Assembly (NCBI RefSeq): GCF_016862575.1
Contig: NZ_BONF01000012.1
Span: forward strand, 1 to 64,000
Length of the DNA stretch: 64,000 nt
Direction: 5' to 3'
Origin: Catellatospora bangladeshensis
Lineage (GTDB): Bacteria > Actinomycetota > Actinomycetes > Mycobacteriales > Micromonosporaceae
Below are positions 1 through 64,000 of this stretch, one piece after another. Below the pieces are notes generated by a model. That model was not told the origin of the DNA. It saw only the letters and a list, made by a program, of their open reading frames with translations, and searched no databases. Within the stretch, counting starts at the first letter, position 1, and each line of letters begins with the position of its first letter. A program made the position numbers and the translations under genes.

Positions 1-236
1 TTTCGACACGAAACAGCGATCTTGGGCCGACCTGCCAGCCCCGTCGGCTCCGCCCTGCGGCAAGATCGGCGTTTCGTGTCGGAACGTGGGGCCCAGCCCG
101 ACCTTTGGACACGAAACAGCGATCTTCGCCGATGCGGCTGGCCTGCGGTGGGAGCCGGACCGGGGCGCGCCACGCGGGGAGGGGATACCGGTTTGGAAGA
201 GCCCGGATCGGTGCGGTAAGGTTCGTTGTCGCTTAC
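1..236. repeat. Intergenic repeats upstream of tRNA-Ile
   Basis: No gene is recognised here. A 20-base unit, GACACGAAACAGCGATCTTG, lies at 5-24. An inverted copy with two differences is at 61-80 and a third, direct copy is at 108-126. Copies one and two can pair into a long stem with a loop of about 36 bases. A related copy is at 54653-54672, so this is a dispersed intergenic family and not part of the tRNA gene. Confidence 0.7.
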
Positions 237-310
237 GGGGCTATAGCTCAGTCGGTTAGAGCGCAGAGCTGATAACTCTGAGGTCGCTGGTTCGATTCCA
301 GCTAGCCCCA
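237..310 (+). tRNA. tRNA-Ile (GAT)
   Basis: A complete cloverleaf is visible. The acceptor stem GGGGCTA pairs with TAGCCCC, the discriminator is A, and the anticodon GAT is at 271-273. The T-arm has a TTCGATT loop. CCA is not encoded. Together with the following DLW-39 gene and tRNA-Ala this is the standard actinobacterial arrangement downstream of gyrA. Confidence 0.97.
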
Positions 311-334
311 CTCCCGAGCGTTAAGGTGCTCATC

Positions 335-463
335 ATGTGGAAGAAGCTCCTGATCGTCGCCGGAGTCGGCGTAGCGGTCGCGCTGGTCGCCAAGAAGCTC
401 AAGGCGGCCAACGACGAGCGGGCTCTGTGGCACGAGGCCACCACCGCGCCGGATCTCCGCTGA
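335..463 (+). CDS. DLW-39 family micro-protein
   Basis: This 42-residue protein begins MWKKLLIVAG. It has one N-terminal hydrophobic segment (about residues 4-19), then a basic patch KKLK and the ALWHEAT stretch typical of the family. It lies between tRNA-Ile and tRNA-Ala, which is where DLW-39 genes sit in many actinobacteria just after gyrA. AAGGTG about 7 bases upstream is a plausible ribosome binding site. It is probably a single-pass membrane peptide. Its function is unknown. It is too short for most ORF callers. Confidence 0.85.
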   Translation: MWKKLLIVAGVGVAVALVAKKLKAANDERALWHEATTAPDLR

Positions 464-489
464 GCTGACCGGCGGGAGATCCGCTCTCC

Positions 490-562
490 GGGGCCTTAGC
501 TCAATTGGCAGAGCACCGCCTTTGCAAGGCGGGGGTTAGGAGTTCGATTCTCCTAGGCTCCA
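490..562 (+). tRNA. tRNA-Ala (TGC)
   Basis: The acceptor GGGGCCT pairs with AGGCTCC and includes the G3-U70 pair that identifies alanine tRNAs. The anticodon TGC is at 523-525, the discriminator is A, and CCA is encoded at 563-565. From the anticodon loop onward the gene is duplicated at 3090-3129, so it served as an integration target. The tRNA itself remains intact. Confidence 0.97.
521..560 (+). repeat. Left attachment-site repeat (att) within tRNA-Ala
   Basis: These 40 bases run from the anticodon loop to near the end of the acceptor stem and are identical to 3090-3129. A tRNA 3' half is the usual target of tyrosine integrases, and an integrase remnant lies immediately next to it. Confidence 0.85.
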
Positions 563-583
563 CCAGGAAACATAGATCAAACT

Positions 584-623
584 GGGCTTTACCGGCGGCC
601 AGATAAAGCCACCGGTAAAGCCC
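584..623. repeat. Perfect 12-bp hairpin beside the att site
   Basis: GGGCTTTACCGG at 584-595 pairs perfectly with CCGGTAAAGCCC at 612-623 around a 16-base loop. It coincides with the point where the integrase reading frame stops being recognisable. It could be a terminator or a recombinase arm site; the sequence alone does not decide. Confidence 0.6.
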
Positions 624-1263
624 GCTGCAGCGTCTGCCGGACGAACAGCACCTTCTCGTCGGTCCTGACGTCGATCCAGCGCAGGCCCAGCAGTTCGCCT
701 CGACGGAGGCCGGTGGTCAGCGCCAGGACGAAGAACGCCTCCAGCCGATCGCCCGACACCTCGGCGAGGAGCTTTCGCGCCTCGGCCGGCGTCAGCGCGC
801 GCCGCTCCGACCGGCCGGGTCTCGGCAGCTTCGCCGCCTTCGCCGCGTTGCGCTCCACCAGGTCGAGCCGGAGAGCGTCGGCCAGGGCGACCCGCAGCAC
901 GCCGTGAACCTTCACCACCGACGCGGCGGCCATCTTGTCCCGCAGCTGCGCCACCATGCGTTGCACGTCGCGCGGCGTGAGCTTGTCGAGCTTGATCCGG
1001 CCGAGGTGCGGGGTCAGGTGCCCGTCGACGACCTGCCGGTAGCGCGCGATCGTGGTCGGCTGGTGGAGCCGTCGCGCTCTTTCTCGGCCAGCCACTCCGT
1101 CAGCCACTCCTTGATGGTTCGCGTGGACACGGCCAGGTTCACGCCGAGCTGAGGGGGCGGCGCAGCGCGTCCCTCTTCACGATGGCCTCGGCCTCGGTCG
1201 GGGCGTAGACGACCTTGCGTCGACCGCTTGCCGTCGATCCGACCGAGGTCCACGGAGGCATTG
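589..1263 (-). pseudogene. Tyrosine recombinase (phage integrase), frameshifted and truncated
   Basis: Integrase similarity is spread over different minus-strand frames. The fragment NASVDLGRIDGKR is followed in another frame by KVVYAPTEAEAIVKRDALRR, then by the SAM-like N-terminal domain (STRTIKEWLTEWLAEKERDG), and from about 1080 down by a third stretch with TTIARYRQVVDGHL and LTTGLRRGELLGLRW. The last motif carries the first catalytic arginine. The remainder of the catalytic domain (HxxR box and nucleophilic tyrosine) is missing. At least two frameshifts plus loss of the C-terminus make it non-functional. It matches the att duplication and was presumably the integrase of this element. Confidence 0.85.
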
Positions 1264-1392
1264 CGACGGGCAAGCAGAGATGCCGTGCCGGATGTGGAGG
1301 CATCGTGAGAAGCCGTTCCGCCAACCTTTCCGCCGATGGTTACGATGCCGGGCGTCCCGCGTCGCGGGGCATCTTCATCACGGGAGGACCCC

Positions 1393-3006
1393 TTGGCACC
1401 CCTGCGCAAACGCATGCTCGCCGTGGCTGCGTTCGCATCCCTGGCCACGCTCGTGGCCGCCGGTCCGGCTGCGGCCGCGCCGGCCGGGGCTGACCGGAAC
1501 AAAATCAGCCTCACCTCGCTCGGCTTCGCGGCCGACCACGTGGACGCGACCGGCAACGACCCGGTCAGCTACCCCGCGGTCGACGTGAAGTGGACGATCA
1601 CCGACGGCGACACCGCCGCGACGAAGATCCGGGGCAGCATCAAGCTGCAGCTGTTCCACGGCGACAAGGCCGTCGGGCCGGCGAAGGCCTACACCTGGGC
1701 GCTGGAGCCGGACGGCGTCGCCGACGTCTTCGCCGACGACTGGTGGCAGGCCCGGCCACAGGAGTCGTCGTACACGCTGACGTTCGTCGTGCCGCAGTAC
1801 GGCCCGGCCGAGCAGGTCACCTGGCGGGTGACCAGCCTGTCGGCGTCCGATGACCGCGGCAACACCCGCGAGTTCAGCGACAAGGTGCTGTCCCAGCACG
1901 ACGCGTCGGTGGCCGTCACCGAACTGGTCGACACCGCGAACCCGGACCTGCAGTCGTTCACCCGGGGCTGGGGCCAGCTGTCGGAGCTGTTCGACCACGG
2001 CGGCCCGCTGACGTTGAAGTACAACTTCTACGTCGCCGAGCAGGCGGGCTTCTGGAAGGGCCGGCTGAAGCTGGACGGGCCGGGCCGGGCGAAGGCTTCC
2101 GCGTCGTTCGAGCTCACCAAGGCGAACTCGTACACCTGGATGTGCGGCGAGGGCCAGAACTACGACAACCAGATGGTGTGGTGCGAGGTGGCTGTCACCC
2201 TGCCGGCCGGGGCGCCCGCGGGCGTCTGGCGGGTCGCCGGCGTGGAGCTCACCGACACCGTCGGGCACCGTGGCACGTACACCGTGGACTCCACCACGGA
2301 CGTGCGGGTCACCCGCAACGAGCAGCTGAGTGCGAGCGGGTTCGCGCTGAGCGCCACGGAGGTGGACAGCTGGCGCGAGAGCAAGACCGTGCGCCTGAGC
2401 CTGCGCCCCGCCGGGGCGCAGGGTGCGGTCACAGCGGTGCGGCTGACCTCGCGCTGCTGGTCGGCTGACACCACGCCGCAGGTGGAGGCGGACGGCACCG
2501 TGTCGGTGGAGCTGGTGATGCCGACGATCTTCGACAAGTGCAGCATCGACGGCATTGCGATCGACGACGCTGCGGGCAACCTCGCCCTGTACGGCAGCCA
2601 CTACGGCGGGCCGGACCTCGGCCTGACCGTGCGCCGCGTCGCCGACACCACCGCTCCGGTGGTGCTCAGCGCCGTGCTGAGCCGGACCACGGCGCCGTCG
2701 AGTGAGCTGTACGCGATCAGCGCCACGGTCACCGTGGAGCGCTCGGTCGCGCCGATCCACCAGTACAGCTTCACGTTCTACGACAGCCGGGGCTGGTCCA
2801 GCGGCGGCGGTTCGGGCGGGATCCACGAGAACCCGGACGGCACCGTGACCATCACGGCCTGGCTCTACAACCCGCCGCCCGGCGTGTACACGGGCGGGTT
2901 CACCCTGACCGACGCGGCTGGTAACTACGCCCAGTACGGATATCCGAACGGTGCCGGCAACCCGGTCCCGAACGGGCCGCTGGTGCTGACGGTCACCGAG
3001 GGGTGA
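1393..3006 (+). CDS. Secreted protein with repeated Ig-like modules
   Basis: I choose the TTG at 1393 because GGGAGG sits 7-8 bases upstream and a signal peptide follows at once (LRKRM, then a hydrophobic stretch ending near AAAAP, residues 1-30). The mature protein of about 505 residues is rich in beta-prone segments. It carries four recurrences of a D-x-x-G-N/H motif followed by a Tyr or Phe (near residues 153, 290, 392 and 508), spaced about 100-140 residues apart, which suggests tandem immunoglobulin-like modules. No catalytic motif is recognised. It is the only intact gene inside the att-flanked segment and may be cargo. Confidence 0.7.
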   Translation: MAPLRKRMLAVAAFASLATLVAAGPAAAAPAGADRNKISLTSLGFAADHVDATGNDPVSYPAVDVKWTITDGDTAATKIRGSIKLQLFHGDKAVGPAKAYTWALEPDGVADVFADDWWQARPQESSYTLTFVVPQYGPAEQVTWRVTSLSASDDRGNTREFSDKVLSQHDASVAVTELVDTANPDLQSFTRGWGQLSELFDHGGPLTLKYNFYVAEQAGFWKGRLKLDGPGRAKASASFELTKANSYTWMCGEGQNYDNQMVWCEVAVTLPAGAPAGVWRVAGVELTDTVGHRGTYTVDSTTDVRVTRNEQLSASGFALSATEVDSWRESKTVRLSLRPAGAQGAVTAVRLTSRCWSADTTPQVEADGTVSVELVMPTIFDKCSIDGIAIDDAAGNLALYGSHYGGPDLGLTVRRVADTTAPVVLSAVLSRTTAPSSELYAISATVTVERSVAPIHQYSFTFYDSRGWSSGGGSGGIHENPDGTVTITAWLYNPPPGVYTGGFTLTDAAGNYAQYGYPNGAGNPVPNGPLVLTVTEG

Positions 3007-3089
3007 GAGTGCGGTGGCGGGGGCACAGCCGCCCCTCCACCGCTCCGGCTGCCCGGTCGGCACGGAACGCCGTGCCGACCGGGCGGTTG

Positions 3090-3129
3090 TTTGCAAGGCG
3101 GGGGTTAGGAGTTCGATTCTCCTAGGCTC
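3090..3129 (+). repeat. Right attachment-site repeat (tRNA-Ala 3' fragment)
   Basis: This 40-base copy is identical to 521-560. The upstream half of a tRNA is absent, so it is an att remnant and not a second tRNA gene. Immediately downstream, an inverted repeat (CCAGGCTGtaCCG about 3140-3152, CCGGTGCAGCCTGG about 3171-3184) may mark further integration-related structure. Confidence 0.85.
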
Positions 3130-3304
3130 ACCAGGAAAACCAGGCTGTACCGACGGCTGTGACACAGCGACCGGTGCAGCCTGGAGTCCTTTCGGCCGGT
3201 GGGCTGATTGTCTGCCCGCTGTCGTGGGCAATACGCTTTCGCCGCCCGCAAGGTCGATCTTCCCTGCCGGGCGTCTCTTCGCTTCTCCGACGGGGGAGAA
3301 ACAC

Positions 3305-4375
3305 GTGCGTAAGCTGCTCAAATCCCGCCTGGCCCGGCTTGTCGCCGTTTCGCTGGCGATCGTCGCGCCCGCGGTTCCGGCCGCGGCCGAGAGCATTCCG
3401 GTGACCCGGCTGACCTTCTCCGGCGACGACAGCATCAGCATGAATCAGTCGTACGCCTACACCAGCACCACGCCGGGCCTGACCGTGAGCCTGCAGTGGT
3501 ACACGAGCGGTCTGAAGGTCGACCTGCGTGGGGTCAGCGACGTGCCGCACCTGCCGATCGGCGCGACCTGGGGACAGGACTGGTGGACGCTGGAGCTGAG
3601 CGCGGCGGGCGGCCAGGAGCTGGCCGTCGGCACCGTCACCGGCGCCAAGCGCATCCCGTACCAGGACGGTGCCGCCGGGATGGACCTGTCCGGCAGCGGC
3701 CGGGGCTGCAACACGCTGACCGGTTCCTTCACGATCCACGAACTCGCCGTCACCGACGGCACCCTCGAACGGCTCAACCTGACGTTCGAGCAGCAGTGCG
3801 GCGGTGACACCGGCTCGACCCGGGGGCGCCTGCTGTACGGCATACCGGACATGCCGCCGCTGCCCGGCCCCGGCGACACCGGGGTGACGGTGAAGCCTGA
3901 CGCCGTCCTCGTGCAGTGGATGAACATGCGCCCGTCGCCTTTGCGGCAGCGCACGAGCCGCAAGTCGATCGTGGTGAAGGGCACGGCGAAGTGCGCCCGC
4001 GGGCGGTTCGAGGTCAAGGGCAAGCTCGAGCAGTACAACGAACGCGGCCTGGCGGACGGCACCTTCAGCACGTCCGGGGAGTGCACCGGCGCCTGGCAGC
4101 AGTGGAGCGCGACGGTCGTGTCGATGCGCAACCGGGACGACTTCATGACCGGCGGCGGCACGACGGTAATGGGCGAGGGTTGGACCTTCGGGTCGGAGTA
4201 CTACCAGCTGGACCGGGTGCTGACCAGTCTGTCGCAGCCGGTCACGGTGGCCGCGTCGGGTCAGCGCCCGGGGGTCGCCGTCGCGGTGGCCGGCAGCCCC
4301 GTCACCACGCCAGGTCCGCGCTGGTCGAGCACGGTCACCTGGAAGGGGATCCTGCTGCGCAAGCCGCGCCGTTAG
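3305..4375 (+). CDS. Secreted protein of unknown function
   Basis: The GTG at 3305 follows GGGGGAG by 7 bases and opens a clear signal peptide (RKLLKSRLARL, a hydrophobic core, then AAAES; residues 1-29). The mature part, about 327 residues, is predicted to be beta-rich. It contains isolated cysteines near residues 137, 163, 226 and 260 that could form two disulfides. No known domain is recognised. It starts 175 bases after the right att repeat, just outside the element remnant, and is convergent with the flavin oxidase gene (the ends overlap by 4 bases). The 5' region 3007-3304 has no other gene. Confidence 0.7.
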   Translation: MRKLLKSRLARLVAVSLAIVAPAVPAAAESIPVTRLTFSGDDSISMNQSYAYTSTTPGLTVSLQWYTSGLKVDLRGVSDVPHLPIGATWGQDWWTLELSAAGGQELAVGTVTGAKRIPYQDGAAGMDLSGSGRGCNTLTGSFTIHELAVTDGTLERLNLTFEQQCGGDTGSTRGRLLYGIPDMPPLPGPGDTGVTVKPDAVLVQWMNMRPSPLRQRTSRKSIVVKGTAKCARGRFEVKGKLEQYNERGLADGTFSTSGECTGAWQQWSATVVSMRNRDDFMTGGGTTVMGEGWTFGSEYYQLDRVLTSLSQPVTVAASGQRPGVAVAVAGSPVTTPGPRWSSTVTWKGILLRKPRR

Positions 4376-5859
4376 GCGCCGTACGCGTCGAACAGGGCGT
4401 TGCGGAAGACGGGAGACGGGTCGATCCGGGATTTGGCGGCCATCGCGGCCTGCCAGCCCGGATAGGCCCGGTCCACCTGGTCGCGCGTGGCGTGCAGGCG
4501 GTACGGCAGGTAGAACGTCCCGCCGACGGCCAGCACGGCCTCGACCAGCTCCCGGGTGAGCGCCCGCATCGCGGTGTCGGCGGCGCCGGTGCGTTCCTGC
4601 CGGAAGTTCATGACGAGGCCGAAGACGTCCTGCCGGGCGTACGCCAGGGTGCTGACGGTGTCGCGGCGGACCTCCCGCACGGTGACGTTGAGCAGCTCCG
4701 CGCCGGACCGCGGGATGATCTCGCGGGCGGCGTCGACGAACTTGCCCAGCGCCTCCGGCGAGACGAAGTACTCGTGCAGGATGTCGCAGGTCTCGGCGGA
4801 GTGGTCGGCGAACACGGCGGCGGGCTGGTTCTGGATGCTGTTGCGGCTCAGCGGCCCGGCCAGCCACGGCGCGATCTCGCGTTCCAGGCCCCAGCGCACG
4901 GCCTTGCCCAGGTCGCTGCCGGCCGAGTTGCGGAACACGGCGCGCTGCAGTTCGGGCGACTCGGGGCTGCTCAGCGGCAGGATCTCGCCCCGGGTGCCGG
5001 CCTGGGGCGTGAACCGCACGATGATCGCCTGTTCGAGGAAGCCGCGCGGGTCGACCGACAGCCGCCCGTACGCCATCTCGGTGTCGGTGCCGGCGAGCAG
5101 CCTGGCGTATGCCTCGGCGTAGTCCGCCGCGGCCACGGTGTCGAAGTGCGGCTCGTAGACCGCGTTGGGCCAGACCTCCAGGTCCGCGTCGAGGATCACC
5201 CCGAACAGCCCGTACCCGCCTAGCACCAGGCCGAACAGCTCGGGGTTGACGGCCGGGCCGCAGCTGACGATCTCGCCGGAGGCGGTGAGCACGCGCAGGC
5301 CGCGCACGGTCGCGGCGATGGGCGGGTGGCCCGCGTGCCAGCCGTGGCAGTTGACGCTCAGCGAGCCGCCGATCGAGAAGTCGTGGTTCGACTGCATGAC
5401 CTTGGGGGAGCAGCCGTGCGCGTTCAGCACGGGGATCAGCTCGCGCCAGGTGGTGCCGGCCCCGACCCGGACGACCCCTGCGGCGCTGTCGAGGCTGATC
5501 CGGTTCATCGGCCGGGTGTCCAGCACCCAGCCGCCGGCCAGCATGCTCTGCCCGCCCATCGAGTGGCGCACCCCGGCGACGGCCAGCGCCGGGTCGTCTC
5601 CGGCGGCGATCCGCCGCAGTAGCGGGCGGATCAGCTCCGCGGTGCGGTCGGTGGACGGGTCGGCGAACAGCAGCCCGCGTACGGCGGTCGGGTTGATCCG
5701 GCTCGCGTCGTCGAGCAGCGCGCCGGGCGCCGGGCCGGGCGGGATCGCGCCCTCGGCAGCCCAGTCGCTGACCGCCAGGGTGCCCGCGCTGCCCAGGGCG
5801 AGCGCCCCGAGCGCGGTCGCGCCGTGGGTGAGCAGCTGCCGCCGGGTCGGCCTGGCCAT
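4372..5859 (-). CDS. Tat-exported FAD-linked oxidase (aldonolactone oxidase type)
   Basis: The predicted protein has 495 residues. The N-terminus RPTRRQLLTHGATALGALAL is a twin-arginine-type export signal. A PCMH-type FAD-binding domain follows (about residues 45-215), with GVRHSMGGQSM, whose histidine is in the position that can carry covalent FAD, and the GGSLSVNCHG and VLGGYGLFGVI motifs. The C-terminal half resembles D-arabinono-1,4-lactone/L-gulonolactone oxidases. The expected reaction is oxidation of a sugar lactone or alditol with oxygen; the substrate is unknown. The ATG at 5859 is supported by GGAGGT 6 bases upstream. The gene stands alone. Confidence 0.8.
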   Translation of the reverse strand: MARPTRRQLLTHGATALGALALGSAGTLAVSDWAAEGAIPPGPAPGALLDDASRINPTAVRGLLFADPSTDRTAELIRPLLRRIAAGDDPALAVAGVRHSMGGQSMLAGGWVLDTRPMNRISLDSAAGVVRVGAGTTWRELIPVLNAHGCSPKVMQSNHDFSIGGSLSVNCHGWHAGHPPIAATVRGLRVLTASGEIVSCGPAVNPELFGLVLGGYGLFGVILDADLEVWPNAVYEPHFDTVAAADYAEAYARLLAGTDTEMAYGRLSVDPRGFLEQAIIVRFTPQAGTRGEILPLSSPESPELQRAVFRNSAGSDLGKAVRWGLEREIAPWLAGPLSRNSIQNQPAAVFADHSAETCDILHEYFVSPEALGKFVDAAREIIPRSGAELLNVTVREVRRDTVSTLAYARQDVFGLVMNFRQERTGAADTAMRALTRELVEAVLAVGGTFYLPYRLHATRDQVDRAYPGWQAAMAAKSRIDPSPVFRNALFDAYGA

Positions 5860-6042
5860 GCGCCACCTCCTGCCATGAGGACCGTCTCTTTGTACCGCGC
5901 GGTGGCCCTGGGCACAGGCGGGCGAACGGCTGAGCTGCGCGGACATCGGCCGCGGAAAATGAGGTTGCCTCCCGAAGGGCGTCGCCAATACCGTATGCCC
6001 ACACCAAGAACTACACCGCGAAAGAACGGACCGGAGACAGAC

Positions 6043-6171
6043 ATGAGCGCCTTCTCGTACACCGCGCACCGGCTGACGCCGTGCGTCGAGAACGCCATGC
6101 CCGCCGCCGTCCGAGGTGGCTGCGCGTATCTGTGGGAACCCGACCCGGGACGGGGCGGGCGGCGCTGCTGA
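6043..6171 (+). CDS. Possible 42-residue peptide
   Basis: An ATG at 6043 preceded by GGAG at a 6-7 base spacing opens a short frame (MSAFSYTAHRLTPCVENAM...). It ends just before a good hairpin terminator (6193-6228). It has three cysteines and no signal peptide or known motif. The codon pattern is compatible with coding but the frame is short. It sits directly before the tRNA array and may instead be untranslated sequence. Confidence 0.3.
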   Translation: MSAFSYTAHRLTPCVENAMPAAVRGGCAYLWEPDPGRGGRRC

Positions 6172-6192
6172 AGCGCTGCCGAAGCGGCTTTC

Positions 6193-6228
6193 AGGCCGCC
6201 CGCCTCCGATCACGGAGCCGGGCGGCCT
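6193..6228 (+). terminator. Hairpin terminator before the tRNA array
   Basis: AGGCCGCCCG and CGGGCGGCCT form the base of a long stem interrupted by one bulge, with a 4-base loop and TTCTTC after it. It separates the small ORF and upstream region from the leader of the tRNA array. Confidence 0.6.
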
Positions 6229-6288
6229 TCTTCATGTCCAAGGCACTTGAGCAGCAGGAACGGCAACACCGGACGTCCGGCACGCGGA

Positions 6289-6330
6289 TCGTTCGGACCT
6301 TGAGAACTCCACAGTGGATGGCATTGAGAA
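6289..6330 (+). promoter_or_regulatory. rRNA-type boxA/antitermination leader before the tRNA array
   Basis: The stretch CCTTGAGAACTCCACAGTGG at 6298-6317 closely resembles the conserved element of actinobacterial rRNA leaders and 16S-23S spacers (CTTGAGAACT...CACAGTG), where Nus factors promote antitermination and RNA processing. It lies 40 bases before the first tRNA of the array and no rRNA gene is nearby. The resemblance is seen directly; the antitermination role is inferred from rRNA operons. Confidence 0.6.
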
Positions 6331-6355
6331 ACAGCGTCGCATTCGGCGGCGCCGA

Positions 6356-6426
6356 GGCCGATTCGGCTATGGGTAGGCCCCCGAGCTCTCTACTCGGAAA
6401 AGCGGGTTCGAGTCCCGCATCGGCTG
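6356..6426 (+). tRNA. tRNA-Glu (CTC), first of the array
   Basis: GGCCGAT pairs with ATCGGCT (first pair G-U), and the discriminator is G as in glutamate tRNAs. The anticodon stem CCGAG/CTCGG encloses the loop CTCTCTA, giving anticodon CTC. The T-arm is GCGGG/CCCGC with loop TTCGAGT. The D-stem is only about 3 bp and position 37 is T where a purine is usual. CCA is not encoded. The fold is good but slightly atypical. Confidence 0.8.
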
Positions 6427-6443
6427 CGTAACGAAACATTCCC

Positions 6444-6514
6444 GCGGTTGTCGCACAACGGCAGTGCGCTGCCTCGCCATGGCAGAGATCCGGGTTCGAC
6501 TCCCGGCTACCGCT
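6444..6514 (+). tRNA. tRNA-Gly (GCC), second of the array
   Basis: GCGGTTG pairs with CTACCGC except for one T-T mismatch, and the discriminator is T, normal for glycine. The anticodon stem CTGCC/GGCAG encloses TCGCCAT, giving GCC; position 33 is C instead of the near-universal U. The T-arm is CCGGG/CCCGG. CCA is encoded at 6515-6517. The HNH gene begins 33 bases later. Confidence 0.82.
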
Positions 6515-6549
6515 CCAACCCGACCACAGCATTCCAAGGAGGTGACCCG

Positions 6550-6993
6550 ATGAACGCAGTACTCGTCCTCAACGCCGACCTCGGCCCGCTCCACCGGGTC
6601 AGCCTGCGTCACGCCCTGCGCATGCTGTGGCGGCAGGTCGCGGTGGTGCACGAGGCGGAACCTGATCAGGCCATCGGGGTCTTCCCGATGCCCAAGGTGG
6701 TGCGCCTGGTCAGCTACGTGGTGACCCGCTGGCGTTTCAGCGGCGGGCCGACCTGGTCCCGGCGCGGCGTGCTCGTCCGCGACCAGCACCGCTGCGCGTA
6801 CTGCGGCGGCGCCGCGTACACCATCGATCACGTGCTGCCCAGCTCGCGGGGCGGCCGTAACACCTGGCTCAACACGGTGGCCGCCTGCGGCGGCTGCAAC
6901 CAGCGCAAGGGCGATCGCACGCCCGCCGAGGCGGGGATGCCGCTGCGGTACCACCCGGCGGTGCCTTCGTGGGCGATGCTGGCCAAGCGCTGA
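6550..6993 (+). CDS. HNH endonuclease inside the tRNA array
   Basis: A perfect AAGGAGGTGA Shine-Dalgarno (6536-6545) precedes this ATG. The 147-residue product has a 75-residue N-terminal region, then a zinc-ribbon HNH domain. CxxC is at residues 82-85, the catalytic IDHVLPSSRGG is at about 92-102, and a conserved Asn and the second cysteine pair CGGCNQRKG are near 110-120. All expected metal and catalytic residues are present, so the enzyme should be active. HNH genes are familiar in phage and mobile-element tRNA clusters; here it splits the array after the second tRNA and reads in the same direction. Likely roles are homing, element maintenance or defence; none is shown by the sequence. Confidence 0.88.
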   Translation: MNAVLVLNADLGPLHRVSLRHALRMLWRQVAVVHEAEPDQAIGVFPMPKVVRLVSYVVTRWRFSGGPTWSRRGVLVRDQHRCAYCGGAAYTIDHVLPSSRGGRNTWLNTVAACGGCNQRKGDRTPAEAGMPLRYHPAVPSWAMLAKR

Positions 6994-6994
6994 C

Positions 6995-7022
6995 GGCTGC
7001 GGGCCTCACGGGGCCCGCAGCC
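6995..7022 (+). terminator. 11-bp perfect hairpin after the HNH gene
   Basis: GGCTGCGGGCC at 6995-7005 pairs perfectly with GGCCCGCAGCC at 7012-7022 around a 6-base loop. There is no T-run, and tRNA-Ala starts 4 bases later. It may act as a processing signal separating mRNA from tRNA precursor, or as a weak terminator. Confidence 0.5.
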
Positions 7023-7026
7023 CTTC

Positions 7027-7099
7027 GGGCTCATAGCTCATCTGGTAGAGCGCCGCTCTTGCAAAGCGGAGGTGGCCGGTTCGAGTCCGGCTGGGTCCA
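7027..7099 (+). tRNA. tRNA-Ala (TGC), array
   Basis: GGGCTCA pairs with TGGGTCC and includes the G3-U70 pair. The anticodon stem CCGCT/AGCGG encloses CTTGCAA, giving TGC. CCA is encoded at 7100-7102. It has the same anticodon as the chromosomal tRNA-Ala at 490-562 but a different body sequence, so it is not a recent local copy. Confidence 0.93.
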
Positions 7100-7103
7100 C
7101 CAT

Positions 7104-7177
7104 GCCCTGATGGCGCAACGGGACAGCGCACCGGTCTACGAAGCCGGGGGTTGCAGGTTCGAATCCTGCTCAGGGCA
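7104..7177 (+). tRNA. tRNA-Arg (ACG), array
   Basis: GCCCTGA pairs perfectly with TCAGGGC, and the discriminator is A. The anticodon stem CCGGT/GCCGG encloses CTACGAA, giving ACG. The T-arm is GCAGG/CCTGC. It begins one base after the encoded CCA of the preceding tRNA-Ala, so maturation must cut a single shared spacer base. Confidence 0.9.
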
Positions 7178-7206
7178 CGAGGACGCGGTGGGGGGCCGCG
7201 TTCGAA

Positions 7207-7280
7207 CGGGATGTGGCGCAGCTTGGTAGCGCGCTGCACTGGGGGTGCAGAGGCCGTCGGTTCGAGTCCGGCCATCCCGA
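7207..7280 (+). tRNA. tRNA-Pro (GGG), array
   Basis: CGGGATG pairs with CATCCCG. The C1-G72 pair and A discriminator are hallmarks of bacterial proline tRNAs. The anticodon stem CTGCA/TGCAG encloses CTGGGGG, giving GGG. The T-stem has one T-G pair. CCA is not encoded. Confidence 0.92.
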
Positions 7281-7296
7281 CGCAGGGAAAGTCCAC

Positions 7297-7370
7297 GGCG
7301 CGGTGGACGAAGGGGAGAGTCGCCCGCCTTTCAAGCGGGAGTGCTGCGGGTTCGAATCCCGTCCGCGCTG
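7297..7370 (+). tRNA. tRNA-Glu (TTC), array
   Basis: GGCGCGG pairs with CCGCGCT (first pair G-U, as in the other array tRNA-Glu), and the discriminator is G. The anticodon stem CCCGC/GCGGG encloses CTTTCAA, giving TTC. The D-stem is short. CCA is not encoded. With the CTC gene at 6356 the array covers both glutamate codons. Confidence 0.88.
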
Positions 7371-7387
7371 CTGTAACAAATGATCAT

Positions 7388-7470
7388 GCGGATGCGCCGA
7401 CGCTGGAGAGTCGGGCCCGGCTGTAACCCGGGTGCCCTCGGCTGAGTGGGTTCGAATCCCTCCGTCCGCA
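7388..7470 (+). tRNA. tRNA-Tyr (GTA), array
   Basis: GCGGATG pairs with CGTCCGC, and the discriminator is A. The anticodon stem CCCGG/CCGGG encloses CTGTAAC, giving GTA, and a long variable arm follows as expected for tyrosine. The T-stem GTGGG/CCCTC has one T-T mismatch, and the anticodon loop ends in C. CCA is not encoded. Probably functional, with signs of drift. Confidence 0.8.
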
Positions 7471-7475
7471 CGCAC

Positions 7476-7549
7476 GGCCTCGCGGCGTTCCGGGTGGAGC
7501 GCTCCGTCTGCAAAACGGATGTCCTCGGGTTCGACTCCCGGCGTGGCCT
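7476..7549 (+). tRNA. tRNA-Cys (GCA), last of the array
   Basis: GGCCTCG pairs with CGTGGCC except for one central T-T mismatch. The T discriminator is the cysteine identity base. The anticodon stem TCCGT/ACGGA encloses CTGCAAA, giving GCA. The T-stem is TCGGG/CCCGG. It starts 5 bases after tRNA-Tyr. CCA is not encoded. Confidence 0.83.
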
Positions 7550-7587
7550 CTGCTCGTGCCGTCCACCGTGGGTTCTAGGGTGCGGAC

Positions 7588-8526
7588 ATGACCATTACCC
7601 GGGCGGATGTCGACTCCGCCGCGGCGCGCATCGCCGGGCGGTTCCGGCGTACGCCGCTGGCCGTGATCGAGCCGGGCGGCCTGTTCGGGGCGTCCTGGCT
7701 CAAGTGCGAGTACATGCAGCACACCGGCAGCTTCAAGGCGCGCGGCGCGCTCAACCGGGTGCTCGCCGCGCAGCAGGCCGGCGAGCTGGACCCGGCGGTG
7801 GGCGTGGTGGCCGCGTCGGGCGGCAACGCCGGGCTGGCGGTCGCGTACGCCGCGCGGACCTGCGGCGTCCCGGCGACCGTGTTCGTGCCGGAGACCGCCC
7901 CGGCGGTCAAGGTCGCGAAGCTGCGCCACCTCGGCGCGCGGGTCGAGCAGCACGGCACCGAGTACGCCATGGCCTACGAGGCGGCCGTCAAGCGCGCCGC
8001 TGACACCGGCGCGGTCTACTGCCACGCGTACGACCAGCCGGAGATGGTCGCCGGGGCCGGGACGATCGGCCTGGAGCTGCTGGCGGACCTGCCGGACGGG
8101 TTCGACACCGTGCTCGTCGCGGTCGGCGGGGGCGGGCTGATGGCCGGCGTCGCCGCCGCGCTGGCCGGACGGGCCCGGGTGGTCGGCGTGGAGCCGGTGC
8201 ACGCGCCGACGCTGCACGCGGCGCTGGCCGCAGGCCGGCCGGTCGACGTGGCCGTCTCCGGGATCGCCGCCGACTCGCTCGGCGCGCGGCGGCTGGGCGA
8301 CATCGGGTACGCCGTCGCGGTGCAGACCGGGGTGCGCAGCGTGCTGGTCACCGACGACGACATCATCGCGGCCCGCCGGACGCTGTGGGCGCAGCGGCGC
8401 ATCGTGCTGGAGCACGGCGCGGCCGCCGCGCTCGCCGCGCTGACCAGCGGCGCCTACCGCCCCGGCGACGGCGAGCGGGTGGTGCTCGTCGCCTGCGGCG
8501 CGAACACCGACCCGTCCGACCTCTGA
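7588..8526 (+). CDS. PLP-dependent threonine/serine dehydratase family enzyme
   Basis: A 312-residue fold-type II PLP enzyme. The cofactor lysine lies in GSFKARGA (about residue 49), the substrate/PLP loop in ASGGNAG (about 77-83), and the phosphate-binding glycine loop in VGGGGLMAG (about 177-185). The length fits catalytic-domain-only serine/threonine dehydratases and serine racemases, without the C-terminal ACT domains of biosynthetic IlvA. The expected reaction is deamination of L-threonine or L-serine to a 2-oxoacid. It starts 38 bases after the tRNA array and ends in a hairpin shared with the convergent deacetylase gene. Exact substrate unknown. Confidence 0.85.
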   Translation: MTITRADVDSAAARIAGRFRRTPLAVIEPGGLFGASWLKCEYMQHTGSFKARGALNRVLAAQQAGELDPAVGVVAASGGNAGLAVAYAARTCGVPATVFVPETAPAVKVAKLRHLGARVEQHGTEYAMAYEAAVKRAADTGAVYCHAYDQPEMVAGAGTIGLELLADLPDGFDTVLVAVGGGGLMAGVAAALAGRARVVGVEPVHAPTLHAALAAGRPVDVAVSGIAADSLGARRLGDIGYAVAVQTGVRSVLVTDDDIIAARRTLWAQRRIVLEHGAAAALAALTSGAYRPGDGERVVLVACGANTDPSDL

Positions 8527-8552
8527 GCCCCGGCGAACGGAGCCGGGCTCAG
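8522..8552. terminator. Bidirectional hairpin between convergent genes
   Basis: TCTGAGCCC...CGGC and GCCGGGCTCAGA form a strong stem with one bulged C. It contains the stop codons of both convergent genes. Confidence 0.6.
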
Positions 8553-9406
8553 AAGACCCTGGTGAAGTACTCGCGGCTGAGGATGCGGAAGTAGATCCAG
8601 GAGGGCAGCCTGTCGTAGCCGGGCTGCACCGCCTGGAGCACGGTCACCTGGCTGACGTGGGCGTCGAGCGCCGCGCGCTTCTCGCCGCCGACGCTGTCGA
8701 TGGTCATCGCGACGGTCGGCTCGGGCAGCCCCTGCGCGGGGTCGGCCGGGTACATGTCGCGGAAGGTGGGGGACAGCTCCTTGGCAACCGAGATCATCGA
8801 CTCGGGCAGGGTCGCCTGGTAGAAGTGCTTGACCGGGAACGCGGGCTCGTGCCGCCGGTCGCCGAGGACGCCCTTGACCCATACGCCGACCTGCTCGTGG
8901 TCGGGGTGGCCGTAGAAGCCGACCCGGTCGTCGAAGCTCACCACGACGCTGGGCCGGTACTTGTCGATCAGGTCGGAGATGGTCTGCCGGGCCTTGGCCG
9001 CGTCGGCGTCGGGCAGGCCGCCGTCGGGGAAGTCGAACAGCTCGACGTTGTCGGCGCCCAGCACCCGGCCGGCCTCGCCGGCCTCCACGGTGCGGCGCTC
9101 GGCGAGGTCGGACAGGGACGTCTTGGGGACGTCCGCGGCCTCGCCCCGGGTGAGGTACGCGATGGTGACCTCGGCGTCGGCCTCCTCGCTCATCCGGCGC
9201 AGCGAACCGGCGACGGTGATCTCGTCGTCGGGGTGCGCGAAGACGGCGAGCAGCTTCTTCGGCGCGTCTTCCGGGAAAAGGCTGTCGGTGAGCGGCACAC
9301 CGGTGTCGTTGACGTACCGGTTGAGGCCGAAGACGACAGCGGCCGGGAGGACCACCAGGCACGCCAGTACCGACAGGAGGATCTTGTTACGCCGGGAGAC
9401 GCGCAT
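8549..9406 (-). CDS. Membrane-anchored PIG-L family deacetylase
   Basis: The 285-residue protein starts with a basic patch (RVSRRNK) and a single transmembrane segment (residues 8-28). The rest is a PIG-L/LmbE domain facing outward. The zinc motif AHPDDE is at about residues 57-62 and the second metal histidine lies in GHPDHEQ. The fold hydrolyses N-acetyl groups from amino sugars, as in MshB or GlcNAc-PI deacetylase. The membrane anchor argues against the cytoplasmic mycothiol enzyme and favours a cell-surface glycan substrate; this is inference. The ATG at 9406 has only a weak ribosome site. Confidence 0.85.
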   Translation of the reverse strand: MRVSRRNKILLSVLACLVVLPAAVVFGLNRYVNDTGVPLTDSLFPEDAPKKLLAVFAHPDDEITVAGSLRRMSEEADAEVTIAYLTRGEAADVPKTSLSDLAERRTVEAGEAGRVLGADNVELFDFPDGGLPDADAAKARQTISDLIDKYRPSVVVSFDDRVGFYGHPDHEQVGVWVKGVLGDRRHEPAFPVKHFYQATLPESMISVAKELSPTFRDMYPADPAQGLPEPTVAMTIDSVGGEKRAALDAHVSQVTVLQAVQPGYDRLPSWIYFRILSREYFTRVF

Positions 9407-9486
9407 GGTGCTGTTCCGTTCCGAGGGGGTGTCACGGCCACCGCAGGGGTGGTCGGATCACCTTAGTAGGTGTTCAGCGCCGCACG

Positions 9487-10773
9487 TCAGCGGGCCGGTC
9501 CCCGGTAGCGCAGGAACGCCGGGACGGCCAGCGCCAGCGCCGTCATGCAGACGATCACCAGCACACCGCCGCCCGCGACCGCGGCGCTCGCCCCGGCCAC
9601 CGGCACCGCCACCCCGTGCAGCAGGTCCGCCAGGCGCGGCCCGCCCGCGACCACCATGGTGTGCACTCCCTGCATCCGGCCGCGCATCTCGTCGGTGGCG
9701 GCCGCCTGAAGGATCGTGCCGCGGAACACCATGGAGACCATGTCGGCGACACCGGCCAGCCCGAGGAACACCACGGCTAGCCAGATCGAGCTGCTCAGCC
9801 CGAAGCCCACGATCGCCGCGCCCCAGGCGCACACGGCGAGCACCACCATCAGGCCGTGCCGCCGGATGTGCGAGAACGTGCCGGAGAGCAGGCCGCCGAG
9901 CAGGGCGCCGATCGGCACCGCGGCGTAGAGCAGGCCGAGCGCGAAGTTCTCGTCGACGCCGGGGTAGGCCGTGTCCGCCAGCTGCGGGAACAGGGCCCGC
10001 GGCATGCCGAGCACCATCGCGATCACGTCGGCCGCCATGGAGACCATCAGCAGGCGGTGAGTGGCCAGGTAGCGGAAGCCGTCCAGGATGTCGCGCAGCC
10101 CCGCGCGCCGTGCGGCCCCGTTGAGCGGGGGCAGCGAGGGCAGCCGGTACACGGCGTACAGCGCGGCGGTCAGCGCCAGCGCGTCGAGCAGGTACAGCAG
10201 GGGCAGGCCGAGCAGCGGGATCAGGGCGCCGGCCAGCATCGGCCCGGCGATCTGGCCCGCCTGCATGACGGTCGAGTTGAGCGCGCCGGCCGCGGGCAGC
10301 TCCGCCGCCGGGACCAGCCGGGCCACCGAGGCGGTGCGGGCGGGCATGTTCATCCCGAACAGCGCCTGCTGTACGGCGACGAGCACCAGCAGCAGCGGGA
10401 TGGATTCCAGCGACAGCGCCGCCTGCGCCCAGAACACGAGCAGCAGCAGCGCGATGCCGCTGTTGGTGAACAGCAGCATCTTGCGCCGGTCCACGGTGTC
10501 GGCGATCGCGCCGCCCCACAGCGCGAAGACGACCAGCGGGACCAGGCCGGCCATGCTGGCGATGCCGACCCAGACCGACGAGCCGGTCATGTCGTAGATC
10601 TGCTTGGGCACCGCGACCGCGGTCAGCTGGCTGCCCAGCGCGGTGACGATGGTGGAGCTCCACAGCCGCCGGTACGGCTTGTGCCGCAGTGGCCGGGTGT
10701 CCATGAAGAACCTGCGACGGGGCGCGGCTTCGGCGGCACCCGCCTCGACCTGCTTCTCCGCGACCTCGCTCAC
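9487..10773 (-). CDS. MFS transporter (MFS_3/EntS-like)
   Basis: The 428-residue protein has about 12 hydrophobic segments and a cytoplasmic N-terminus of about 35 residues. FRYLATHRLL and the loop GGAIADTVDRRKML (after the second helix) match the MFS signature between helices 2 and 3. The overall pattern resembles the EntS/MFS_3 group of drug and siderophore exporters. GTG start at 10773, with AAGG about 8 bases upstream. It is transcribed alone, and no siderophore genes lie nearby, so the substrate cannot be assigned. Confidence 0.82.
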   Translation of the reverse strand: MSEVAEKQVEAGAAEAAPRRRFFMDTRPLRHKPYRRLWSSTIVTALGSQLTAVAVPKQIYDMTGSSVWVGIASMAGLVPLVVFALWGGAIADTVDRRKMLLFTNSGIALLLLVFWAQAALSLESIPLLLVLVAVQQALFGMNMPARTASVARLVPAAELPAAGALNSTVMQAGQIAGPMLAGALIPLLGLPLLYLLDALALTAALYAVYRLPSLPPLNGAARRAGLRDILDGFRYLATHRLLMVSMAADVIAMVLGMPRALFPQLADTAYPGVDENFALGLLYAAVPIGALLGGLLSGTFSHIRRHGLMVVLAVCAWGAAIVGFGLSSSIWLAVVFLGLAGVADMVSMVFRGTILQAAATDEMRGRMQGVHTMVVAGGPRLADLLHGVAVPVAGASAAVAGGGVLVIVCMTALALAVPAFLRYRGPAR

Positions 10774-10858
10774 GGCGAGACCTTAGCCGAGCTAACGACC
10801 CGTTGGCCAGGGGCGAGTGATCCAGGCAACGGGTACGCGAAAAATCGTCGAACGGGCG

Positions 10859-10887
10859 GCAACCTTCATCCCGGCGGCCGCATCTTG
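10859..10887 (+). promoter_or_regulatory. Candidate ECF-type promoter for the sigma gene at 10950
   Basis: GCAACC at 10859-10864 and CGCATCTTG from 10879 (14-base gap) resemble the GCAACC-N16-CGTGT pairs before the other two SigE-family genes (16332 and 33598). The spacing here is two bases shorter, so this is the weakest of the three. Confidence 0.35.
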
Positions 10888-10949
10888 CATGTCGTCACTC
10901 CGGCAGGAACACCGCACCTGCCACCACCTATCCACCAACGGGGGCATCA

Positions 10950-11477
10950 GTGGTCGACTCGCTAACGGCTGAGTTCGACAGCTTCGTCAGGCACCGCTCG
11001 CCGTCGCTGCTGCGCGCGGCGTACCTGCTCACCGGCGACCAGCACCTCGCCGAGGACCTCGTGCAGTCGGCGCTGGCCCGCACGCACCGGTCCTGGCGGC
11101 AGCTGCACGACAGCGGCAACGCCGAGGCGTACACCCGCAAGGTCATGTACCACCTTCAGGTCGCCTGGTGGCGCCGCCGCAAGGTCGCCGAGGTCCTGCC
11201 CGGCGAGCTGCCGGAGCGGCGGGCCCGCGGCGCGGACCACGCCGGCGCCTCGGCGCTCAAGCTCAGCCTGCGCGCGGCGCTGCTGCAGCTGTCCGACAAG
11301 CAGCGGGCCGTGCTGGTGCTGCGCTTCTTCGAGGACCGCACCGAGGCCGAGGCGGCCGAGGTGCTCGGCGTGACGGTCGGCACCGTCAAGTCCCAGACCA
11401 ACAAGGCGCTCGCCCGGCTGCGCGCGATCGCCCCCGAGCTTTCCGATCTCCACGCCGCGAACGGAGTCGCCCGATGA
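10950..11477 (+). CDS. SigE-family ECF RNA polymerase sigma factor
   Basis: The 175-residue protein has the two ECF domains. Region 2 (about residues 10-75) includes LLTGDQHLAEDLVQSAL, and region 4 (about 110-165) includes the helix-turn-helix TEAEAAEVLGVTVGTVKSQTN. There is no extra C-terminal domain. The sequence style fits the actinobacterial SigE/SigM-like family. GTG start at 10950. The stop overlaps the start of the next gene (ATGA), so the two are translationally coupled and the downstream membrane protein is a likely partner. Confidence 0.88.
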   Translation: MVDSLTAEFDSFVRHRSPSLLRAAYLLTGDQHLAEDLVQSALARTHRSWRQLHDSGNAEAYTRKVMYHLQVAWWRRRKVAEVLPGELPERRARGADHAGASALKLSLRAALLQLSDKQRAVLVLRFFEDRTEAEAAEVLGVTVGTVKSQTNKALARLRAIAPELSDLHAANGVAR

Positions 11478-12610
11478 ACGCCCCGATGGACAACCTGCGT
11501 TTCGGCCTGGCCGAGCTGGCCGAGGACGTGAAGCCGGTCGACCTGCGCGACCGGACCCTGAAGACCTCGCGCCGGCTCGGTGCGCAGCGAGCCGCGCTCA
11601 CCTCGGCGCTGGCGGTGACCCTGCTCGCCGGTGGGGCCGGGGTGGCGCTCGCGGTGGTGGACCGCGGCGGCAGCGGGCCGGTCGTGCCCGGCGCCTCGGC
11701 GAGCGTGACGGCGAGCCCGTCGCACGCGCCGTCCCCGAGCGCGCCCCCGGCGGCCGCGTTCGAGCCCGGCACGGTCTACTTCGTGAAGGGCGCCCAGTCC
11801 CCGAAGGTGGAGGTGTACCGCCTCGACATCGGCGACTGCGACCTGTCCCTGCCCCTGAAGTGCGCGTCGACGCCCACGAAGCTGCGCACGATCGGCCAGA
11901 TGAGTGACAGCTGCCCCGGCAACTCGGTGGTCGTCTCGCCCGACGGCCGGCACGTCGCCTGGGTGAACGGCGACGAGAGCGGCATCGCGGGCGACCTGAT
12001 CATCTCCGACCTGGCCGGAGGCGACCCGCGCCAGGTGGAGCCGAACGTGATCTGCGGCGGCGACCACGCCCTGGTCTGGTCCGCGGACTCGGCGAGCATC
12101 CACATCCGCAAGATGGACGGGACCGGTTCGGTCGGCACGGTCGGCGCGGAGTCCGGCGTCTACGCCGTCCAGCAGCAGAAGGAGTGGGACAAGGCGGTGG
12201 CCGCCGCGCTCGGGTTCCGGGGCACGATCGGCAACGGCAAGCTGACCGTCACGGAGGCGGACGGCTCGGACCCGCGCTCGATCAGCTACACCGATCCGAA
12301 CGGCTTGGACGCGGTAGTGGTCGGCGTCTCGGCCGACGGCCGTTACGCGGCCGCGGGCAGGGGCAGCGGGGACCCGAGCCGGCAGCTCGGGGTGGCCGCG
12401 GTGCTGGACATGACCACCGGGAAGAAGGTGAGGTTCGCGGTCGGCACGGTCGACTGGGTGGCCTTCCAGGCCGATGGCTCCATGGTGGTCACCGTGGCCG
12501 GCAAGCCGGACCGGCTCTACTACCTGGACGCCGCACTGAAGGTGACCGCCGAGGTGACCGTGCCGGACACGCTGGGTGACGCGGAGCCGTTGCGGCACGT
12601 GGCGGGCTGA
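11474..12610 (+). CDS. Membrane-anchored beta-propeller-like protein, sigma partner
   Basis: A 378-residue protein. Residues 1-40 are cytoplasmic, one transmembrane segment spans about 38-62, then comes a Ser/Pro/Ala linker (SPSHAPSPSAPP), and an extracytoplasmic domain starts near residue 96. It has WD40/TolB-like signatures such as VVVSPDGRHVAWVNG and LIISDLAGGDPRQVE, each resembling one propeller blade. The topology and four-base overlap with the sigma gene suggest a membrane regulator of that sigma, although the canonical anti-sigma zinc motif (HxxxCxxC) is absent. It could equally be the main target of the sigma factor. Confidence 0.65.
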   Translation: MNAPMDNLRFGLAELAEDVKPVDLRDRTLKTSRRLGAQRAALTSALAVTLLAGGAGVALAVVDRGGSGPVVPGASASVTASPSHAPSPSAPPAAAFEPGTVYFVKGAQSPKVEVYRLDIGDCDLSLPLKCASTPTKLRTIGQMSDSCPGNSVVVSPDGRHVAWVNGDESGIAGDLIISDLAGGDPRQVEPNVICGGDHALVWSADSASIHIRKMDGTGSVGTVGAESGVYAVQQQKEWDKAVAAALGFRGTIGNGKLTVTEADGSDPRSISYTDPNGLDAVVVGVSADGRYAAAGRGSGDPSRQLGVAAVLDMTTGKKVRFAVGTVDWVAFQADGSMVVTVAGKPDRLYYLDAALKVTAEVTVPDTLGDAEPLRHVAG

Positions 12611-12633
12611 CAGGGATCGCCGACTGACGATCT

Positions 12634-12649
12634 TGTTTCACGTGGAACA
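12634..12649. other. parS-like centromere site
   Basis: TGTTTCACGTGGAACA differs at one base from the bacterial parS palindrome TGTTTCACGTGAAACA, the ParB binding site. Such sites cluster within a few tens to hundreds of kilobases of oriC, which agrees with the gyrA-side tRNA pair and the pkn operon in this window. It lies in an intergenic gap just before a terminator. I found no second copy in the window. Confidence 0.75.
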
Positions 12650-12663
12650 TCGCGAAGAAGCAC

Positions 12664-12695
12664 GAAAGGGGCCATCCGGGCGGATGGCCCCTTTC
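12664..12695. terminator. Perfect bidirectional terminator
   Basis: GAAAGGGGCCATCC and GGATGGCCCCTTTC form a 14-bp perfect stem with a short loop. It serves the propeller gene on the plus strand and the DsbA-family gene on the minus strand. Confidence 0.8.
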
Positions 12696-12705
12696 CTATG
12701 TCCGA

Positions 12706-13407
12706 TCAGACCGTGCAGGAGTCGTCGTCGCACTGCTCGCCGCGCGGCGTGGGCAGCGTGGTCAGCGGCGAGCCGGACTCTCGGCGGCGCACCTCGTCGA
12801 GGACCTCGCGCAGCGTGGACGGGTCCTGCGCGCCGCTGATCGCGTACTTCCCGGCGAAGACGAACATCGGCACGCCGGTGATGCCCAGCTCGCGGCCGGT
12901 GGCCAGCTCGTCCTGCACCTCGGCGACGCCCTCGGCCGAGTCGAGCAGCTCGCGTACGCCCCGCTCGTCGTGGCCCAGCCCGGCCGCGACCGCGGCGAGC
13001 GCGTCCCGGGAGCCCAGGTCGGCGCCGTCGGTGAAGTGGGCACGGTGCAGCGCCTCGACCATCGGCCGCTGGTCGCCGCGCTGCCCGGCCCACCAGATCA
13101 GCCGGTGCGCGTCGAAGGTGTTCGCGTTGATCGCCCGGTCGAAGTTCATGGTCAGGCCCTCACCGCGGCCGACCTCGGTGACCTGGGCGAACATCCGCTG
13201 CACGTTCGCCTCGCCGCCGTAGCGGCGGCCCAGCCACCGCACCAGCGGCCCGGACTCGGCCGACGGGTCGAGCTGGAAGGCGCGCCAGGTCAGCTCGACC
13301 GGCTCGGTGAAGCCGTCGAGCGCCTTCAGCAGGCGCTGCTCGCCGATCCAGCACCACGGGCACACGACGTCGGAGTAGATCTCGATCTGCACGGTGACAG
13401 TCAACAC
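12706..13407 (-). CDS. DsbA family oxidoreductase (FrnE-like)
   Basis: A 233-residue cytoplasmic thioredoxin-fold protein. The active site CPWC lies at about residues 16-19 in YSDVVCPWCWIG. The helical insertion follows, and the cis-Pro loop is GITGVPMFVF. This is the FrnE/2-hydroxychromene-2-carboxylate isomerase-like group of DsbA relatives; there is no signal peptide. The C-terminus ends in QCDDDSC with two more cysteines. The GTG at 13407 is 5 bases from GGGGGA; a TTG at 13404 is nearly as good. It may reduce or isomerise disulfides, or act on small aromatic substrates. Confidence 0.82.
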   Translation of the reverse strand: MLTVTVQIEIYSDVVCPWCWIGEQRLLKALDGFTEPVELTWRAFQLDPSAESGPLVRWLGRRYGGEANVQRMFAQVTEVGRGEGLTMNFDRAINANTFDAHRLIWWAGQRGDQRPMVEALHRAHFTDGADLGSRDALAAVAAGLGHDERGVRELLDSAEGVAEVQDELATGRELGITGVPMFVFAGKYAISGAQDPSTLREVLDEVRRRESGSPLTTLPTPRGEQCDDDSCTV

Positions 13408-13494
13408 GGCTGTCCCCCGGCCTGTTCCCGCTGGACTCCGGGTGTGCGCAAGGGCACCGAGCGTGGGCGGCCGGTGCGGTGGCAAGATGTCGCG

Positions 13495-14259
13495 GTGAGT
13501 TGGAGCAGGTATGCGGCGCTGGGGGACAGCTTCACCGAGGGCATGGACGACCCGTACGACGACGGGGTCTTCCGGGGCTGGGCCGACCTGGTGGCCGGCC
13601 GGTTGAGCGAGGTGAACGGGCCCGGCTTCGCCTATGCGAACCTCGCCATCCGGGGCCGCCTCTACGACGCGATCGTCACCGAGCAGGTCGAGCCCGCGCT
13701 GGCCATGAAACCCGATCTGATCAGCTTCGCGGCGGGCGCCAACGACGTGCTGCGCCGCCGCTGCGACCCGCCCGCGCTGATGGAGCGCTTCGAGGCGACG
13801 ATCATGCGGATGCGGGCGACCGGCGCCGACGTGCTGATGTTCCGGTTCGCCGACGTGATGTCCCGGCTGCCCGGCAACAACCTGGTGGCGCCGCGCATCC
13901 GCTTCCTCAATCAGGCCGCGGGCGAGGTCGCCGAGCGCACCGGCGCCCGGCTGGTCGACCTGTGGAACGACCACGAGTACGCCAACCCGGCGCTGTGGAG
14001 CATCGACCGCCTGCACATGTCGGCGGCGGGGCACCGGCGCACCGCGGCGCACGTGCTCGCCGTGCTCGGCGTCCCGGCCGATCCGTCCTGGTGGGACGTG
14101 CCGCCGCGCCCGGCGGTCAAGCCCTGGCTGATCGCCCGCTCCGACGACGCGCGCTGGGCGGGCCGCTACCTGGCCCCCTGGATCAAGCGCCGCCTGACCG
14201 GCCGCTCCTCCGGCGACGACGTCCGGCCCAAGCGCCCCGACATGCTGCCCCTGGACTGA
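13495..14259 (+). CDS. SGNH/GDSL-type hydrolase
   Basis: A 254-residue esterase-like protein. Block I GDSFTEGM holds the nucleophilic serine (about residue 11). Block III is AGANDVLRR with the oxyanion-hole Asn, and block V is SIDRLHMSAAGH with the catalytic Asp and His. It lacks a signal peptide, so it is probably cytoplasmic. GTG start at 13495. The C-terminal 60 residues (WWDVPPRPAVKPW onwards) are typical of actinobacterial members. The expected activity is hydrolysis of an ester or acetyl group; the substrate is unknown. It is divergent from the DsbA-family gene. Confidence 0.87.
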   Translation: MSWSRYAALGDSFTEGMDDPYDDGVFRGWADLVAGRLSEVNGPGFAYANLAIRGRLYDAIVTEQVEPALAMKPDLISFAAGANDVLRRRCDPPALMERFEATIMRMRATGADVLMFRFADVMSRLPGNNLVAPRIRFLNQAAGEVAERTGARLVDLWNDHEYANPALWSIDRLHMSAAGHRRTAAHVLAVLGVPADPSWWDVPPRPAVKPWLIARSDDARWAGRYLAPWIKRRLTGRSSGDDVRPKRPDMLPLD

Positions 14260-14279
14260 CCCGTACCCCCGGCCCGGCC

Positions 14280-14398
14280 GCACTTCCCCGAAACCGCACC
14301 CCGCGACCCCGGCGAGCCTGCACTTTCCCCGAAACTGCACGCCGCGGGCCTGGCGAGGGTGCGGTTTCCCCGAAACTGGAGCCGCGAAGAGGGCGCGG
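14280..14398. repeat. Three tandem units of about 41 bases
   Basis: The motif (C/G)TTTCCCCGAAAC or a one-base variant recurs at about 14283, 14324 and 14364, each followed by a GC-rich spacer with GCGAG or GCGAAG. The units fill the whole gap between two convergent genes. They could act as a terminator region or be a local expansion of an intergenic repeat family. Confidence 0.65.
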
Positions 14399-15181
14399 TC
14401 AGGGGGCGATGTTGAGGCGGGTGAGGACGCGCTCGGCGAGGGCGGTGTCGCCGGTGATCCAGATCTGCTGGCGGTCGCGGGTGGTGCGGCCCGCGCCGAG
14501 CAGGGCGTAGGACTCCCAGGTGAGCAGCGCGTGCGCGGTGGCGGGATGGGCGTCGGCGGGGGCGACCGAGGCGCGGCCGTGCTGGTCCACGTACACGGTG
14601 AAGTCCTGGGGGAGTTCGCCGAGGGTGGTGAAGCGCACCGCCGAGCCGGGCGGCGCGCCGGCGCCCTTGGCCACGATCCGGGGCAGCGCCTGCAGCATCA
14701 GGTCGCGGGCCACCTGCGCCCCGGCCGAGCCGAGGTTGCCGGGGCGGCGGACCGCGCGGCGCACGTCCTGCTCGTGCACCCACAGGTCGAAGGCCCGGCC
14801 GGTCAGCTGCACCACGAACGGCACCGTCGCGTTCGACCACACCCACCAGCCGGGGGCGTCGGCGGCGCGCAGTTCGTCGGTGAGCTGGCGCTCGCGCTGC
14901 GGCAGCAGGGCCCGCAGCGCGCCGAGCACCTCGGCGCGCGGGGTGCCGCGCCACAACGCGACGCCCGAGTCGATCAGCTCCTGCGGCGGCCCGGCGGGCG
15001 CGGCCCCGCCGTCGGCCATCCACTGCTCCAGGCTGACCACGTGCCCGTAGACGTCGCCGACGCTCCAGCCGGGACAGTCGGTCGGCGCCGCCCACTGCTC
15101 GTCGTTCAGCCGGTCCCCGAGTTCGAGCAGGGCGTGCAGGCTGTGGCGGCAGGCCGCGGCGGCGCGGTCGTGTGGCGACAT
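14399..15181 (-). CDS. Maleylpyruvate isomerase family (mycothiol-dependent) protein
   Basis: A 260-residue DinB-fold protein. The N-terminal helical bundle has LNDEQWAAPTDCPGWSVGDVYGHVVSLE, in which the DxPGW...GH pattern (about residues 35-47) supplies one metal ligand. FDLWVHEQDVRRAV (about 130-143) supplies others. An SCP2-like C-terminal half follows (from about residue 175). Family members use mycothiol, the actinobacterial thiol, for isomerisation or conjugation. I place the start at 15181 (MSPHDR). Specific substrate unknown. The gene is monocistronic. Confidence 0.85.
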   Translation of the reverse strand: MSPHDRAAAACRHSLHALLELGDRLNDEQWAAPTDCPGWSVGDVYGHVVSLEQWMADGGAAPAGPPQELIDSGVALWRGTPRAEVLGALRALLPQRERQLTDELRAADAPGWWVWSNATVPFVVQLTGRAFDLWVHEQDVRRAVRRPGNLGSAGAQVARDLMLQALPRIVAKGAGAPPGSAVRFTTLGELPQDFTVYVDQHGRASVAPADAHPATAHALLTWESYALLGAGRTTRDRQQIWITGDTALAERVLTRLNIAP

Positions 15182-15324
15182 GGCCGCAGCCTTCCCGGTC
15201 GGGCCGCCGGGCGCAAGCATCCCGCTACTCTTAAAGGTTCTTTACAGTTCGGTTGAGGTGCGAGGCCTTAAGCTGCCCGCACGGCAGACGATCTCCGTCG
15301 CCGCCGCAGACCGAAGGACTGACT

Positions 15325-16257
15325 GTGCACACCGAACGCCTCTCCCGCACGCTGACCCGCCGCGGCACCATCGCGGTGGCGGGCGTCTCCCTGCTCCTCG
15401 CCCTGGCCGCGTGCAGCGGCTCCTCCAGCGGCGACGAGGCCGCCCCGAGCACCGCGCCGCAGACCCAGGAGCAGCCGAAGCCCACGGTCCCCACGGCCTA
15501 CTACTACGCGTACGACGAGAAGGCGATGAGCACCGTCGTGCTGCGCCTGGAGAACGGCAAGGCCGAGAAGCTGGCGACCATCCCGTCGCCCACGTTCGGG
15601 GTGCCTAACTCGCTCACCCTCGCGCCGAACGCCAGCCTGCTCGCGTGGGTGCAGGCGCCGGACGGCGGCAAGGGCGACCTCTACGTGGCGGAGGTGGCCG
15701 GCAGCGGCAAGCACAAGGTGACCGGCGGCGTGTACGACGTCGGCTGGGCCGTGCGCTGGAACGCGGACAGCCGGTCGGTCGCCACCAGCGCCGGCATCGT
15801 CGACGTGAACACCGGCCGGGTGACCAAGGGCAAGCTCACCGCGCAGTCCCGCGGCGGCGAGTTCCGCGCGTACGGCGACGGCAAGGCGGTCGTGGTGACC
15901 GACGGCACCGGCAAGGAGCTGCGCCGGGTGCCCTTCACCACGGCATGCAAGGAGTGCGAGGGCGGCCGCCCGTCGGTCGTCTCGGTGTCGATCGACGGCC
16001 GGTACGTCTCGATCGCGAACTCGCCGACCGACGCGTCGCGCGCCGACACCGCGTACACCGTGCTCGACACGACCACGGGCAAGGCGGTGGCCCTGCCGAA
16101 GTTCAGCGGCATGCTGTTCCAGACCGACGGCTCGTTCGTGCTGCGCGTCGGCGACGCGGGCAGCCGGAAGCTGGTGCTGGTCGACGCGGCCGGCACGGTG
16201 CTGGCCGAGTCCGCCGAGCCGGCCGAGCTGGCCGGCGCCCGCCTGTTCGCGAGCTGA
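15325..16257 (+). CDS. Lipoprotein with beta-propeller-like repeats
   Basis: A 310-residue protein starting at GTG 15325, with GAAGGA 7 bases before. Residues 1-33 form a lipoprotein signal (RRGTIAVAGVSLLLALAAC) with the lipidated cysteine in LAAC-S. A Ser/Pro/Gln linker precedes repeats such as NSLTLAPNASLLAWVQ and GWAVRWNADSRSVATSAG, which look like propeller blades. It resembles the extracytoplasmic half of the gene at 11474 but lacks a cytoplasmic tail. One CKEC pair lies near residue 211. Surface-exposed; function unknown. A terminator follows at 16277. Confidence 0.75.
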   Translation: MHTERLSRTLTRRGTIAVAGVSLLLALAACSGSSSGDEAAPSTAPQTQEQPKPTVPTAYYYAYDEKAMSTVVLRLENGKAEKLATIPSPTFGVPNSLTLAPNASLLAWVQAPDGGKGDLYVAEVAGSGKHKVTGGVYDVGWAVRWNADSRSVATSAGIVDVNTGRVTKGKLTAQSRGGEFRAYGDGKAVVVTDGTGKELRRVPFTTACKECEGGRPSVVSVSIDGRYVSIANSPTDASRADTAYTVLDTTTGKAVALPKFSGMLFQTDGSFVLRVGDAGSRKLVLVDAAGTVLAESAEPAELAGARLFAS

Positions 16258-16276
16258 GCTGCGGCTGACACCTTCG

Positions 16277-16302
16277 GGGCACCCCTGCGGGGGTGCCCTT
16301 TT
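16277..16302 (+). terminator. Rho-independent terminator
   Basis: GGGCACCCC and GGGGTGCCC form a 9-bp stem with a TGCG loop followed by TTTT. It ends the lipoprotein gene. Confidence 0.85.
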
Positions 16303-16331
16303 CGCTGCCCGGAATCAAGACGATCTCACGT

Positions 16332-16360
16332 GCAACCGGAGCGGGGAGCAGCGCGTGTTG
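16332..16360 (+). promoter_or_regulatory. Candidate ECF-type promoter for the sigma gene at 16405
   Basis: GCAACC at 16332-16337 is followed after 16 bases by CGTGTTG at 16354-16360. The same pair and spacing occur before the sigma gene at 33539, which suggests these sigmas recognise similar promoters, possibly their own. Confidence 0.5.
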
Positions 16361-16404
16361 GTGCCGTCCGCCGGATGACACCGGCGCCAACGGGGAGGAA
16401 CAGT

Positions 16405-16935
16405 GTGACCACCGTGTCCACACCACATGGGGAGGTCTGGGTCGCGAGCCCGCCGGCCGAGGCCGGGGTACGCGACTTCGACGAGTTCTACGCGGCGTCG
16501 TTCACGCCGCTCAGCCTCCAGCTGTACGCGTACCTGGGCGACCTCGGCGAGGCGCAGGACGTGGTGCAGGAGGCGTTCTGCCGGGCGTACGCGCGCTGGA
16601 GCCGGATCAGCCGGTACGACGACCCGGTCGCCTGGGTGCGCAAGGTCGCCTGGAACCTCGCCACCAGCAGCTTCCGCCGCAAGCGCACGGCCCTGAACTT
16701 CCTGCGCCGCCAGCGCGAGGAGCACTTCGAGGGCCCCGATCCGGACCGGGTCGCGCTGACCCGGGCGCTCGCGGAGATCCCCGCGCAGCAGCGGCGGGCG
16801 GTGGTCCTGCACTACATGGCCCAGCTGCCGGTCGCCGAGATCGCCGCTCAGGAGGGCGTCGCCGAGGGCACCGTCAAGTCCTGGCTCAGCCGCGGCCGTG
16901 CCGCGCTGGCCGCCCAGCTCAAGAAGGAGAACTGA
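16405..16935 (+). CDS. SigE-family ECF RNA polymerase sigma factor
   Basis: A 176-residue protein; the GTG at 16405 is chosen for GGAGG 6 bases upstream. Region 2 contains FDEFYAASFTPLSLQLYAYLGD and AQDVVQEAFCRAYARW. Region 4 contains the HTH PVAEIAAQEGVAEGTVKSWLSRG (about residues 140-162). It is followed one base later by the gene for a single-span membrane protein, repeating the organisation at 10950-12610 and 32156-33539. A stress or envelope role is usual for the family but cannot be derived from this sequence. Confidence 0.88.
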   Translation: MTTVSTPHGEVWVASPPAEAGVRDFDEFYAASFTPLSLQLYAYLGDLGEAQDVVQEAFCRAYARWSRISRYDDPVAWVRKVAWNLATSSFRRKRTALNFLRRQREEHFEGPDPDRVALTRALAEIPAQQRRAVVLHYMAQLPVAEIAAQEGVAEGTVKSWLSRGRAALAAQLKKEN

Positions 16936-16936
16936 G

Positions 16937-18094
16937 ATGCCCGACTTCGACGACGACCTGATCAGCGACGCTTTCGCGGGGTTCAGCGCCGCGGCCGCAC
17001 CGTCGGTACGCGCCGCGGGTTCCGGGGCGGTACGGCACACCATCAAGCGCCGCCGGACCCGCAACACCGTGGCGCTCAGCGTGCTGGGGGCGCTGCTGCT
17101 GGCGGTGCCGGTCGCGGCGTACGCCTCGATGGACCGCGGCAACCAGGGCCCGCCGCCGGTGGCGACCTCGCCCGAGGTGACCTTCTCCCCGAGCCCGTCG
17201 GCGAGCCCGTCCGCGACGCCGACCGGCCCCGACGGCCGGTTCACCCTGTCGCAGCTGACCTCGGCGAAGATCGAGGTGCCCGCCTGGACCGGCGGATCCG
17301 GACAGAGCTGCGTCAGCGGCCGGGTGAGGTTGCCGAAGATCAAGGACGTGCAGTACTTCAACGTTCCCGGGGACGTGGGTCTCTTCTCGGTGGTGCACAC
17401 CAACCTCGACGACGATGCCGCGCTGGAGACGGCCGCGCTGATCGCGTGCAAGACCGGCGAGGCGAGCCGGCGCCGGGTGCTGGCCTTCGACCGGGACGAG
17501 AACGGCCGCACGGTCATGAAGGGGATCGTCGCCAGCGGGAGCATCTGGACGATCGCCGCCAATCCGCAGGGCGGCATCGATGCCGACGTGTCCGACTTCC
17601 AGGCCTGCTGCTCCACCCCGAAGGTCATGGAGCTGCACCAGACCCGGACCTACGGCTGGAACGGCACCGCCTTTGCCCAGCTCGGCGGGCCGGAGGAGTT
17701 CGCGGCGCACGACGGGCTGATCGACCTCGCGGTCTCCGTTAAGGGGATCACCTGGGCGGAGACGAAGCAGATCACCGTCGCCGGGGCGAAGCGTCCCTAC
17801 CGGACCGCGACCGTCGTGCTCAAGGTCGTGAACAAGGGTCCGGCGGCCTCCGGCGAGTGGATGGTGCTGCTCGACGACAGCGGCCAGGCTGAGGCGCTCA
17901 GCGGCATCGGGCAGGCGCAGCCGGTCCTCGCTGCCGGTGCCACCGTGGAGGTGACCGTCACCTTCCGGGTGGACGAGACGATGTTCGACCTCAACGACGG
18001 CGCGCGGCTCTGGGTGTACGAACTGGGCACCGTCTCTTCCGGCTACGACCGGAACAAGGACGACAACCGGACCGTCGCCGCGTACCCGAAGTGA
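16937..18094 (+). CDS. Single-span membrane protein, sigma partner
   Basis: A 385-residue protein with AAGGAG 7-8 bases before ATG 16937. Residues 1-43 are cytoplasmic and include IKRRRTRN just before a transmembrane helix (about 45-63). A Ser/Pro linker and an extracytoplasmic domain of about 300 residues follow. The domain has cysteines near residues 118, 172 and a CC pair near 216-217; its last third (PYRTATVVLKVVNKGP onwards) looks like an Ig-like beta-sandwich. Coupling to the sigma gene and the topology fit an anti-sigma-type regulator, but no anti-sigma zinc motif is present. Confidence 0.65.
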   Translation: MPDFDDDLISDAFAGFSAAAAPSVRAAGSGAVRHTIKRRRTRNTVALSVLGALLLAVPVAAYASMDRGNQGPPPVATSPEVTFSPSPSASPSATPTGPDGRFTLSQLTSAKIEVPAWTGGSGQSCVSGRVRLPKIKDVQYFNVPGDVGLFSVVHTNLDDDAALETAALIACKTGEASRRRVLAFDRDENGRTVMKGIVASGSIWTIAANPQGGIDADVSDFQACCSTPKVMELHQTRTYGWNGTAFAQLGGPEEFAAHDGLIDLAVSVKGITWAETKQITVAGAKRPYRTATVVLKVVNKGPAASGEWMVLLDDSGQAEALSGIGQAQPVLAAGATVEVTVTFRVDETMFDLNDGARLWVYELGTVSSGYDRNKDDNRTVAAYPK

Positions 18095-18116
18095 TCGTGT
18101 CCTGACGGGCTGACAC

Positions 18117-18147
18117 GCGGGGCGTCCCGGACGGGGTGCCCCGCGTC
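18117..18147 (+). terminator. Hairpin after the sigma-partner gene
   Basis: CGCGGGGC and GCCCCGCG with additional inner pairs form a strong stem, without a T-run. The rest of 18095-18354 holds no recognisable gene and is the 5' region of the TPR gene. Confidence 0.5.
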
Positions 18148-18354
18148 GACGGGCGTGCCGGTGTCGCCGAATCTGGGTACGGTGTCGTACGTGGGCCGCT
18201 CGCTCGGAGCGGTCCATGGGACTCCGCCGATCCGACACGGCCGCGCCGCAACCTTTTGGTAGGCGGTACCGCGTCTGTATCTGGGCGGCGGCGGCCGGGC
18301 AGGCCGGGGAAGCGCTTCCCGACGTGCCCGCACCGACGAGGAGAACCGCGCTGC

Positions 18355-21216
18355 ATGAGCATCCCCACCCCCGACCGGGTACGTGAGCTGATCGAGCAGT
18401 GCTGGCAGGCGCAACGGGGCGCGGCCCAGCTGGCGCTCGCCGAGGAGGCGATCGCGCAGGCCGACGCGCTCGGCGACGACCTGCTGCGCTTCCACGCCCG
18501 GATGGCGGCGACCGAGGCCTACCAGCGGGGCGGCCGGCCGGCCAAGGGGTTCGTCACCTTCTCCTGGTGCCTGGCCCGCTACGACGCCCGTCCCGAGCGC
18601 TACGGCGACCAGGAATACCTGCTGCTCTGGCACTACAAATACATGGTCAACTCGCTGACCCGGTTCCCGGACGTGCCGCTGGCCCGGACGTACGCGGTGC
18701 TCGACGACATGCAGCAGCGCTACCAGCAGGGCGGGCACAGCCTGCAGACGGTCCACAAGCACCGCTGGCTGGTCGCGTTCCACCTGGGCGACGACAAGGC
18801 CGCCGACCTGCACTACGAGCGCTGGCAGGTCGCGCCGCGCGACGGCAACTCCGACTGCGTCGGCTGCGACCCCACCGACCAGGTGCTGCACCTGGCCGCG
18901 CGCGGGCGCGACGAGGAGGCCATCGCGCTCACCGCGCCGGTGCTGGCCGGCCGCCTGACCTGCGTCGAGCAGCCGCAGGAGATCCTCACCGCGCTGCTGC
19001 TGCCGTACCTGCGCACCGGCCGGCTCGACGAGGCGCGCCGCGCGCACCACCAGGCCTACCGGTCGGTGCGGGACCACCGGAGCAAGCTCGGCACCGTCGC
19101 CGAGCATGTGTACTTCCTCGCCGTCAGCGGCAACGCCGTGCGCGGGCTGGAGCTGGTCGAGCGGCACCTGCCCTGGCTCGACGAGGCGCCCTCGCCGTTC
19201 GTGGAGATGGATTTCGCCGCCGCGGCCGCGCTGGTGCTGCGCCTGCTGGCCGACGCCGGGCACGGCGACCAGGCGGTCCGCGGCGCCGAGCAGAGCGTGG
19301 CGGAGCTGGCCGCCCGGCTCGCCACCCGGGCCACCGCGCTGAGCAGGCGCTTCGACACCCGCAACGGCACCGCCGCCCAGGGGGACCGGATCGCCGCCGT
19401 GCTCGCCGCCCGGCCGCTGGTCGAGCACCTGCCGCTGAGCCTCGCCGCACAGCCGGCCGTGTCCCCGCCGCGCCGCCCGGACCGGCCCCGGCCCGCGGCC
19501 GACCCGCTGCCGGACGTCTCCGCGGACGCCGAGCTGGACGAGCTGCTGGAGCTGATCGAGGAGGCGCTGCGACGCGACGAGGAGCCGCGCGCCGACGCGC
19601 TGTGGCAGCGGATCAGCCCGTTCCTCGACGCGCACTGGCTGACCGCCCTGCAGCGCGGGCGGCTGGCCGACCTGCGTGGCATGCGGCTGCACGGCGACGC
19701 CGTGGCCGAGACGGAGGAGGCCTGGACCGAGGCGCTGGAGTGGTACGCCAAGGCCGGTGACGACATCCGCGCCCAGCGCATCCGGGGCCGGCTCGGCCTG
19801 CACCGCAGCCGTCACGGCCAGCCCGAGGAGGGTCTGGCCCAGGTGCGCGCGTCCACCGAGCACCTGCTGGCCCACGGTGAGGCCAAGGACCGGGCGGGTG
19901 CGCTGCGCCGGCTGGCGGTGGCCCTGCTGCACGCCCAGCAGCCGGCCGAGGCCATGGCCGAGCTGGACCGGATCGCGGCGGTCGGCGAGCCCGACCCGGG
20001 CCCGCGGGTCCGGCTGCAGGTGCTGCTGCTGCGGGCGCAGGCGCTGGGCGCGGACGGCCGGGTGCGGGAGTCGGCCGACGCGGCGCGCGAGCTGATCGCC
20101 CAGGCCTCGGCGGAGGACCAGGGCGAGCTGGTCGGGCTGGGCGAGTTCTTCCTCGGCCAGGGCCTGAGCATGCTCGACGACAGCAGTGGGGCGGTGCAGG
20201 CGTTCGACCGCGCGCTGTCGTACGAGCTGCCCGAGCCGCTGGAGCAGGAGGTGCGCGAGCGGCGGGCCGTGCTGCTGGCCGGCACGGTGCGCGCCCGGGA
20301 GGTGGTCGACGACCTCGCCGCCCTGGTGGCACGGCTGACGGCCGAGCAGCGGACCGGCGGCGAGTACGACGACGACGCGGACCACTCCCGGTTCCACCTC
20401 GCGGTCGCGCTGTTCAACGCGGGCCGCCCGGAGGAGGCGGCCGAGGTGGGCGAGGAGGCGGTGTACGGCGCCGACCGGGCCGGCAACCAGAACCTCGCCG
20501 ACCAGGTGCGGCACCTGCTGGCGGCGATCTACCAGCGGGTCGGCGACACCGACCAGGCCCTGTCCTACCTTGACCAGCTCGCGGTGAACCTGGACGGGTT
20601 CGACAACGCGGCGGCCCGGGCGCGGGTCCTCGAACAGGCCGGTGAGCTGCTGTTCGACCTCGACCGGGACGGGCTCGCGGCGCAGCGGCTCGGCTCGGCC
20701 GCCTCGGTGTACCGGGTGGCCCGGCTGCCGCTGGACGAGCTGCGGGCGCGCCGCCGCCAGGCCGTCTCCGCGATGTACGCCGAGGAGCCCGAGCAGGCCC
20801 GGCAGGCGGTCGAGCTGGCCGACGCGGCCGCCGCCGCGCTTCCGCCGGGCCTGGCGGTCGAGCCGGAGGCGCGTTACGAGCTGGCCTGGCTGGCGCTGGA
20901 CGGGGCGCGGGCGATGGTCGCCGCCGGTGATCCGGAGGCGGCGCTGAGCCGGGTGCGTGCGGCGCCCGACCGGTTCCGCGAGCTGGAGGCGTTCGGGGAG
21001 GCGTTCCTGGCCGAGCTGGCGACGGGCGAGGTGCTGCTCACCCTGGGCCGGGCCGAGGCCGCCGAGCCGCTGCTGCGCTCGGTGCTCAACGGCCTGCCCC
21101 GCGACTCGGCCACGCTGCCGCGCGCGGCGTACGCGCTCGCGCACGCGTTGCTGCAGTCCGATCGGGCCGACGAGGCGCAGCGGCTGGCAGGGGAATATGG
21201 GTTCGAACTGGACTAA
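18355..21216 (+). CDS. Large TPR-repeat protein
   Basis: A 953-residue, Ala/Leu/Glu/Arg-rich protein made almost wholly of helical hairpins with TPR character, for example YAKAGDDIRAQRIRGRLGLH and AIYQRVGDTDQALSYLDQLA. A proline-rich break near residues 365-385 (SPPRRPDRPRPAADPLP) separates two helical halves. There is no signal peptide, transmembrane segment or nucleotide-binding motif. It is likely a cytoplasmic scaffold. GAGGAG lies 11 bases before ATG 18355. The stop overlaps the candidate TetR operator at 21213, and the TetR gene starts 36 bases on. Function unknown. Confidence 0.75.
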   Translation: MSIPTPDRVRELIEQCWQAQRGAAQLALAEEAIAQADALGDDLLRFHARMAATEAYQRGGRPAKGFVTFSWCLARYDARPERYGDQEYLLLWHYKYMVNSLTRFPDVPLARTYAVLDDMQQRYQQGGHSLQTVHKHRWLVAFHLGDDKAADLHYERWQVAPRDGNSDCVGCDPTDQVLHLAARGRDEEAIALTAPVLAGRLTCVEQPQEILTALLLPYLRTGRLDEARRAHHQAYRSVRDHRSKLGTVAEHVYFLAVSGNAVRGLELVERHLPWLDEAPSPFVEMDFAAAAALVLRLLADAGHGDQAVRGAEQSVAELAARLATRATALSRRFDTRNGTAAQGDRIAAVLAARPLVEHLPLSLAAQPAVSPPRRPDRPRPAADPLPDVSADAELDELLELIEEALRRDEEPRADALWQRISPFLDAHWLTALQRGRLADLRGMRLHGDAVAETEEAWTEALEWYAKAGDDIRAQRIRGRLGLHRSRHGQPEEGLAQVRASTEHLLAHGEAKDRAGALRRLAVALLHAQQPAEAMAELDRIAAVGEPDPGPRVRLQVLLLRAQALGADGRVRESADAARELIAQASAEDQGELVGLGEFFLGQGLSMLDDSSGAVQAFDRALSYELPEPLEQEVRERRAVLLAGTVRAREVVDDLAALVARLTAEQRTGGEYDDDADHSRFHLAVALFNAGRPEEAAEVGEEAVYGADRAGNQNLADQVRHLLAAIYQRVGDTDQALSYLDQLAVNLDGFDNAAARARVLEQAGELLFDLDRDGLAAQRLGSAASVYRVARLPLDELRARRRQAVSAMYAEEPEQARQAVELADAAAAALPPGLAVEPEARYELAWLALDGARAMVAAGDPEAALSRVRAAPDRFRELEAFGEAFLAELATGEVLLTLGRAEAAEPLLRSVLNGLPRDSATLPRAAYALAHALLQSDRADEAQRLAGEYGFELD

Positions 21217-21228
21217 ACGGACGTTAAG
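21213..21228. promoter_or_regulatory. Candidate TetR operator upstream of the tetR gene
   Basis: CTAAACGGACGTTAAG is an imperfect palindrome. Its reverse complement, CTTAACGTCCGTTTAG, matches 13 of 16 bases of the site at 29360-29375, and a third related site lies at 26884-26899. All three precede leucine-catabolism genes or this regulator, so autoregulation by the TetR protein is likely. Confidence 0.6.
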
Positions 21229-21252
21229 TTCGGCGCTTGACCGGCGAGTAGC

Positions 21253-21861
21253 ATGTCTCGGGTGACGGCAGTGGAGCAGGTAGAAACACCCCCGGTAAAG
21301 CCCGCCCGCAGGTCGCGGCGCGACGAGATCCTGGAGATCGCCGTCGGCCTCTTCGCGGCGCGGGGTTATCACGGCGTATCCATGGACGACATCGGCACCG
21401 CCGCCGGCGTCACCGGGCCCGCCCTCTACCACCACTTCGGCGGCAAGAAGGACATGCTCATCGCCGCGCTGGTGCCGGTGAGCGAGGGCCTGCTCACGGG
21501 CGGCCAGGAGCAGGTCGGCAAGCACCCCGGCAACCCCCGCGTCGCGGTCGAGGCCCTGGTCGACTTCCACGTCGACTTCGCGCTGGCCAACCCGGCCGTG
21601 ATCGCGCTGCACCTGCACGAGCTGGACCGGCTGCCGGAGGAGCCGCGCCGCGAGATCCGCCGGCTGCAGCGGCAGTACGTCGAGGTGTGGGTGCAGGTGC
21701 TCACCAGGCTGCGGGACGACCTCACCGACGGCGAGGCCCGGGTGCTGGCGCACGCCGCGTTCGGCCTGATGAACTCGACGCCGTTCCTCGGCGGCGAGGT
21801 CGACCGCCTGCGCCGGGCCACCCTGCTGCGTGCCGCGGCGCTGGCCGCACTGCTGGGCTGA
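21253..21861 (+). CDS. TetR family transcriptional regulator
   Basis: A 202-residue regulator. The N-terminal HTH is at about residues 22-68 (RRDEILEIAVGLFAARGYHGVSMDDIGTAAGVTGPALYHHFGGKKDML, quoted in part: the recognition helix is GPALYHHF). An all-helical ligand-binding domain follows. It precedes a biotin carboxylase gene by 134 bases, and matching palindromes occur before itself, the HMG-CoA lyase and the carboxyltransferase. This suggests a repressor of leucine/isovalerate degradation relieved by a pathway acyl-CoA. Comparable TetR repressors of branched-chain acyl-CoA genes are known in mycobacteria. Confidence 0.85.
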   Translation: MSRVTAVEQVETPPVKPARRSRRDEILEIAVGLFAARGYHGVSMDDIGTAAGVTGPALYHHFGGKKDMLIAALVPVSEGLLTGGQEQVGKHPGNPRVAVEALVDFHVDFALANPAVIALHLHELDRLPEEPRREIRRLQRQYVEVWVQVLTRLRDDLTDGEARVLAHAAFGLMNSTPFLGGEVDRLRRATLLRAAALAALLG

Positions 21862-21995
21862 CATCTTCATCGTTTGATGAAATAATCGGGTATCCACACG
21901 CATCGCTGCAGGTGACGGACGCACACCCCTTCGTAGCGGGTTCCGCTGACCGATTAGCCTCGGCGTGGTTGTCTGAGCGCAGGAGGGTGCCCAAC

Positions 21996-23333
21996 ATGAT
22001 CGAATCGCTGCTGGTGGCGAACCGGGGCGAGATCGCCCGGCGGATCATCCGTACCGCCCGGGATCTCGGGATCCGCACCATCGCGGTGTACTCCGAGGCC
22101 GACGCCGAACTGCCGTTCGTGCGCGAGGCCGACGAGGCGGTCTGTGTCGGCCCGGCCAGCCCGGCCCACTCCTACCGCAACACGCAGGCGATCCTGGACG
22201 CCGCCAAGCAGACCGGCGCGCAGGCGATCCACCCCGGCTACGGCTTCCTCTCCGAGAACGCCGACTTCGCGCGCACCGTCGTCGAGCACGGCCTGATCTG
22301 GGTGGGCCCCGGCCCCGAGGCGATCACCGCGATGGGCGACAAGATCAACGCGCGTAACCTGATGGCCGCCGCGGGCGTGCCCGTCGCCCCCGGCACCGCC
22401 GACCCGGCCGCCACGGTGGAGGACGCGCTGGCCGCCGCGCAGGAGATCGGCTTCCCGGTCATGGTCAAGGCCGCGGCGGGCGGCGGCGGCATGGGCATGG
22501 CCGTGGCCGAGGACGCCGCGCAGCTCAACGAGCAGTACGAGAAGGTGCGCGGCTTCGCCGAGCGCATGTTCGGCGACGGCTCGGTGCTGATCGAGCGTTA
22601 CTACCCGCGGGTGCGCCACGTCGAGGTGCAGATCCTCGGGCTGGCCGACGGCACCGTCATCGCGCTCGGCGAGCGCGAGTGCTCGGTGCAGCGCCGCAAC
22701 CAGAAGCTGGTGGAGGAGTCGCCGTCCCCGGCGCTCACCCCGGAGCAGCGGGCGAAGCTGCTGGCCGCGGCGGTGCGCGCGGGCGAGGCGGTGGGCTACC
22801 GCAACGCCGGCACCGTCGAGTGCCTGTTCGACCCGGCTACCGGCGACTTCTTCTTCCTGGAGATGAACACCCGGCTACAGGTCGAGCACCCGGTGACCGA
22901 GGCCGTGTTCGGCATCGACCTGGTCGAGGCGCAGCTGCGCGTCGCCGCCGGGCTGCCGGTGCAGTTCGACCCGGCCGCGCTGGTCTCCCGGGGCCACGCC
23001 ATCGAGCTGCGGGTCAACGCGGAGGACCCCAAGCGCTTCCTCCCCGGCCCGGGTGCGATCAAGACCTGGGTCGAGCCCACCGGCGAGGGGGTACGCGTCG
23101 ACTCCGGCTACGCCGAGGGCAACGTGGTGACCCCGAACTACGACTCGCTCATGGCCAAGGTCATCGTGTACGGCGCCGACCGCGCCGAGGCGATCATCAA
23201 GGCCAAGGAGGCGGTCGCCGCGTTCGAGCTGGCCGGCCCGAAGAACAACCTGCCGTTCTTCGCCGAGCTGATGGACAACGCCGAGTTCATCTCGGGCGAC
23301 TACGACACCGCGATCGTCTCGCGGATGCGCTGA
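21996..23333 (+). CDS. Biotin carboxylase subunit of an acyl-CoA carboxylase
   Basis: A 445-residue protein with AGGAGGG 8 bases before ATG 21996. It has the biotin carboxylase N-domain (LLVANRGEIARRI), the ATP-grasp domain with the glycine loop KAAAGGGGMGM, the catalytic stretch FFLEMNTRLQVEHPVTE, and the C-domain to the end. The reaction is ATP-dependent carboxylation of biotin on a carrier protein. Most actinobacterial alpha chains have about 600-670 residues and end in a biotinyl domain with an EAMKM motif; here the protein stops after the carboxylase domain, and no carrier gene is adjacent. With the carboxyltransferase at 29405 it probably forms methylcrotonyl- or related acyl-CoA carboxylase. 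Confidence 0.92.
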   Translation: MIESLLVANRGEIARRIIRTARDLGIRTIAVYSEADAELPFVREADEAVCVGPASPAHSYRNTQAILDAAKQTGAQAIHPGYGFLSENADFARTVVEHGLIWVGPGPEAITAMGDKINARNLMAAAGVPVAPGTADPAATVEDALAAAQEIGFPVMVKAAAGGGGMGMAVAEDAAQLNEQYEKVRGFAERMFGDGSVLIERYYPRVRHVEVQILGLADGTVIALGERECSVQRRNQKLVEESPSPALTPEQRAKLLAAAVRAGEAVGYRNAGTVECLFDPATGDFFFLEMNTRLQVEHPVTEAVFGIDLVEAQLRVAAGLPVQFDPAALVSRGHAIELRVNAEDPKRFLPGPGAIKTWVEPTGEGVRVDSGYAEGNVVTPNYDSLMAKVIVYGADRAEAIIKAKEAVAAFELAGPKNNLPFFAELMDNAEFISGDYDTAIVSRMR

Positions 23334-23345
23334 CGGGCACGGAAA

Positions 23346-23378
23346 GGGGCCCGGCGGTCACGCCGCCGGGCCCCTTCT
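23346..23378. terminator. Strong terminator after the biotin carboxylase gene
   Basis: GGGGCCCGGCGG and CCGCCGGGCCCC form a 12-bp perfect stem followed by TTCTTC. It lies between convergent genes. Confidence 0.8.
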
Positions 23379-23389
23379 TCATGCGATGG

Positions 23390-26300
23390 TCAGCGCAGCT
23401 CGTACGCCCGGATGACGGTCTGGTCGAAGGTGTTGCCGTGCGAGTCGGCGCCCGACGCCTTCAGCGACACGAAGCCGCCCGCCTTCGGGTGCACCACTGC
23501 CAGGATCCACTCCCCGCCGAACCGCAGCAGGGGAGCCTTCTTCCAGGTCTTGCCGTCGTCGTAGGACACCTGCACGGCCAGCTTGGTCACCCGGCCCGAG
23601 CCCTCGGTCTGGGTGACCGTGACCGGGTAGACGCCCAGGCCGCCGGCCTTGCCGACGTTGTGGTCGTCCAGCTTCGGCGCGAAGCTGACCGCGGTCAGCG
23701 GCAGTGACGTCATCTCCTCGGTCGCACCCGAACGGAACGTCCAGCTCCCCGTCAGCTTCGTGGTGAGCCGCGTGTCCCGCTCCAGGCCGGCGTCGAAGCG
23801 GAACTTCGCCTTGCCCGCGGCCACCCCTTCGGCGAAGACGTACGGGGCGTCGGTCGACTCGGCGACCAGCACCCCGTCGCGGTAGAGCGCCCCGTGCCCG
23901 GCGGTGATGCTGCCGAAGCCGGCCCGGCCCTGCCCGTCACCGAGCAGCCCGGGGCTCAGGTACATGATGTCGCCCTCGCGCAGCGCCGGCATGTCGCCCG
24001 GGAAGAACGGCGCCACGCTCGGCCCGAACACACCCTTGTTCCACTGCTCCTGGTAGGTGCGCCCGGCCCGGTACGTCGTGACCCCGGCGGTGTCGGAGAT
24101 GGTGATCGGCCAGTCCTCGCCCTCGGCCGGCACCTCCTCCATCACCTCGACCTGCCACGGCACATTGCCCGCGTAGTAGTCGGTGCGGGTGAACGGCAGG
24201 GGCACCGGCCAGCCGACGGCCCAGCCGCCACTGCTGTCCGGCGGTGCGAGGAAGTTCATCCGCACCCCGTTGGAGCCCTTGACGTGCGCGGCGTGCGCCG
24301 CCTTCACGCTGGCGAAGTCGCTTTGCCGCAGGTGCTTGACCACCCCGGACAGCATGCTGTCGGGGCTGTACCAGCCCAGGTTGTACACGTGCGGCGCCTT
24401 GGCCGGGTTGCCCTCCTCGTCGACCCGGGCCAGCGTGCCGTAGAGCTGCGAGCTCAGGCCGGACGCCGGCTTGGGACCGATGAGCTTGGCGAACATCGAG
24501 TCGAACGAGCCTCCGCCGATGCCCACCCCGACGCCGAAGTCGCCCTCGTCGTAGAAGACGTCATACCCGGTGAGCAGGGCGGTCGCCTCCTTGTCGGGGA
24601 TCGTGACGTCGAAGCCGCCCGCGCCCTTCGCGGCGAAGGAGACCGTCGCCGGGCCGCTGACGGTGAGCTTCGGGTACATGATCTGCGTGGTGGCGAACGA
24701 CCCGTCCCCGACCTCGTCGACCCAGCTGAAGGCGAAGTACTCACCCGGCGGCAGGCGCAGGTCGTTGCTGGCGCCGAAGGCGAGCCACTCCTGGTAGCCG
24801 TCCTTGCGCAGGATCACGGTGAAGGCGTTCTCGGCCGGGTCGCCGTCGCGCTCGGTCGCGGTGACCTTGACCGGGTGCTTCAGCTCCTCCCGGACCACGC
24901 CGAACGGGGTCTGCACCGAGACGCCGGTCGCGGTCGCGGTGACCTGGCCGCCGAGGCCGCCGGTCAGCTCCCCGCCCTGGCGGGTGTCCGCGGTCAGCGT
25001 CACCGAGGCCTGCCCGCCCGCCGGCACGGTGACCGTGTCGGCGCTGAGCGAGAAGATCCCGGCCGGGGCGGCGGTGGTCAGCGCCAGTTGCAGGGTGACC
25101 GCCGCGCTGCCGCCGTTCTGGTACGTGATGGTGCTGGTGCGGACCTCGTCGTCGTCGTGCGGCCACTCCTGCAGGCCGAACGTCACCGACGCGGGGCTCG
25201 TGGTCACCTGCTGGGTGATCGCACGGGCCACGTCCACCCGGCCGGCGCCCTGCGCGAACACCCCGATCCCGGAGACCGGCTTGGCCGCCGCCATCAGCGC
25301 GGCCTTACGCTGCGCCGGGGTCCACTGCGGGTGCACCTGGGTGAGCAGCGCCGCGGCGCCCGCCACGTGCGGGGTCGCCATCGACGTGCCGCTCAGCGGC
25401 ATGTACAGCTCACCCGGCGTGCCGAGGAAACCGTCCTTGCTGCGGGCCGCGACGATGTCCTGGCCCGGCGCGGCGATCTCCGGCTTCACCGCCCAGCCGT
25501 CGGCGCTCGGGCCCCGGCTGGAGAACTCGGCGAGCTCGTCGGACTTGGTGAACGCCGCCACGGCCAGCGCCGCCTCGGCGGTCGCGGGCGAGCTGACGGT
25601 CTCGTCCGCGCCGGAGTTGCCCGCCGCGATGACGAACAGCGTGCCGTGCTGCGCGGTCAGGTCGTTCACGGCCTGCTCGACCGGGTCGACGTCGGGCGTG
25701 TTCGTGCCGCCGAGGCTCATGTTGACCACGTCGGCCCCGGACTCGGCGGCCCACTGCATACCGGCCACGATCCAGGACTCCAGGCAGCCGCCCTCGACGC
25801 AGACCTTGCCGTCGAGCAGCGCGGCCCCGGGTGCGACACCCTTGTACTTACCACCGGAGGCGGCGCCGCTGCCCGCGATCGTGGACGCGACGTGCGTGCC
25901 GTGTCCGACCAGGTCGCGGTCGTCCTCCTCGCCCTCGGTGAAGTTCTGCCGGGCGCTGATCCGGCCGGTGAGGTCCGGGTGGCTCGCGTCGATGCCCGTG
26001 TCGAGCACCGCCACGGTGACCCCGGCGCCGTCGAAGCCTGCCGACCAGGCAGCCGGTGCGCCGATGAGCGGGACGCTCTGGTCCAGCGTCGGCTTGCGTA
26101 CGGCGTCCAGCCAGATCTTGCCCTTGCTCAGGCCGGTGCGGGTCGCCTGCCAGCGGGAGGCCAGCGACTCCGGCGTCGCCTCCGCGGCGAAGCCGCCGAC
26201 GGCCGGGAGCCGCCGCTGCGCGGTCAGGCCGGGCGCGGACGTCGCGCCGGACACGATCAGCGGCAGCGTGGACGGCCGCGCGGCCTGCACCGCGAGCAGC

Positions 26301-26629
26301 TCCGTCACGTCGAACAGCCGCTTGTCGAGCCGGTCCGCGGCGAGCAGCGGCGCGGCGTCGGACGGGATGACGTAGTGGTGCCCCCCGGCCTGGTAGCCGT
26401 GGTACGTCACGCCGTCGCGCGGCGTCACGCTGATCCGGCCGCCGCCGTGCACCGTGAGCCGGTCACCGGTGATCAGGGTCACCGACTTGGCCTGCGCGGT
26501 GGCTGGTGCGGTCCGGGCCGCCGCGGGCGCGGCCGTCTGCTGGGCTCCGGCGGCGCCTGGTGCGGCCGCGAGCAGGATGGCGGCCATCCCCACCGCCAGG
26601 AACGTTCGGGTTTTTCTGCGGAAACGCAT
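23390..26629 (-). CDS. Secreted subtilisin-like S8 serine peptidase
   Basis: A 1079-residue protein. Signal peptide residues 1-29 (MRFRRKTRTF, a hydrophobic core, then GAQQ), then a pro-region to about 185. The catalytic domain is at about 195-460, with Asp210 in VAVLDTGID, His233 in GHGTHVAST, the oxyanion Asn in VIAAGNSGAD and Ser416 in GTSMATPHVAG. The complete triad indicates an active enzyme. The C-terminal 600 residues are beta-rich modules, probably for substrate or wall binding. ATG 26629 is preceded by GGGGAGGA. This is an extracellular protease sitting among leucine-catabolism genes, which could use the amino acids it releases; that link is speculative. Confidence 0.92.
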   Translation of the reverse strand: MRFRRKTRTFLAVGMAAILLAAAPGAAGAQQTAAPAAARTAPATAQAKSVTLITGDRLTVHGGGRISVTPRDGVTYHGYQAGGHHYVIPSDAAPLLAADRLDKRLFDVTELLAVQAARPSTLPLIVSGATSAPGLTAQRRLPAVGGFAAEATPESLASRWQATRTGLSKGKIWLDAVRKPTLDQSVPLIGAPAAWSAGFDGAGVTVAVLDTGIDASHPDLTGRISARQNFTEGEEDDRDLVGHGTHVASTIAGSGAASGGKYKGVAPGAALLDGKVCVEGGCLESWIVAGMQWAAESGADVVNMSLGGTNTPDVDPVEQAVNDLTAQHGTLFVIAAGNSGADETVSSPATAEAALAVAAFTKSDELAEFSSRGPSADGWAVKPEIAAPGQDIVAARSKDGFLGTPGELYMPLSGTSMATPHVAGAAALLTQVHPQWTPAQRKAALMAAAKPVSGIGVFAQGAGRVDVARAITQQVTTSPASVTFGLQEWPHDDDEVRTSTITYQNGGSAAVTLQLALTTAAPAGIFSLSADTVTVPAGGQASVTLTADTRQGGELTGGLGGQVTATATGVSVQTPFGVVREELKHPVKVTATERDGDPAENAFTVILRKDGYQEWLAFGASNDLRLPPGEYFAFSWVDEVGDGSFATTQIMYPKLTVSGPATVSFAAKGAGGFDVTIPDKEATALLTGYDVFYDEGDFGVGVGIGGGSFDSMFAKLIGPKPASGLSSQLYGTLARVDEEGNPAKAPHVYNLGWYSPDSMLSGVVKHLRQSDFASVKAAHAAHVKGSNGVRMNFLAPPDSSGGWAVGWPVPLPFTRTDYYAGNVPWQVEVMEEVPAEGEDWPITISDTAGVTTYRAGRTYQEQWNKGVFGPSVAPFFPGDMPALREGDIMYLSPGLLGDGQGRAGFGSITAGHGALYRDGVLVAESTDAPYVFAEGVAAGKAKFRFDAGLERDTRLTTKLTGSWTFRSGATEEMTSLPLTAVSFAPKLDDHNVGKAGGLGVYPVTVTQTEGSGRVTKLAVQVSYDDGKTWKKAPLLRFGGEWILAVVHPKAGGFVSLKASGADSHGNTFDQTVIRAYELR

Positions 26630-26767
26630 GATCCTCCCCGTTCGAGCGATCAGTCCGCGTTGGACTGTCGTATATAGAGACGCCCCTGAACGGGGGATAC
26701 GTTGAGCAGTGACGTGAGTGAATGCCATGATCCGCTGAAGGTCGCCGGGGAAGCCGAGGTGGCGCGT

Positions 26768-26786
26768 CAAGATCGTGTTGATCTTG
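26768..26786. repeat. CAAGATC palindrome in the S8/HMG-CoA lyase gap
   Basis: CAAGATC and GATCTTG flank a 5-base centre. A further CAAGATCGGC occurs near 26842. These share the GATCTTG core of the repeat at 5-24. The surrounding gap 26630-26907 is otherwise promoter and leader sequence for two divergent genes. Confidence 0.5.
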
Positions 26787-26883
26787 CGCGAAGTGTTGCC
26801 CTTTTGGGCGGATAGTGCGAGTCGCACCCACAGTTGGTGCAAGATCGGCGGGGAGGGGTGGTGCGGGGGGCGTGGCGGGGGTG

Positions 26884-26899
26884 TTTAACGAGGGTTAAG
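26884..26899. promoter_or_regulatory. Candidate TetR operator before the HMG-CoA lyase gene
   Basis: TTTAACGAGGGTTAAG ends 8 bases before the start codon and shares the AACG...GTTAAG core with 21213-21228. At this position repressor binding would block initiation or early elongation. Confidence 0.5.
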
Positions 26900-26907
26900 G
26901 TGGCGGG

Positions 26908-27822
26908 ATGGGTGTTGTGCTGCCGGGGCGGGTGTCGATTCGCGAGGTGGGTCCGCGTGACGGGCTGCAGAACGAGGACCCGGTGCCCACGGGTGACAAG
27001 GTCAGGCTGATCGACGCGCTGAGCGCCACCGGCGTGGGCCGGATCGAAGCCGTCTCTTATGTGCACCCCAAGGCGATTCCGCAGATGGCCGACGCCGACG
27101 AGGTGTGGAGCACGGTCGCCCGGGACCCGAAGGTGCGCTACAGCGCTCTGGTGCCCAATCTGCGCGGTGCCCAGCGGGCGCTGGCCGGGGGGTTCACCGA
27201 GGTCGAGGTGGTGGTGTCGGCCAGCGACACGCACAACCGCCGCAACATCAACCGGGCCACCGAGGAGTCCCTGGACGAGATCGCCCAGCTCATCCCGGCG
27301 CTGCACGAGGGCGGCTCGACCGCCGAGGTGATCATCGCGACCAGCTTCGGCTGCCCGTACGAGGGGGACGTGGACCCGCGCCGGGTCGCCGGGATCGTCG
27401 ACCGGGTCGTCGCGGACGGGGCCGACCGGATCGCCTTCGGCGACACCACCGGCATGGGCACCCCGCGCCGGGTGCGCGACCTGCTGTCGATCGTGCGCGA
27501 GCGGCACCCCGACGTGCCGATGCTGCTGCACTTCCACAACACCCGCGGCACCGGCCTGGCCAACATCCTCACCGCCCTGGAGTTCGGCGTCACCGAGTAC
27601 GACGCCAGCGTGGGCGGCCTCGGCGGCTGCCCGTACGCGCCCGGGGCCTCGGGCAACGTGGCCACCGAGGAGGTCGTGCACATGCTGCACGACATGGGCG
27701 TCGACACCGGGATCGACCTGGAGAGGCTGATCGAGGCGGCCCGCCTGGCCGAGCGGATCGTGGGCCGGGAGCTGCCCTCCGGCGTGCTGCGGGCCGGGCC
27801 GCGCAGCCGCACCGTGAGCTGA
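26908..27822 (+). CDS. Hydroxymethylglutaryl-CoA lyase
   Basis: A 304-residue TIM-barrel lyase. REVGPRDGLQNE (about residues 12-23) carries the catalytic Arg-Asp pair. SASDTHNRRNINR and LLHFHNTRGTG provide the metal-binding His/Asn residues, and GGLGGCPYAPGASGN holds the active-site cysteine loop (about 236-250). It cleaves 3-hydroxy-3-methylglutaryl-CoA to acetoacetate and acetyl-CoA, the last step of leucine degradation. The genes for the preceding steps lie at 21996, 29405 and 30937. The start at ATG 26908 follows a GGTGG-type site. Confidence 0.93.
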   Translation: MGVVLPGRVSIREVGPRDGLQNEDPVPTGDKVRLIDALSATGVGRIEAVSYVHPKAIPQMADADEVWSTVARDPKVRYSALVPNLRGAQRALAGGFTEVEVVVSASDTHNRRNINRATEESLDEIAQLIPALHEGGSTAEVIIATSFGCPYEGDVDPRRVAGIVDRVVADGADRIAFGDTTGMGTPRRVRDLLSIVRERHPDVPMLLHFHNTRGTGLANILTALEFGVTEYDASVGGLGGCPYAPGASGNVATEEVVHMLHDMGVDTGIDLERLIEAARLAERIVGRELPSGVLRAGPRSRTVS

Positions 27823-28308
27823 TCGTCCCTTCCGGAAGATTCCTCGCAACCGCGTGCCGGGTGCACGCGTGACATGTGGTTGACAGGACAGCCACCAGCG
27901 GGGAGCACCGGATGTCACCACCCTCGTTCGACGAGTCCTGATCGCGCAGCGTCGACAGGGAGTGAGCATCGGTCACTCCCTGTCGCTTATCTGACTGCTA
28001 TTGCCAATCGAATCCAGGTCAATTCGGACATAAGCCGTAATTTGTATAACGGGCGGCATTTGCCTTGGCTGGAGATCGTCGTCAGACCGCGTGTCCGAGC
28101 AATGGCAAGCTCGTTGACTCCAGCGATGTCATAAATGCCCTATTTGTACGAGCCGAATCAGGTGAACCGGGCGCACGTCGACAGCTGGAGTGACCGTACT
28201 CCGGCGCGCCCCACCGTGCACATAGGCCACTACGGAAGGTAACCGTGACATCGCAGAACACTGCATCTTCACCGTGGCAATTCCAGATCGAAAGGCACTG
28301 CGATTCAC
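27823..28308. other. Gap of 486 bases with terminator and lower-GC leader
   Basis: CGACAGGGAGTGA (27953-27965) and TCACTCCCTGTCG (27973-27985) form a 13-bp perfect terminator. From about 27990 to 28150 the sequence is clearly less GC-rich than its surroundings. This is presumably the promoter and upstream region of the chaplin-like gene. No credible ORF or RNA gene is seen; a frame opening at about 28246 (GTG after GGAAGG) runs out of frame into the chaplin gene and has poor codon usage. Confidence 0.6.
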
Positions 28309-29184
28309 ATGACTGCGACTTCGCTGGGCACGTGGACCAAGACGTCCGTGAAGGTCGGCGTGATCTCCGCCGGCGTGCTGCTGGTGGGCGGCACGGGCGC
28401 GCACGCGGCTGACAACTGGAACACCTCCTTCAACTCCGGCATCGGCAGCGGCAACCAGATCAAGCTGCCGGTGCAGGCCCCGATCAACATCTGCGGCATC
28501 GCCATCGGCATCCTCGGCAACGCGAACGCCAGCTGCACCGGCGGCAGCGAGGCCAACTACGGCGAGGACGCGCTGCCCACCGACTGGAACAGCCTCGGCA
28601 ACTCGGGCATCCTGAGCGGCAACCAGGTGCTGGCCCCGATCCAGGCGCCGATCAACGCGTGCGGCGTGGGCGTCGGCGTGCTCGGCGACGCGAACGCGTG
28701 GTGCGTGGGCGGCTCCGAGGCGAACCTGCCCGGCGAGGAGCCGGACGAGGTCGACGAGAACCCGTACCCGCAGCCCTACGGCGGCGAGCCGGCGTGGCAC
28801 GCGCACCAGGGCAAGAACAAGAAGAAGAACAAGCTCGCCGCGGCGCCGCCGCTGGAGAGCGCACCGCTGGACGTGGTCACCGGCCTGCTCCCGATCAACG
28901 GGCTGACCAGCGGCCTGACCAGCGCGGTCGGCAACACCAGCGCGAGCTTCGACATCGGCGCCAAGCAGAAGCTGATGAACCAGCGCGGCCGGTGGCAGCA
29001 CGGGAAGGCCCAGGGCACCTGCGAGCTGAACTGGAACACGTTCGGCAACTCGGGCATCCTCAGCGGCAACCAGGTGTTCGTGCCGGTGCAGGCCCCGATC
29101 GACATCTCCGGCGTCGCCGTCGGCGCCCTGCTGGGCAACGCCAACGCCGCCAGCGTCGGCGGCTCCACCGCGAACTTCTGCTGA
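28309..29184 (+). CDS. Chaplin-like secreted protein with three repeats
   Basis: The 291-residue protein has a signal peptide (residues 1-34, ending GAHA-AD). Three copies of a chaplin-type module begin at about residues 36, 91 and 242. Each has the pattern W-N-S/T-x-G-N/S-S-G-I-x-S-G-N-Q, then PVQAPI, then a Gly/Val/Ile-rich strand with LGNANA, ending GGSxAN. Chaplins are amphipathic, amyloid-forming surface proteins that coat aerial structures in streptomycetes. Modules one and two contain paired cysteines; module three has one in its core and a terminal cysteine. Between modules two and three lies a proline-rich, then lysine-rich spacer with KNKKKNK. There is no sortase signal, so the protein may be non-covalently surface bound. 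Confidence 0.8.
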   Translation: MTATSLGTWTKTSVKVGVISAGVLLVGGTGAHAADNWNTSFNSGIGSGNQIKLPVQAPINICGIAIGILGNANASCTGGSEANYGEDALPTDWNSLGNSGILSGNQVLAPIQAPINACGVGVGVLGDANAWCVGGSEANLPGEEPDEVDENPYPQPYGGEPAWHAHQGKNKKKNKLAAAPPLESAPLDVVTGLLPINGLTSGLTSAVGNTSASFDIGAKQKLMNQRGRWQHGKAQGTCELNWNTFGNSGILSGNQVFVPVQAPIDISGVAVGALLGNANAASVGGSTANFC

Positions 29185-29200
29185 ACCCCGCACCACGAAC

Positions 29201-29231
29201 GAAGGGCCGGCGCCTGACGCGCCGGCCCTTC
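29201..29231 (+). terminator. Terminator after the chaplin-like gene
   Basis: GAAGGGCCGGCGC and GCGCCGGCCCTTC form a 13-bp perfect stem with a 5-base loop. Confidence 0.8.
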
Positions 29232-29253
29232 GCCGTACCCCCAAGATCCTCCA

Positions 29254-29310
29254 ACTTGCCTGGCACGTGGGGGAATGCACGCCCATGATTCGCCCATGTG
29301 CCAGGCAAGT
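29254..29310. repeat. 18-base inverted repeat before the carboxyltransferase gene
   Basis: ACTTGCCTGGCACGTGGG at 29254-29271 pairs with CCCATGTGCCAGGCAAGT at 29293-29310, with 17 of 18 matches and a 21-base loop. No T-run follows. It sits between the terminator and the operator and may be a regulator site or a remnant of a small mobile repeat. Confidence 0.6.
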
Positions 29311-29359
29311 CGAATGACCATGGCGGCGGGAGGAGGCGGGTCGTCCCACCAGGTGGTAG

Positions 29360-29375
29360 CTTAACTATCGTTTAG
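29360..29375. promoter_or_regulatory. Candidate TetR operator before the carboxyltransferase gene
   Basis: CTTAACTATCGTTTAG matches the reverse complement of the tetR-upstream site at 13 of 16 positions. It lies 29 bases before the start codon, in the expected promoter region. Confidence 0.6.
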
Positions 29376-29404
29376 GTCGGTGGTGGTGGGAGGAGAGGCG
29401 CGGT

Positions 29405-30925
29405 ATGCACGAGGGGCTGGATGAGCTGCGGGAGCGCATCGGGGCCGGCGGGGCGCCCAAGTACCACCAGGCGAATGCCGCCAAGGGCAAGCTGTTCGCG
29501 CGGGAGCGGATCGCGCGGCTGGTGGACAAGGGCTCGTTCGTCGAGGACGGGATGTTCGCCAACGCGCTGGCGCACGGGCTGCCCGCGGACGGCGTGATCA
29601 CGGGTCAGGCGACGATCGACGGCCGGGCGGTGTGCCTGATGGCCAACGACTCCACCGTGAAGGCCGGCAGCTGGGGCGCGCGCACCGTCGAGAAGATCAT
29701 CCGGATCATCGAGCGGGCGTACGGCCAGGGCGTGCCGATGGTGTACCTGGTCGATTCGGCCGGGGCCCGGATCACCGACCAGGTCGACCTGTTCCCCGGC
29801 CGCCGGGGCGCGGGCAACATCTTCTACCAGCAGGTCAAGGCGTCGGGCGCGATCCCGCAGGTGTGCGCCCTGTTCGGGCCGAGCGCGGCGGGGGGCGCGT
29901 ACATCCCGGCGTTCTGCGACGTGGTCGCCATGGTCGACGGCAACGCCTCGATGTACCTCGGCTCGGACCGCATGGTCGAGATGGTGACGGGGGAGAAGAC
30001 CACGCTGGAGGCGATGGGCGGCGCCAAGGTGCACACCGAGCAGTCCGGTGTGGGCCACTTCCTGTGCAAGGACGAGGACGAGGCGCTCGGCGTGGTCCGC
30101 CGCTACCTGTCCTTCCTGCCGTCGAACTGGACCGAGCAGCCGCCCGCGCTGGAGCCGATGCCCGCGCCGGAGACCGATCTGGCCGCGCTGGTGCCCGACA
30201 GCGAGCGCCGCGCGTTCGACATGCGGAAGATGGTCAAGGGACTGCTGGACGGCGGCGAGTTCTTCGAGATCCAGGCGCGCTGGGCCAAGGAGCTGACGGT
30301 CGGCTTCGGCCGGCTGGACGGCCAGGTGGTCGGCGTCGTCGGCAACAACTCGATGTTCAAGGGCGGCGTGCTGTTCGTCGACTCGGCCGACAAGGCCAGC
30401 CGCTTCGTGCAGCTGTGCGACGCGTTCAACGTGCCGCTGCTGTTCCTGTGCGACGTGCCGGGCTTCATGGTGGGCAGCGCGGTGGAGAAGCAAGGCATCA
30501 TCCGGCACGGCGCCAAGATGGTCTCCGCCATCAGCGAGGCGACCGTGCCGAAGATCTGCGTGGTGGTGCGCAAGGCGTACGGCGCGGGCCTCTACGCCAT
30601 GGCGGGACCCGGATTCATGCCCGAGGCGACGATCGCGCTGCCCACCGCCAAGATCGCGGTCATGGGCGCCGAGGCCGCCGTCAACGCCGTGTATGCCAAC
30701 AAGATCGCCGCGATCGAGGACGAGGCGGAGCGGGAGGCGTTCATCGCCGCCAAGCGCGCCGAGTACGAGACCGACATCGACATCGTCCGGCTCGCCAGCG
30801 AGCTGGTCATCGACGCGATCGTGGAGCCCGACCGGCTCCGCGACGAGCTCATCCAGCGGTACCGAGCCGCACAGGGCAAGGACCGTCACTTCTCACGCCG
30901 CCGACACGGCGTGACTCCGGTTTAA
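29405..30925 (+). CDS. Acyl-CoA carboxylase beta subunit (methylcrotonyl-CoA type)
   Basis: A 506-residue carboxyltransferase with two crotonase-fold halves. The N-half has the CoA-binding FGPSAAGGAYIPAFCD (about residues 158-173). The C-half has LFLCDVPGFMVGSAVEKQGIIRHGAKM and the second oxyanion stretch KAYGAGLYAMAGPGF. The motif GFMVG..VE..G and the isovaleryl-type dehydrogenase next door favour 3-methylcrotonyl-CoA over acetyl- or propionyl-CoA. It needs a biotin carboxylase (21996) and a biotin carrier encoded elsewhere. The next gene follows after 11 bases, so the two form an operon under the operator at 29360. Confidence 0.92.
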   Translation: MHEGLDELRERIGAGGAPKYHQANAAKGKLFARERIARLVDKGSFVEDGMFANALAHGLPADGVITGQATIDGRAVCLMANDSTVKAGSWGARTVEKIIRIIERAYGQGVPMVYLVDSAGARITDQVDLFPGRRGAGNIFYQQVKASGAIPQVCALFGPSAAGGAYIPAFCDVVAMVDGNASMYLGSDRMVEMVTGEKTTLEAMGGAKVHTEQSGVGHFLCKDEDEALGVVRRYLSFLPSNWTEQPPALEPMPAPETDLAALVPDSERRAFDMRKMVKGLLDGGEFFEIQARWAKELTVGFGRLDGQVVGVVGNNSMFKGGVLFVDSADKASRFVQLCDAFNVPLLFLCDVPGFMVGSAVEKQGIIRHGAKMVSAISEATVPKICVVVRKAYGAGLYAMAGPGFMPEATIALPTAKIAVMGAEAAVNAVYANKIAAIEDEAEREAFIAAKRAEYETDIDIVRLASELVIDAIVEPDRLRDELIQRYRAAQGKDRHFSRRRHGVTPV

Positions 30926-30936
30926 GAGAGGCCGAG

Positions 30937-32082
30937 ATGACCGACTTCGGGCTGTCCGAGGAGCACAGGGAGCTGCGCGACACCGTGCGCCGGTTCGCGC
31001 AGGACAAGGTCGCGCCGGTGATCGGCGACCTCTACGAGCGGCACGAGTTCCCGTACGACCTGGTGAAGCAGATGGGCGAGATGGGCCTGTTCGGCCTGCC
31101 CTTCCCCAGCGAGTACGGCGGCATGGACGGGGACTACCTCGCCCTGTGCATCGTGCTGGAGGAGCTGGCCCGGGTCGACTCGTCGCTGTCGATCACGCTG
31201 GAGGCGGCGATCTCGCTCGGCGCGATGCCGATCTACCGGTTCGGCACCGAGGAGCAGAAGCGACGCTGGCTGCCGCAGCTGGTCAGCGGCGAGGCGCTGG
31301 CCGCGTTCGGGCTGACCGAGCCCGGCGCGGGCTCCGACGCGGGCGGCACCCGGACCACCGCGCGCCTGTCCGACGACGGCACCGAGTGGATCATCAACGG
31401 CAGCAAGGCGTTCATCACGAACTCCGGCACCACGATGACCACGCTGGTCACCGTCACCGCGCGCACCGGCCCGGACGAGATCTCCTCGATCATCGTGCCG
31501 TCGGGCACGCCCGGCTTCACCGTCGCGCCCGGCTACTCGAAGGTCGGCTGGTGCTCCTCGGACACCCACGAGCTGACCTTCACCGACGTCCGGGTGCCCG
31601 CGGAGAACCTGCTCGGCGAGCGCGGCCGGGGCTTCGCCCAGTTCCTGCAGATCCTCGACGAGGGCCGGATCGCCATCGCGGCGCTGGCCACCGGCCTGGC
31701 CCAGGGCTGCGTCGACGAGTCGCTCAAGTACGCCGCGCAGCGCGAGGCGTTCGGCAAGACGATCGGCTCCTACCAGGCGATCCAGTTCATGATCGCGGAC
31801 ATGGAGACCCGCGCCCACACCGCCCGCCTGGCCTGGCGCGACGCCGCCCAGCGCCTGGTCGCCGGCGAGGACTTCAAGCGCCAGGCGGCCATCGCGAAGC
31901 TGCACGCCAGCACGATCGCCGTCGACAACGCCCGCGACGCCACCCAGATCCACGGCGGCTACGGCTTCATGAACGAGTTCCCCGTCGCCCGCATGTGGCG
32001 CGACAGCAAGATCCTGGAGATCGGCGAGGGCACCTCGGAGATCCAGCGGATGATCATCGCCCGCGACCTCGGCCTCCGCTAA
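30937..32082 (+). CDS. Acyl-CoA dehydrogenase (isovaleryl-CoA type)
   Basis: A 381-residue flavoprotein. It has the N-terminal helical domain and the FAD/substrate motif AAFGLTEPGAGSDAGG (about residues 124-139). The middle beta domain follows, then the C-terminal signature QIHGGYGFMNEFPVARMWRDSKILEIGEGTSEIQ (quoted by its blocks GGYGFMNEFPVARM and IGEGTSEIQ), where the acidic residue serves as catalytic base in most members. It oxidises a short or branched acyl-CoA to the 2-enoyl-CoA, passing electrons to ETF. The operon partner points to isovaleryl-CoA in leucine degradation. Confidence 0.9.
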   Translation: MTDFGLSEEHRELRDTVRRFAQDKVAPVIGDLYERHEFPYDLVKQMGEMGLFGLPFPSEYGGMDGDYLALCIVLEELARVDSSLSITLEAAISLGAMPIYRFGTEEQKRRWLPQLVSGEALAAFGLTEPGAGSDAGGTRTTARLSDDGTEWIINGSKAFITNSGTTMTTLVTVTARTGPDEISSIIVPSGTPGFTVAPGYSKVGWCSSDTHELTFTDVRVPAENLLGERGRGFAQFLQILDEGRIAIAALATGLAQGCVDESLKYAAQREAFGKTIGSYQAIQFMIADMETRAHTARLAWRDAAQRLVAGEDFKRQAAIAKLHASTIAVDNARDATQIHGGYGFMNEFPVARMWRDSKILEIGEGTSEIQRMIIARDLGLR

Positions 32083-32085
32083 AAG

Positions 32086-32129
32086 GAAGGGCACCTTCTT
32101 AACGCTATGCGTTGTAGAAGGTGCCCTTC
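32086..32129. terminator. Terminator made from a repeated 14-bp stem element (copy 1)
   Basis: GAAGGGCACCTTCT at 32086-32099 and AGAAGGTGCCCTTC at 32116-32129 pair perfectly, followed by TTAAC. The same arms flanking a similar TTAACGC-containing loop occur at 54524-54567, so this is a dispersed element used as a 3' hairpin. Confidence 0.75.
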
Positions 32130-32155
32130 TTAACATCACGCCGACGCCGTCCGGC

Positions 32156-33052
32156 TCAGAGCGCCAGGAGCTTCTCCACGGCCTTCGTGAGGACCGGGTC
32201 GAGGTCCTTGGGCGGCGTGGGGGAGCCCTCCCAGCCGACGTCGAACACGACCGAGACGTGATCGCCCACCCGGATCACCGAGATCGAGAAGAGCGCCTCC
32301 TGCGGTGCGCCCTCGATCGGCTCGTCGTAGGTCACCTTCAGGGTCAGCATCAGCGACTCGTCGCCCGCGCCGGTGTCGTCGACCAGGGAGTACGCGTACC
32401 GCGCGGCCCCGTCGGCGTACCCGTCGCCGCACCGGGCCACGGCCGCCCGCAGCTCGGCGAGGTAGGCGCTCGCCGCCTCCGGCGCGGTGTACCGCGTCAC
32501 CGTGTGGAAGTAGCTGCTCGGCACGTAGTCCGGCTGCGGCGGCTTGAGGTACGCGTAGACGCCGCGGCGGCCGAGGATCGACCGGTCGCTGACGTGCGAG
32601 CCGCTCTTGCACACCCGGGGCAGCGCCCGCGCCGCGTCCCCGCTGGGCGCGCGGCCGCAGCGGTAGGCCAGCGCGTGGTCCTCCATACCCGGCGCATTGC
32701 CGTTGACCAGCGCCTTGGTGGGGATCTGCACGGTGTACGAGCCGCCGGGGCAGCCCGCGGTCGGCGGCGCCGCCGGGGACGGGGAGGCGCTGGGCGGGGC
32801 GGACGCCGGTGCCGCCGGGCTGGTCGTGACGGAACCCGTGGGTGCCGCGATCTGGTCCGGGTGGTGCCGGGCGGCCAGTGGCAGCAGCCCCACCGCGGCC
32901 GCGGCGCCGACCGCGACCAGCGCCAGCGTGCCGACCGCGGCCCGCCGCCGGGCCCGGCGGTCGCCACGGGTGCGCAGTTGCTCCGCCGGGGGCAGCCTCT
33001 TCCGCTGCGCCTCGGCGTTCACCTGGGCGAACGCGTCCTCGATCTCACTCAT
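32156..33052 (-). CDS. Single-span membrane protein, sigma partner
   Basis: A 298-residue protein. Its start overlaps the end of the sigma gene by 8 bases. It has a cytoplasmic N-terminus of about 37 residues with many basic residues (RTRGDRRARRRA) and a transmembrane helix at about 39-60. A Ser/Pro/Ala linker follows, then an extracytoplasmic domain with four cysteines (near residues 101, 132, 149 and 209). Position, topology and coupling match the partners at 11474 and 16937. It may regulate the sigma factor, although no zinc anti-sigma motif is present. Confidence 0.65.
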   Translation of the reverse strand: MSEIEDAFAQVNAEAQRKRLPPAEQLRTRGDRRARRRAAVGTLALVAVGAAAAVGLLPLAARHHPDQIAAPTGSVTTSPAAPASAPPSASPSPAAPPTAGCPGGSYTVQIPTKALVNGNAPGMEDHALAYRCGRAPSGDAARALPRVCKSGSHVSDRSILGRRGVYAYLKPPQPDYVPSSYFHTVTRYTAPEAASAYLAELRAAVARCGDGYADGAARYAYSLVDDTGAGDESLMLTLKVTYDEPIEGAPQEALFSISVIRVGDHVSVVFDVGWEGSPTPPKDLDPVLTKAVEKLLAL

Positions 33053-33539
33053 CACCGCTCACCTCTGTCGCGTTGAGTACGGCCGCGAGGCTGGTGCGCC
33101 CGCGGGAGAGCCAGCTCTTCACCGTGCCGATGGGGACCCCCGCGTCCTGCGCGATCTGGGCCACCGGCATGTCGAACAGGTAGTGCAGGGCCAGTGCCTG
33201 GCGCTGGACCGCGGGCAGGCCGCGCAGCGCCCGCTGGAGCAGTACGGCGGACTCGTCCGCGGGTTCGGCGTCGGCAGCCGGGCCGAGCAGGCGCATGGCC
33301 CCGCGCCAGCGCCGCAGGCGCCGCCACACGTCGGTGGCCAGCCGGGACACCACCAGGCGCAGCCACGCCTCGACGTCCTCGTACTCGGACAGGCGGCCCC
33401 ATTGCCGCCACGCCCTCATGTACGCCTCCTGCACCAGATCCTGGGCCTGCGCCCAGTCCCCGGTGAGCGCGTACGCGTAGCTGAGCAGGCGGCGTGAGGT
33501 CCCCCGGTAACACTCGTCGAAGCTCTCCGCGTCGCGCAC
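33045..33539 (-). CDS. SigE-family ECF RNA polymerase sigma factor
   Basis: A 164-residue protein. Region 2 is FDECYRGTSRRLLSYAYALTGDWAQAQDLVQEAYMRAW (blocks YAYALTGDWAQAQDLVQEA). Region 4 has LPAVQRQALALHYLFDMPVAQIAQDAGVPIGTVKSWLSRG (the HTH is AQIAQDAGVPIGTVKSW). GTG start at 33539 after AAAGGGG. It is very similar in layout to the sigma genes at 10950 and 16405, closest to the second in region 4 wording. Confidence 0.88.
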   Translation of the reverse strand: MRDAESFDECYRGTSRRLLSYAYALTGDWAQAQDLVQEAYMRAWRQWGRLSEYEDVEAWLRLVVSRLATDVWRRLRRWRGAMRLLGPAADAEPADESAVLLQRALRGLPAVQRQALALHYLFDMPVAQIAQDAGVPIGTVKSWLSRGRTSLAAVLNATEVSGDE

Positions 33540-33570
33540 CGCTCACCCCTTTCGTCGGTAGGTGAGAGCA

Positions 33571-33598
33571 GACACGAACAGCTCCGCGGTGAGGTTGC
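33571..33598 (-). promoter_or_regulatory. Candidate ECF-type promoter for the sigma gene at 33539
   Basis: On the minus strand GCAACC (33598-33593) is followed after 16 bases by CGTGTC (33576-33571), the same pair and spacing as at 16332-16360. Confidence 0.5.
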
Positions 33599-33687
33599 AG
33601 GTGTGATCCCGGTCATGTTCGGGGACAGCGCCAAAAAGTAGACGGTGCACTCCCACCTTCGGACTCGGGTAGATAGTCTTTGCGGCC

Positions 33688-36138
33688 ATGGCCCCAGGTC
33701 ACCCGGTTCCCGCCGAGGCCGCTGACGAGTCGGCGGCCTCATTCGGCGCGCTCCTGCGCACGCACCGGGACACCGCGCGGCTGACCCAGTCGGAGCTGGC
33801 CGCCCGCGCCGGGCTGGGCGTACGCACCGTGCGGGACCTGGAGCACGGCCGGGCCGCCCGGCCCCAGCGCACCACGGTGGAGCTGCTCGCCACGGCGCTC
33901 GGGCTGGTCGGGGAGGCGCTGGCCGAGTTCCACGCCGCCGCCCGCGGGCAGGCCCATCCCGCCCCGCCCCCCGCCCGGCCCGCGTTCCACCTGCCCGCGC
34001 CGCCGGAGCTGTACGGCCGGGCCGACGAGATCGACACGCTGGTGGCGCACATGGCCGCCCAGCCCGGGCTGACCACCCTGGTGGGGCTGGCCGGGGTGGG
34101 CAAGAGCGTGCTCGCGCTGACCGTGGCGCACCGGGCGCAGGCGCACTTTCCGGCAGGTGCGGCCGCGATCAGCGTCGCGGCCGGGGACAGCGCGAGCGAC
34201 CTGCGGGACGTGATCTGCGCCGTGCTCGGCGTGAGCCGCCCCACCGAGCTGCCCGCCCGGCTGGAGCAGCCGGTGCTGCTGATGGTGGACGCGGTGGACC
34301 GCTCGCCGGAGGCGTGCACCGCCGTGCTGACCGAGTTGCTGGCGCAGTCGCCCCTGCTGCGCGTGCTGGCCTCGGCGCGGGCGCCGCTGGGCCCGGCCGG
34401 TGAGCAGGTGTGGCCGGTGGGCCCGCTGGCGCTGCCGCCGGCCGGCGTGGCCTCACTGGCGGAGGCCGAGCGCCATCCGGCCAGCGCGCTGTTCCTGGCC
34501 CGCTGGCGGCAGGTGCGCCGGTCGCCCGCCGACGTCGAGGTGGAGGCCCTGGTCACGCTGGTACGCCGGCTCGGCGGGCTGCCCCTGGCCATCGAGCTCG
34601 CGGCGGCGCGCGGCCGGGTGCTCGACCCCGCCGAGATGCTCGCCCGCTACGGCAACCGCCTGCTGGAGCTGGGCAGCGCCGACGTGGCCGCCTCGCCGCC
34701 GCAGGTCACCCTGCGCGACGTGGTGACGGCGAGCTACCGGCTGCTGGAGCCCGCGCAGCGGGAGGCGCTGCGGCGGCTGTCGGTGTTCGGCTACCGGTGG
34801 TCGGTGGAGCTGGCCGAGGAGCTGCTCGGCCCGCAGGTCGACGTCGTGCCGGTGCTGGAGCGGCTGGTCGAGCTAGGCCTGGTCCAGGTGCGCGGCTCCG
34901 GGGCGTTCCGGTTCGTGCTGCTGGACGTGGTGAAGGAGTACGCCGCCGAGCAGGCCGAGGTGGCGGGGGAGCTGGCGGCGGCGCGGCGGCAGCACGCGAT
35001 GGTGTTCGCGCGGTTCGCCGCCCGCAACGCGCCCGCGATGGGCGGCTCGACCCTGGCCGCGGCGGTCGCCCGGCTCGACGACGTGGCCAGTGACCTGTGG
35101 GCGGCGCTGGCGCACTCGGCCGAGCACGAGCCGCACATCGCGCTGAGCCTGGCCGCGCAGCTGCCCCGCTGGTGGCGCTTCCGGGGCCGGGACCAGCAGG
35201 GCCGGCAGTGGCTGCTGCGGCTGCTCGACGACCCGCGCAGCGACGACGCCGACCCGGCGGTGCGGGCCTGGGCGAACCTGGGCGTGCTCCAGCTGGCCGC
35301 CGAGCACGGCGCGGGCCGGGCCGAGCTGTCCCGCGGCGAGGCCGCGCTGTCGGCGTTCCTGCTGGTCGGTGACGTCACGGGCGAGCTGGCGGCGCGTGCC
35401 GTGCTACAGGCCGTGCAGCAGGGCACGGGCGCGTACGAGGACGCCCGCCGGCACGGTGAGGCGAGCCTGGCGCTGGCCACCCGGACCGGACGGGTGCGTG
35501 ACATGGCGGTGGCCCAGCACAACCTGATCTGGCACGACCTCCGGGTGGCCGACCTGGCCGCGGCGCAGCGGCGGCTGGCCGCGGTGGACCGGCTGTCGGC
35601 GCGCTCGGGCGAGCACAAGCTGCGCGCGCTGGCCCGGGCCAACCTGGCCGAGGTGCTGCGGCTGGACGGCCGGTTCGACGAGTCGGTGCGGGTGGGCCTG
35701 CAGGCGGCGGAGCTGCTGGCCGACATCGGCAATCCGGGCGAGCGGCGGCGGCTGCTGGGGCTGATCGGCCTGGCGTACGCGCTGGGCGGCCGGGTGGAGG
35801 AGGCGGAGAAGGCGCTCGCCGACATCCGCTCGCAGCTGCCCGACGAGCAGGGCGTGATGCTGCCGCTCGCGGAGCTGGACGAGGACTGGGACTGCGCGAT
35901 GATCGAGGCGACGCTGGCCGGGCGGCGCGGCCAGCGCACGCTCGCGGCGTCCTGGTACACCGCCGCGGCGCGGCAGACGGACGGGCTGACCGATCAGCGG
36001 GATCTGGCCGAGGCGCTGGTGGGGCTGGCCGTGACGAGCGACGATCCGGCGCCGGCGCTGGCCCGGTTGCGGGAGCTGCAGGAGTCGACCGGCATCGTGC
36101 TCACCGTGCGGGAGCGGGAGCTGCTGGCCGGGATCTGA
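33688..36138 (+). CDS. HTH regulator with STAND-type ATPase and TPR repeats
   Basis: An 816-residue protein. An XRE-type HTH is at about residues 18-75 (RLTQSELAARAGLGVRTVRDLEHG). An NB-ARC-like ATPase is at about 110-380, with Walker A VGLAGVGKSVLA, a Walker B-like VLLMVDAVDR and RLGGLPLAIELAAA (the GLPLA motif). A winged-helix segment and about 350 residues of TPR-like helices follow. The architecture resembles the AfsR/STAND regulators without a SARP DNA-binding domain. Such proteins act as ATP-driven molecular switches; ligand and targets are unknown. It is divergent from the sigma operon. Confidence 0.85.
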   Translation: MAPGHPVPAEAADESAASFGALLRTHRDTARLTQSELAARAGLGVRTVRDLEHGRAARPQRTTVELLATALGLVGEALAEFHAAARGQAHPAPPPARPAFHLPAPPELYGRADEIDTLVAHMAAQPGLTTLVGLAGVGKSVLALTVAHRAQAHFPAGAAAISVAAGDSASDLRDVICAVLGVSRPTELPARLEQPVLLMVDAVDRSPEACTAVLTELLAQSPLLRVLASARAPLGPAGEQVWPVGPLALPPAGVASLAEAERHPASALFLARWRQVRRSPADVEVEALVTLVRRLGGLPLAIELAAARGRVLDPAEMLARYGNRLLELGSADVAASPPQVTLRDVVTASYRLLEPAQREALRRLSVFGYRWSVELAEELLGPQVDVVPVLERLVELGLVQVRGSGAFRFVLLDVVKEYAAEQAEVAGELAAARRQHAMVFARFAARNAPAMGGSTLAAAVARLDDVASDLWAALAHSAEHEPHIALSLAAQLPRWWRFRGRDQQGRQWLLRLLDDPRSDDADPAVRAWANLGVLQLAAEHGAGRAELSRGEAALSAFLLVGDVTGELAARAVLQAVQQGTGAYEDARRHGEASLALATRTGRVRDMAVAQHNLIWHDLRVADLAAAQRRLAAVDRLSARSGEHKLRALARANLAEVLRLDGRFDESVRVGLQAAELLADIGNPGERRRLLGLIGLAYALGGRVEEAEKALADIRSQLPDEQGVMLPLAELDEDWDCAMIEATLAGRRGQRTLAASWYTAAARQTDGLTDQRDLAEALVGLAVTSDDPAPALARLRELQESTGIVLTVRERELLAGI

Positions 36139-36459
36139 GCGGTCACGGGTGCCCGTGGTGTTCGGCGCGGGCGGCCCCCCGACGGATGATGTCCCTTCCG
36201 CGGCCTGTGTTGGCCTGCCGCGTCCCCCCGCCGTCTCCGCCCGCGCCGATGCTGCCCCGTGCGTGTCCCCCGTGCTGGTCCCCCATGAGCTTGGCCGGCC
36301 TGGCCGTCCTCCCACAGGGCCATGACGCTAGCAGTCGGGATCATACGATTTGCGGCTTTAAGTGTCCTTTCTCGGGAGAGAACGTCACTTCTGCCGCCGG
36401 TTCTGCCGCAGGCAGCACGGTTGTAGGGGCAATAGGGGGATCATGGAACGCCGCGACCG
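36139..36459. other. Gap of 321 bases without a recognised gene
   Basis: The gap lies between two convergent genes. The first half is extremely C-rich with weak hairpins (for example CGGGTGCCCGTGG near 36146). The second half, from about 36330, is less GC-rich and contains ATCATACGATTT and TTTCTCGGGAGAGAA. I see no ORF with convincing codon usage, no tRNA and no clear terminator. Confidence 0.5.
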
Positions 36460-36963
36460 TCATGGCCCGTCGTCACCGCCCAGGGTGGCATCCGGGCGGA
36501 CCGCGTCCCGCACCACCCGCAGGCCGACAAGCAGACCCTGCAGTTGCCGCTGGGTGAGGGGACCGATGAGCCATTCGTCAAGGAGTTCCAGGTGGCCGGG
36601 GACGGTTTCCCGCAGGCGGGCCAGGCCCTTGGGGGTGATCGCGGCGTACGAGCTGCGACGGTCGGTGTCGCACGGGACCCTGGACACCAGGCCCTCCCGC
36701 TCCAGCCGGTCGATCATGCGGGTCACCCCGCTCGTGCTCATGGACGTCTGTCGTGACAGGTCGGTCATGCGCAGCCGGTGTCCGGACGACCGGGCCAGAC
36801 GCAGCAGCACTTCGAACTCGACAGGTGCCAGGCCGTGCGCGGCGAACTGCTCCGCGCAGATGGTGATGAGGCTGGTGTACGCCTCGGAGAGCAGGCCCAT
36901 GGCGGTGAGCCTCGAATCGTCGAGTAGCTCCATTTGCGCATCGTATATGGGGGGTTGGCACAT
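36460..36963 (-). CDS. MarR family transcriptional regulator
   Basis: A 167-residue winged-helix regulator. The recognition region MTDLSRQTSMSTSGVTRMIDRLEREGLVSRVPCDTDRRSSYAAITPKG is represented by its blocks SMSTSGVTRMIDRLE and DRRSSYAAITPKG (wing). The ATG at 36963 has GAAGGG 7 bases upstream; a second ATG at 36933 (MELLDDSR) is preceded by a C-run with no ribosome site, so I prefer the longer form. It is divergent from the glutamate-cysteine ligase family gene with a 127-base shared promoter region, which is the likeliest target. Confidence 0.87.
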   Translation of the reverse strand: MCQPPIYDAQMELLDDSRLTAMGLLSEAYTSLITICAEQFAAHGLAPVEFEVLLRLARSSGHRLRMTDLSRQTSMSTSGVTRMIDRLEREGLVSRVPCDTDRRSSYAAITPKGLARLRETVPGHLELLDEWLIGPLTQRQLQGLLVGLRVVRDAVRPDATLGGDDGP

Positions 36964-37090
36964 TTGTTGCCCTTCGTATCCCACTGGGTGAGACAGCGGG
37001 TGTGCCAATCAGGACGACCACCTGATACGACTGTCGTCCGCGAAACGTACTCTGAGGGTTCGCTTGGTCACCGTGCGTCGGGGAGGGCTC

Positions 37091-38566
37091 ATGGGCAAGG
37101 ACGTTGCGCTGCACACGTTCACCCGCCAGGAGCGGGAGCACTACCGCCAGAAGGTGCGTCGCTGCCTCGACGTCTTCGCGTTGATGCTCAACGATTTCAG
37201 CTTCGATCACGACCATCCGACGACCGGGCTGGAGATCGAGCTGAACCTGGTCGACAACGAACACCTGCCCGCGATGGTCAACGAGGAGGTGCTGCGCGAC
37301 CTCAACGACCCGTCGTTCCAGACCGAGCTGGGACGGTTCAATCTGGAGCTGAACGTGCCGCCGCGGCTCATCTCCGGCGACGGGCTGGCCGGCTACGAGC
37401 AGCAGATCATCGAGAGCCTGCGCCGGGCCGACACCACCGCCCGCAAGCACGACGCCGCACTGCTCACCATCGGCATCCTGCCGACGCTCACCACCGACCA
37501 CACGGTGACCGAGAACCTCTCCACCAACGGCCGCTACCGGTCGCTCAACGAGGAGATCCTGGCCGCCCGCGGGGAGCAGATCGGCGTCGACATCCGCGGC
37601 GCCGACCGGCTGCGCATCCGCACCGACTCCATCGCGCCCGAGGCCGCCTGCACCAGCCTGCAGTTCCACCTGCAGGTCTCGCCGGCCGACTTCGCCGCGT
37701 ACTGGAACGCCTCGCAGGTCATCGCGGGCGTGCAGGTCGCCGTAGGTGCGAACTCGCCGTTCCTGTTCGGGCACCAGCTCTGGTCGGAGACCCGGATCGC
37801 GCTGTTCGAGCAGGCCACCGACACCCGGCCGGACGAGCTGAAGGCCCAGGGCGTACGCCCCCGCGTCTGGTTCGGCGAACGCTGGGTCACCTCGATATTC
37901 GACCTGTTCGAAGAGAACGTGCGCTACTTCCCGCCATTACTCCCGATCGCCGAGGAGGAGGACCCGGTCGCCGTGCTGCGTGACGGCGGGGTGCCCCGGC
38001 TCGGCGAGCTGCGCCTGCACAACGGCACGGTCTACCGCTGGAACCGGCCCGTGTACGACATCATGGGCGGCCGCCCCCACCTGCGGGTCGAGAACCGCGT
38101 GCTGCCCGCCGGCCCGACGGTCGTCGACATGCTGGCCAACGGCGCCCTGTACTTCGGGCTGGTGCGCGCGCTGGTGGAGGACGACCGTCCGCTCTGGACC
38201 CAGCTCCCGTTCAGCGTCGCGCAGGACAACTTCCACGCCGCGTCCCGGCGCGGTATCGCCGCACCCGTCTGGTGGCCGCGCATCGGCGAGATCCGGGTGA
38301 CCGACCTGGTGCTGGAGGTGCTGCTGCCCCGGGCGGCGGAGGGCCTGGACCGGTTCGGGGTCGACCCCGAACAGCGCGACCGGCTGCTCGGCATCATCGA
38401 GCAGCGCTGCCTCACCGGGCAGACCGGATCCACCTGGCAGGTCAACACCGTACGGGCGCTGGAGAGCGCCGGGGCGACCCGGCCCGCCGCGCTGCGGGCC
38501 ATGGTCGGCCGCTACGCGGAGCTGCAGCGCAGCAACGAGCCCGTGCACACGTGGCCGGTGGGCTGA
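37091..38566 (+). CDS. Glutamate-cysteine ligase family protein
   Basis: A 491-residue protein; ATG 37091 has GGGAGGG 4 bases upstream. GLEIELNLVDNEHLPAM (about residues 49-65) is the glutamate-cysteine ligase signature that contributes metal and glutamate ligands. RFNLELNVPPR and LHNGTVYRWNRPVYD also match the GCS2-like group. These ATP-dependent enzymes join the glutamate gamma-carboxyl to an amine. Because actinomycetes use mycothiol rather than glutathione, the amine partner may not be cysteine. It is divergent from the MarR gene. Confidence 0.8.
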   Translation: MGKDVALHTFTRQEREHYRQKVRRCLDVFALMLNDFSFDHDHPTTGLEIELNLVDNEHLPAMVNEEVLRDLNDPSFQTELGRFNLELNVPPRLISGDGLAGYEQQIIESLRRADTTARKHDAALLTIGILPTLTTDHTVTENLSTNGRYRSLNEEILAARGEQIGVDIRGADRLRIRTDSIAPEAACTSLQFHLQVSPADFAAYWNASQVIAGVQVAVGANSPFLFGHQLWSETRIALFEQATDTRPDELKAQGVRPRVWFGERWVTSIFDLFEENVRYFPPLLPIAEEEDPVAVLRDGGVPRLGELRLHNGTVYRWNRPVYDIMGGRPHLRVENRVLPAGPTVVDMLANGALYFGLVRALVEDDRPLWTQLPFSVAQDNFHAASRRGIAAPVWWPRIGEIRVTDLVLEVLLPRAAEGLDRFGVDPEQRDRLLGIIEQRCLTGQTGSTWQVNTVRALESAGATRPAALRAMVGRYAELQRSNEPVHTWPVG

Positions 38567-38610
38567 CTCCACCCAACAGCTGATGGTGTGATCCGTCGAT
38601 CTCAGGGAGT

Positions 38611-39858
38611 GTGCTCGCCGTGATCGAACAACGGGGGAGTATCGGTCAGCGGGCGCTGCCCGCGAGCATGGCGGCGCTGCTCGCCGCGATGACGGCGGTG
38701 GCGATGACGCCGTGGCTCTCCGGCGGCGGCGCACCGCCCGAGGGGCCCGAGGTGCTGCCCGCCGCCGCGGTGCCGGTGCCCCGGCCCGCGCCGAGCGCCA
38801 CCTCGACACCCGCCACCTCGACACCCGCCACGTCGACGCCCGGCGCGTTCACGCCCCGCACCTTCACGGTGGTGGGCAGCGGGGACGTGCTGCTGCACAA
38901 CGGGCTGTGGCGACAGGCGCAGCGGGACGCGGGCGGGCGCGGTTACGACTTCGCGCCGCTGCTGCGCGGCGTACGGTCCGTGGTCGAGTCCGCCGACCTG
39001 GCTATCTGCCACCTGGAGACGCCGCTCGGCGGGGCCGGGGGCCCGTTCACCGGCTACCCGACGTTCAAGGTGCCGCCGCAGATCGTGCCCGCGCTCAAGC
39101 AGACCGGCTACGACGCCTGCTCGACCGCCTCGAACCACTCGCTCGACGGCGGCGAGGCGGGCATCCGGCGCACCCTGAACGCGCTCGACGCGGCCGGGAT
39201 CCGGCACGCCGGGATGGCCCGCAGCCGGGCGGAGCAGGACACCCCGCAGCTGATGACGGTGCGCGGGGTGCGGGTGGCACTGCTGTCGTACAGCTTCTCC
39301 TTCAACGGCATCCCGCGTCCCAGGGGCAGGGAGTGGCTGGTCAACTACCTGGAGCCGAAGCGGGTGCGGGAGGCGGCCCGGCGGGCCCGCACGGCCGGCG
39401 CCGAGGTCGTGATCGTCTCCATCCACTGGGGCACCGAGTACGAGCACCGGCCGAACTCGCAGCAGGTGTCGGTCGCGAAGCAGCTGCTGAACGACGGCTC
39501 GATCGACCTCATCCTCGGCCACCACGCGCACGTGGTGCAGCCGTTCGAGCGGATCAACGGGCGCTGGGTCGCGTACGGCATGGGCAACCACGTGTCGTAC
39601 CAGGGCTTCTCCAACGAGACCCGGGACGGCGTGATCAGCCGCTTCACCTTCGTGGAGACCGCGCCCGGCCGGTTCACCGTCACCGAGGCCGCGGCCCTGC
39701 CGACGTTCATGCAGCTCAACGACGGCCCGGCCCGGCTGCTGCTGGTGTCGGACTGCCCGGCGGCCCGGCAGCCCGCCTGCCGGGCCAGCGGCGCCCGCTC
39801 CTACCGCGTGCTCCGCTCGCGCGGCGCGGGCGGAGCGGGCCTGGTCGTGCTGCGCTGA
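38611..39858 (+). CDS. CapA family protein (metallophosphatase-like)
   Basis: A 415-residue exported protein. It has an N-terminal signal/anchor (about residues 12-32) and a Pro/Thr-rich linker with near-perfect repeats of ATSTP. A CapA domain starts near residue 87 with VVGSGDVLLH, followed by CHLETPLGG, ASNHSLDGG, IHWGTEYEHRPN and GHHAHVVQPFE, the conserved metal-binding blocks of the family. CapA/PgsA proteins take part in poly-gamma-glutamate capsule synthesis, but no other pgs genes are visible. The C-terminus has two cysteines, possibly a disulfide. GTG 38611 follows GGGAG. Confidence 0.83.
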   Translation: MLAVIEQRGSIGQRALPASMAALLAAMTAVAMTPWLSGGGAPPEGPEVLPAAAVPVPRPAPSATSTPATSTPATSTPGAFTPRTFTVVGSGDVLLHNGLWRQAQRDAGGRGYDFAPLLRGVRSVVESADLAICHLETPLGGAGGPFTGYPTFKVPPQIVPALKQTGYDACSTASNHSLDGGEAGIRRTLNALDAAGIRHAGMARSRAEQDTPQLMTVRGVRVALLSYSFSFNGIPRPRGREWLVNYLEPKRVREAARRARTAGAEVVIVSIHWGTEYEHRPNSQQVSVAKQLLNDGSIDLILGHHAHVVQPFERINGRWVAYGMGNHVSYQGFSNETRDGVISRFTFVETAPGRFTVTEAAALPTFMQLNDGPARLLLVSDCPAARQPACRASGARSYRVLRSRGAGGAGLVVLR

Positions 39859-39864
39859 CCGGGC

Positions 39865-41070
39865 TCAGCCCTTCCGGGGGCGACCCTGGCGGGGCCCGTT
39901 CTTCGGCGCGGGGCTGGGCGTGGGCGGCTCGGCTGCCTTGTCGGCGGCCGCCTTGCCCGCCGGCACCGGGGTGGGCTCGCCCTGATCCGGCACGGCCGGG
40001 GCAGCGCTGGTCTGCTCGGCGGCCGGCTTCGGCACGGAGGCGGTGCCCTTGGCCTTCACCGGGGCGGCCGCCGGCGCGGGTGCCGCCTGCGCGGGCCCGG
40101 CCAGGGGCGTGGTGTGGTCGGCGTACGCGGGCTCCGGCGCGGGTGCCGGGGTGCTCCGGACCGCCGTGACCGGGCGCGGGCGGCGCGGCCCGGCCAGCAG
40201 CTGGGCCAGCACCGCCCCGATCAGGCCGGTGACCACCGCGTACGGCGCGACGAGATGGGCGGACAGCTGCTCCGGCTGCACCCCGGTGAGTTTCGGCGCG
40301 GCCAGCAGGTAGGCGAGCGCGACCAGCGCGGGGCCGACGGCGCCGGACAGCACCACGCCCGCCTGGCCGTCGCGGCGGCGCACCGCGGGCAGCGCCGCCA
40401 GGAAGCCGATCACCAGCGCGGACAGCGCGGCGATGGCCGCACCGGGCAGGTAGAGGCTGCGGAACCACGGCCCGTCGGCGGTCACCGGCCACACGCCGAG
40501 CTGCGCGACGGCCGGCTCGCGGCCGGCGGCGATGCCGTCCACGGTCGCGGTGACCGCGAGCAGCCACAGCCAGCCACCGGTGGCCAGCACGTTCGCGGCG
40601 ACGGCGCGGGCGGACAGCGCCGCGACGGCGACGAACAGGCCGAGCAGCACGCCGGTGATGGCGTAGCCGCCGACGATCACCTGCGGGGCGAACGTGTCCG
40701 CGCGCTCCGCGACCCGTGCGGGCACCGCGGTCAGCGCGACCACGAGCAGCCCGCCGACCGCCGCGGCGATCGCGAGAGCGGTGCGGCGCAGCGTGCGGAC
40801 CGCTGTCGAGATCGGGACTGTCGCGGAGCCGACCCGGTCGGCCACCACGGCACCGAGGACCACCGAGACGGCGGAAATCCAGACCGTCCAGGCAAGACTG
40901 GCCAGCCAGGCGGCTTCACCCGGCGCGCCGACGGTCGGCACCCAGGAGAAGATGCCGAGGCCGTATCCGATGCCCAGCTGTGCTGCTCCGGCGGCCGCCG
41001 CGATCCCGGCCGCCGCCGCGACCGCGCCCAGCCCCAGCCGCGTGCCCGGGCCCGGGCCCTGAGAGAACAT
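39865..41070 (-). CDS. Multi-span membrane protein with Pro/Ala-rich tail
   Basis: A 401-residue protein with about eight hydrophobic segments between residues 12 and 290. A disordered cytoplasmic tail of about 110 residues rich in Pro, Ala and Lys follows, ending RQGRPRKG. Start ATG 41070. No transporter or enzyme motif is recognised. Similar actinobacterial proteins are annotated only as hypothetical membrane proteins. It is divergent from the PASTA gene at 41169. Confidence 0.7.
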   Translation of the reverse strand: MFSQGPGPGTRLGLGAVAAAAGIAAAAGAAQLGIGYGLGIFSWVPTVGAPGEAAWLASLAWTVWISAVSVVLGAVVADRVGSATVPISTAVRTLRRTALAIAAAVGGLLVVALTAVPARVAERADTFAPQVIVGGYAITGVLLGLFVAVAALSARAVAANVLATGGWLWLLAVTATVDGIAAGREPAVAQLGVWPVTADGPWFRSLYLPGAAIAALSALVIGFLAALPAVRRRDGQAGVVLSGAVGPALVALAYLLAAPKLTGVQPEQLSAHLVAPYAVVTGLIGAVLAQLLAGPRRPRPVTAVRSTPAPAPEPAYADHTTPLAGPAQAAPAPAAAPVKAKGTASVPKPAAEQTSAAPAVPDQGEPTPVPAGKAAADKAAEPPTPSPAPKNGPRQGRPRKG

Positions 41071-41168
41071 GACGCGAGCGTATAGCAATGCGAGGGCGGT
41101 TCGTGTGAACGGTTTACTCTCGTTGCGGCGTAGCGTTCGCCGGGCGTACCCCGAAAGAGGAGACCAGC

Positions 41169-41858
41169 ATGACCGACCCGTGGCAGGAGACGGCGCCCAT
41201 GACGTCGTCACAGCGACCGCGCGGGTTCAGCCCCGGCACGATCGCGCTGCTGGCGACCGCGACGGTGATGCTCGCCGTCGCCGGGCTCGCGATCGGATGG
41301 TACGTCGCCGGCACCGGTGCGGAGCCGCAGGCCCAGGCCAGCGCCAGCCCGTCGGCGGCGGCCGCATCGCCGAGCCCGAGCCCGTCGCCGAGTGAGCTGC
41401 CCTCGCCTACGCCGGAGCCCAGCCCGTCGGCCACCGGGGGCGGCTTCCAGGCCATGCCCGACGTGCTCACCCGGCCCTTCCGCGAGGCCCGCCTGGAGAT
41501 CATGGCGAAGTTCGGCGTCTCGGTGAAGGTCGAGTTCGACCAGGCGAGCACGGCCTCCGCGGAGTCGGTGCTGAGCACCGTGCCCGCCGCCGGGCAGCCG
41601 GTGCTGCGGGGCACGTCCGTGACGATCGTGGTGGCCGGGCCGCGGGTGCGCTTCCCGATGCCGGACGTGGTCGGCCAGTCCTGCAGCGCCGCACAGAAGA
41701 AGCTGGTGGAGCAGGGCCTGCGGATCGGGCGGTACCTCAACGGCCGCAGTGGCACGGTGCTGGCCGTCTCGGTCCCGAAGGACCAGGAGGTCGGCTGGAA
41801 CGACGCGGTCGACCTCACGTGCGGCGTGGCGGAGTCGCCGTCGCCGGCAGCCGGCTGA
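41169..41858 (+). CDS. Membrane-anchored PASTA-domain protein
   Basis: A 229-residue protein. The cytoplasmic N-terminus is about 22 residues, with one transmembrane helix at about 24-46. A Ser/Pro linker follows, then two PASTA-like repeats (about residues 95-157 and 158-222). The second begins FPMPDVVGQSCSAAQKKLVEQGL, the clearest PASTA start. PASTA domains bind muropeptides or beta-lactams in PknB and PBPs; here there is no kinase or transpeptidase, so the protein may sense or tether at the wall. AAAGAGGAG precedes ATG 41169. A similar gene follows at 41938. Confidence 0.78.
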   Translation: MTDPWQETAPMTSSQRPRGFSPGTIALLATATVMLAVAGLAIGWYVAGTGAEPQAQASASPSAAAASPSPSPSPSELPSPTPEPSPSATGGGFQAMPDVLTRPFREARLEIMAKFGVSVKVEFDQASTASAESVLSTVPAAGQPVLRGTSVTIVVAGPRVRFPMPDVVGQSCSAAQKKLVEQGLRIGRYLNGRSGTVLAVSVPKDQEVGWNDAVDLTCGVAESPSPAAG

Positions 41859-41937
41859 CCAGGTGCGTGGCGTGCCCCGGCACGCCACGCAGGGTGGGTG
41901 AGGCGTAACCGTCCGGCGGACGTGGTAGGACGGCACC

Positions 41938-42876
41938 ATGTCCGATGCCCACGATGACAGGGACGCCCCGGGCGGGCCCGGCTCCGAGCCGCCCCCGCCC
42001 GACGAGACCACCCGCCTGCCCGCCGGCCGCCCGGACGAGGAGCCCGCGGACCGTACCCCGGCCGGCGACGAACCGACCACGGTGCTGCCCGGCCGGGGGC
42101 CCGGGGACGAGCCGACCACCGTCCTGCCGGGCGGCCCGGGGGACCGGCCCACGTCGGCGCTGCCGCCGTACGGCGCGGTGCCCCCGGACGACGACCGGAC
42201 CACCGCCATGCCGCCCGTCGGCGGTCCGGACGACGAACGGACCTCGGTGCTGCCGCCCTATGGCGGTGCCCCCGCGCCGCCCCCGCCCGCGGACCGCACC
42301 TCCGTGATGCCGGCCCAGGACGTCTGGACCGGTCGCGCGGGCGTGCCCAGCCGGGACGCCGGGCCGATGCGCGAGGCGGCGCCGCCGCCCGGCGTCGAGT
42401 ACGGCGAAGGGGAGCGGACCTGGCGGGCGCCGCTGATCATCGCCGGGATCGCGCTGCTGCTTCTGCTGCTGTTCGGGGTGGCTGCCTGGTTCGCCCTGCG
42501 CGGTGCGGGTCCCACGCCGGAGCCGAGCGCCTCCCCGTCGCCGGTGGTGACCTCGGCCGCGCCGACCAGCGCCGCGCCCAGCCCGTCGCCGACGCCGTCC
42601 GCCGCCCCGAGCCTGGTGGCGGTGCCGGACGACCTGATCGGCATGACCGAGCAGGAGGCGATCGACGCGCTCGCCGCGGTAGGCCTGAACCCCAGCATCT
42701 CGCTGCGCCCGACCGACGAGGCGGACCCGGGGACCGTCGTGGACGTCAAGCCGGACTCCGGGACGGAGCTGGCGCCCGGAGAGAGCGTCGAACTCGTGAT
42801 CGCGGTCGCGCCGAGCAGCCCGTCGCCCTCGCCGAGTCCCAGCCCGGAGCCGAGTCCCAGCCCCGAGGAGGAGTGA
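41938..42876 (+). CDS. PASTA-domain membrane protein with repetitive acidic N-terminus
   Basis: A 312-residue protein. Residues 1-160 are low-complexity, Pro/Asp/Glu-rich, with recurring DEPTTVLPG, DRPTSALPPYG and DERTSVLPPYG blocks. The Thr residues in TT-V/A-LP resemble phospho-sites bound by FHA domains. A transmembrane helix (about 162-184), a Ser/Pro linker and one PASTA repeat (about 222-285) starting VAVPDDLIGMTEQEAID follow. The tail is SP-repeat. It could be a substrate of PknA/PknB-type kinases; that is inference. It ends at a 22-bp terminator. Confidence 0.75.
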   Translation: MSDAHDDRDAPGGPGSEPPPPDETTRLPAGRPDEEPADRTPAGDEPTTVLPGRGPGDEPTTVLPGGPGDRPTSALPPYGAVPPDDDRTTAMPPVGGPDDERTSVLPPYGGAPAPPPPADRTSVMPAQDVWTGRAGVPSRDAGPMREAAPPPGVEYGEGERTWRAPLIIAGIALLLLLLFGVAAWFALRGAGPTPEPSASPSPVVTSAAPTSAAPSPSPTPSAAPSLVAVPDDLIGMTEQEAIDALAAVGLNPSISLRPTDEADPGTVVDVKPDSGTELAPGESVELVIAVAPSSPSPSPSPSPEPSPSPEEE

Positions 42877-42877
42877 G

Positions 42878-42925
42878 CACGGCAGGAGGCCCGTTCCGGG
42901 ACACCGGAACGGGCCTCCTGCCGTG
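42878..42925. terminator. 22-bp perfect terminator
   Basis: The arms from 42878 and to 42925 (CACGGCAGGAGGCCCG... and its complement) pair perfectly over 22 bases with a 4-base loop. It overlaps the space between two convergent genes and serves both. Confidence 0.85.
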
Positions 42926-42935
42926 TCGGCTCCCG

Positions 42936-43259
42936 TCACCACTGGCGGCGCCGGTGGGTGACGATGACGATCCCGCCCAGGGCGAGTCCGATGCCGATCA
43001 TTCCGGTGGAGATGAGCGACCGTGCCATGAGTTCGCTGGACACGGTGTGCTCGGAGATCACGGCAGGCGGCGCTGCCTGCTGCGCGACGGGTGCGGCCGC
43101 GGCCGTCGCGGCTGCCCCCTCGGTGGCCCCGGCCGTGGCCGGCACCGGCGTGAACAACGCCGCTGCCAGCGCCGCACCGCACAGTGCGGCGAGCCGGTGG
43201 GGCCGATGTGGAACGGTCGCTCTGGAACCGCGTCCAGGAGCGATGGTTCGGTTGTCCAT
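42936..43259 (-). CDS. Small secreted/membrane protein
   Basis: A 107-residue protein. A signal-peptide-like segment (about residues 22-45, ending PATAGA) is followed by a low-complexity Ala-rich stretch. A second hydrophobic segment (about 82-100) ends in THRRRQW. The layout, signal then C-terminal helix then basic tail, resembles sortase substrates, but no LPxTG-type motif precedes the helix. Function unknown. Confidence 0.6.
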   Translation of the reverse strand: MDNRTIAPGRGSRATVPHRPHRLAALCGAALAAALFTPVPATAGATEGAAATAAAAPVAQQAAPPAVISEHTVSSELMARSLISTGMIGIGLALGGIVIVTHRRRQW

Positions 43260-43501
43260 GGCGCCGTCTCCCGGGTGAGCGGGTGCCGTGCCACGCGGAG
43301 GAACGGGACGCCGACCGGGCAGCCTGCCGCGACTGCTGTGGCGGCGTGCTGGACGACCGGGTTCCGCCGACGGTAGGGGCTCGTCGCGGCCGCCTGTGCA
43401 TGGACGCAGGCCGACCGGGCGGGTCGCTACCGTCGTTCAACTAGGGTCATTCGAGCGTAGGCCGGGTGCGCTCCGGTCCGGGCAGGATTCGCGAGAATTG
43501 C

Positions 43502-43816
43502 TCAGCGCACCCCGGCGGTCGCCGGGCGCAGGTGGGGGCGGCTCAGCGCCGGGCGCTGGCCGGCCCGGGCCGGCGCGGTGCGGGCCCGCGTGGCGGCGCC
43601 GTTGTCCGGAACGATTCGCAGCCCGGCGCGCTGTACGAAGATGGAGCGGCGCTCCACCGCGTCCCCCGCGGAGTTGAGCTGGTAGCCGTCGAGCCAGACC
43701 CAGCCCTCGTAGGTCGGCCAGTCGTGGACACGGATCACCCGGAACATCATCGGGCGCAGGAACTGGACGCTGGCTTCACGAGTGACGTAGAGGATGTCGC
43801 CGGCTTGGGGAGTCAC
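43502..43816 (-). CDS. Small hypothetical protein
   Basis: A 104-residue protein starting at GTG 43816 after CAGGAGACAAG. Residues 1-70 look like a compact beta-rich domain (GDILYVTREASVQFLRPMMF, then VIRVHDWPTYEGWVWLDGYQL). The last 30 residues are Arg/Ala/Pro-rich and probably disordered. No family is recognised. It is divergent from the DUF5753 regulator across a 381-base gap. Confidence 0.6.
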   Translation of the reverse strand: MTPQAGDILYVTREASVQFLRPMMFRVIRVHDWPTYEGWVWLDGYQLNSAGDAVERRSIFVQRAGLRIVPDNGAATRARTAPARAGQRPALSRPHLRPATAGVR

Positions 43817-44197
43817 CTTGTCTCCTGCTTCTCGTCATACCGCAGATCTGGAACAACACGTTTTCGGATGTCGCTCGTTGAACGCTGGAGGTGAAGCTCC
43901 GCCCACTGTGTGTGATCATGAAAACGGAAGATCAGCACCACCGGGGCCCATAACAGACACTGTGCCGGAAGACTTTGCTGAATGCAAGTTGCAAACTGCG
44001 TATGCGGTCTGGTGTCATTCGTCCGGTATATGACATGCTGTTGGCCGTCCGCCCGGTCATGCCGTGTCGCACCGTCTGTGCGTTCGGCCGGTTGAAGATT
44101 CGCCGATCGTCGGAGCAGACTCCCAACACGACAGACCAATTGCTGGGCGGGGGCGTGAACCGCGTGCCTCCGCCGACATGCGTCGCGGAGGTGCGCC
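43817..44197. other. Gap of 381 bases, lower GC, promoter region
   Basis: No gene is recognised between the small hypothetical gene and the DUF5753 regulator. Base composition is less GC-rich than the surroundings. The palindrome TGCAAGTTGCA lies at 43983-43993 and a TATATGACA stretch near 44030; these are candidate operator and promoter elements for the regulator. Confidence 0.45.
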
Positions 44198-45082
44198 GTG
44201 ACAACCCGACAGAGCCCGACCGTGCGTCGCCGAAGACTCGGCGCCGAGCTGCGGAAACGGCGCGAGAACGCCGGCATCACGCTGGAGTTCGTCGCCGACA
44301 GGATGGAGTGTTCCCAGTCCAAGATCTCGCGTATCGAGACCGGGCACAGCTCGGTGACCAGTCGCGATGTTCGCGACATGCTGACGATCTACGGTACGCC
44401 GGCCGAGGAGGTGGACGTGCTCGTCGAGATCGCCAAGGAGGCGAGACAGAAGGGCTGGTGGCACCCGTACAGCAGCGTGCTGGTCGGCGCCTATGTCGGG
44501 TTGGAAGCTGCGGCCAGTTCCATCAGGGCGTACGAGCAACAGGTCGTCCCGGGACTGCTGCAGACAGCCGAATACGCTGAGGCGATGATCCGCGGTGCCC
44601 AGCCGGACTGGACTGACGAAGATGTCATGAACAGAGTCCGTGTCCGGATGGCCCGCCAATCGTTGCTCACGCGACAAGACGATGCGATCAGGTTTCAGGT
44701 GGTGCTCGATGAGTCGGTGCTGAGCCGGCCCGTGGGCGGCGACAAGGTCATGCGAGACCAATTGCGGCTACTTGCTGAAGCGGCCTCGTGGCAGAACGTA
44801 ACCATTTCGGTGTTGCCGTTCGAAAGCGGTTCACATGCCGGTATGGACGGTACTTTCGCGATTCTGGAGTTTGCCGAACAGGATGACTCCAACGTCGTTT
44901 ACGCGGAGAATGCGACCGGGGGACTCTTCCTCGAAAAGAACGACGAACTGCAGAAGTACGCCAGGATCTTCGAGAACGTCCAGAGGGCCGCGCTGAGCCC
45001 CGAGGAGTCCGCCGAGCTGATCGCACAACTGGCGGAGGAGCCACTATGGAAATCGAGACCAAGGGGTTTCGAGTCGATCTGA
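44198..45082 (+). CDS. XRE-type HTH regulator with DUF5753 domain
   Basis: A 294-residue protein. The HTH is at about residues 12-68 (LGAELRKRRENAGITLEFVADRM, then CSQSKISRIETG). The DUF5753 domain follows (about 100-285), with YEQQVVPGLLQTAEYA and the SVLPFESGSHAG block. GTG start with GGAGG 7 bases upstream. Such regulators are abundant in streptomycetes and relatives (the WhiJ-like group) and are usually paired with a DUF397 gene, as here, where the two overlap by 37 bases. Codon use is less GC-extreme than in neighbours. It likely controls development or an accessory response. Confidence 0.88.
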   Translation: MTTRQSPTVRRRRLGAELRKRRENAGITLEFVADRMECSQSKISRIETGHSSVTSRDVRDMLTIYGTPAEEVDVLVEIAKEARQKGWWHPYSSVLVGAYVGLEAAASSIRAYEQQVVPGLLQTAEYAEAMIRGAQPDWTDEDVMNRVRVRMARQSLLTRQDDAIRFQVVLDESVLSRPVGGDKVMRDQLRLLAEAASWQNVTISVLPFESGSHAGMDGTFAILEFAEQDDSNVVYAENATGGLFLEKNDELQKYARIFENVQRAALSPEESAELIAQLAEEPLWKSRPRGFESI

Positions 45083-45270
45083 GTCAAGCACGTTGGTACA
45101 AGAGCACCCGGAGTGGGCCGAACTGCGACAACTGCGTTGAAGTCGCGTTCGTGGGTGGCGCGATCGCGCTGCGCGACTCCAAGAACCCCACCGGCCCGGC
45201 ACTGATCTTCACGCCGGACGAGTGGGACGCGTTTGTGGAGGGTGCGAAGGACGGCGAGTTCGACCTGTGA
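45046..45270 (+). CDS. DUF397 protein
   Basis: A 74-residue protein containing the family hallmarks ARWYKSTRSGPNCDNCVEVAF, here in blocks WYKSTRSG and NCDNCVEVAF, then ALRDSKNPTGPALIFTPDEW. ATG 45046 lies inside the end of the upstream regulator gene and has GGAGGAG 6-7 bases before it, so it is a genuine overlapping start. DUF397 proteins act with DUF5753 regulators; a modulator or antitoxin-like role has been proposed for the pairs. Confidence 0.88.
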   Translation: MEIETKGFRVDLSQARWYKSTRSGPNCDNCVEVAFVGGAIALRDSKNPTGPALIFTPDEWDAFVEGAKDGEFDL

Positions 45271-45306
45271 GGTCGCCCCGCTGACAGCTCTGGCACACAG
45301 CTGACG

Positions 45307-45351
45307 AGGACCCCTTCCGCGCGCCGCCCCGACGGTGCCGGAAGGGGTCCT
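45307..45351. terminator. Bidirectional terminator
   Basis: AGGACCCCTTCC (45307-45318) pairs perfectly with GGAAGGGGTCCT (45340-45351), followed by TCG. It separates the DUF397 gene from the convergent coiled-coil gene. Confidence 0.75.
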
Positions 45352-45357
45352 TCGCCG

Positions 45358-46140
45358 TCAGAGGACCGGCCGGTTGAGGGACGCGCGGCGCCGCTGCGTC
45401 ATCGTCTCCCGCGCCTGGTCGAGCCACTCCCGGCGCCGCCCCGGCTCGGGTGGGAAGTCCAGGCCGAACCGGAACCAGGCCGGCGGCTGCGGCATCCGGG
45501 AGTAGCTGTCGATCAGGTGGTCGAGCACCCGGGTCAGCTCGTCCCGTGCGTTGCGCCCGGCCTCCAGCGTGGTCCGGTGCGCCGTCAGGTACGCCGCGCG
45601 GCGCTCGGCGACACCGCGCAGCCGGCCGCGGATCTCCTCGATCCGGCCGCGCTGGATCGCGGTCAGCACCACTGCCGCCCGATCCTCGCGCAGGTGGCGC
45701 ACCAGTGCGGCCCGGTGCCTCGGGCGCAGCCAGGAGGACGGCTGCGCCAGCGCCTGCTGCGTCGCCTGGATGCGCGCCCGCACCTTCTGTTCGGCCTCGT
45801 ACGCCTCCTGGCAGCGCTGCTCGGCCAGCGCCAGCTGCCGCGGGTCCGGCCCCGCCGGCGCCGCCGCGGCGACCCGCTCCGCCTCCTCGACCAGCCGCCA
45901 GAGCCAGCGCTCCTCGTCGTCGATCTCGTCCAGCGGATCGCGCGGAGGGGTGTCGTCGTACGGTTCCCGGGCGGCCGGGACCAGCGCCTGCGACGGCGGG
46001 GGCGACGCGGCCCCGTGATCGGCGGCCTCCTGGCCGCAGTGGGGACACGGCAGCTGCCGGACCAGCCGGCTGAGCTCGCCGATGAGCTGTGCCGCCGTCA
46101 CCTGGGACGGCAGCGGTGTGGACGCCGGTTCAGCGGCCAT
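45358..46140 (-). CDS. Helical protein with N-terminal CxxC
   Basis: A 260-residue protein. Near the N-terminus LPCPHCGQEAADH (about residues 30-42) is a CPxC plus His cluster that could bind zinc. An acidic segment (DEIDDEERW) is followed by long Gln/Glu/Arg-rich helices (about 85-215) with coiled-coil character. I prefer ATG 46140 with GGGGGA upstream; a TTG nine codons earlier would add another CITC pair. No family is recognised. Confidence 0.6.
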   Translation of the reverse strand: MAAEPASTPLPSQVTAAQLIGELSRLVRQLPCPHCGQEAADHGAASPPPSQALVPAAREPYDDTPPRDPLDEIDDEERWLWRLVEEAERVAAAAPAGPDPRQLALAEQRCQEAYEAEQKVRARIQATQQALAQPSSWLRPRHRAALVRHLREDRAAVVLTAIQRGRIEEIRGRLRGVAERRAAYLTAHRTTLEAGRNARDELTRVLDHLIDSYSRMPQPPAWFRFGLDFPPEPGRRREWLDQARETMTQRRRASLNRPVL

Positions 46141-46305
46141 CGTGGTTCCCCCGCACGTGATGCACAACTGGTTAGCTTGCGCTTAGTCACGCAAGCAACA
46201 CGTGCAGTCACGGCCGCGGGTTGACCGTCGCCTGCACTCCGCTGCGGTCGTTGTATCAGACGCCGGTTGACCACACCGCGTAACGCGCCGACCAGGTAGG
46301 ACGAG

Positions 46306-46656
46306 ATGACGATGCCTGAGCACGTGCCCAGCCAGCCCGCCAGCCCCAGCAACCGGGACCGGATCCTCCGCGACCGTGAACGCGACCAGGAACGGGCGCA
46401 GCTGCCGGGAGACACCCTGCTGGAGCCCGGCCCCGGACCGCTGCAGGCGCTCGCCCTGGAGGGCTTCGGCGAGCAGTCGTTCGCCTCGCCGAGCTGGCTC
46501 GACGTGCCCGCCACCTCGCTGGTGGACCACCCGCTGCTCCGCGGCCTGCTGCTGGAACTCCCGCCCCGCGGCTCCCAGCCCACCGCCGAATGGCTCAACC
46601 GCTGGTTCGAGGCCACCCGCTCCGTGCTGGACCTCATCTACCAGCGCAACCGTTGA
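46306..46656 (+). CDS. Small conserved-looking hypothetical protein
   Basis: A 116-residue cytoplasmic protein. A charged N-terminal part (NRDRILRDRERDQERAQL) is followed by a hydrophobic/aromatic C-terminal half (SWLDVPATSLVDHPLLRGLL, then WLNRWFEATRSVLDLIYQ). Coding pattern is good. No motif known to me. Two hairpins follow at 46661-46704. Confidence 0.55.
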   Translation: MTMPEHVPSQPASPSNRDRILRDRERDQERAQLPGDTLLEPGPGPLQALALEGFGEQSFASPSWLDVPATSLVDHPLLRGLLLELPPRGSQPTAEWLNRWFEATRSVLDLIYQRNR

Positions 46657-46660
46657 GCTG

Positions 46661-46704
46661 GCGCCCGCTCCGCGGGCGCGGCGGCCCGGCCTGAGAGGCC
46701 GGGC
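46661..46704 (+). terminator. Two tandem hairpins
   Basis: GCGCCCGC/GCGGGCGC (46661-46679) and GCCCGGCCT/AGGCCGGGC (46684-46704) lie directly after the stop codon at 46656. Confidence 0.6.
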
Positions 46705-46795
46705 TTACCCTCCGGTCGCTCGTCCGCTGCGCGGACTTCCGCTCCTGTCGGGTGCGCCCGGCGGCCGGGCCGCGCGGTGGCCGGGCTTCAGGCCG

Positions 46796-47614
46796 TCACA
46801 CCGCGAAGGTGGCGGGGGAGTCCGTGGCGGGGGTGGCCGGGGTGGCGCGCCAGAGGCGGGTCTTCTGGGCGCCCAGGCGGGCCAGGTACTTCGGGTTGAG
46901 GATCAGGTAGCGGCGCCACAGGCGTTTGGGCTCCAGGCCCAGGCGCCACAGCCACTCCAGGGCGTGGCGCTGCATCCACGCCGGCGGCTTGCGCAGCCCG
47001 CCCGCGTGGTAGTCGAACGCGGCGCCGACCGCCAGCAGCGGCATGTCCAGGAACGGCCGCATGGCGTAGGTGAACTTCTCCTGGCGCGGGCAGCCCAGGC
47101 CGACCAGCACTATGCGCGCGCCGGAGCCGGCGATGCGGGCCGCGATCTGCTCCGGCTCGCCGGGCTCCACGCCGCGGAACTTCGACGGCTCGCTGCCCGC
47201 GATCTTCAGCCCGGGGAACTTCGCGATCAGCGCCGGGATCAGCCGGTCCAGCGTGGGCTGGGTGGAGCCGTAGAGGTACACCGGCAGGCCGTCCTCGGCG
47301 GCACGGGCCAGCACCCGCAGCGTCAGCTCGGGGCCGTACACCCGGTCGCGCAGGCCGGCGCCGTGCAGCAGGTTGAGCGCCCAGCGCACCGGCTGGCCGT
47401 CCGGGGTGATCAGGTCGAAGCTGTTGAGCTGCGCGCCGAGCCGGGAGTCGGCGACGCCCTCCATCACGCCGTGCACCGCCAGCGCGGTGACCGCGAACGG
47501 GCGGCCTTCGGTCGCGGCGCGGATGATGCGCTCGGTCGCGTCGGCGTAGTCGGTGGCGTCGACGAAGACGCCGAGCACGTTGCGCTTGCTGCCGGTGGTC
47601 GGCGTCGTCGTCAT
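46796..47614 (-). CDS. WecB/TagA/CpsF family glycosyltransferase
   Basis: A 272-residue GT26 enzyme. LITPDGQPVRWAL (about residues 68-80) holds the catalytic Asp. RVYGPELTLRVL, YLYGS and VLVGLGCPRQEKF (about 163-175) are family signatures. It transfers an N-acetyl-mannosamine-type or related sugar to a lipid-linked acceptor in wall or exopolysaccharide synthesis. The epimerase gene lies 28 bases upstream on the same strand, so both probably form an operon. Confidence 0.88.
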   Translation of the reverse strand: MTTTPTTGSKRNVLGVFVDATDYADATERIIRAATEGRPFAVTALAVHGVMEGVADSRLGAQLNSFDLITPDGQPVRWALNLLHGAGLRDRVYGPELTLRVLARAAEDGLPVYLYGSTQPTLDRLIPALIAKFPGLKIAGSEPSKFRGVEPGEPEQIAARIAGSGARIVLVGLGCPRQEKFTYAMRPFLDMPLLAVGAAFDYHAGGLRKPPAWMQRHALEWLWRLGLEPKRLWRRYLILNPKYLARLGAQKTRLWRATPATPATDSPATFAV

Positions 47615-47642
47615 CGCGTACCTCTATGTGCGCAGGTGGGGG

Positions 47643-48707
47643 CTACATCCACTTGTCGGCGTTGGCCTCGTAGATTTCGTTGAGGATAGCCGGGACGTCG
47701 TAGGTCATCTTCCAGTCCGGGTAGTGCGCCTGGAACTTGGCCATGTCGCTGACGTACCACTGGTGGTCGCCGACGCGGTTCTGCTCCACGTAGTTGACCT
47801 GCGCCTGCTTGCCGGTGATCTGCTCGGCGACGGCGAACGCCTCCAGGTGGGAGGTGTTGGAGAAGCGGCCGCCGCCCAGGTTGTAGACCTCGCCGGAGCG
47901 CGGGTTGCGGAAGAACGCCTCGAACGCGGTGAGCACGTCGTGCGAGTGGATCGCGTCGCGCACCATCTTGCCCTTGTAGCCGAACAGGTTGTAGGTGCGG
48001 CCCTCCATCACGCAGCGCATCAGGTACGCCAGGAAGCCGTGCAGCTCGGCGGCGGAGTGCGCCGGACCGGTCAGCGTGCCGCCGCGGAAGGCGGCGGTCT
48101 TCATGCCGAAGTAGCGGCCGTACTCCTGCACCGCCACGTCCGCGGCGACCTTGGAGACGCCGAAGATCGAGTGCAGGCTGTTGTCGATCGTCATCTCTTC
48201 GGTGATGCCGTTGGCGAACTGGTGCGACGGGTCGATCTCGTAGCGCGTCTCCTGCTCGATGAGCGGGAGGCGGTTGGGGGTGTCGCCGTAGACCTTGTTC
48301 GTCGAGCAGAAGATGAACGCGGCGTCGGGGCAGTGCTGGCGGGTGTACTCCAGCACGTTGAGCGTGCCGACGGCGTTGACGTCGAAGTCGGTGAACGGCT
48401 CCTTGGCCGCCCAGTCGTGGCTGGGCTGGGCCGCGGTGTGGATCACCAGGGAGATGTCCCGGCCGTACCGCTCGAAGATCTTGTTGAGCACGTCGCGGTC
48501 GCGGATGTCCACGTCGTAGTGGGTGTAGGAGTCGCCGAGCTTGCTGGTCAGGTTGACCAGGCTCCACGCGGTCGAGCCGTCCTCGCCGAAGAAGTACTTG
48601 CGCATGTCGTTGTCGAGGCCGACGACGTGCATGCCCAGGCCGGCGAAGTGGCGGGCCGCCTCGGAACCGATCAGACCGGCCGAGCCGGTCACCAGCGCAA
48701 CGCTCAC
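47643..48707 (-). CDS. NAD-dependent sugar epimerase/dehydratase (CDP-paratose 2-epimerase-like)
   Basis: A 354-residue extended SDR. The NAD-binding motif [12 protein letters not shown] is at residues 8-19. [13 protein letters not shown] places the catalytic Ser/Thr in FCST; the usual YxxxK appears replaced by the [10 protein letters not shown] helix, where Lys is preserved but Tyr is not (FG-VSK). The acceptor-sugar region and TNKVYGD strongly recall CDP-tyvelose/paratose 2-epimerases. The product probably supplies a modified sugar for the glycosyltransferase encoded next. The absent Tyr should be checked by alignment. Confidence 0.8.
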
Positions 48708-48816
48708 CAGATACTCCCTGTAACCAATCGACGGACGCGACCAGCGGAGAGCTTACCCTGAGCGGCCGGATACGGCGGTTGCCCGTCGGCGGGGGAGTGG
48801 CTCGATACACGCAGCG

Positions 48817-50007
48817 TTAAGTAGGGAGGGAGACGGTCACGGTCAGGCCGCCGCCCTCGCGCGGGCGGGCCGCCACCTCGCCGCCGTGGGCGCGGGTGAT
48901 CGCCCGCACGATCGACAGCCCCAGCCCCACCCCCTGGTCGGAGCGGGTGCGTTCGCTGCCCCGGCGGAACGGTTCGAACAGCGCCTCCACCTCGTACGCG
49001 GCCACCACCGGCCCGGTGTTCGACACCTCCAGCTCGGCCCGGCCGCCGTGGGTGCGGGTCACCGCACGCACCCAGCCGCCGGGGGCGTTGTGCCGCACGC
49101 CGTTGCCGATCAGGTTCTGCGCGACCCGCTCCAGCAGCACCGGGTCCCCGGTCGTCTCCGCGGCCGCGGCCTCGACGGCGACGGTCACCCCGGCCTCGGC
49201 CGCGGCGGCGGCGCCCTGCGCGACGACATGGTCGATGATGTCGGCCAGGTCCGCCGGCCGCCGCTCGACCACCTCGTTCTCCGAGCGGGCCAGCACCAGC
49301 AGCCCGTCGATGAGGCGCTCGTGGCGGCCGTTGATGTCGAGCAGCGTCTCGCCGAGCCGCTTCACGTCGTCGCTGGCCGTCCTGCGGTGCATGGCCAGCT
49401 CCACCAGCGAGCGGTTCAGCGTCAGCGGCGTACGCAGCTCGTGGGACGCGTTGGCGACGAAGCGCCGCTGCCCGTCGAAGGCGTGGTCGAGCCGGGCCAG
49501 CATGGCGTCGAAGGTGTCCGCCAGCTCGCGGATCTCGTCGTGCGGCCCGGTGAGCGCGATGCGCTCGTGCAGGCCGCGGTCGGCGGCCGGGGCGGTGCTG
49601 ATCCGCCGGGCGGTCTCGGTGATCCGGTGCAGCGGCGACAGCAGCCGCCCGGCGAGCACCCAGCCCAGCCCCGCTGAGACGGCGCTGACCAGCACCAGCG
49701 CGATCGCCCCGAGCTGGAGCAGCTGCAGCCGGGTCGCCTCGCGCAGCTGCGCTGCCTGCTTGTCCAGCTCGCTGAGGACCGCGGGGTTGCCCGTGATGAG
49801 CACCCGCGTCGCGCGGGCGCCCTGCGTGCCGGGTTCGGCCAGGCCCGGGTCCGGCAGCGGCAGACGGTAGGTGAAGTTCTGCAGCACCGTCCGGTCCAGC
49901 AGGAAGTAGGTCACGACGAGCAGGGTGAGCCCGGCCAGCAGGAACAGCACGCCGTAGACCAGGGTGAGCCGGGCGCGGATGGTCAGGCGGTAGGAAGGCA
50001 GTCTCAC
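48817..50007 (-). CDS. Sensor histidine kinase
   Basis: A 396-residue kinase. It has a short cytoplasmic start, TM1 (about 13-36), an extracytoplasmic loop of about 50 residues and TM2 (about 95-118). A HAMP domain is followed by HisKA with His189 in ANASHELRTPL. The HATPase domain has the N box NLIGNGVRHN and the G boxes SNTGPV and GVGLGLSIV. It autophosphorylates and passes phosphate to the response regulator encoded immediately upstream (ATGA overlap at 50004-50007). The divergent export operon at 50828 is its likely target. Confidence 0.93.
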   Translation of the reverse strand: MRLPSYRLTIRARLTLVYGVLFLLAGLTLLVVTYFLLDRTVLQNFTYRLPLPDPGLAEPGTQGARATRVLITGNPAVLSELDKQAAQLREATRLQLLQLGAIALVLVSAVSAGLGWVLAGRLLSPLHRITETARRISTAPAADRGLHERIALTGPHDEIRELADTFDAMLARLDHAFDGQRRFVANASHELRTPLTLNRSLVELAMHRRTASDDVKRLGETLLDINGRHERLIDGLLVLARSENEVVERRPADLADIIDHVVAQGAAAAAEAGVTVAVEAAAAETTGDPVLLERVAQNLIGNGVRHNAPGGWVRAVTRTHGGRAELEVSNTGPVVAAYEVEALFEPFRRGSERTRSDQGVGLGLSIVRAITRAHGGEVAARPREGGGLTVTVSLPT

Positions 50008-50660
50008 GGGATCCGATACCCCACTCCGGCGACGGTGGCGATGACGGGCGGGTCGCCCAGCTTGCGGCGCAGCTTCAGGATGGTCAGCCGGACCGCCGAG
50101 GTGAACGGGTCGGCGTGCTCGTCCCAGACCTTCTCCAGCAGCGTCTCCGCGGACACCACGCCGCCCTCGGCGCGCAGCAGCTCGGCCAGTACGCCGAACT
50201 CCTTGCGCGACAGCGGCACGTAGTGCCCGTCCCGGAACACCTCACGCCGGGCCGGGTCGAGCCGGATCCCCGCGCGGGCCAGCGTCGGCGCGGCGGCGGG
50301 ACGGGCGCGGCGGCCCAGCGCGTGCACCCGCGCGGCCAGCTCCGGGAAGGCGAACGGCTTGGTCAGATAGTCGTCGGCGCCCAGGGTCAGGCCGGACACC
50401 CGGTCGCGCACGTCGGCGGCGGCGGTCAGCATCAGCACCCGCGCCTCGCGGCCGCTGCCCACCAGGGAGCGGCACACCTCGTCGCCGTGCACCGCGGGCA
50501 GGTCCCGGTCCAGCAGCACCACGTCGTAGTCGTGCACGGCCAGTCGTTCCAGCGCCGCGTCGCCGTCGTACACCACGTCGACCGCGTGCGCGTCGTCACG
50601 CAGCCACTCCGCGATGGCGTCGGCCAGCAGCGCCTCGTCTTCGACCACGAGCACCCGCAT
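50004..50660 (-). CDS. OmpR-family response regulator
   Basis: A 218-residue protein. The receiver domain has acidic residues at VVEDEALL, phospho-accepting Asp51 in VVLLDRDLP, and Lys in DDYLTKPFAF. The winged-helix DNA-binding domain is at about 125-218, ending RKLGDPPVIATVAGVGYRIP. It forms an operon with the histidine kinase. Two direct GC(G)GAAACGG-type repeats 11 bases apart lie upstream in the divergent promoter region (50741-50760) and fit tandem binding by this family. Confidence 0.93.
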   Translation of the reverse strand: MRVLVVEDEALLADAIAEWLRDDAHAVDVVYDGDAALERLAVHDYDVVLLDRDLPAVHGDEVCRSLVGSGREARVLMLTAAADVRDRVSGLTLGADDYLTKPFAFPELAARVHALGRRARPAAAPTLARAGIRLDPARREVFRDGHYVPLSRKEFGVLAELLRAEGGVVSAETLLEKVWDEHADPFTSAVRLTILKLRRKLGDPPVIATVAGVGYRIP

Positions 50661-50740
50661 GTCCGGTTTCCCCTCCCCGCCGGAGCCGCCCGGCTCGTCA
50701 ATGGTTACCCGAGCCGTTGTTTCCCCGGCGTTATCGCGAG

Positions 50741-50760
50741 CGGAAACGGCCCGGAAACGG
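50741..50760. promoter_or_regulatory. Candidate response-regulator box
   Basis: CGGAAACGG occurs at 50741-50749 and again at 50752-50760, a direct repeat with 11-base periodicity typical for OmpR-family regulators. It lies between the divergent two-component and export operons. A reverse-oriented GTTTCCCCGG lies at about 50719. Confidence 0.45.
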
Positions 50761-50827
50761 GCGCCCGCGTGGACTGGGCAGCGTGCCGCGGGCGACCGGC
50801 CGGCGGCCCGACGAAGGAGACCACGTG

Positions 50828-51373
50828 ATGAAGCGACGGCTGCTGGGCGCGGCGCTCGCGCTGCCCCTGACGGCGGCGCTGGCGCTGGCCGGCTGCGCGG
50901 CGGAGGACCAGGGCGGTGACATCGCCACCGTGGGCGGCGCGGCCACGGCGGCGACGCCGAGCGCCGGGCCGAGCCTGAGCCAGCAGGAGCGCGGGATCAA
51001 GTTCGCCCAGTGCATGCGCGAGCACGGTATCCAGATGGACGATCCCGACCCCAACGGCGGGCCTGTCCGGATCCGTATGAGCGGCGGCCCGATGGACCGG
51101 GACAAGATGCAGGCCGCGCAGGAGGCGTGCAAGGAGTACTCGCCGTTCGGCGAGAACGGGCCCGGTAAGCCCGACCCGCAGATGGAAGAGAACATGCGCA
51201 AGTTCGCCCAGTGCATGCGGGACAACGGGGTGCCCAACTTCCCCGACCCGGACGGCAACGGCATCCGGATCGACCGCTCGGTCGGCGAGGACCCGGACTT
51301 CGAGGCGGCCCAGAAGCTGTGCCAGGACAGGTTCATGCCCGGTCTCGGCGGCCCGGCGAAGGTGGGATCGTGA
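50828..51373 (+). CDS. Lipoprotein with duplicated CMREHG-type motif
   Basis: A 181-residue protein. Lipoprotein signal with the lipobox LALAGC at about residues 18-23. The mature part repeats FAQCMREHGIQMDDPD (about 59-74) and FAQCMRDNGVPNFPDPDGNG (about 126-145), each with partner cysteines (ACKEYS, LCQDRF), giving two likely disulfides. Such CMR(D/E)(N/H)G lipoproteins commonly precede MacAB-like exporters in actinomycetes. An AAGGAG precedes the start; GTG 50825 is an alternative. The stop overlaps the next start (GTGA), so this is the first gene of the export operon. Confidence 0.82.
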   Translation: MKRRLLGAALALPLTAALALAGCAAEDQGGDIATVGGAATAATPSAGPSLSQQERGIKFAQCMREHGIQMDDPDPNGGPVRIRMSGGPMDRDKMQAAQEACKEYSPFGENGPGKPDPQMEENMRKFAQCMRDNGVPNFPDPDGNGIRIDRSVGEDPDFEAAQKLCQDRFMPGLGGPAKVGS

Positions 51374-52491
51374 CCGGCACAGCCCAGCTCTCCGAGATCC
51401 GGACCGACGGCGGCGCCGCACCCACGCGGCGCCGCCGCCGCGGCGGCCGCACCGCGCTGCTGGTGGTGGGCGCGCTGGCCGCCGGTGGTGCGGCCGCGGC
51501 CGCCGCGATCGGCTTCGGCGGCGGCGGCGGGGGTACGCCGGCCGCGTCGAACCTGCCGCCCGCGACCGCCCCGGTCACCCGCCAGACGCTGCACGACACC
51601 CAGACGCTCGACGGCGAGCTGGGCTTCGGCCCCACCTACTCGGCCGTGAACCGGCTCAACGGCACCGTGACCTGGCTGCCCGAGGCGGGCGCCGTGGTGA
51701 AGCGAGGGAGGGCCCTCTACAAGATCGACAACAGCCCGGTGGTGCTCATGTACGGCACCGTCCCGGCATACCGCGAGCTGAAGGCCGGTGACGAGGGCGC
51801 CGACGTGAAGCAGCTGGAGCAGAACCTCAAGGCGCTCGGCTACACCGGTTTCACCGTGGACAAGGAGTTCACCGCTTCCACTGCGAGCGCGGTGAAGCAG
51901 TGGCAGGAGGACCTCGGCCTGAAGGAGACGGGGCGGGTCGAGTTCGGCCGGATCGTCTTCGCCGCGGGCGAGGTACGCGTCGACAGCGTCGACGCCACTG
52001 CCGCTGCGCCCGCCCAGCCGGGCGGCACGGTGCTGAAGTACACCGGCACGGTGCGCGTGGTCGTGGTCCAGCTCGACGTCACCGACCAGCGGCTGGCCAA
52101 GGAGGGGGCCACGGTCCAGGTGGCGCTGCCGGGCGCCGGGGACGTCGCGGGGAAGGTCACGCAGGCGTACACCGTGATCGAGGCCGGTGAGGGTCAGGGC
52201 GAGGCCGAGACCAAGATCGAGGCCATCGTGTCGCTGGCGGACCAGAAGGCGGCCGGGGCGTTCGACCAGGCCGCGGTCGACGTCACGTTCACCGCCGCCG
52301 AGCGGCCCGACGTGCTGACCGTGCCGGTCGCGGCCCTCGTCGCGCTGCGCGAGGGCGGCTACGGCGTGGAGGTGGTCGAGAACGGCGTGAGCCGGTACGT
52401 GGCCGTCGAGACCGGGCTGTTCTCCGGCGGGCGGGTCGAGGTCAGCGGCGGCGGGCTCAGCGAGGGCATGACCGTGGGGATCCCGCGATGA
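51370..52491 (+). CDS. Periplasmic-adaptor-like protein with peptidoglycan-binding domain (MacA-type)
   Basis: A 373-residue protein. It has one N-terminal transmembrane segment (about 26-48), then a membrane-fusion-protein fold. A lipoyl-like half ([23 protein letters not shown]) is followed by an inserted PG-binding-1 domain (about 135-185; [19 protein letters not shown] and [11 protein letters not shown]). A beta-barrel and C-terminal domain ([11 protein letters not shown]...VEVVENG) complete it. It would link the ABC transporter to the cell wall. Overlaps both neighbours by 4 bases (GTGA, ATGA). Confidence 0.87.
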
Positions 52492-53306
52492 TCGGCCTGG
52501 ACGGCGTCACCAAGGTCTACCCGGGTGGCGTACGGGCGCTGGACGGCGTGTCGCTGGAGGTCGGCCCGGGGGAGCTGGCGGCGATCGTCGGCCCGTCCGG
52601 CTCGGGCAAGTCCACCATGCTGCACATCGTCGGCACCCTGGACCGGCCGAGCGCGGGCGCGGTGCGCATCGCCGGGTACGACGTGGCGACCCTGTCCGAC
52701 CGCCAGCTGTCGGCGCTGCGGGCGGCCCGGATCGGGTTCGTGTTCCAGCAGTTCCACCTCGCCGCCGGGGTGAGCGCCCTGGACAACGTCGCCGACGGCC
52801 TGCTCTACGCCGGGCACCCGCTGGGCGAACGCCGCCGCCGGGCCGAGGCCGCGCTGGTGCGGGTCGGGCTGGGCCACCGGCTCGACCACGAGCCGCACGA
52901 GCTGTCCGGCGGCGAGCGCCAGCGGGTAGCCATCGCGCGGGCCGTGGTCGGCGAGCCGCCGCTGCTGCTGGCGGACGAGCCGACGGGCAACCTCGACTCG
53001 GCCTCCGGCGCCGGCATCATGGCCCTGCTGCACGAGCTGCACGCGGCCGGCACGACAGTCGTGATCATCACCCACGACCGGGAGATCGCCGCCGGCCTGC
53101 CCCGGCAGATCCACATGCGCGACGGCAAGGTGGTCGCCGACTCCGGCCCGCCTGGACTGCCCGGGGCCGATCGCCTCCAGGCGGCCGACACCGGTCCGAC
53201 TGGGCTGCCCGGCGCCGACGCGCACCTGACGGGGGCGGTCTCCGACACGGCCGACACGCCCGTGTCGGCGGCCGGCGAGCGGCGGGTCGCGGGGTGGTCG
53301 CGATGA
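52488..53306 (+). CDS. ABC transporter ATP-binding protein (MacB/LolD type)
   Basis: A 272-residue ATPase. Walker [10 protein letters not shown] is at about residues 36-44, the Q-loop is [10 protein letters not shown], the signature is [14 protein letters not shown], Walker B is [13 protein letters not shown], and the switch His is in IITHD. The C-terminal 50 residues beyond the ATPase core are Pro/Gly/Ala-rich and repeat GLPGAD-type blocks, an unusual extension. It powers the permease encoded next. Confidence 0.92.
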
Positions 53307-54517
53307 CGGCACCCGCCCTGCCCAGGCTCCACCCGGCCCGGCTGCGGCCCCGTGACGTGCTCCGCGTCGGAGGAGTCGGGCTGCGCACCCGGCCTGTGCG
53401 GGCGTTCCTGTCCGCGCTGGGCATCGCCATCGGCATCGCCGCGATGATCGCCGTGGTGGGCATCTCGTCGTCCTCCCGGGCCGAGCTGGACCGCACCCTG
53501 GAGGCGCTGGGCACCAACCTGCTCACGGTCACCCCGGGCCGGACCATGTTCGGCGAGGACGCGCAGCTGCCCGTCGAGTCGGTCGCGATGATCGATCGGA
53601 TCGCGCCGGTGCGCCAGGTGTCGGCGATCGGCCGGGTGGACGGGGTGAAGGTCTACCGCTCGGACCGGATCCCGGTGGCGCAGACCAACGGCCTGGCCGT
53701 GTACGCCGCACGCCTGGACCTGCTCGACACGGTCGGTGCCAGGCTGCGCTCCGGCACCTGGCTGAACGCGGCGACCGAGCGCTACCCGGCGGTCGTGCTC
53801 GGTGCGGACACGGCGGCCCGGCTGGGCATCGGCGCGGCCGGGCCCGACACGCAGGTCATGGTCGGCGGCCAGCGCTTCACCGTGGTGGGCGTGCTGGAGC
53901 CGGTGCCGCTCGCCCCCGAGCTGGACTCGGCGGTGCTGGTCGGGTGGCCGGCCGCGGCCGGCCGGCTCGGCTTCGACGAGCACCCGACCACCGTCTACAC
54001 CCGGGCCGTGGAGAGCGCCGTCGACGCGGTGCGCGGCGTGCTCGCCGCGACGGCCAACCCGCAGGCCCCGAACGAGGTCGACGTGTCCCGCCCGTCGGAC
54101 GCGCTGGCCGCGAAGCAGGCCGCCAACCAGGCCTTCACCGGCCTGCTGCTCGGCCTGGGCGCCGTCGCGCTGCTGGTCGGCGGGGTGGGGGTGGCCAACA
54201 CCATGGTCATCTCGGTGCTGGAACGCCGGGCCGAGATCGGCCTGCGGCGCTCGCTCGGCGCGACCCGGGGGCAGGTCCGCCTGCAGTTCCTCGCCGAGTC
54301 GCTGCTGCTGTCGGCGCTCGGCGGGGTCGGCGGCGTGCTGCTCGGCATCGCGGTGACCTCGGGCTACGCGGCGTACCAGAGCTGGCCGACGGTGGTCCCT
54401 GCGTGGGCCATGCTCGGCGGCGTGGCCGCGACCCTTGTGATCGGCGGCCTGGCCGGCCTCTACCCGGCCGTCCGCGCGTCCCGCCTCTCCCCGACCGAGG
54501 CCCTCGCCACCCCCTGA
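53303..54517 (+). CDS. ABC transporter permease (MacB/FtsX family)
   Basis: A 404-residue permease. TM1 is at about 32-52 ([20 protein letters not shown]). A large extracytoplasmic MacB-PCD domain follows, then the FtsX domain with three transmembrane segments (about 278-400; [21 protein letters not shown], then [10 protein letters not shown], the coupling motif). The start at 53303 overlaps the ATPase stop. With the adaptor and lipoprotein this forms a mechanotransmission-type exporter for peptides, antibiotics or lipoproteins. Its operon ends at the repeated hairpin at 54524. Confidence 0.92.
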
Positions 54518-54523
54518 GGAAAG

Positions 54524-54567
54524 GAAGGGCACCTTCTTAACGCTCCGCGTAGAAGAAGGTGCCCTTC
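54524..54567. terminator. Terminator made from the repeated 14-bp stem element (copy 2)
   Basis: GAAGGGCACCTTCT at 54524-54537 and AGAAGGTGCCCTTC at 54554-54567 are the same arms as at 32086-32129, again beginning a few bases after a stop codon. The loops share TTAACGCT. Confidence 0.75.
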
Positions 54568-54621
54568 TTAACCGTCGCGGGTCTGGAGTGGGTGACGCCG
54601 GAAAGCATGATCGCCATCACA

Positions 54622-54656
54622 TGTCCGAAAGTGCAGCCTGGCCCGACTTTCGGACA
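54622..54656. repeat. TGTCCGAAAGT palindrome
   Basis: TGTCCGAAAGT (54622-54632) and ACTTTCGGACA (54646-54656) pair perfectly over 11 bases. The right arm runs straight into a copy of the GACAC...GCGATCTTG repeat (54653-54672). Confidence 0.65.
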
Positions 54657-54672
54657 CAAACTAGCGATCTTG
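54653..54672 (+). repeat. Copy of the GACACGAAACAGCGATCTTG repeat
   Basis: GACACAAACTAGCGATCTTG matches the copy at 5-24 at 17 of 20 positions. Another partial GGCGATCTT lies near 54705. Confidence 0.6.
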
Positions 54673-54767
54673 ACTCGCTGCTCTGAAGAGGAAGTGACCG
54701 GAATCGGCGATCTTTGTGTGAAACGGCCGACACTCAGCCCCGCCGACCGGTGCGGGCCCGGAAAACG

Positions 54768-54795
54768 AAGAAGGCCTCCCGTAGGAGGCCTTCTT
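54768..54795 (-). terminator. Terminator of tRNA-Leu
   Basis: AAGAAGGCCTCC and GGAGGCCTTCTT pair over 12 bases with a 4-base loop. On the minus strand it is followed by CGTTTTC, a proper T-rich tail 3 bases after the tRNA CCA end. Confidence 0.85.
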
Positions 54796-54800
54796 GCTGG

Positions 54801-54883
54801 TGGGGAAGGGGGGAGTTGAACCCCCACGCCCTTTCGGGCACACGGACCTGAACCGTGCGCGTCTGCCATTCCGCCACTTCCCC
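54801..54883 (-). tRNA. tRNA-Leu (CAG)
   Basis: GGGGAAG pairs with CTTCCCC, the discriminator is A, and CCA is encoded (54800-54798). The anticodon loop TTCAGGT gives CAG. A long variable arm (TGCCCGAAAGGGCG) is as expected for leucine. A tRNA-Leu beside fhaA is a conserved feature in this part of actinobacterial chromosomes. Confidence 0.95.
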
Positions 54884-55161
54884 GCGGCGTGTGCAGGAAC
54901 TTTAGCAGCCCCTGCGGGTCGCTCGGGAGTCACCTCCCGTTGCGTGCTGGCACAGCTTACGCTATGCCTGCTTCGCCTCGCCAACCGGTTATCCCGGCGG
55001 GCGGTGCGGGGAGAACACTAACACGACCACCTGGCCGACAGTGAAATCGGAGGCAAGATGGTCGTCATGCTGGCGTGGCGCCGGCAGCGGCGGACGTATT
55101 GGGCGAAGACGCGGGAGTGGAGGGCAGATAACATCATGTCCTCGGAACCCGAGGAGGACCG

Positions 55162-55917
55162 GTGAGCGTGTTGCAACGCTTCGAGAAACGCCTGGAAGGC
55201 CTGGTTGAGGGCGCCTTCGCGAAGGTATTCAAGGGGGTCGTCCACCCTGTGGAGATCCTGAATGCCATGCAGCGTGAGGCAGAGGCCCACAAGGCGATCC
55301 TGGTTGGTGGGCGCACGCTCGTGCCGAACCGCTATGTGATCGATCTCTCGCCCTACGACCACAGCCGGCTCGCGCCGTACGCGGCCGCGCTGGCTCAGGA
55401 GCTGGCGCAGTCGCAGGCCGAGTTCATCGGCGAGCAGGCCTGGACCGTCTACGGCGACGTGATCGTCGAGATCGAGCGCGGTGACGGGCTGGACACCGGC
55501 ATGTTCCGCGTGTCGGCCGAGGTCTACACCGCCGACCAGGCCCCGCAGGCGAGCTACGAGGCTCCGCCGCAGTACCCGCCGTACGGCGGCGGCCAGCAGG
55601 CCGCTCCTCCGCACGGTGGCGGCGGCGGCGGTGCGCGCAACGTCCGGCTGGTGTCGGGCGACGGGCGGACCTTCCCGCTGGCCATCGGCTCGACCACGAT
55701 CGGCCGCGGCGACCAGGCCAACCTGCGCCTGCCCGACGTGGGCATCTCGCGGCGGCACGCCCGCCTCGACTTCGACGGCGCACAGGTGGTCCTGACCGAC
55801 CTCGGCTCCACCAACGGCACCATGGTCAACGGCCAGCGGGTCTCGGCGGTCGCCCTCAACCCGGGCGACATGATCCAGATCGGCACCACGACCCTGACGT
55901 TCCGCGTGGACGGCTGA
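55162..55917 (+). CDS. fhaA: FhaA, DUF3662 and FHA domain protein
   Basis: A 251-residue protein. The N-terminal DUF3662 domain is at about residues 1-115 (FEKRLEGLVEGAFAKVFKG, then VHPVEILNAMQREAE). A Gly/Pro/Tyr-rich linker follows, then a C-terminal FHA domain (about 155-251) with the phosphothreonine-binding residues in TTIGRGDQANLRLPD, ISRRHARL and GSTNGTMVNG. It binds phosphorylated partners of PknA/PknB and helps control cell-wall synthesis. The linker is shorter than in the mycobacterial protein. First gene of the seven-gene operon; GTG start after a GAGGAGG site. Confidence 0.95.
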   Translation: MSVLQRFEKRLEGLVEGAFAKVFKGVVHPVEILNAMQREAEAHKAILVGGRTLVPNRYVIDLSPYDHSRLAPYAAALAQELAQSQAEFIGEQAWTVYGDVIVEIERGDGLDTGMFRVSAEVYTADQAPQASYEAPPQYPPYGGGQQAAPPHGGGGGGARNVRLVSGDGRTFPLAIGSTTIGRGDQANLRLPDVGISRRHARLDFDGAQVVLTDLGSTNGTMVNGQRVSAVALNPGDMIQIGTTTLTFRVDG

Positions 55918-55923
55918 TCGCCC

Positions 55924-56412
55924 TTGCCCGAGATCGTTCTCACCGCCGCCCGGTTCGGGTTCCTCGTGCTGCTGTGGATCTTCGTGTTCACGGTGGTCGG
56001 GGTCATCCGACGGGATCTGTTCGCCGGCTCGCGCACGGGCCGGCTGGTCGCCGCGCCCCGCGGGGTCGCGGGTGCCGCGCAGGCGGGGGATGCGCGCCCG
56101 GCCAAGGTCAAGAAGGGCCGGGCCGCGCACACCCTCGTCGTCACGGCGGGTTCGCTGGCCGGCACCAAGATCACACTGGGCGAGGCCCCGATCACGATCG
56201 GCCGGGCGGAGGACTCCACGCTGGTCATCACGGATGACTACGCGTCCGCCCGGCACGCCCGTCTGGTCCCTCGGGACGGGCAGTGGATGGTGGAGGACCT
56301 CGGCTCGACCAACGGCACGTACCTGGACCGCAGCAAGGTGGGCGGCCCTACTCCCGTACCCCTCGGCGTGCCGATTCGCATCGGCCGCACGTCCCTCGAA
56401 TTACGGCCATGA
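55924..56412 (+). CDS. fhaB: FhaB (FipA), membrane-anchored FHA protein
   Basis: A 162-residue protein. One transmembrane helix (about 8-28, FLVLLWIFVFTVVGVIRRD) is followed by a basic linker and an FHA domain (about 72-160) with ITIGRAEDSTL, SARHARLV and GSTNGTYLD. It starts at TTG 55924, 6 bases after fhaA. It recruits phosphorylated division or wall proteins to the membrane. The Thr-containing linker seen in mycobacterial FipA is only partly recognisable. Confidence 0.93.
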   Translation: MPEIVLTAARFGFLVLLWIFVFTVVGVIRRDLFAGSRTGRLVAAPRGVAGAAQAGDARPAKVKKGRAAHTLVVTAGSLAGTKITLGEAPITIGRAEDSTLVITDDYASARHARLVPRDGQWMVEDLGSTNGTYLDRSKVGGPTPVPLGVPIRIGRTSLELRP

Positions 56413-57776
56413 CAATCATCCTGCGCTACGCGGCCCGCAGCGACCGCGGTCTGATCAGAGACGGAAACCAGGACTCCGTCTACGCCGGGCCGCGCCTGCT
56501 CGCCGTTGCCGACGGCATGGGCGGCATGGCCGCCGGTGACGTCGCCAGCAACATCGTCATCGGCGCCATGGCCCCGCTCGACGAGGACGTCCCCGGTGAC
56601 GCGATCGTCGACTCCCTGCGGTCCGCCGTCAACCTCGCCAACCAGCAGCTTCGCGACACCGTGGACGCCAACCCCCACCTGGAGGGTATGGGCACCACAC
56701 TCACCGCGATGCTCTTCACCGGCTCCAAGCTGGGCATGGCCCATATCGGCGACTCCCGCGCATACCTGCTCCGCGACGGCGAGTTCAACCAGATCACCAA
56801 GGACGACACGTACGTCCAGATGCTGGTGGACGAAGGCCGGATCAGCGCGGAGGAGGCGAGCAGCCATCCGCAGCGTTCGCTGCTGACCCGGGCCATGGAC
56901 GGCCGGGACATCGAGCCGGACTACACGGTCCGGCCCGTGCACCCCGGCGACCGCTACCTGCTGTGCTCCGACGGCCTGTCGGGCGTGGTCAGCGCGGAGA
57001 CCATCGGGCAGACCCTGCGGGAGTACGTCGACCCGCAGGCGTGCGTCGAGCGCCTCATCGCGCTCGCGCTGCGCGGCGGCGGCCCGGACAACATCACCGT
57101 GATCATCGCGGACGCCACCGACGAGGACATCGTCGAGCAGGCTCCGGTGGTCGGCGGCGCGGCCGCCCGGGACCGCGGCAACAGCAGCGAGACCCACGTC
57201 GAGTCGACCCCCGCCGCGCGTGCGGCGGCGGTCACCGGCACGCCGCGTCCCGCCGTGGAGGAGCCCGCCCCGGCCCCGGCCGAGCAGTCGGCCCGCCGCG
57301 CGCGGCATCCGCTGCGCGCGGGCCTGCTCGTGGTGGGCCTGCTCGCGGTGCTGGGGGCCGGGGTCTGGTTCGCCTGGGACTACTCGCAGTCGCGCTTCTA
57401 CATCGGCGCGACCGAGGCGGGCAACGTCGCGGTGTTCCGCGGCGTGCCGGGGCAGATCGCCGGCTTCGACCTGTCGGAGGCCAAGGAGGTCAGCGACGTG
57501 ACCCTGGACGACCTCACCACGGTCGCCCAGGACAAGGTCCGCAAGGGCATCCAGGCCGACAGCGAGGCCGACGCCCTGGCCCGGCTCCAGAACCTGATCC
57601 AGGACGACCCGAGCAACCACAACCTGCTGCCCAGCTGCCCGCCGTCGGCAGACCCGTCGCCGTCGCCGAGCCCGTCGCCCGCCGCCGTGCCGAGCGCCAC
57701 TCCGGCGCCCGCCGTGGCGAGCACTCCGCCCAGCGAGCCGGTGGTGCCGAGCCCGGTGCCCTGCCGGTCGAATTAG
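56409..57776 (+). CDS. pstP: PstP, PP2C-type Ser/Thr phosphatase
   Basis: A 455-residue phosphatase. The catalytic domain at about 1-238 has RDGNQDSVY, VADGMGGMAAGD, HIGDSRAYL and GGGPDNITVIIAD, with all metal-binding aspartates in place. A cytoplasmic linker precedes a transmembrane helix (about 308-328), an extracytoplasmic domain of about 75 residues and a Ser/Pro tail with two cysteines. It dephosphorylates PknA/PknB and their targets. The start overlaps the fhaB stop by 4 bases. Confidence 0.95.
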   Translation: MTIILRYAARSDRGLIRDGNQDSVYAGPRLLAVADGMGGMAAGDVASNIVIGAMAPLDEDVPGDAIVDSLRSAVNLANQQLRDTVDANPHLEGMGTTLTAMLFTGSKLGMAHIGDSRAYLLRDGEFNQITKDDTYVQMLVDEGRISAEEASSHPQRSLLTRAMDGRDIEPDYTVRPVHPGDRYLLCSDGLSGVVSAETIGQTLREYVDPQACVERLIALALRGGGPDNITVIIADATDEDIVEQAPVVGGAAARDRGNSSETHVESTPAARAAAVTGTPRPAVEEPAPAPAEQSARRARHPLRAGLLVVGLLAVLGAGVWFAWDYSQSRFYIGATEAGNVAVFRGVPGQIAGFDLSEAKEVSDVTLDDLTTVAQDKVRKGIQADSEADALARLQNLIQDDPSNHNLLPSCPPSADPSPSPSPSPAAVPSATPAPAVASTPPSEPVVPSPVPCRSN

Positions 57777-57788
57777 CCTGAGGACGTC

Positions 57789-59252
57789 GTGACCACCCCC
57801 CATACCGCCCCTCCCGCAGCAGCCGCGGCCGTCCCGGAGACGCCCGTGGCGGCGAAGCCGTCGCTGTCGTTCCGGCTGGACCCGGCCGCCCGCAAGGTGC
57901 GCCGCACCGAGCTGTGGCTGCTGCTGCTCGGCATGGCCATGGTCGCCGGATACCTGGCGGCGGTCGAGGCGAACATGCTCGACACGGTCACGATGGACTT
58001 CTGGTATCCGGCCGGTGTGCTCACCGCCGTGTTCCTCGGCCTGCACGTGGTCATCCGGCTGCGCGCGCCGTTCGCGGACCCGGTGCTGATCCCGGTCGTG
58101 GCGCTGCTCAACGGGTTCGGCGTGGCCTTCCTGCGCCGCCTCGACCTGGGCCGGGCCGACGCCGACGCGCGTCCCGACCTGGCCATCTTCGCCGGTGACG
58201 GCGGCAAGCAGCTGCTCTGGACGCTGATCGCGGTGACCGGCGCGGCCGCCCTGCTGTGGGTGGTGCGCGACCACCGCGAGATCTCGAAGTTCGCCTGGAC
58301 GCTCGGCTTCGGCGGCATCATCCTGGTGCTGCTGCCCGCCGTGCTGCCCGGCAGCGTCTCCGAGGTCAACGGCGCCAAGCTGTGGATCCGGTTCGGCAGC
58401 TTCTTCGCCATCCAGCCGGGTGAGTTCGCCAAGCTGATGCTGCTGGCCTTCTTCGCGTACTACCTCGTCCGCAAGCGCGAGGTGCTGGCGCTGGCCAGCC
58501 GCCGGGTGCTGGGCATCGACTTCCCGCGCGGACGCGACCTGGGCCCGGTCATCGTGGTCTGGGCGATGAGCCTCCTGGTCCTCGTCTTCGAGAAGGACCT
58601 GGGCACCTCGCTGCTCTACTTCGGCATGTTCGTGGTGACCCTGTACGTCGCCACCGAGCGCGTCAGCTGGCTGATCATCGGTCTGATCCTCTTCTTCGGC
58701 GGCGCCGTGCTCGCGTACGTGCTGGCCGGCATCGTGGGCGGCCCGTTCACCAACTTCGGGCAGCGCGTCGACATCTGGCTGGACCCGTTCGCCGAGCCGT
58801 ACGACCGCGGGTACCAGCTCGTCCAGTCGCTGCTGGGCCTGGGCACGGGCGGCCTGTTCGGCACCGGGCCGGGCGCGGGCAGCCCGCTGGAGGTGCCCGA
58901 GGTCCGCAACGACTTCATCTTCGCGGGCATGGGCGAGGAGATCGGCCTGTTCGGTCTCACCGCCCTGCTGGCGCTGTACCTGCTCGTGGTCTCGCGCGGG
59001 CTGCGCGCGGCGCTCGCCGTGCGCGACTCGTTCGGCAAGCTGCTGGCCGGCGGCCTGGCGTTCACGCTGGGCCTCCAGGTTTTCGTGATCATCGGCGGCA
59101 TCAGCAAGCTGATCCCGCTGACCGGCCAGACCACGCCGTTCCTCTCCGCGGGCGGCTCGTCGCTGGTGGCCAACTGGCTGCTGGTGGCGCTGCTGCTGCG
59201 GATCTCTGATGCGGCGCGCACCCCCGCGTCCACGGGAGGTGTCCGCCGGTGA
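57789..59252 (+). CDS. rodA: RodA, SEDS-family peptidoglycan glycosyltransferase
   Basis: A 487-residue protein with about 11-12 transmembrane segments. It contains the SEDS signature blocks FFAIQPGEFAKLMLL, FEKDLGTSLLYF, GTGPGAGSPLEVPEVRNDFIFAGMGEEIGL (core NDFIFAGMGEE) and TPFLSAGGSSLVANWLL. It polymerises lipid II into glycan strands together with the class B PBP encoded next. The N-terminal cytoplasmic stretch of about 40 residues is Pro/Ala-rich. GTG start 12 bases after pstP. Confidence 0.95.
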   Translation: MTTPHTAPPAAAAAVPETPVAAKPSLSFRLDPAARKVRRTELWLLLLGMAMVAGYLAAVEANMLDTVTMDFWYPAGVLTAVFLGLHVVIRLRAPFADPVLIPVVALLNGFGVAFLRRLDLGRADADARPDLAIFAGDGGKQLLWTLIAVTGAAALLWVVRDHREISKFAWTLGFGGIILVLLPAVLPGSVSEVNGAKLWIRFGSFFAIQPGEFAKLMLLAFFAYYLVRKREVLALASRRVLGIDFPRGRDLGPVIVVWAMSLLVLVFEKDLGTSLLYFGMFVVTLYVATERVSWLIIGLILFFGGAVLAYVLAGIVGGPFTNFGQRVDIWLDPFAEPYDRGYQLVQSLLGLGTGGLFGTGPGAGSPLEVPEVRNDFIFAGMGEEIGLFGLTALLALYLLVVSRGLRAALAVRDSFGKLLAGGLAFTLGLQVFVIIGGISKLIPLTGQTTPFLSAGGSSLVANWLLVALLLRISDAARTPASTGGVRR

Positions 59253-60775
59253 ACGCCCCGCTGCGCCGCGTAGGCGTCGTCGTCATGGTGCTGTTCGGTC
59301 TGCTCTTCGCCAACCTGAACTGGGTGCAGGCGTACAAGGGCAACGACTACCGCACCAGCCAGTACAACGACCGCGTGCAGATCGACGAGTACAACCGCCA
59401 GCGTGGCTACATCATGGTGAGCAACCCCGGCAGCAAGCCGATCGCGCTCTCCACGGCCACCAAGGGCAACCTGAAGTACCTGCGCAGCTACCCCAACGGT
59501 GCGGCGTACGCGCACGTGATCGGGTACAAGCCGGTCAACGGCGCGGCCACCGGCATCGAGCAGCTGGAGAACGACTTCCTGTCCGGCACCTCGGACAAGC
59601 TGTTCGCGGACCGCCTGCGCGACATCTTCACCGGCTCCTACACGGCGGGCGGCAACGTCACCCTGACGCTGTCGAAGACGGCGCAGGACACGGCGTACAA
59701 GGAGCTCACCGGCAACAAGGTGGGCGCCAAGTCGGGCGCGGTGATCGCGCTGGACCCCAACACCGGCGCGATCCTGGCGATGACCTCGTTCCCGAGCTTC
59801 GACCCGAACCCGCTGGTCGCCCACGACACGGGCAAGGCGGCGGCGGCGTACAACAAGGTGGCCGGCCAGGCCGGCAACCCGCTGCTGAACCGGGCGCTGC
59901 AGGAGACCTACCCGCCGGCGTCCACGTTCAAGGTGCTGGTCTCGGCGGCGGCGCTGGAGAACGGCAACAACCCGGACACGCCGCTGCAGGCGGGCCCGGG
60001 CTACCAGGCGCCGGGCACCACGCACGTGATCAAGAACGCCACCTCGGGCACCTGCCCCGAGTCGCAGATCACGCTGAAGGAGGCGCTGACCGTCTCCTGC
60101 AACACCGCGTACGCGCGCCTCGGCGTCGAGCTGGGCTCGCAGCGGCTGAACGACACCGTCCGCCGGTGGGGCTACTACGACGACGACCTGCGGATCGGCA
60201 ACCTGTCCGCGCCGGACCGGGGCACCAAGGTGCCGGAGAGCGTGCTGGGCCCGCTGACCACCAGCTCGGGCGGCGACGACAAGCCGGCCATCGCGATCTC
60301 GTCGATCGGCCTCAACGAGGTCAAGGTGACCCCGCTGCAGAACGCGATGGTCGCGGCGGCGATCGCCAACGACTGCTCGCAGATGCGGCCCTACCTGGTC
60401 GAGCGGCTGGTCGGGCCGGATCTGACCACCAACCTGTACGCCGCCGCGCCCAAGCAGCTGCGCACCACCTGCAGCAACTCGAGCATCGCGGCGCAGCTGC
60501 GCGAGATGATGGTCAGCGTCGTCGAGAACGGCACCGGCCGGAAGGCGCAGATCGACGGCTACGTGGTCGGCGGCAAGACCGGCACGGGCACGGCCGACGA
60601 GGAGACCAACACCGGCTCCGACGGCTGGTTCATCGGTTTCGCGATGAAGGATGGCAAGCCGCTCGCCGCGGTTGCGGTCATCCTCGATGATGCGGGGAAG
60701 GGCGGCAGCGGTGAGGCCGCCCGTATTGCTGGTCTGGTCATGCATGGCGTGATCAAGGACAAGGGTGGCAAGTGA
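59249..60775 (+). CDS. pbpA: PbpA, class B penicillin-binding protein
   Basis: A 508-residue transpeptidase. One N-terminal membrane anchor (about 8-28) is followed by a dimerisation/pedestal domain and the transpeptidase domain. The active-site motif STFK is near residue 225, SCN is near 282 and KTGTGTA is near 442. It cross-links glycan strands made by RodA, and its start overlaps the rodA stop (GTGA). It has no PASTA domains, as usual for PbpA. Confidence 0.95.
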   Translation: MNAPLRRVGVVVMVLFGLLFANLNWVQAYKGNDYRTSQYNDRVQIDEYNRQRGYIMVSNPGSKPIALSTATKGNLKYLRSYPNGAAYAHVIGYKPVNGAATGIEQLENDFLSGTSDKLFADRLRDIFTGSYTAGGNVTLTLSKTAQDTAYKELTGNKVGAKSGAVIALDPNTGAILAMTSFPSFDPNPLVAHDTGKAAAAYNKVAGQAGNPLLNRALQETYPPASTFKVLVSAAALENGNNPDTPLQAGPGYQAPGTTHVIKNATSGTCPESQITLKEALTVSCNTAYARLGVELGSQRLNDTVRRWGYYDDDLRIGNLSAPDRGTKVPESVLGPLTTSSGGDDKPAIAISSIGLNEVKVTPLQNAMVAAAIANDCSQMRPYLVERLVGPDLTTNLYAAAPKQLRTTCSNSSIAAQLREMMVSVVENGTGRKAQIDGYVVGGKTGTGTADEETNTGSDGWFIGFAMKDGKPLAAVAVILDDAGKGGSGEAARIAGLVMHGVIKDKGGK

Positions 60776-62049
60776 TGGTCTCCCCTGGCACCGTGCTCAA
60801 CAGCCGCTACCGCATCGACGAGCGCATCGCGTCCGGCGGCATGGGCGACGTCTGGAAGGGCACCGACGAGGTGCTCGACCGCACCGTCGCCATCAAGGTC
60901 ATGCTCCCCGCGCTGCTGGAGGAGGCCGGCTTCGTCAAGCGCTTCCACGCGGAGGCGAAGACGATGGCCGGCATCAACCACCCGGGCGTGGTGCGCATCT
61001 ACGACTTCGGCAACGACGCGCATCTGGCGTACCTGATCATGGAGCTGATCGAGGGCGACCCGCTCTCGCGCACGCTCAACAAGGTCGGGCGGCTCACCCC
61101 GGCCCGCACGATGCTGCTGGTCGCGCAGGCCGCCGAGGCTCTGCAGGCCGCGCACGACAGGGGCATCGTGCACCGGGACGTGAAGCCGGGCAATCTGCTG
61201 GTACGCCCCAACGGCACGCTCGTGCTCACCGACTTCGGCATCGCCCGCTCCGCCGCGGCCAGCCAGCTCACGGCGACCGGCGCGGTCATGGGCACCGCCT
61301 CCTACCTGGCCCCGGAGCAGGCCTCCGGTGAGGGCGCCTCGGCCGCCTCGGACGTGTACTCGCTCGGGGTGGTGGCCTACCAGTGCCTCACCGGCCACCG
61401 GCCGTACGAGGGCGACACCCCGCTCGAGATCGCGATGAAGCACGTCACCGGCACCCCGAAGCCGATGCCGAGCGACATCCCGCCGGTGGTGCGCCAGATC
61501 GTCGAGCGGTCCATGGCCAAGAACCCGGCGCACCGCTGGCCGTCGGCCGCCGCGTTCGCCGGCGCCGCGCGGCAGGCCGCCGGGGCGCTCACCCACGGCA
61601 CCGGCCCGACGCTGCCGGTGCAGCCGGTGTCGCCGAGCCCGGTCTCGGCCACGCCGGTCTCCCCGGTGCCGTCGCGCCCGCTGAGCCCCGCGACGCCCGG
61701 CCCGGTTCGCCCCAACGGGGGCTACCAGCGAGGATCTGCGGCCGTCCCGGCTGCGCCTGCCCCGCTCACCCCCGTGCACGGGGTACCGTACGGGCCGCAG
61801 GCTCCCGCACAGGAGAGCGGCGGCGGACGGACGGCGCTGACCGTGATCCTGGTGGTCCTCGGCATGCTGGCGGTGCTCGCTTGCGCCGGCTACCTCGGCT
61901 ACCTGGCCAGGCAGAACTCCACGAACCAGAGCAAGTCCCTCGGGATCCCGGCACATTCCGAACACGTCACACTTTCGGCCGCCGGGTGGCTGAACGGGAC
62001 TGACCACGTGAGCATGGACCAGATGACCGAAGGACGACGTACGCGATGA
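60772..62049 (+). CDS. pknA: PknA-type Ser/Thr protein kinase
   Basis: A 425-residue kinase. The Gly loop IASGGMGDVW, ATP-binding Lys42, catalytic HRDVKPGN (Asp136), DFG (TDFGIARS) and APEQ activation segment are all present. The Thr-rich activation loop AASQLTATGAVMGT offers phosphorylation sites. A Pro/Ser/Val-rich linker of about 75 residues precedes one transmembrane helix (about 350-372) and a short outer tail of about 45 residues with no PASTA domain. GTG 60772 overlaps the pbpA stop (ATG 60775 is an alternative). Confidence 0.93.
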   Translation: MMVSPGTVLNSRYRIDERIASGGMGDVWKGTDEVLDRTVAIKVMLPALLEEAGFVKRFHAEAKTMAGINHPGVVRIYDFGNDAHLAYLIMELIEGDPLSRTLNKVGRLTPARTMLLVAQAAEALQAAHDRGIVHRDVKPGNLLVRPNGTLVLTDFGIARSAAASQLTATGAVMGTASYLAPEQASGEGASAASDVYSLGVVAYQCLTGHRPYEGDTPLEIAMKHVTGTPKPMPSDIPPVVRQIVERSMAKNPAHRWPSAAAFAGAARQAAGALTHGTGPTLPVQPVSPSPVSATPVSPVPSRPLSPATPGPVRPNGGYQRGSAAVPAAPAPLTPVHGVPYGPQAPAQESGGGRTALTVILVVLGMLAVLACAGYLGYLARQNSTNQSKSLGIPAHSEHVTLSAAGWLNGTDHVSMDQMTEGRRTR

Positions 62050-63743
62050 ACGCGCAGGCCCGCCTGCTGGGTGGCAGGTACCAAGTCGGCGAGTTGCTCG
62101 GCTACGGCGGCATGGCCGAGGTGCACCGGGGACGCGACCTGCGCCTCGGGCGCGACGTCGCGATCAAGATGCTGCGCACGGACCTCGCCCGCGACGCCAC
62201 CTTCCAGATGCGGTTCCGCCGCGAGGCGCAGAACGCCGCCGCCCTGAACCACCCGGCGATCGTCGCGGTCTACGACACCGGCGAGGAGCGCGCGCCCTCC
62301 GGCGAGGTGCTGCCGTACATCGTCATGGAGTTCGTGGCCGGGCGCACCCTCAAGGAGGTGCTCGCCGCCGAGGGCCGGCTCATGCCGCGCCGCGCCCTGG
62401 AGATCACCGCGGACATCTGCGCCGCGCTGGAGTTCAGCCACCGCCACGGCATCATCCACCGGGACATCAAGCCCGGCAACGTCATGTTCACGCCGAACGC
62501 CCAGGTCAAGGTCATGGACTTCGGCATCGCGCGGGCGCTCGCGTCCGGTGCGACCACCATGACCCAGACCTCGGCCGTCATCGGCACCGCGCAGTACCTC
62601 TCCCCGGAGCAGGCGCGCGGCGAGGCCGTGGACGCGCGCTCGGACGTCTACGCGGCCGGCTGCGTGCTCTTCGAGCTGCTCTGCGGGCACCCGCCGTTCG
62701 TCGGCGACTCGCCGGTGGCGGTGGCCTACCAGCACGTACGGGAGGAGCCGCCGGCGCCCAGCGAGTCCAACCGCGACGTCACCCCCGACATCGACGCGGT
62801 CGTGCTCAAGGCGCTGTCGAAGAACCCCGCCAACCGCTACCAGTCGGCCGGTGAGATGCGGGCCGACCTGCTGCGCGCCGCCGCGGGCCGCCCGGTCATG
62901 GCGACCCCGGTGATGCGCGAGGAGCAGACCATCCCGATGACAGCGCCGGCGCGCACCGGCACCGGCCGCAACGCCCCGGCCCGGGTGGGCGACGCCCGCC
63001 GCCGCCGCGCGTCGGGCTGGGTCATCGCGACCCTGACCGCGCTCGGCGTGCTGGCCGTGGTGGCGCTGACCGCGGGCCTGATCCTGGCGAACCAGCCCAA
63101 GGACATCCCGGTGCCCAACCTGATGGGCAAGACCGAGGCCGAGGCCAAGGCGCTGCTGGCCAGCGCCGGGCTGACCCCGAAGATCGGTGAGCCGATCCTG
63201 GACTCCGACTGCCGGAAGGACACGGTCGTCAACCAGAACCCGTCGCAGGGCGAGGCGGTCAAGGAGAAGACCGAGGTCGTCTACCAGATCTGCAACGGCA
63301 AGCCGCTGGTCGAGGTGCCACCGCTGGTCGGCTCGAACCGCGTCAATGCGGAGAACCTGCTCGCCGCTCGGAAGCTGGTCGCCGATTTCAAGGAGAAGGA
63401 CAGCGACAGGCCTGCGGGCGAGGTGCTGGAGACCATCCCGGCCGCCGGCGAGAAACTCACCGAGGGCGAGACCGTGCAGGTCATCGTCTCCAAGGGCCTC
63501 GTCAAGGTCCCGTCTCTGGTGGGCAAGAGCCAGGCTGATGCGATCGCCGAACTGACCGGTCTCGGCTTCGAGTACGAGGTGAAGCAGGGCGAGCCTGCTC
63601 CGGATCCGAGCAAGACCGGCTATGTGTCCAGTCAGAACCCCGGCCCGAATGCGCTGAAGCCCAGGGGCACCAAGATCACCATTGTGGTGTTCCGTGCGCC
63701 TCCAGAGGAGTCGCCGTCACCGTCACCTTCGCCGTCCGAATGA
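62046..63743 (+). CDS. pknB: PknB-type Ser/Thr protein kinase with PASTA domains
   Basis: A 565-residue kinase. The kinase domain at about 11-280 has GYGGMAEVHRG, Lys41, HRDIKPGN (Asp140) and VMDFGIARA. The activation loop has TTMTQTSAVIGT. A transmembrane helix (about 323-346) and three PASTA repeats (starting near IPVPNLMG, VEVPPLVG and VKVPSLVG, about 353-553) follow, then a Ser/Pro tail. Mycobacterial PknB has four PASTA repeats, so this one is a repeat shorter. It senses muropeptides or lipid II and controls wall growth and division. Confidence 0.95.
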   Translation: MNAQARLLGGRYQVGELLGYGGMAEVHRGRDLRLGRDVAIKMLRTDLARDATFQMRFRREAQNAAALNHPAIVAVYDTGEERAPSGEVLPYIVMEFVAGRTLKEVLAAEGRLMPRRALEITADICAALEFSHRHGIIHRDIKPGNVMFTPNAQVKVMDFGIARALASGATTMTQTSAVIGTAQYLSPEQARGEAVDARSDVYAAGCVLFELLCGHPPFVGDSPVAVAYQHVREEPPAPSESNRDVTPDIDAVVLKALSKNPANRYQSAGEMRADLLRAAAGRPVMATPVMREEQTIPMTAPARTGTGRNAPARVGDARRRRASGWVIATLTALGVLAVVALTAGLILANQPKDIPVPNLMGKTEAEAKALLASAGLTPKIGEPILDSDCRKDTVVNQNPSQGEAVKEKTEVVYQICNGKPLVEVPPLVGSNRVNAENLLAARKLVADFKEKDSDRPAGEVLETIPAAGEKLTEGETVQVIVSKGLVKVPSLVGKSQADAIAELTGLGFEYEVKQGEPAPDPSKTGYVSSQNPGPNALKPRGTKITIVVFRAPPEESPSPSPSPSE

Positions 63744-64000
63744 CAAAGGTCTCATGCTCTGAACCCGGGGCAGACATTTCGGCGGGGCGACCCACCGAGC
63801 GGTACTTCGCGGGGGTGTCGAGGAAGCTCTGTAACGTCCGTGATCGATGGCGGGCGAGGTCTGCGGTAAATGGTTCTTTGACCGAAAGAACTGAGCACCG
63901 GAGGCCTTGTGGGTCGGCCCAGTGTTAGCAATGGCTCCAGCCCTACTCGCTGCTCGCCGAACAGAGCTGCCCGCCTCGCTACCGCGTGGATCCGGAAAGA
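63744..64000. other. Right end of the window, no gene recognised
   Basis: After pknB the last 257 bases show no convincing coding frame, tRNA or terminator. A 62-codon frame at 63740-63928 overlaps the pknB stop, has no family resemblance and poor codon bias. In related genomes a glutamine amidotransferase gene often follows here, but nothing in this stretch supports it. Confidence 0.5.

Follow-up and report, generated by a model that had tools for sequence, protein, structure and literature searches.

The window analysed in this study, a stretch of 64,000 nucleotides from Catellatospora bangladeshensis (contig NZ_BONF01000012.1, positions 1 to 64,000), carries eight tRNA genes identified by ARAGORN at about 6356-7550, a high tRNA density within approximately 1.2 kb, and a gene for an HNH endonuclease among them. 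Upstream of this array we identified a unit at 5956-6235, absent from the earlier note on this DNA, which is composed of a promoter, a leader ORF and a hairpin. The features are listed below.

5956..5994, plus strand: WblC/WhiB7-like promoter, AAAATG (5956-5961), 3 nt, TTGCCT (5965-5970), 18 nt, TACCGT (5989-5994); by script
6043..6171, plus strand: predicted leader ORF (uORF) of 42 codons with ATG start, MSAFSYTAHRLTPCVENAMPAAVRGGCAYLWEPDPGRGGRRC
6150..6164, plus strand: candidate antiterminator segment ACGGGGCGGGCGGCG within the last uORF codons, a possible pairing partner for the 5' hairpin arm; duplex calculation
6194..6235, plus strand: terminator-like hairpin (6194-6227) and interrupted T tract TTCTTCAT; script, fold, compensated pairs
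6298..6321, plus strand: box CCTTGAGAACTCCACAGTGGATGG between hairpin and first tRNA; similar box at two mycobacterial plasmid arrays, by eye
6356..6427, plus strand: tRNA-Glu(CTC); ARAGORN, Rfam tRNA model, predicted structure
6444..6517, plus strand: tRNA-Gly(GCC); ARAGORN, Rfam tRNA model, one acceptor mismatch
6550..6993, plus strand: HNH endonuclease gene, 147 aa; HNH domain match, Shine-Dalgarno sequence, dN/dS
7027..7102, plus strand: tRNA-Ala(TGC); ARAGORN, Rfam tRNA model, predicted structure
7104..7178, plus strand: tRNA-Arg(ACG); ARAGORN, Rfam tRNA model, predicted structure
7207..7281, plus strand: tRNA-Pro(GGG); ARAGORN, Rfam tRNA model, predicted structure
7297..7371, plus strand: tRNA-Glu(TTC); ARAGORN, Rfam tRNA model, predicted structure
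7388..7471, plus strand: tRNA-Tyr(GTA); ARAGORN, Rfam, one T-stem mismatch, weak score
7481..7550, plus strand: tRNA-Cys(GCA); ARAGORN, Rfam, acceptor and D stems damaged, weak score

The same eight tRNAs and anticodons had been named in the earlier note, and all were indeed recovered by ARAGORN. Using the gathering score of the Rfam tRNA model, six of the eight passed in the scan of the 64-kb window and all eight in the whole-genome search, the weakest being Tyr (32.9 bits) and Cys (33.0 bits). The predicted structures of Glu(CTC), Ala, Arg, Pro and Glu(TTC) contain no mismatched pair, those of Gly and Tyr contain one each, and Cys is damaged in both the acceptor and D stems. The minimum spacer of a single base, also claimed before, lies between Ala and Arg (7102/7104). 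The anticodon loop of tRNA-Gly(GCC) (6472-6482 region) reads TCGCCAT, C replacing the usual T at position 33. The HNH gene is intact and follows the second tRNA as described, and its product of 147 aa carries the HNH_5 domain (E 1.6e-13), with PF14279 and PF01844 both above cut-off; its dN/dS within Catellatospora is 0.147. The proposal of a strong ribosome binding site agrees well with the Shine-Dalgarno sequence AAGGAGGTGA at 6536-6545, the sole exact copy within the window, where seven more sites match with one mismatch against an expected total of 1.44 for exact or one-mismatch sites.

The host genome (8.83 Mb in 115 contigs) gave 61 Rfam tRNA matches, and an anticodon census by ARAGORN on the window plus 40 genome stretches gave 60 tRNAs, one stretch (L157) yielding none. 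In this census each of the eight array anticodons was found in at least one copy outside the array, ruling out that the array is a set of single-copy essential tRNAs, the finding that the earlier note had named as speaking against a mobile origin. Codon compensation, one of the roles suggested for the array, is likewise disfavoured, because every array anticodon occurs elsewhere in the genome. The array tRNAs are only 62-84% identical to the host tRNA with the same anticodon and are thus not recent duplicates. The anticodon loop differs from that of the same-anticodon host tRNA in five of the eight, Glu(CTC), Gly, Ala, Arg and Tyr, and is the same for Pro, Glu(TTC) and Cys.

The distance between the HNH gene and dnaA is 19 kb in sister genome G007 and 35 kb in sister genome G002, and the placement of the array near oriC was therefore correct. 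The surroundings had been taken to be free of other phage genes, but a truncated tyrosine integrase gene (589-1107) lies directly after tRNA-Ala upstream of the array, and the 3' end of tRNA-Ala is duplicated with 90% identity at 521-571 and 3090-3140, the copies being 2.6 kb apart; the region is thus not clear of mobile-element traces. These three segments are probably what is left of an element that had inserted at tRNA-Ala. The array lies outside the repeat pair and is distinct from this remnant. The possibility that the array was cargo of this integrase element is not supported, since the repeat pair ends before the array and since in L039 the array follows tRNA-Ala at 0.7 kb with no comparable insert between. 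In five of the seven named Catellatospora contigs, tRNA-Ile and tRNA-Ala were found 0.7-4.6 kb upstream of the array, and in the remaining two neither was present within the stretch examined. A 23-nt direct repeat, TTT(C/G)GACACGAAACAGCGATCTT, is located upstream of tRNA-Ile at window positions 1-23 and 104-126.

Searching 61 genomes for the HNH protein gave some match in 59, and a close one (88-100%) in all 11 genus genomes (G000-G010, Catellatospora-like). The array is kept in each of these 11 genomes with 6-8 tRNAs [the list for L011 contains two extra, the neighbouring Ile and Ala]. Its content varies: Gly is absent in L014, Glu(TTC) in L019, L044 and L045, and Cys in seven of the 11, and Gln is present in five of the 11. 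Between species the array tRNAs show 0.02-0.10 differences per site versus 0.248 at fourfold sites of the HNH gene, an evolution 2.4 to 12 times slower. As judged from these comparisons, single array tRNAs are dispensable and the set as a whole is constrained.

Outside the genus, the same HNH was found inside arrays of 11-33 tRNAs in Plantactinospora, Rugosimonospora, Virgisporangium, Actinocatenispora, Catelliglobosispora and two Micromonospora loci, and in smaller arrays of 4-6 tRNAs in Dactylosporangium and one further Micromonospora locus. In 12 of the 20 non-Catellatospora bacterial arrays, the HNH gene is flanked by Gly-GCC and Gln-CTG. The same position is occupied by a 71% identical HNH on an IMG/VR contig of 166 kb, which carries 34 tRNA matches at 120-139 kb and, at 30-44 kb, genes for the tape measure, major tail and minor tail proteins (PHROGs E 3e-76, 1e-53 and 8e-63), indicating that it belongs to a tailed phage. 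This is the only IMG/VR contig with a close HNH relative, and among 183 phage and 88 plasmid records no HNH match above 60% identity was detected in a named phage or plasmid. Mycobacterial plasmids and Microbacterium phage A3Wally have more distant relatives within their tRNA arrays. In A3Wally an RNA ligase gene adjoins the tRNA/HNH array (L181 7676-8758), as if for tRNA repair. The redundancy and divergence of the tRNAs, their retention in all 11 genus genomes, and the occurrence of the same HNH at the same place in larger arrays and in the tailed-phage contig give good support to the earlier suggestion that this is a domesticated or stranded mobile array. The Catellatospora array is, on this comparative evidence, apparently a shrunken, vertically kept phage-type tRNA array.

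Among 93 HNH sequences, at least three adjoining tRNAs were found in 32, one or two in 3, and none in 58. Absence of linkage between HNH and tRNAs in relatives, also named in advance as evidence against a mobile array, thus holds for 58 of the 93 sequences and fails for the other 35. On the HNH tree the solo label takes seven changes, at least four of them forced by well-supported branches, which suggests, as the simple reading, repeated loss of tRNAs from around the HNH gene, a direction that we infer. The solo HNH genes are situated mostly at one conserved Micromonospora chromosomal locus; 51 of the 65 other loci resemble the solo locus L074 over at least 2.5 kb of DNA. The solo Micromonospora genes show dN/dS of 0.21, and their loci (L074 and about 50 others) carry a WblC-like promoter, a leader of 25-39 codons and a hairpin with no tRNA at all. 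Since the same leader is retained ahead of solo HNH genes, either the nuclease is useful in itself or the unit persists after its tRNAs have gone.

The layout in front of the array was recognised by reading the DNA ahead of the first tRNA at 18 loci: an AT-rich hexamer, 3 nt, TTGC, 16-19 nt and TANNNT, followed by an ORF, a CCGCCC...GGGCGG hairpin with T's, and the first gene. A promoter of this type was detected by script at 79 of the 92 related loci, about half of which are close Micromonospora relatives and thus not independent. It is rare ahead of other genes: the script matched 3 of 307 upstream regions of other genes on the contigs of these loci, none of eight paralogous HNH genes, and 7 of 1840 mono-nucleotide shuffles, the 307 gene upstreams being the better control than the shuffles. 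The 13 misses include L098, which matches once the true first tRNA is used, and L107, which is cut by the contig end; by eye, near variants were seen at several (L063 and L110, for example) and none at L023. The promoter is kept in all 11 Catellatospora sequences. PMC7157823 gives the WblC motif as GAAAWY-N3-TKGMNN-N16-19-TANNNT. The window promoter fits it in spacing, -35 and -10, and its AT hexamer AAAATG fits at four of the six positions. A general sigma-70 scan detected no promoter at the window site 5956-5994. In the host genome, a gene that we take to be whiB7-like from its AT-hook, a typical whiB7 trait, is preceded by TAAAAC-CGT-TTGCGC-N18-TAACCT, 592 nt before the open frame; a looser version of the script also matches one of the other five WhiB genes, which is not of whiB7 type.

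A leader ORF was found by script in 76 of the 79 promoter-positive loci and a hairpin in 65, the hairpin of L117 among them being doubtful. In Catellatospora both are kept in all 11 sequences, the uORF at 41-43 codons, and the leader alignment contains one 3-nt indel inside the uORF and indels of 1-3 nt outside it. The peptide is weakly conserved (dN/dS 0.45 for 15 pairs in Catellatospora, and 0.81 for the 29-codon Micromonospora leaders, which lack a third-position excess). The uORF ends just ahead of the terminator-like hairpin, as in an attenuator, with 22 nt between stop codon and hairpin in the window and group medians of 20-22 nt for 67 leaders. The duplex between the candidate antiterminator and the hairpin arm reaches -31.4 kcal/mol in the window, a value attained by none of 200 shuffles. 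Across 67 leaders this pairing was significant (p<0.05) in only 22: 4 of the 11 from Catellatospora, 8 of the 19 from larger arrays and 10 of the 37 solo ones. With z -4.07, the window leader RNA folds better than all 200 shuffles; its minimum-energy structure joins a C-rich stretch in the middle of the uORF to the G-rich uORF end that is also the candidate partner of the hairpin arm. A choice among 1:2, 2:3 and 3:4 pairings is the hallmark of classical attenuators, to which these C-rich/G-rich pairings may be likened. By RNAalifold, compensated change is present in 14 of the 49 pairs of the Catellatospora alignment. A simple terminator scan found no terminator at the window hairpin, the T tract of which is broken.

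The array of the phage contig is also preceded by a leader ORF and hairpin, with TACCGT recognisable by eye and no match to the promoter script, and the M. musae array is preceded by a leader and hairpin. The same attenuator was not seen in mycobacterial plasmid arrays, as neither uORF nor hairpin was found by script in the two examined. The box TTGAGAACT(C/A)CACAGTG is shared by Catellatospora and two mycobacterial plasmids (L172 and L174), where it lies upstream of the first tRNA; the core of the window box (6298-6321) occurs once in the host genome at up to one mismatch, and the box resembles rRNA-operon leaders. We also considered whether the leader senses every amino acid, for which the support is weak: 19 larger-array leaders contain 16.5 distinct residues versus 14.8 expected (median p 0.15), so that overall diversity is only slightly raised, and Trp and Cys are enriched.

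Attenuators of the trp/his type combine a leader ORF, alternative G-rich and C-rich pairings and a hairpin ahead of the structural genes. The unit described here has a counterpart of each, the pairings as candidates and the hairpin standing before the array genes, and differs in that its leaders are not runs of a single amino acid but are enriched in Trp and Cys. Units classed as tRNA arrays have at least about 20 tRNA genes. The Catellatospora array, with eight against relatives of up to 33-34, is by count therefore a reduced relative rather than a member, although it has the embedded HNH and tRNAs that repeat host anticodons in divergent sequences. Arrays with HNH genes have been described from Mycobacterium chromosomes, plasmids and phages (PMC5966550, PMC12803027) and share with the present one dense clustering, redundant anticodons, divergent tRNAs and an HNH of the same wider family; here, in contrast, the array is of eight tRNAs, fixed in the genus, and is preceded by a WblC-like promoter, a leader ORF and a hairpin. 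The promoter layout and leader ORF resemble the WblC/WhiB7 regulon and the uORF attenuation of wblC/whiB7, a regulon that responds to translation stress and tRNA cleavage and counts tRNA genes among its members (PMC7157823, PMC10287673); the difference is that the controlled unit here is a phage-type tRNA/HNH operon, for which WblC binding and induction are putative. Phage tRNAs that evade tRNA-cutting defences (PMC10264068) are likewise redundant, and five of the eight loops here are unlike the host, a count based on one-to-one comparison with the same-anticodon host tRNA; the present tRNAs differ in being chromosomal and kept by the bacterium. While tRNA arrays with HNH are thus already known, a literature search, with most subscription journals outside its reach, found none described as controlled by a leader attenuator or by WblC.

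We consider it somewhat probable that the locus is a stress-inducible, attenuator-controlled tRNA/HNH operon derived from a shrunken, vertically kept phage-type array. Disturbance of translation would start transcription from the WblC/WhiB7-like promoter through putative WblC binding, and the first product of the transcript would be the short leader peptide. If the leader is completed, the terminating ribosome would mask the G-rich 3' end of the leader, allowing the hairpin at 6194-6227 to form and to stop transcription. If the ribosome stalls early, because tRNAs are cleaved or uncharged, the G-rich segment would instead pair with the 5' arm of the hairpin and transcription would continue, yielding divergent spare tRNAs, which may replace damaged host tRNAs, and the HNH nuclease. 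WhiB7/WblC respond to disturbed translation (PMC7157823, PMC10287673), and in M. abscessus whiB7 is the most induced transcript after VapC5 has cleaved one tRNA (PMC10287673). In Streptomyces, six tRNA genes belong to the WblC regulon, and a uORF attenuates wblC itself (PMC7157823). Changes in the anticodon loop have been proposed to let phage tRNAs withstand the tRNA nucleases of the host (PMC10264068). Supply of tRNAs under attack, as raised in the earlier note, remains plausible and is strengthened by the upstream unit, induction and function of the operon being so far predictions from sequence.

That the locus is decaying phage or plasmid debris, slowly losing tRNAs behind an idle inherited control region, we regard as rather unlikely. 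Such decay would agree with the variable tRNA content and loss of individual tRNAs between species, the weak Cys and Tyr, the integrase remnant nearby and the redundancy of all array anticodons, but not with tRNAs evolving 2.4 to 12 times slower than HNH fourfold sites, with an HNH dN/dS of 0.147, or with a promoter, uORF and hairpin kept in 11 of 11 Catellatospora sequences and also ahead of solo HNH genes. It is improbable, too, that the unit serves a stress-induced nuclease and that the tRNAs are passengers lost over time: the leader stands ahead of the first tRNA, not of the HNH gene, in arrays that range up to 33-34 tRNAs, and the array tRNAs are constrained in Catellatospora, even though 58 of 93 HNH sequences, most at the one Micromonospora locus, stand without tRNA under the same promoter and leader and with dN/dS of 0.21.

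Homing, which had been listed among the possible roles, is disfavoured as a present one because those 58 of 93 sequences lack tRNA neighbours. An endonuclease that cuts in tRNA arrays and spreads or amplifies its segment, as proposed for phage arrays, has a precedent in SegB and the amplification of tRNA-Tyr in T6 (PMC13096335), and would account for the HNH relatives within arrays of mycobacterial plasmids and phage A3Wally; the fixed position of HNH in Catellatospora, and its retention by purifying selection in the absence of tRNAs at one fixed locus in Micromonospora, make this very improbable here.

The purpose of tRNA arrays in phages, plasmids and chromosomes is an open question in the field. 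Extending the attenuated operon to the family, we propose tentatively, as a possibility short of an expectation, that Micromonosporaceae and at least one of their phages share a dedicated emergency system, in which a WblC-type promoter and leader-peptide attenuator would open a store of divergent spare tRNAs and HNH upon tRNA destruction or starvation; it would be a domesticated phage anti-defence array, of which the nuclease alone is left in Micromonospora. If this is true, a conserved translation-sensing switch, with leader and hairpin common to phage and host, would tell when spare tRNAs are wanted, the idea of an emergency supply would become testable by reporter, and WblC/WhiB7 stress control would be linked to phage counter-defence.
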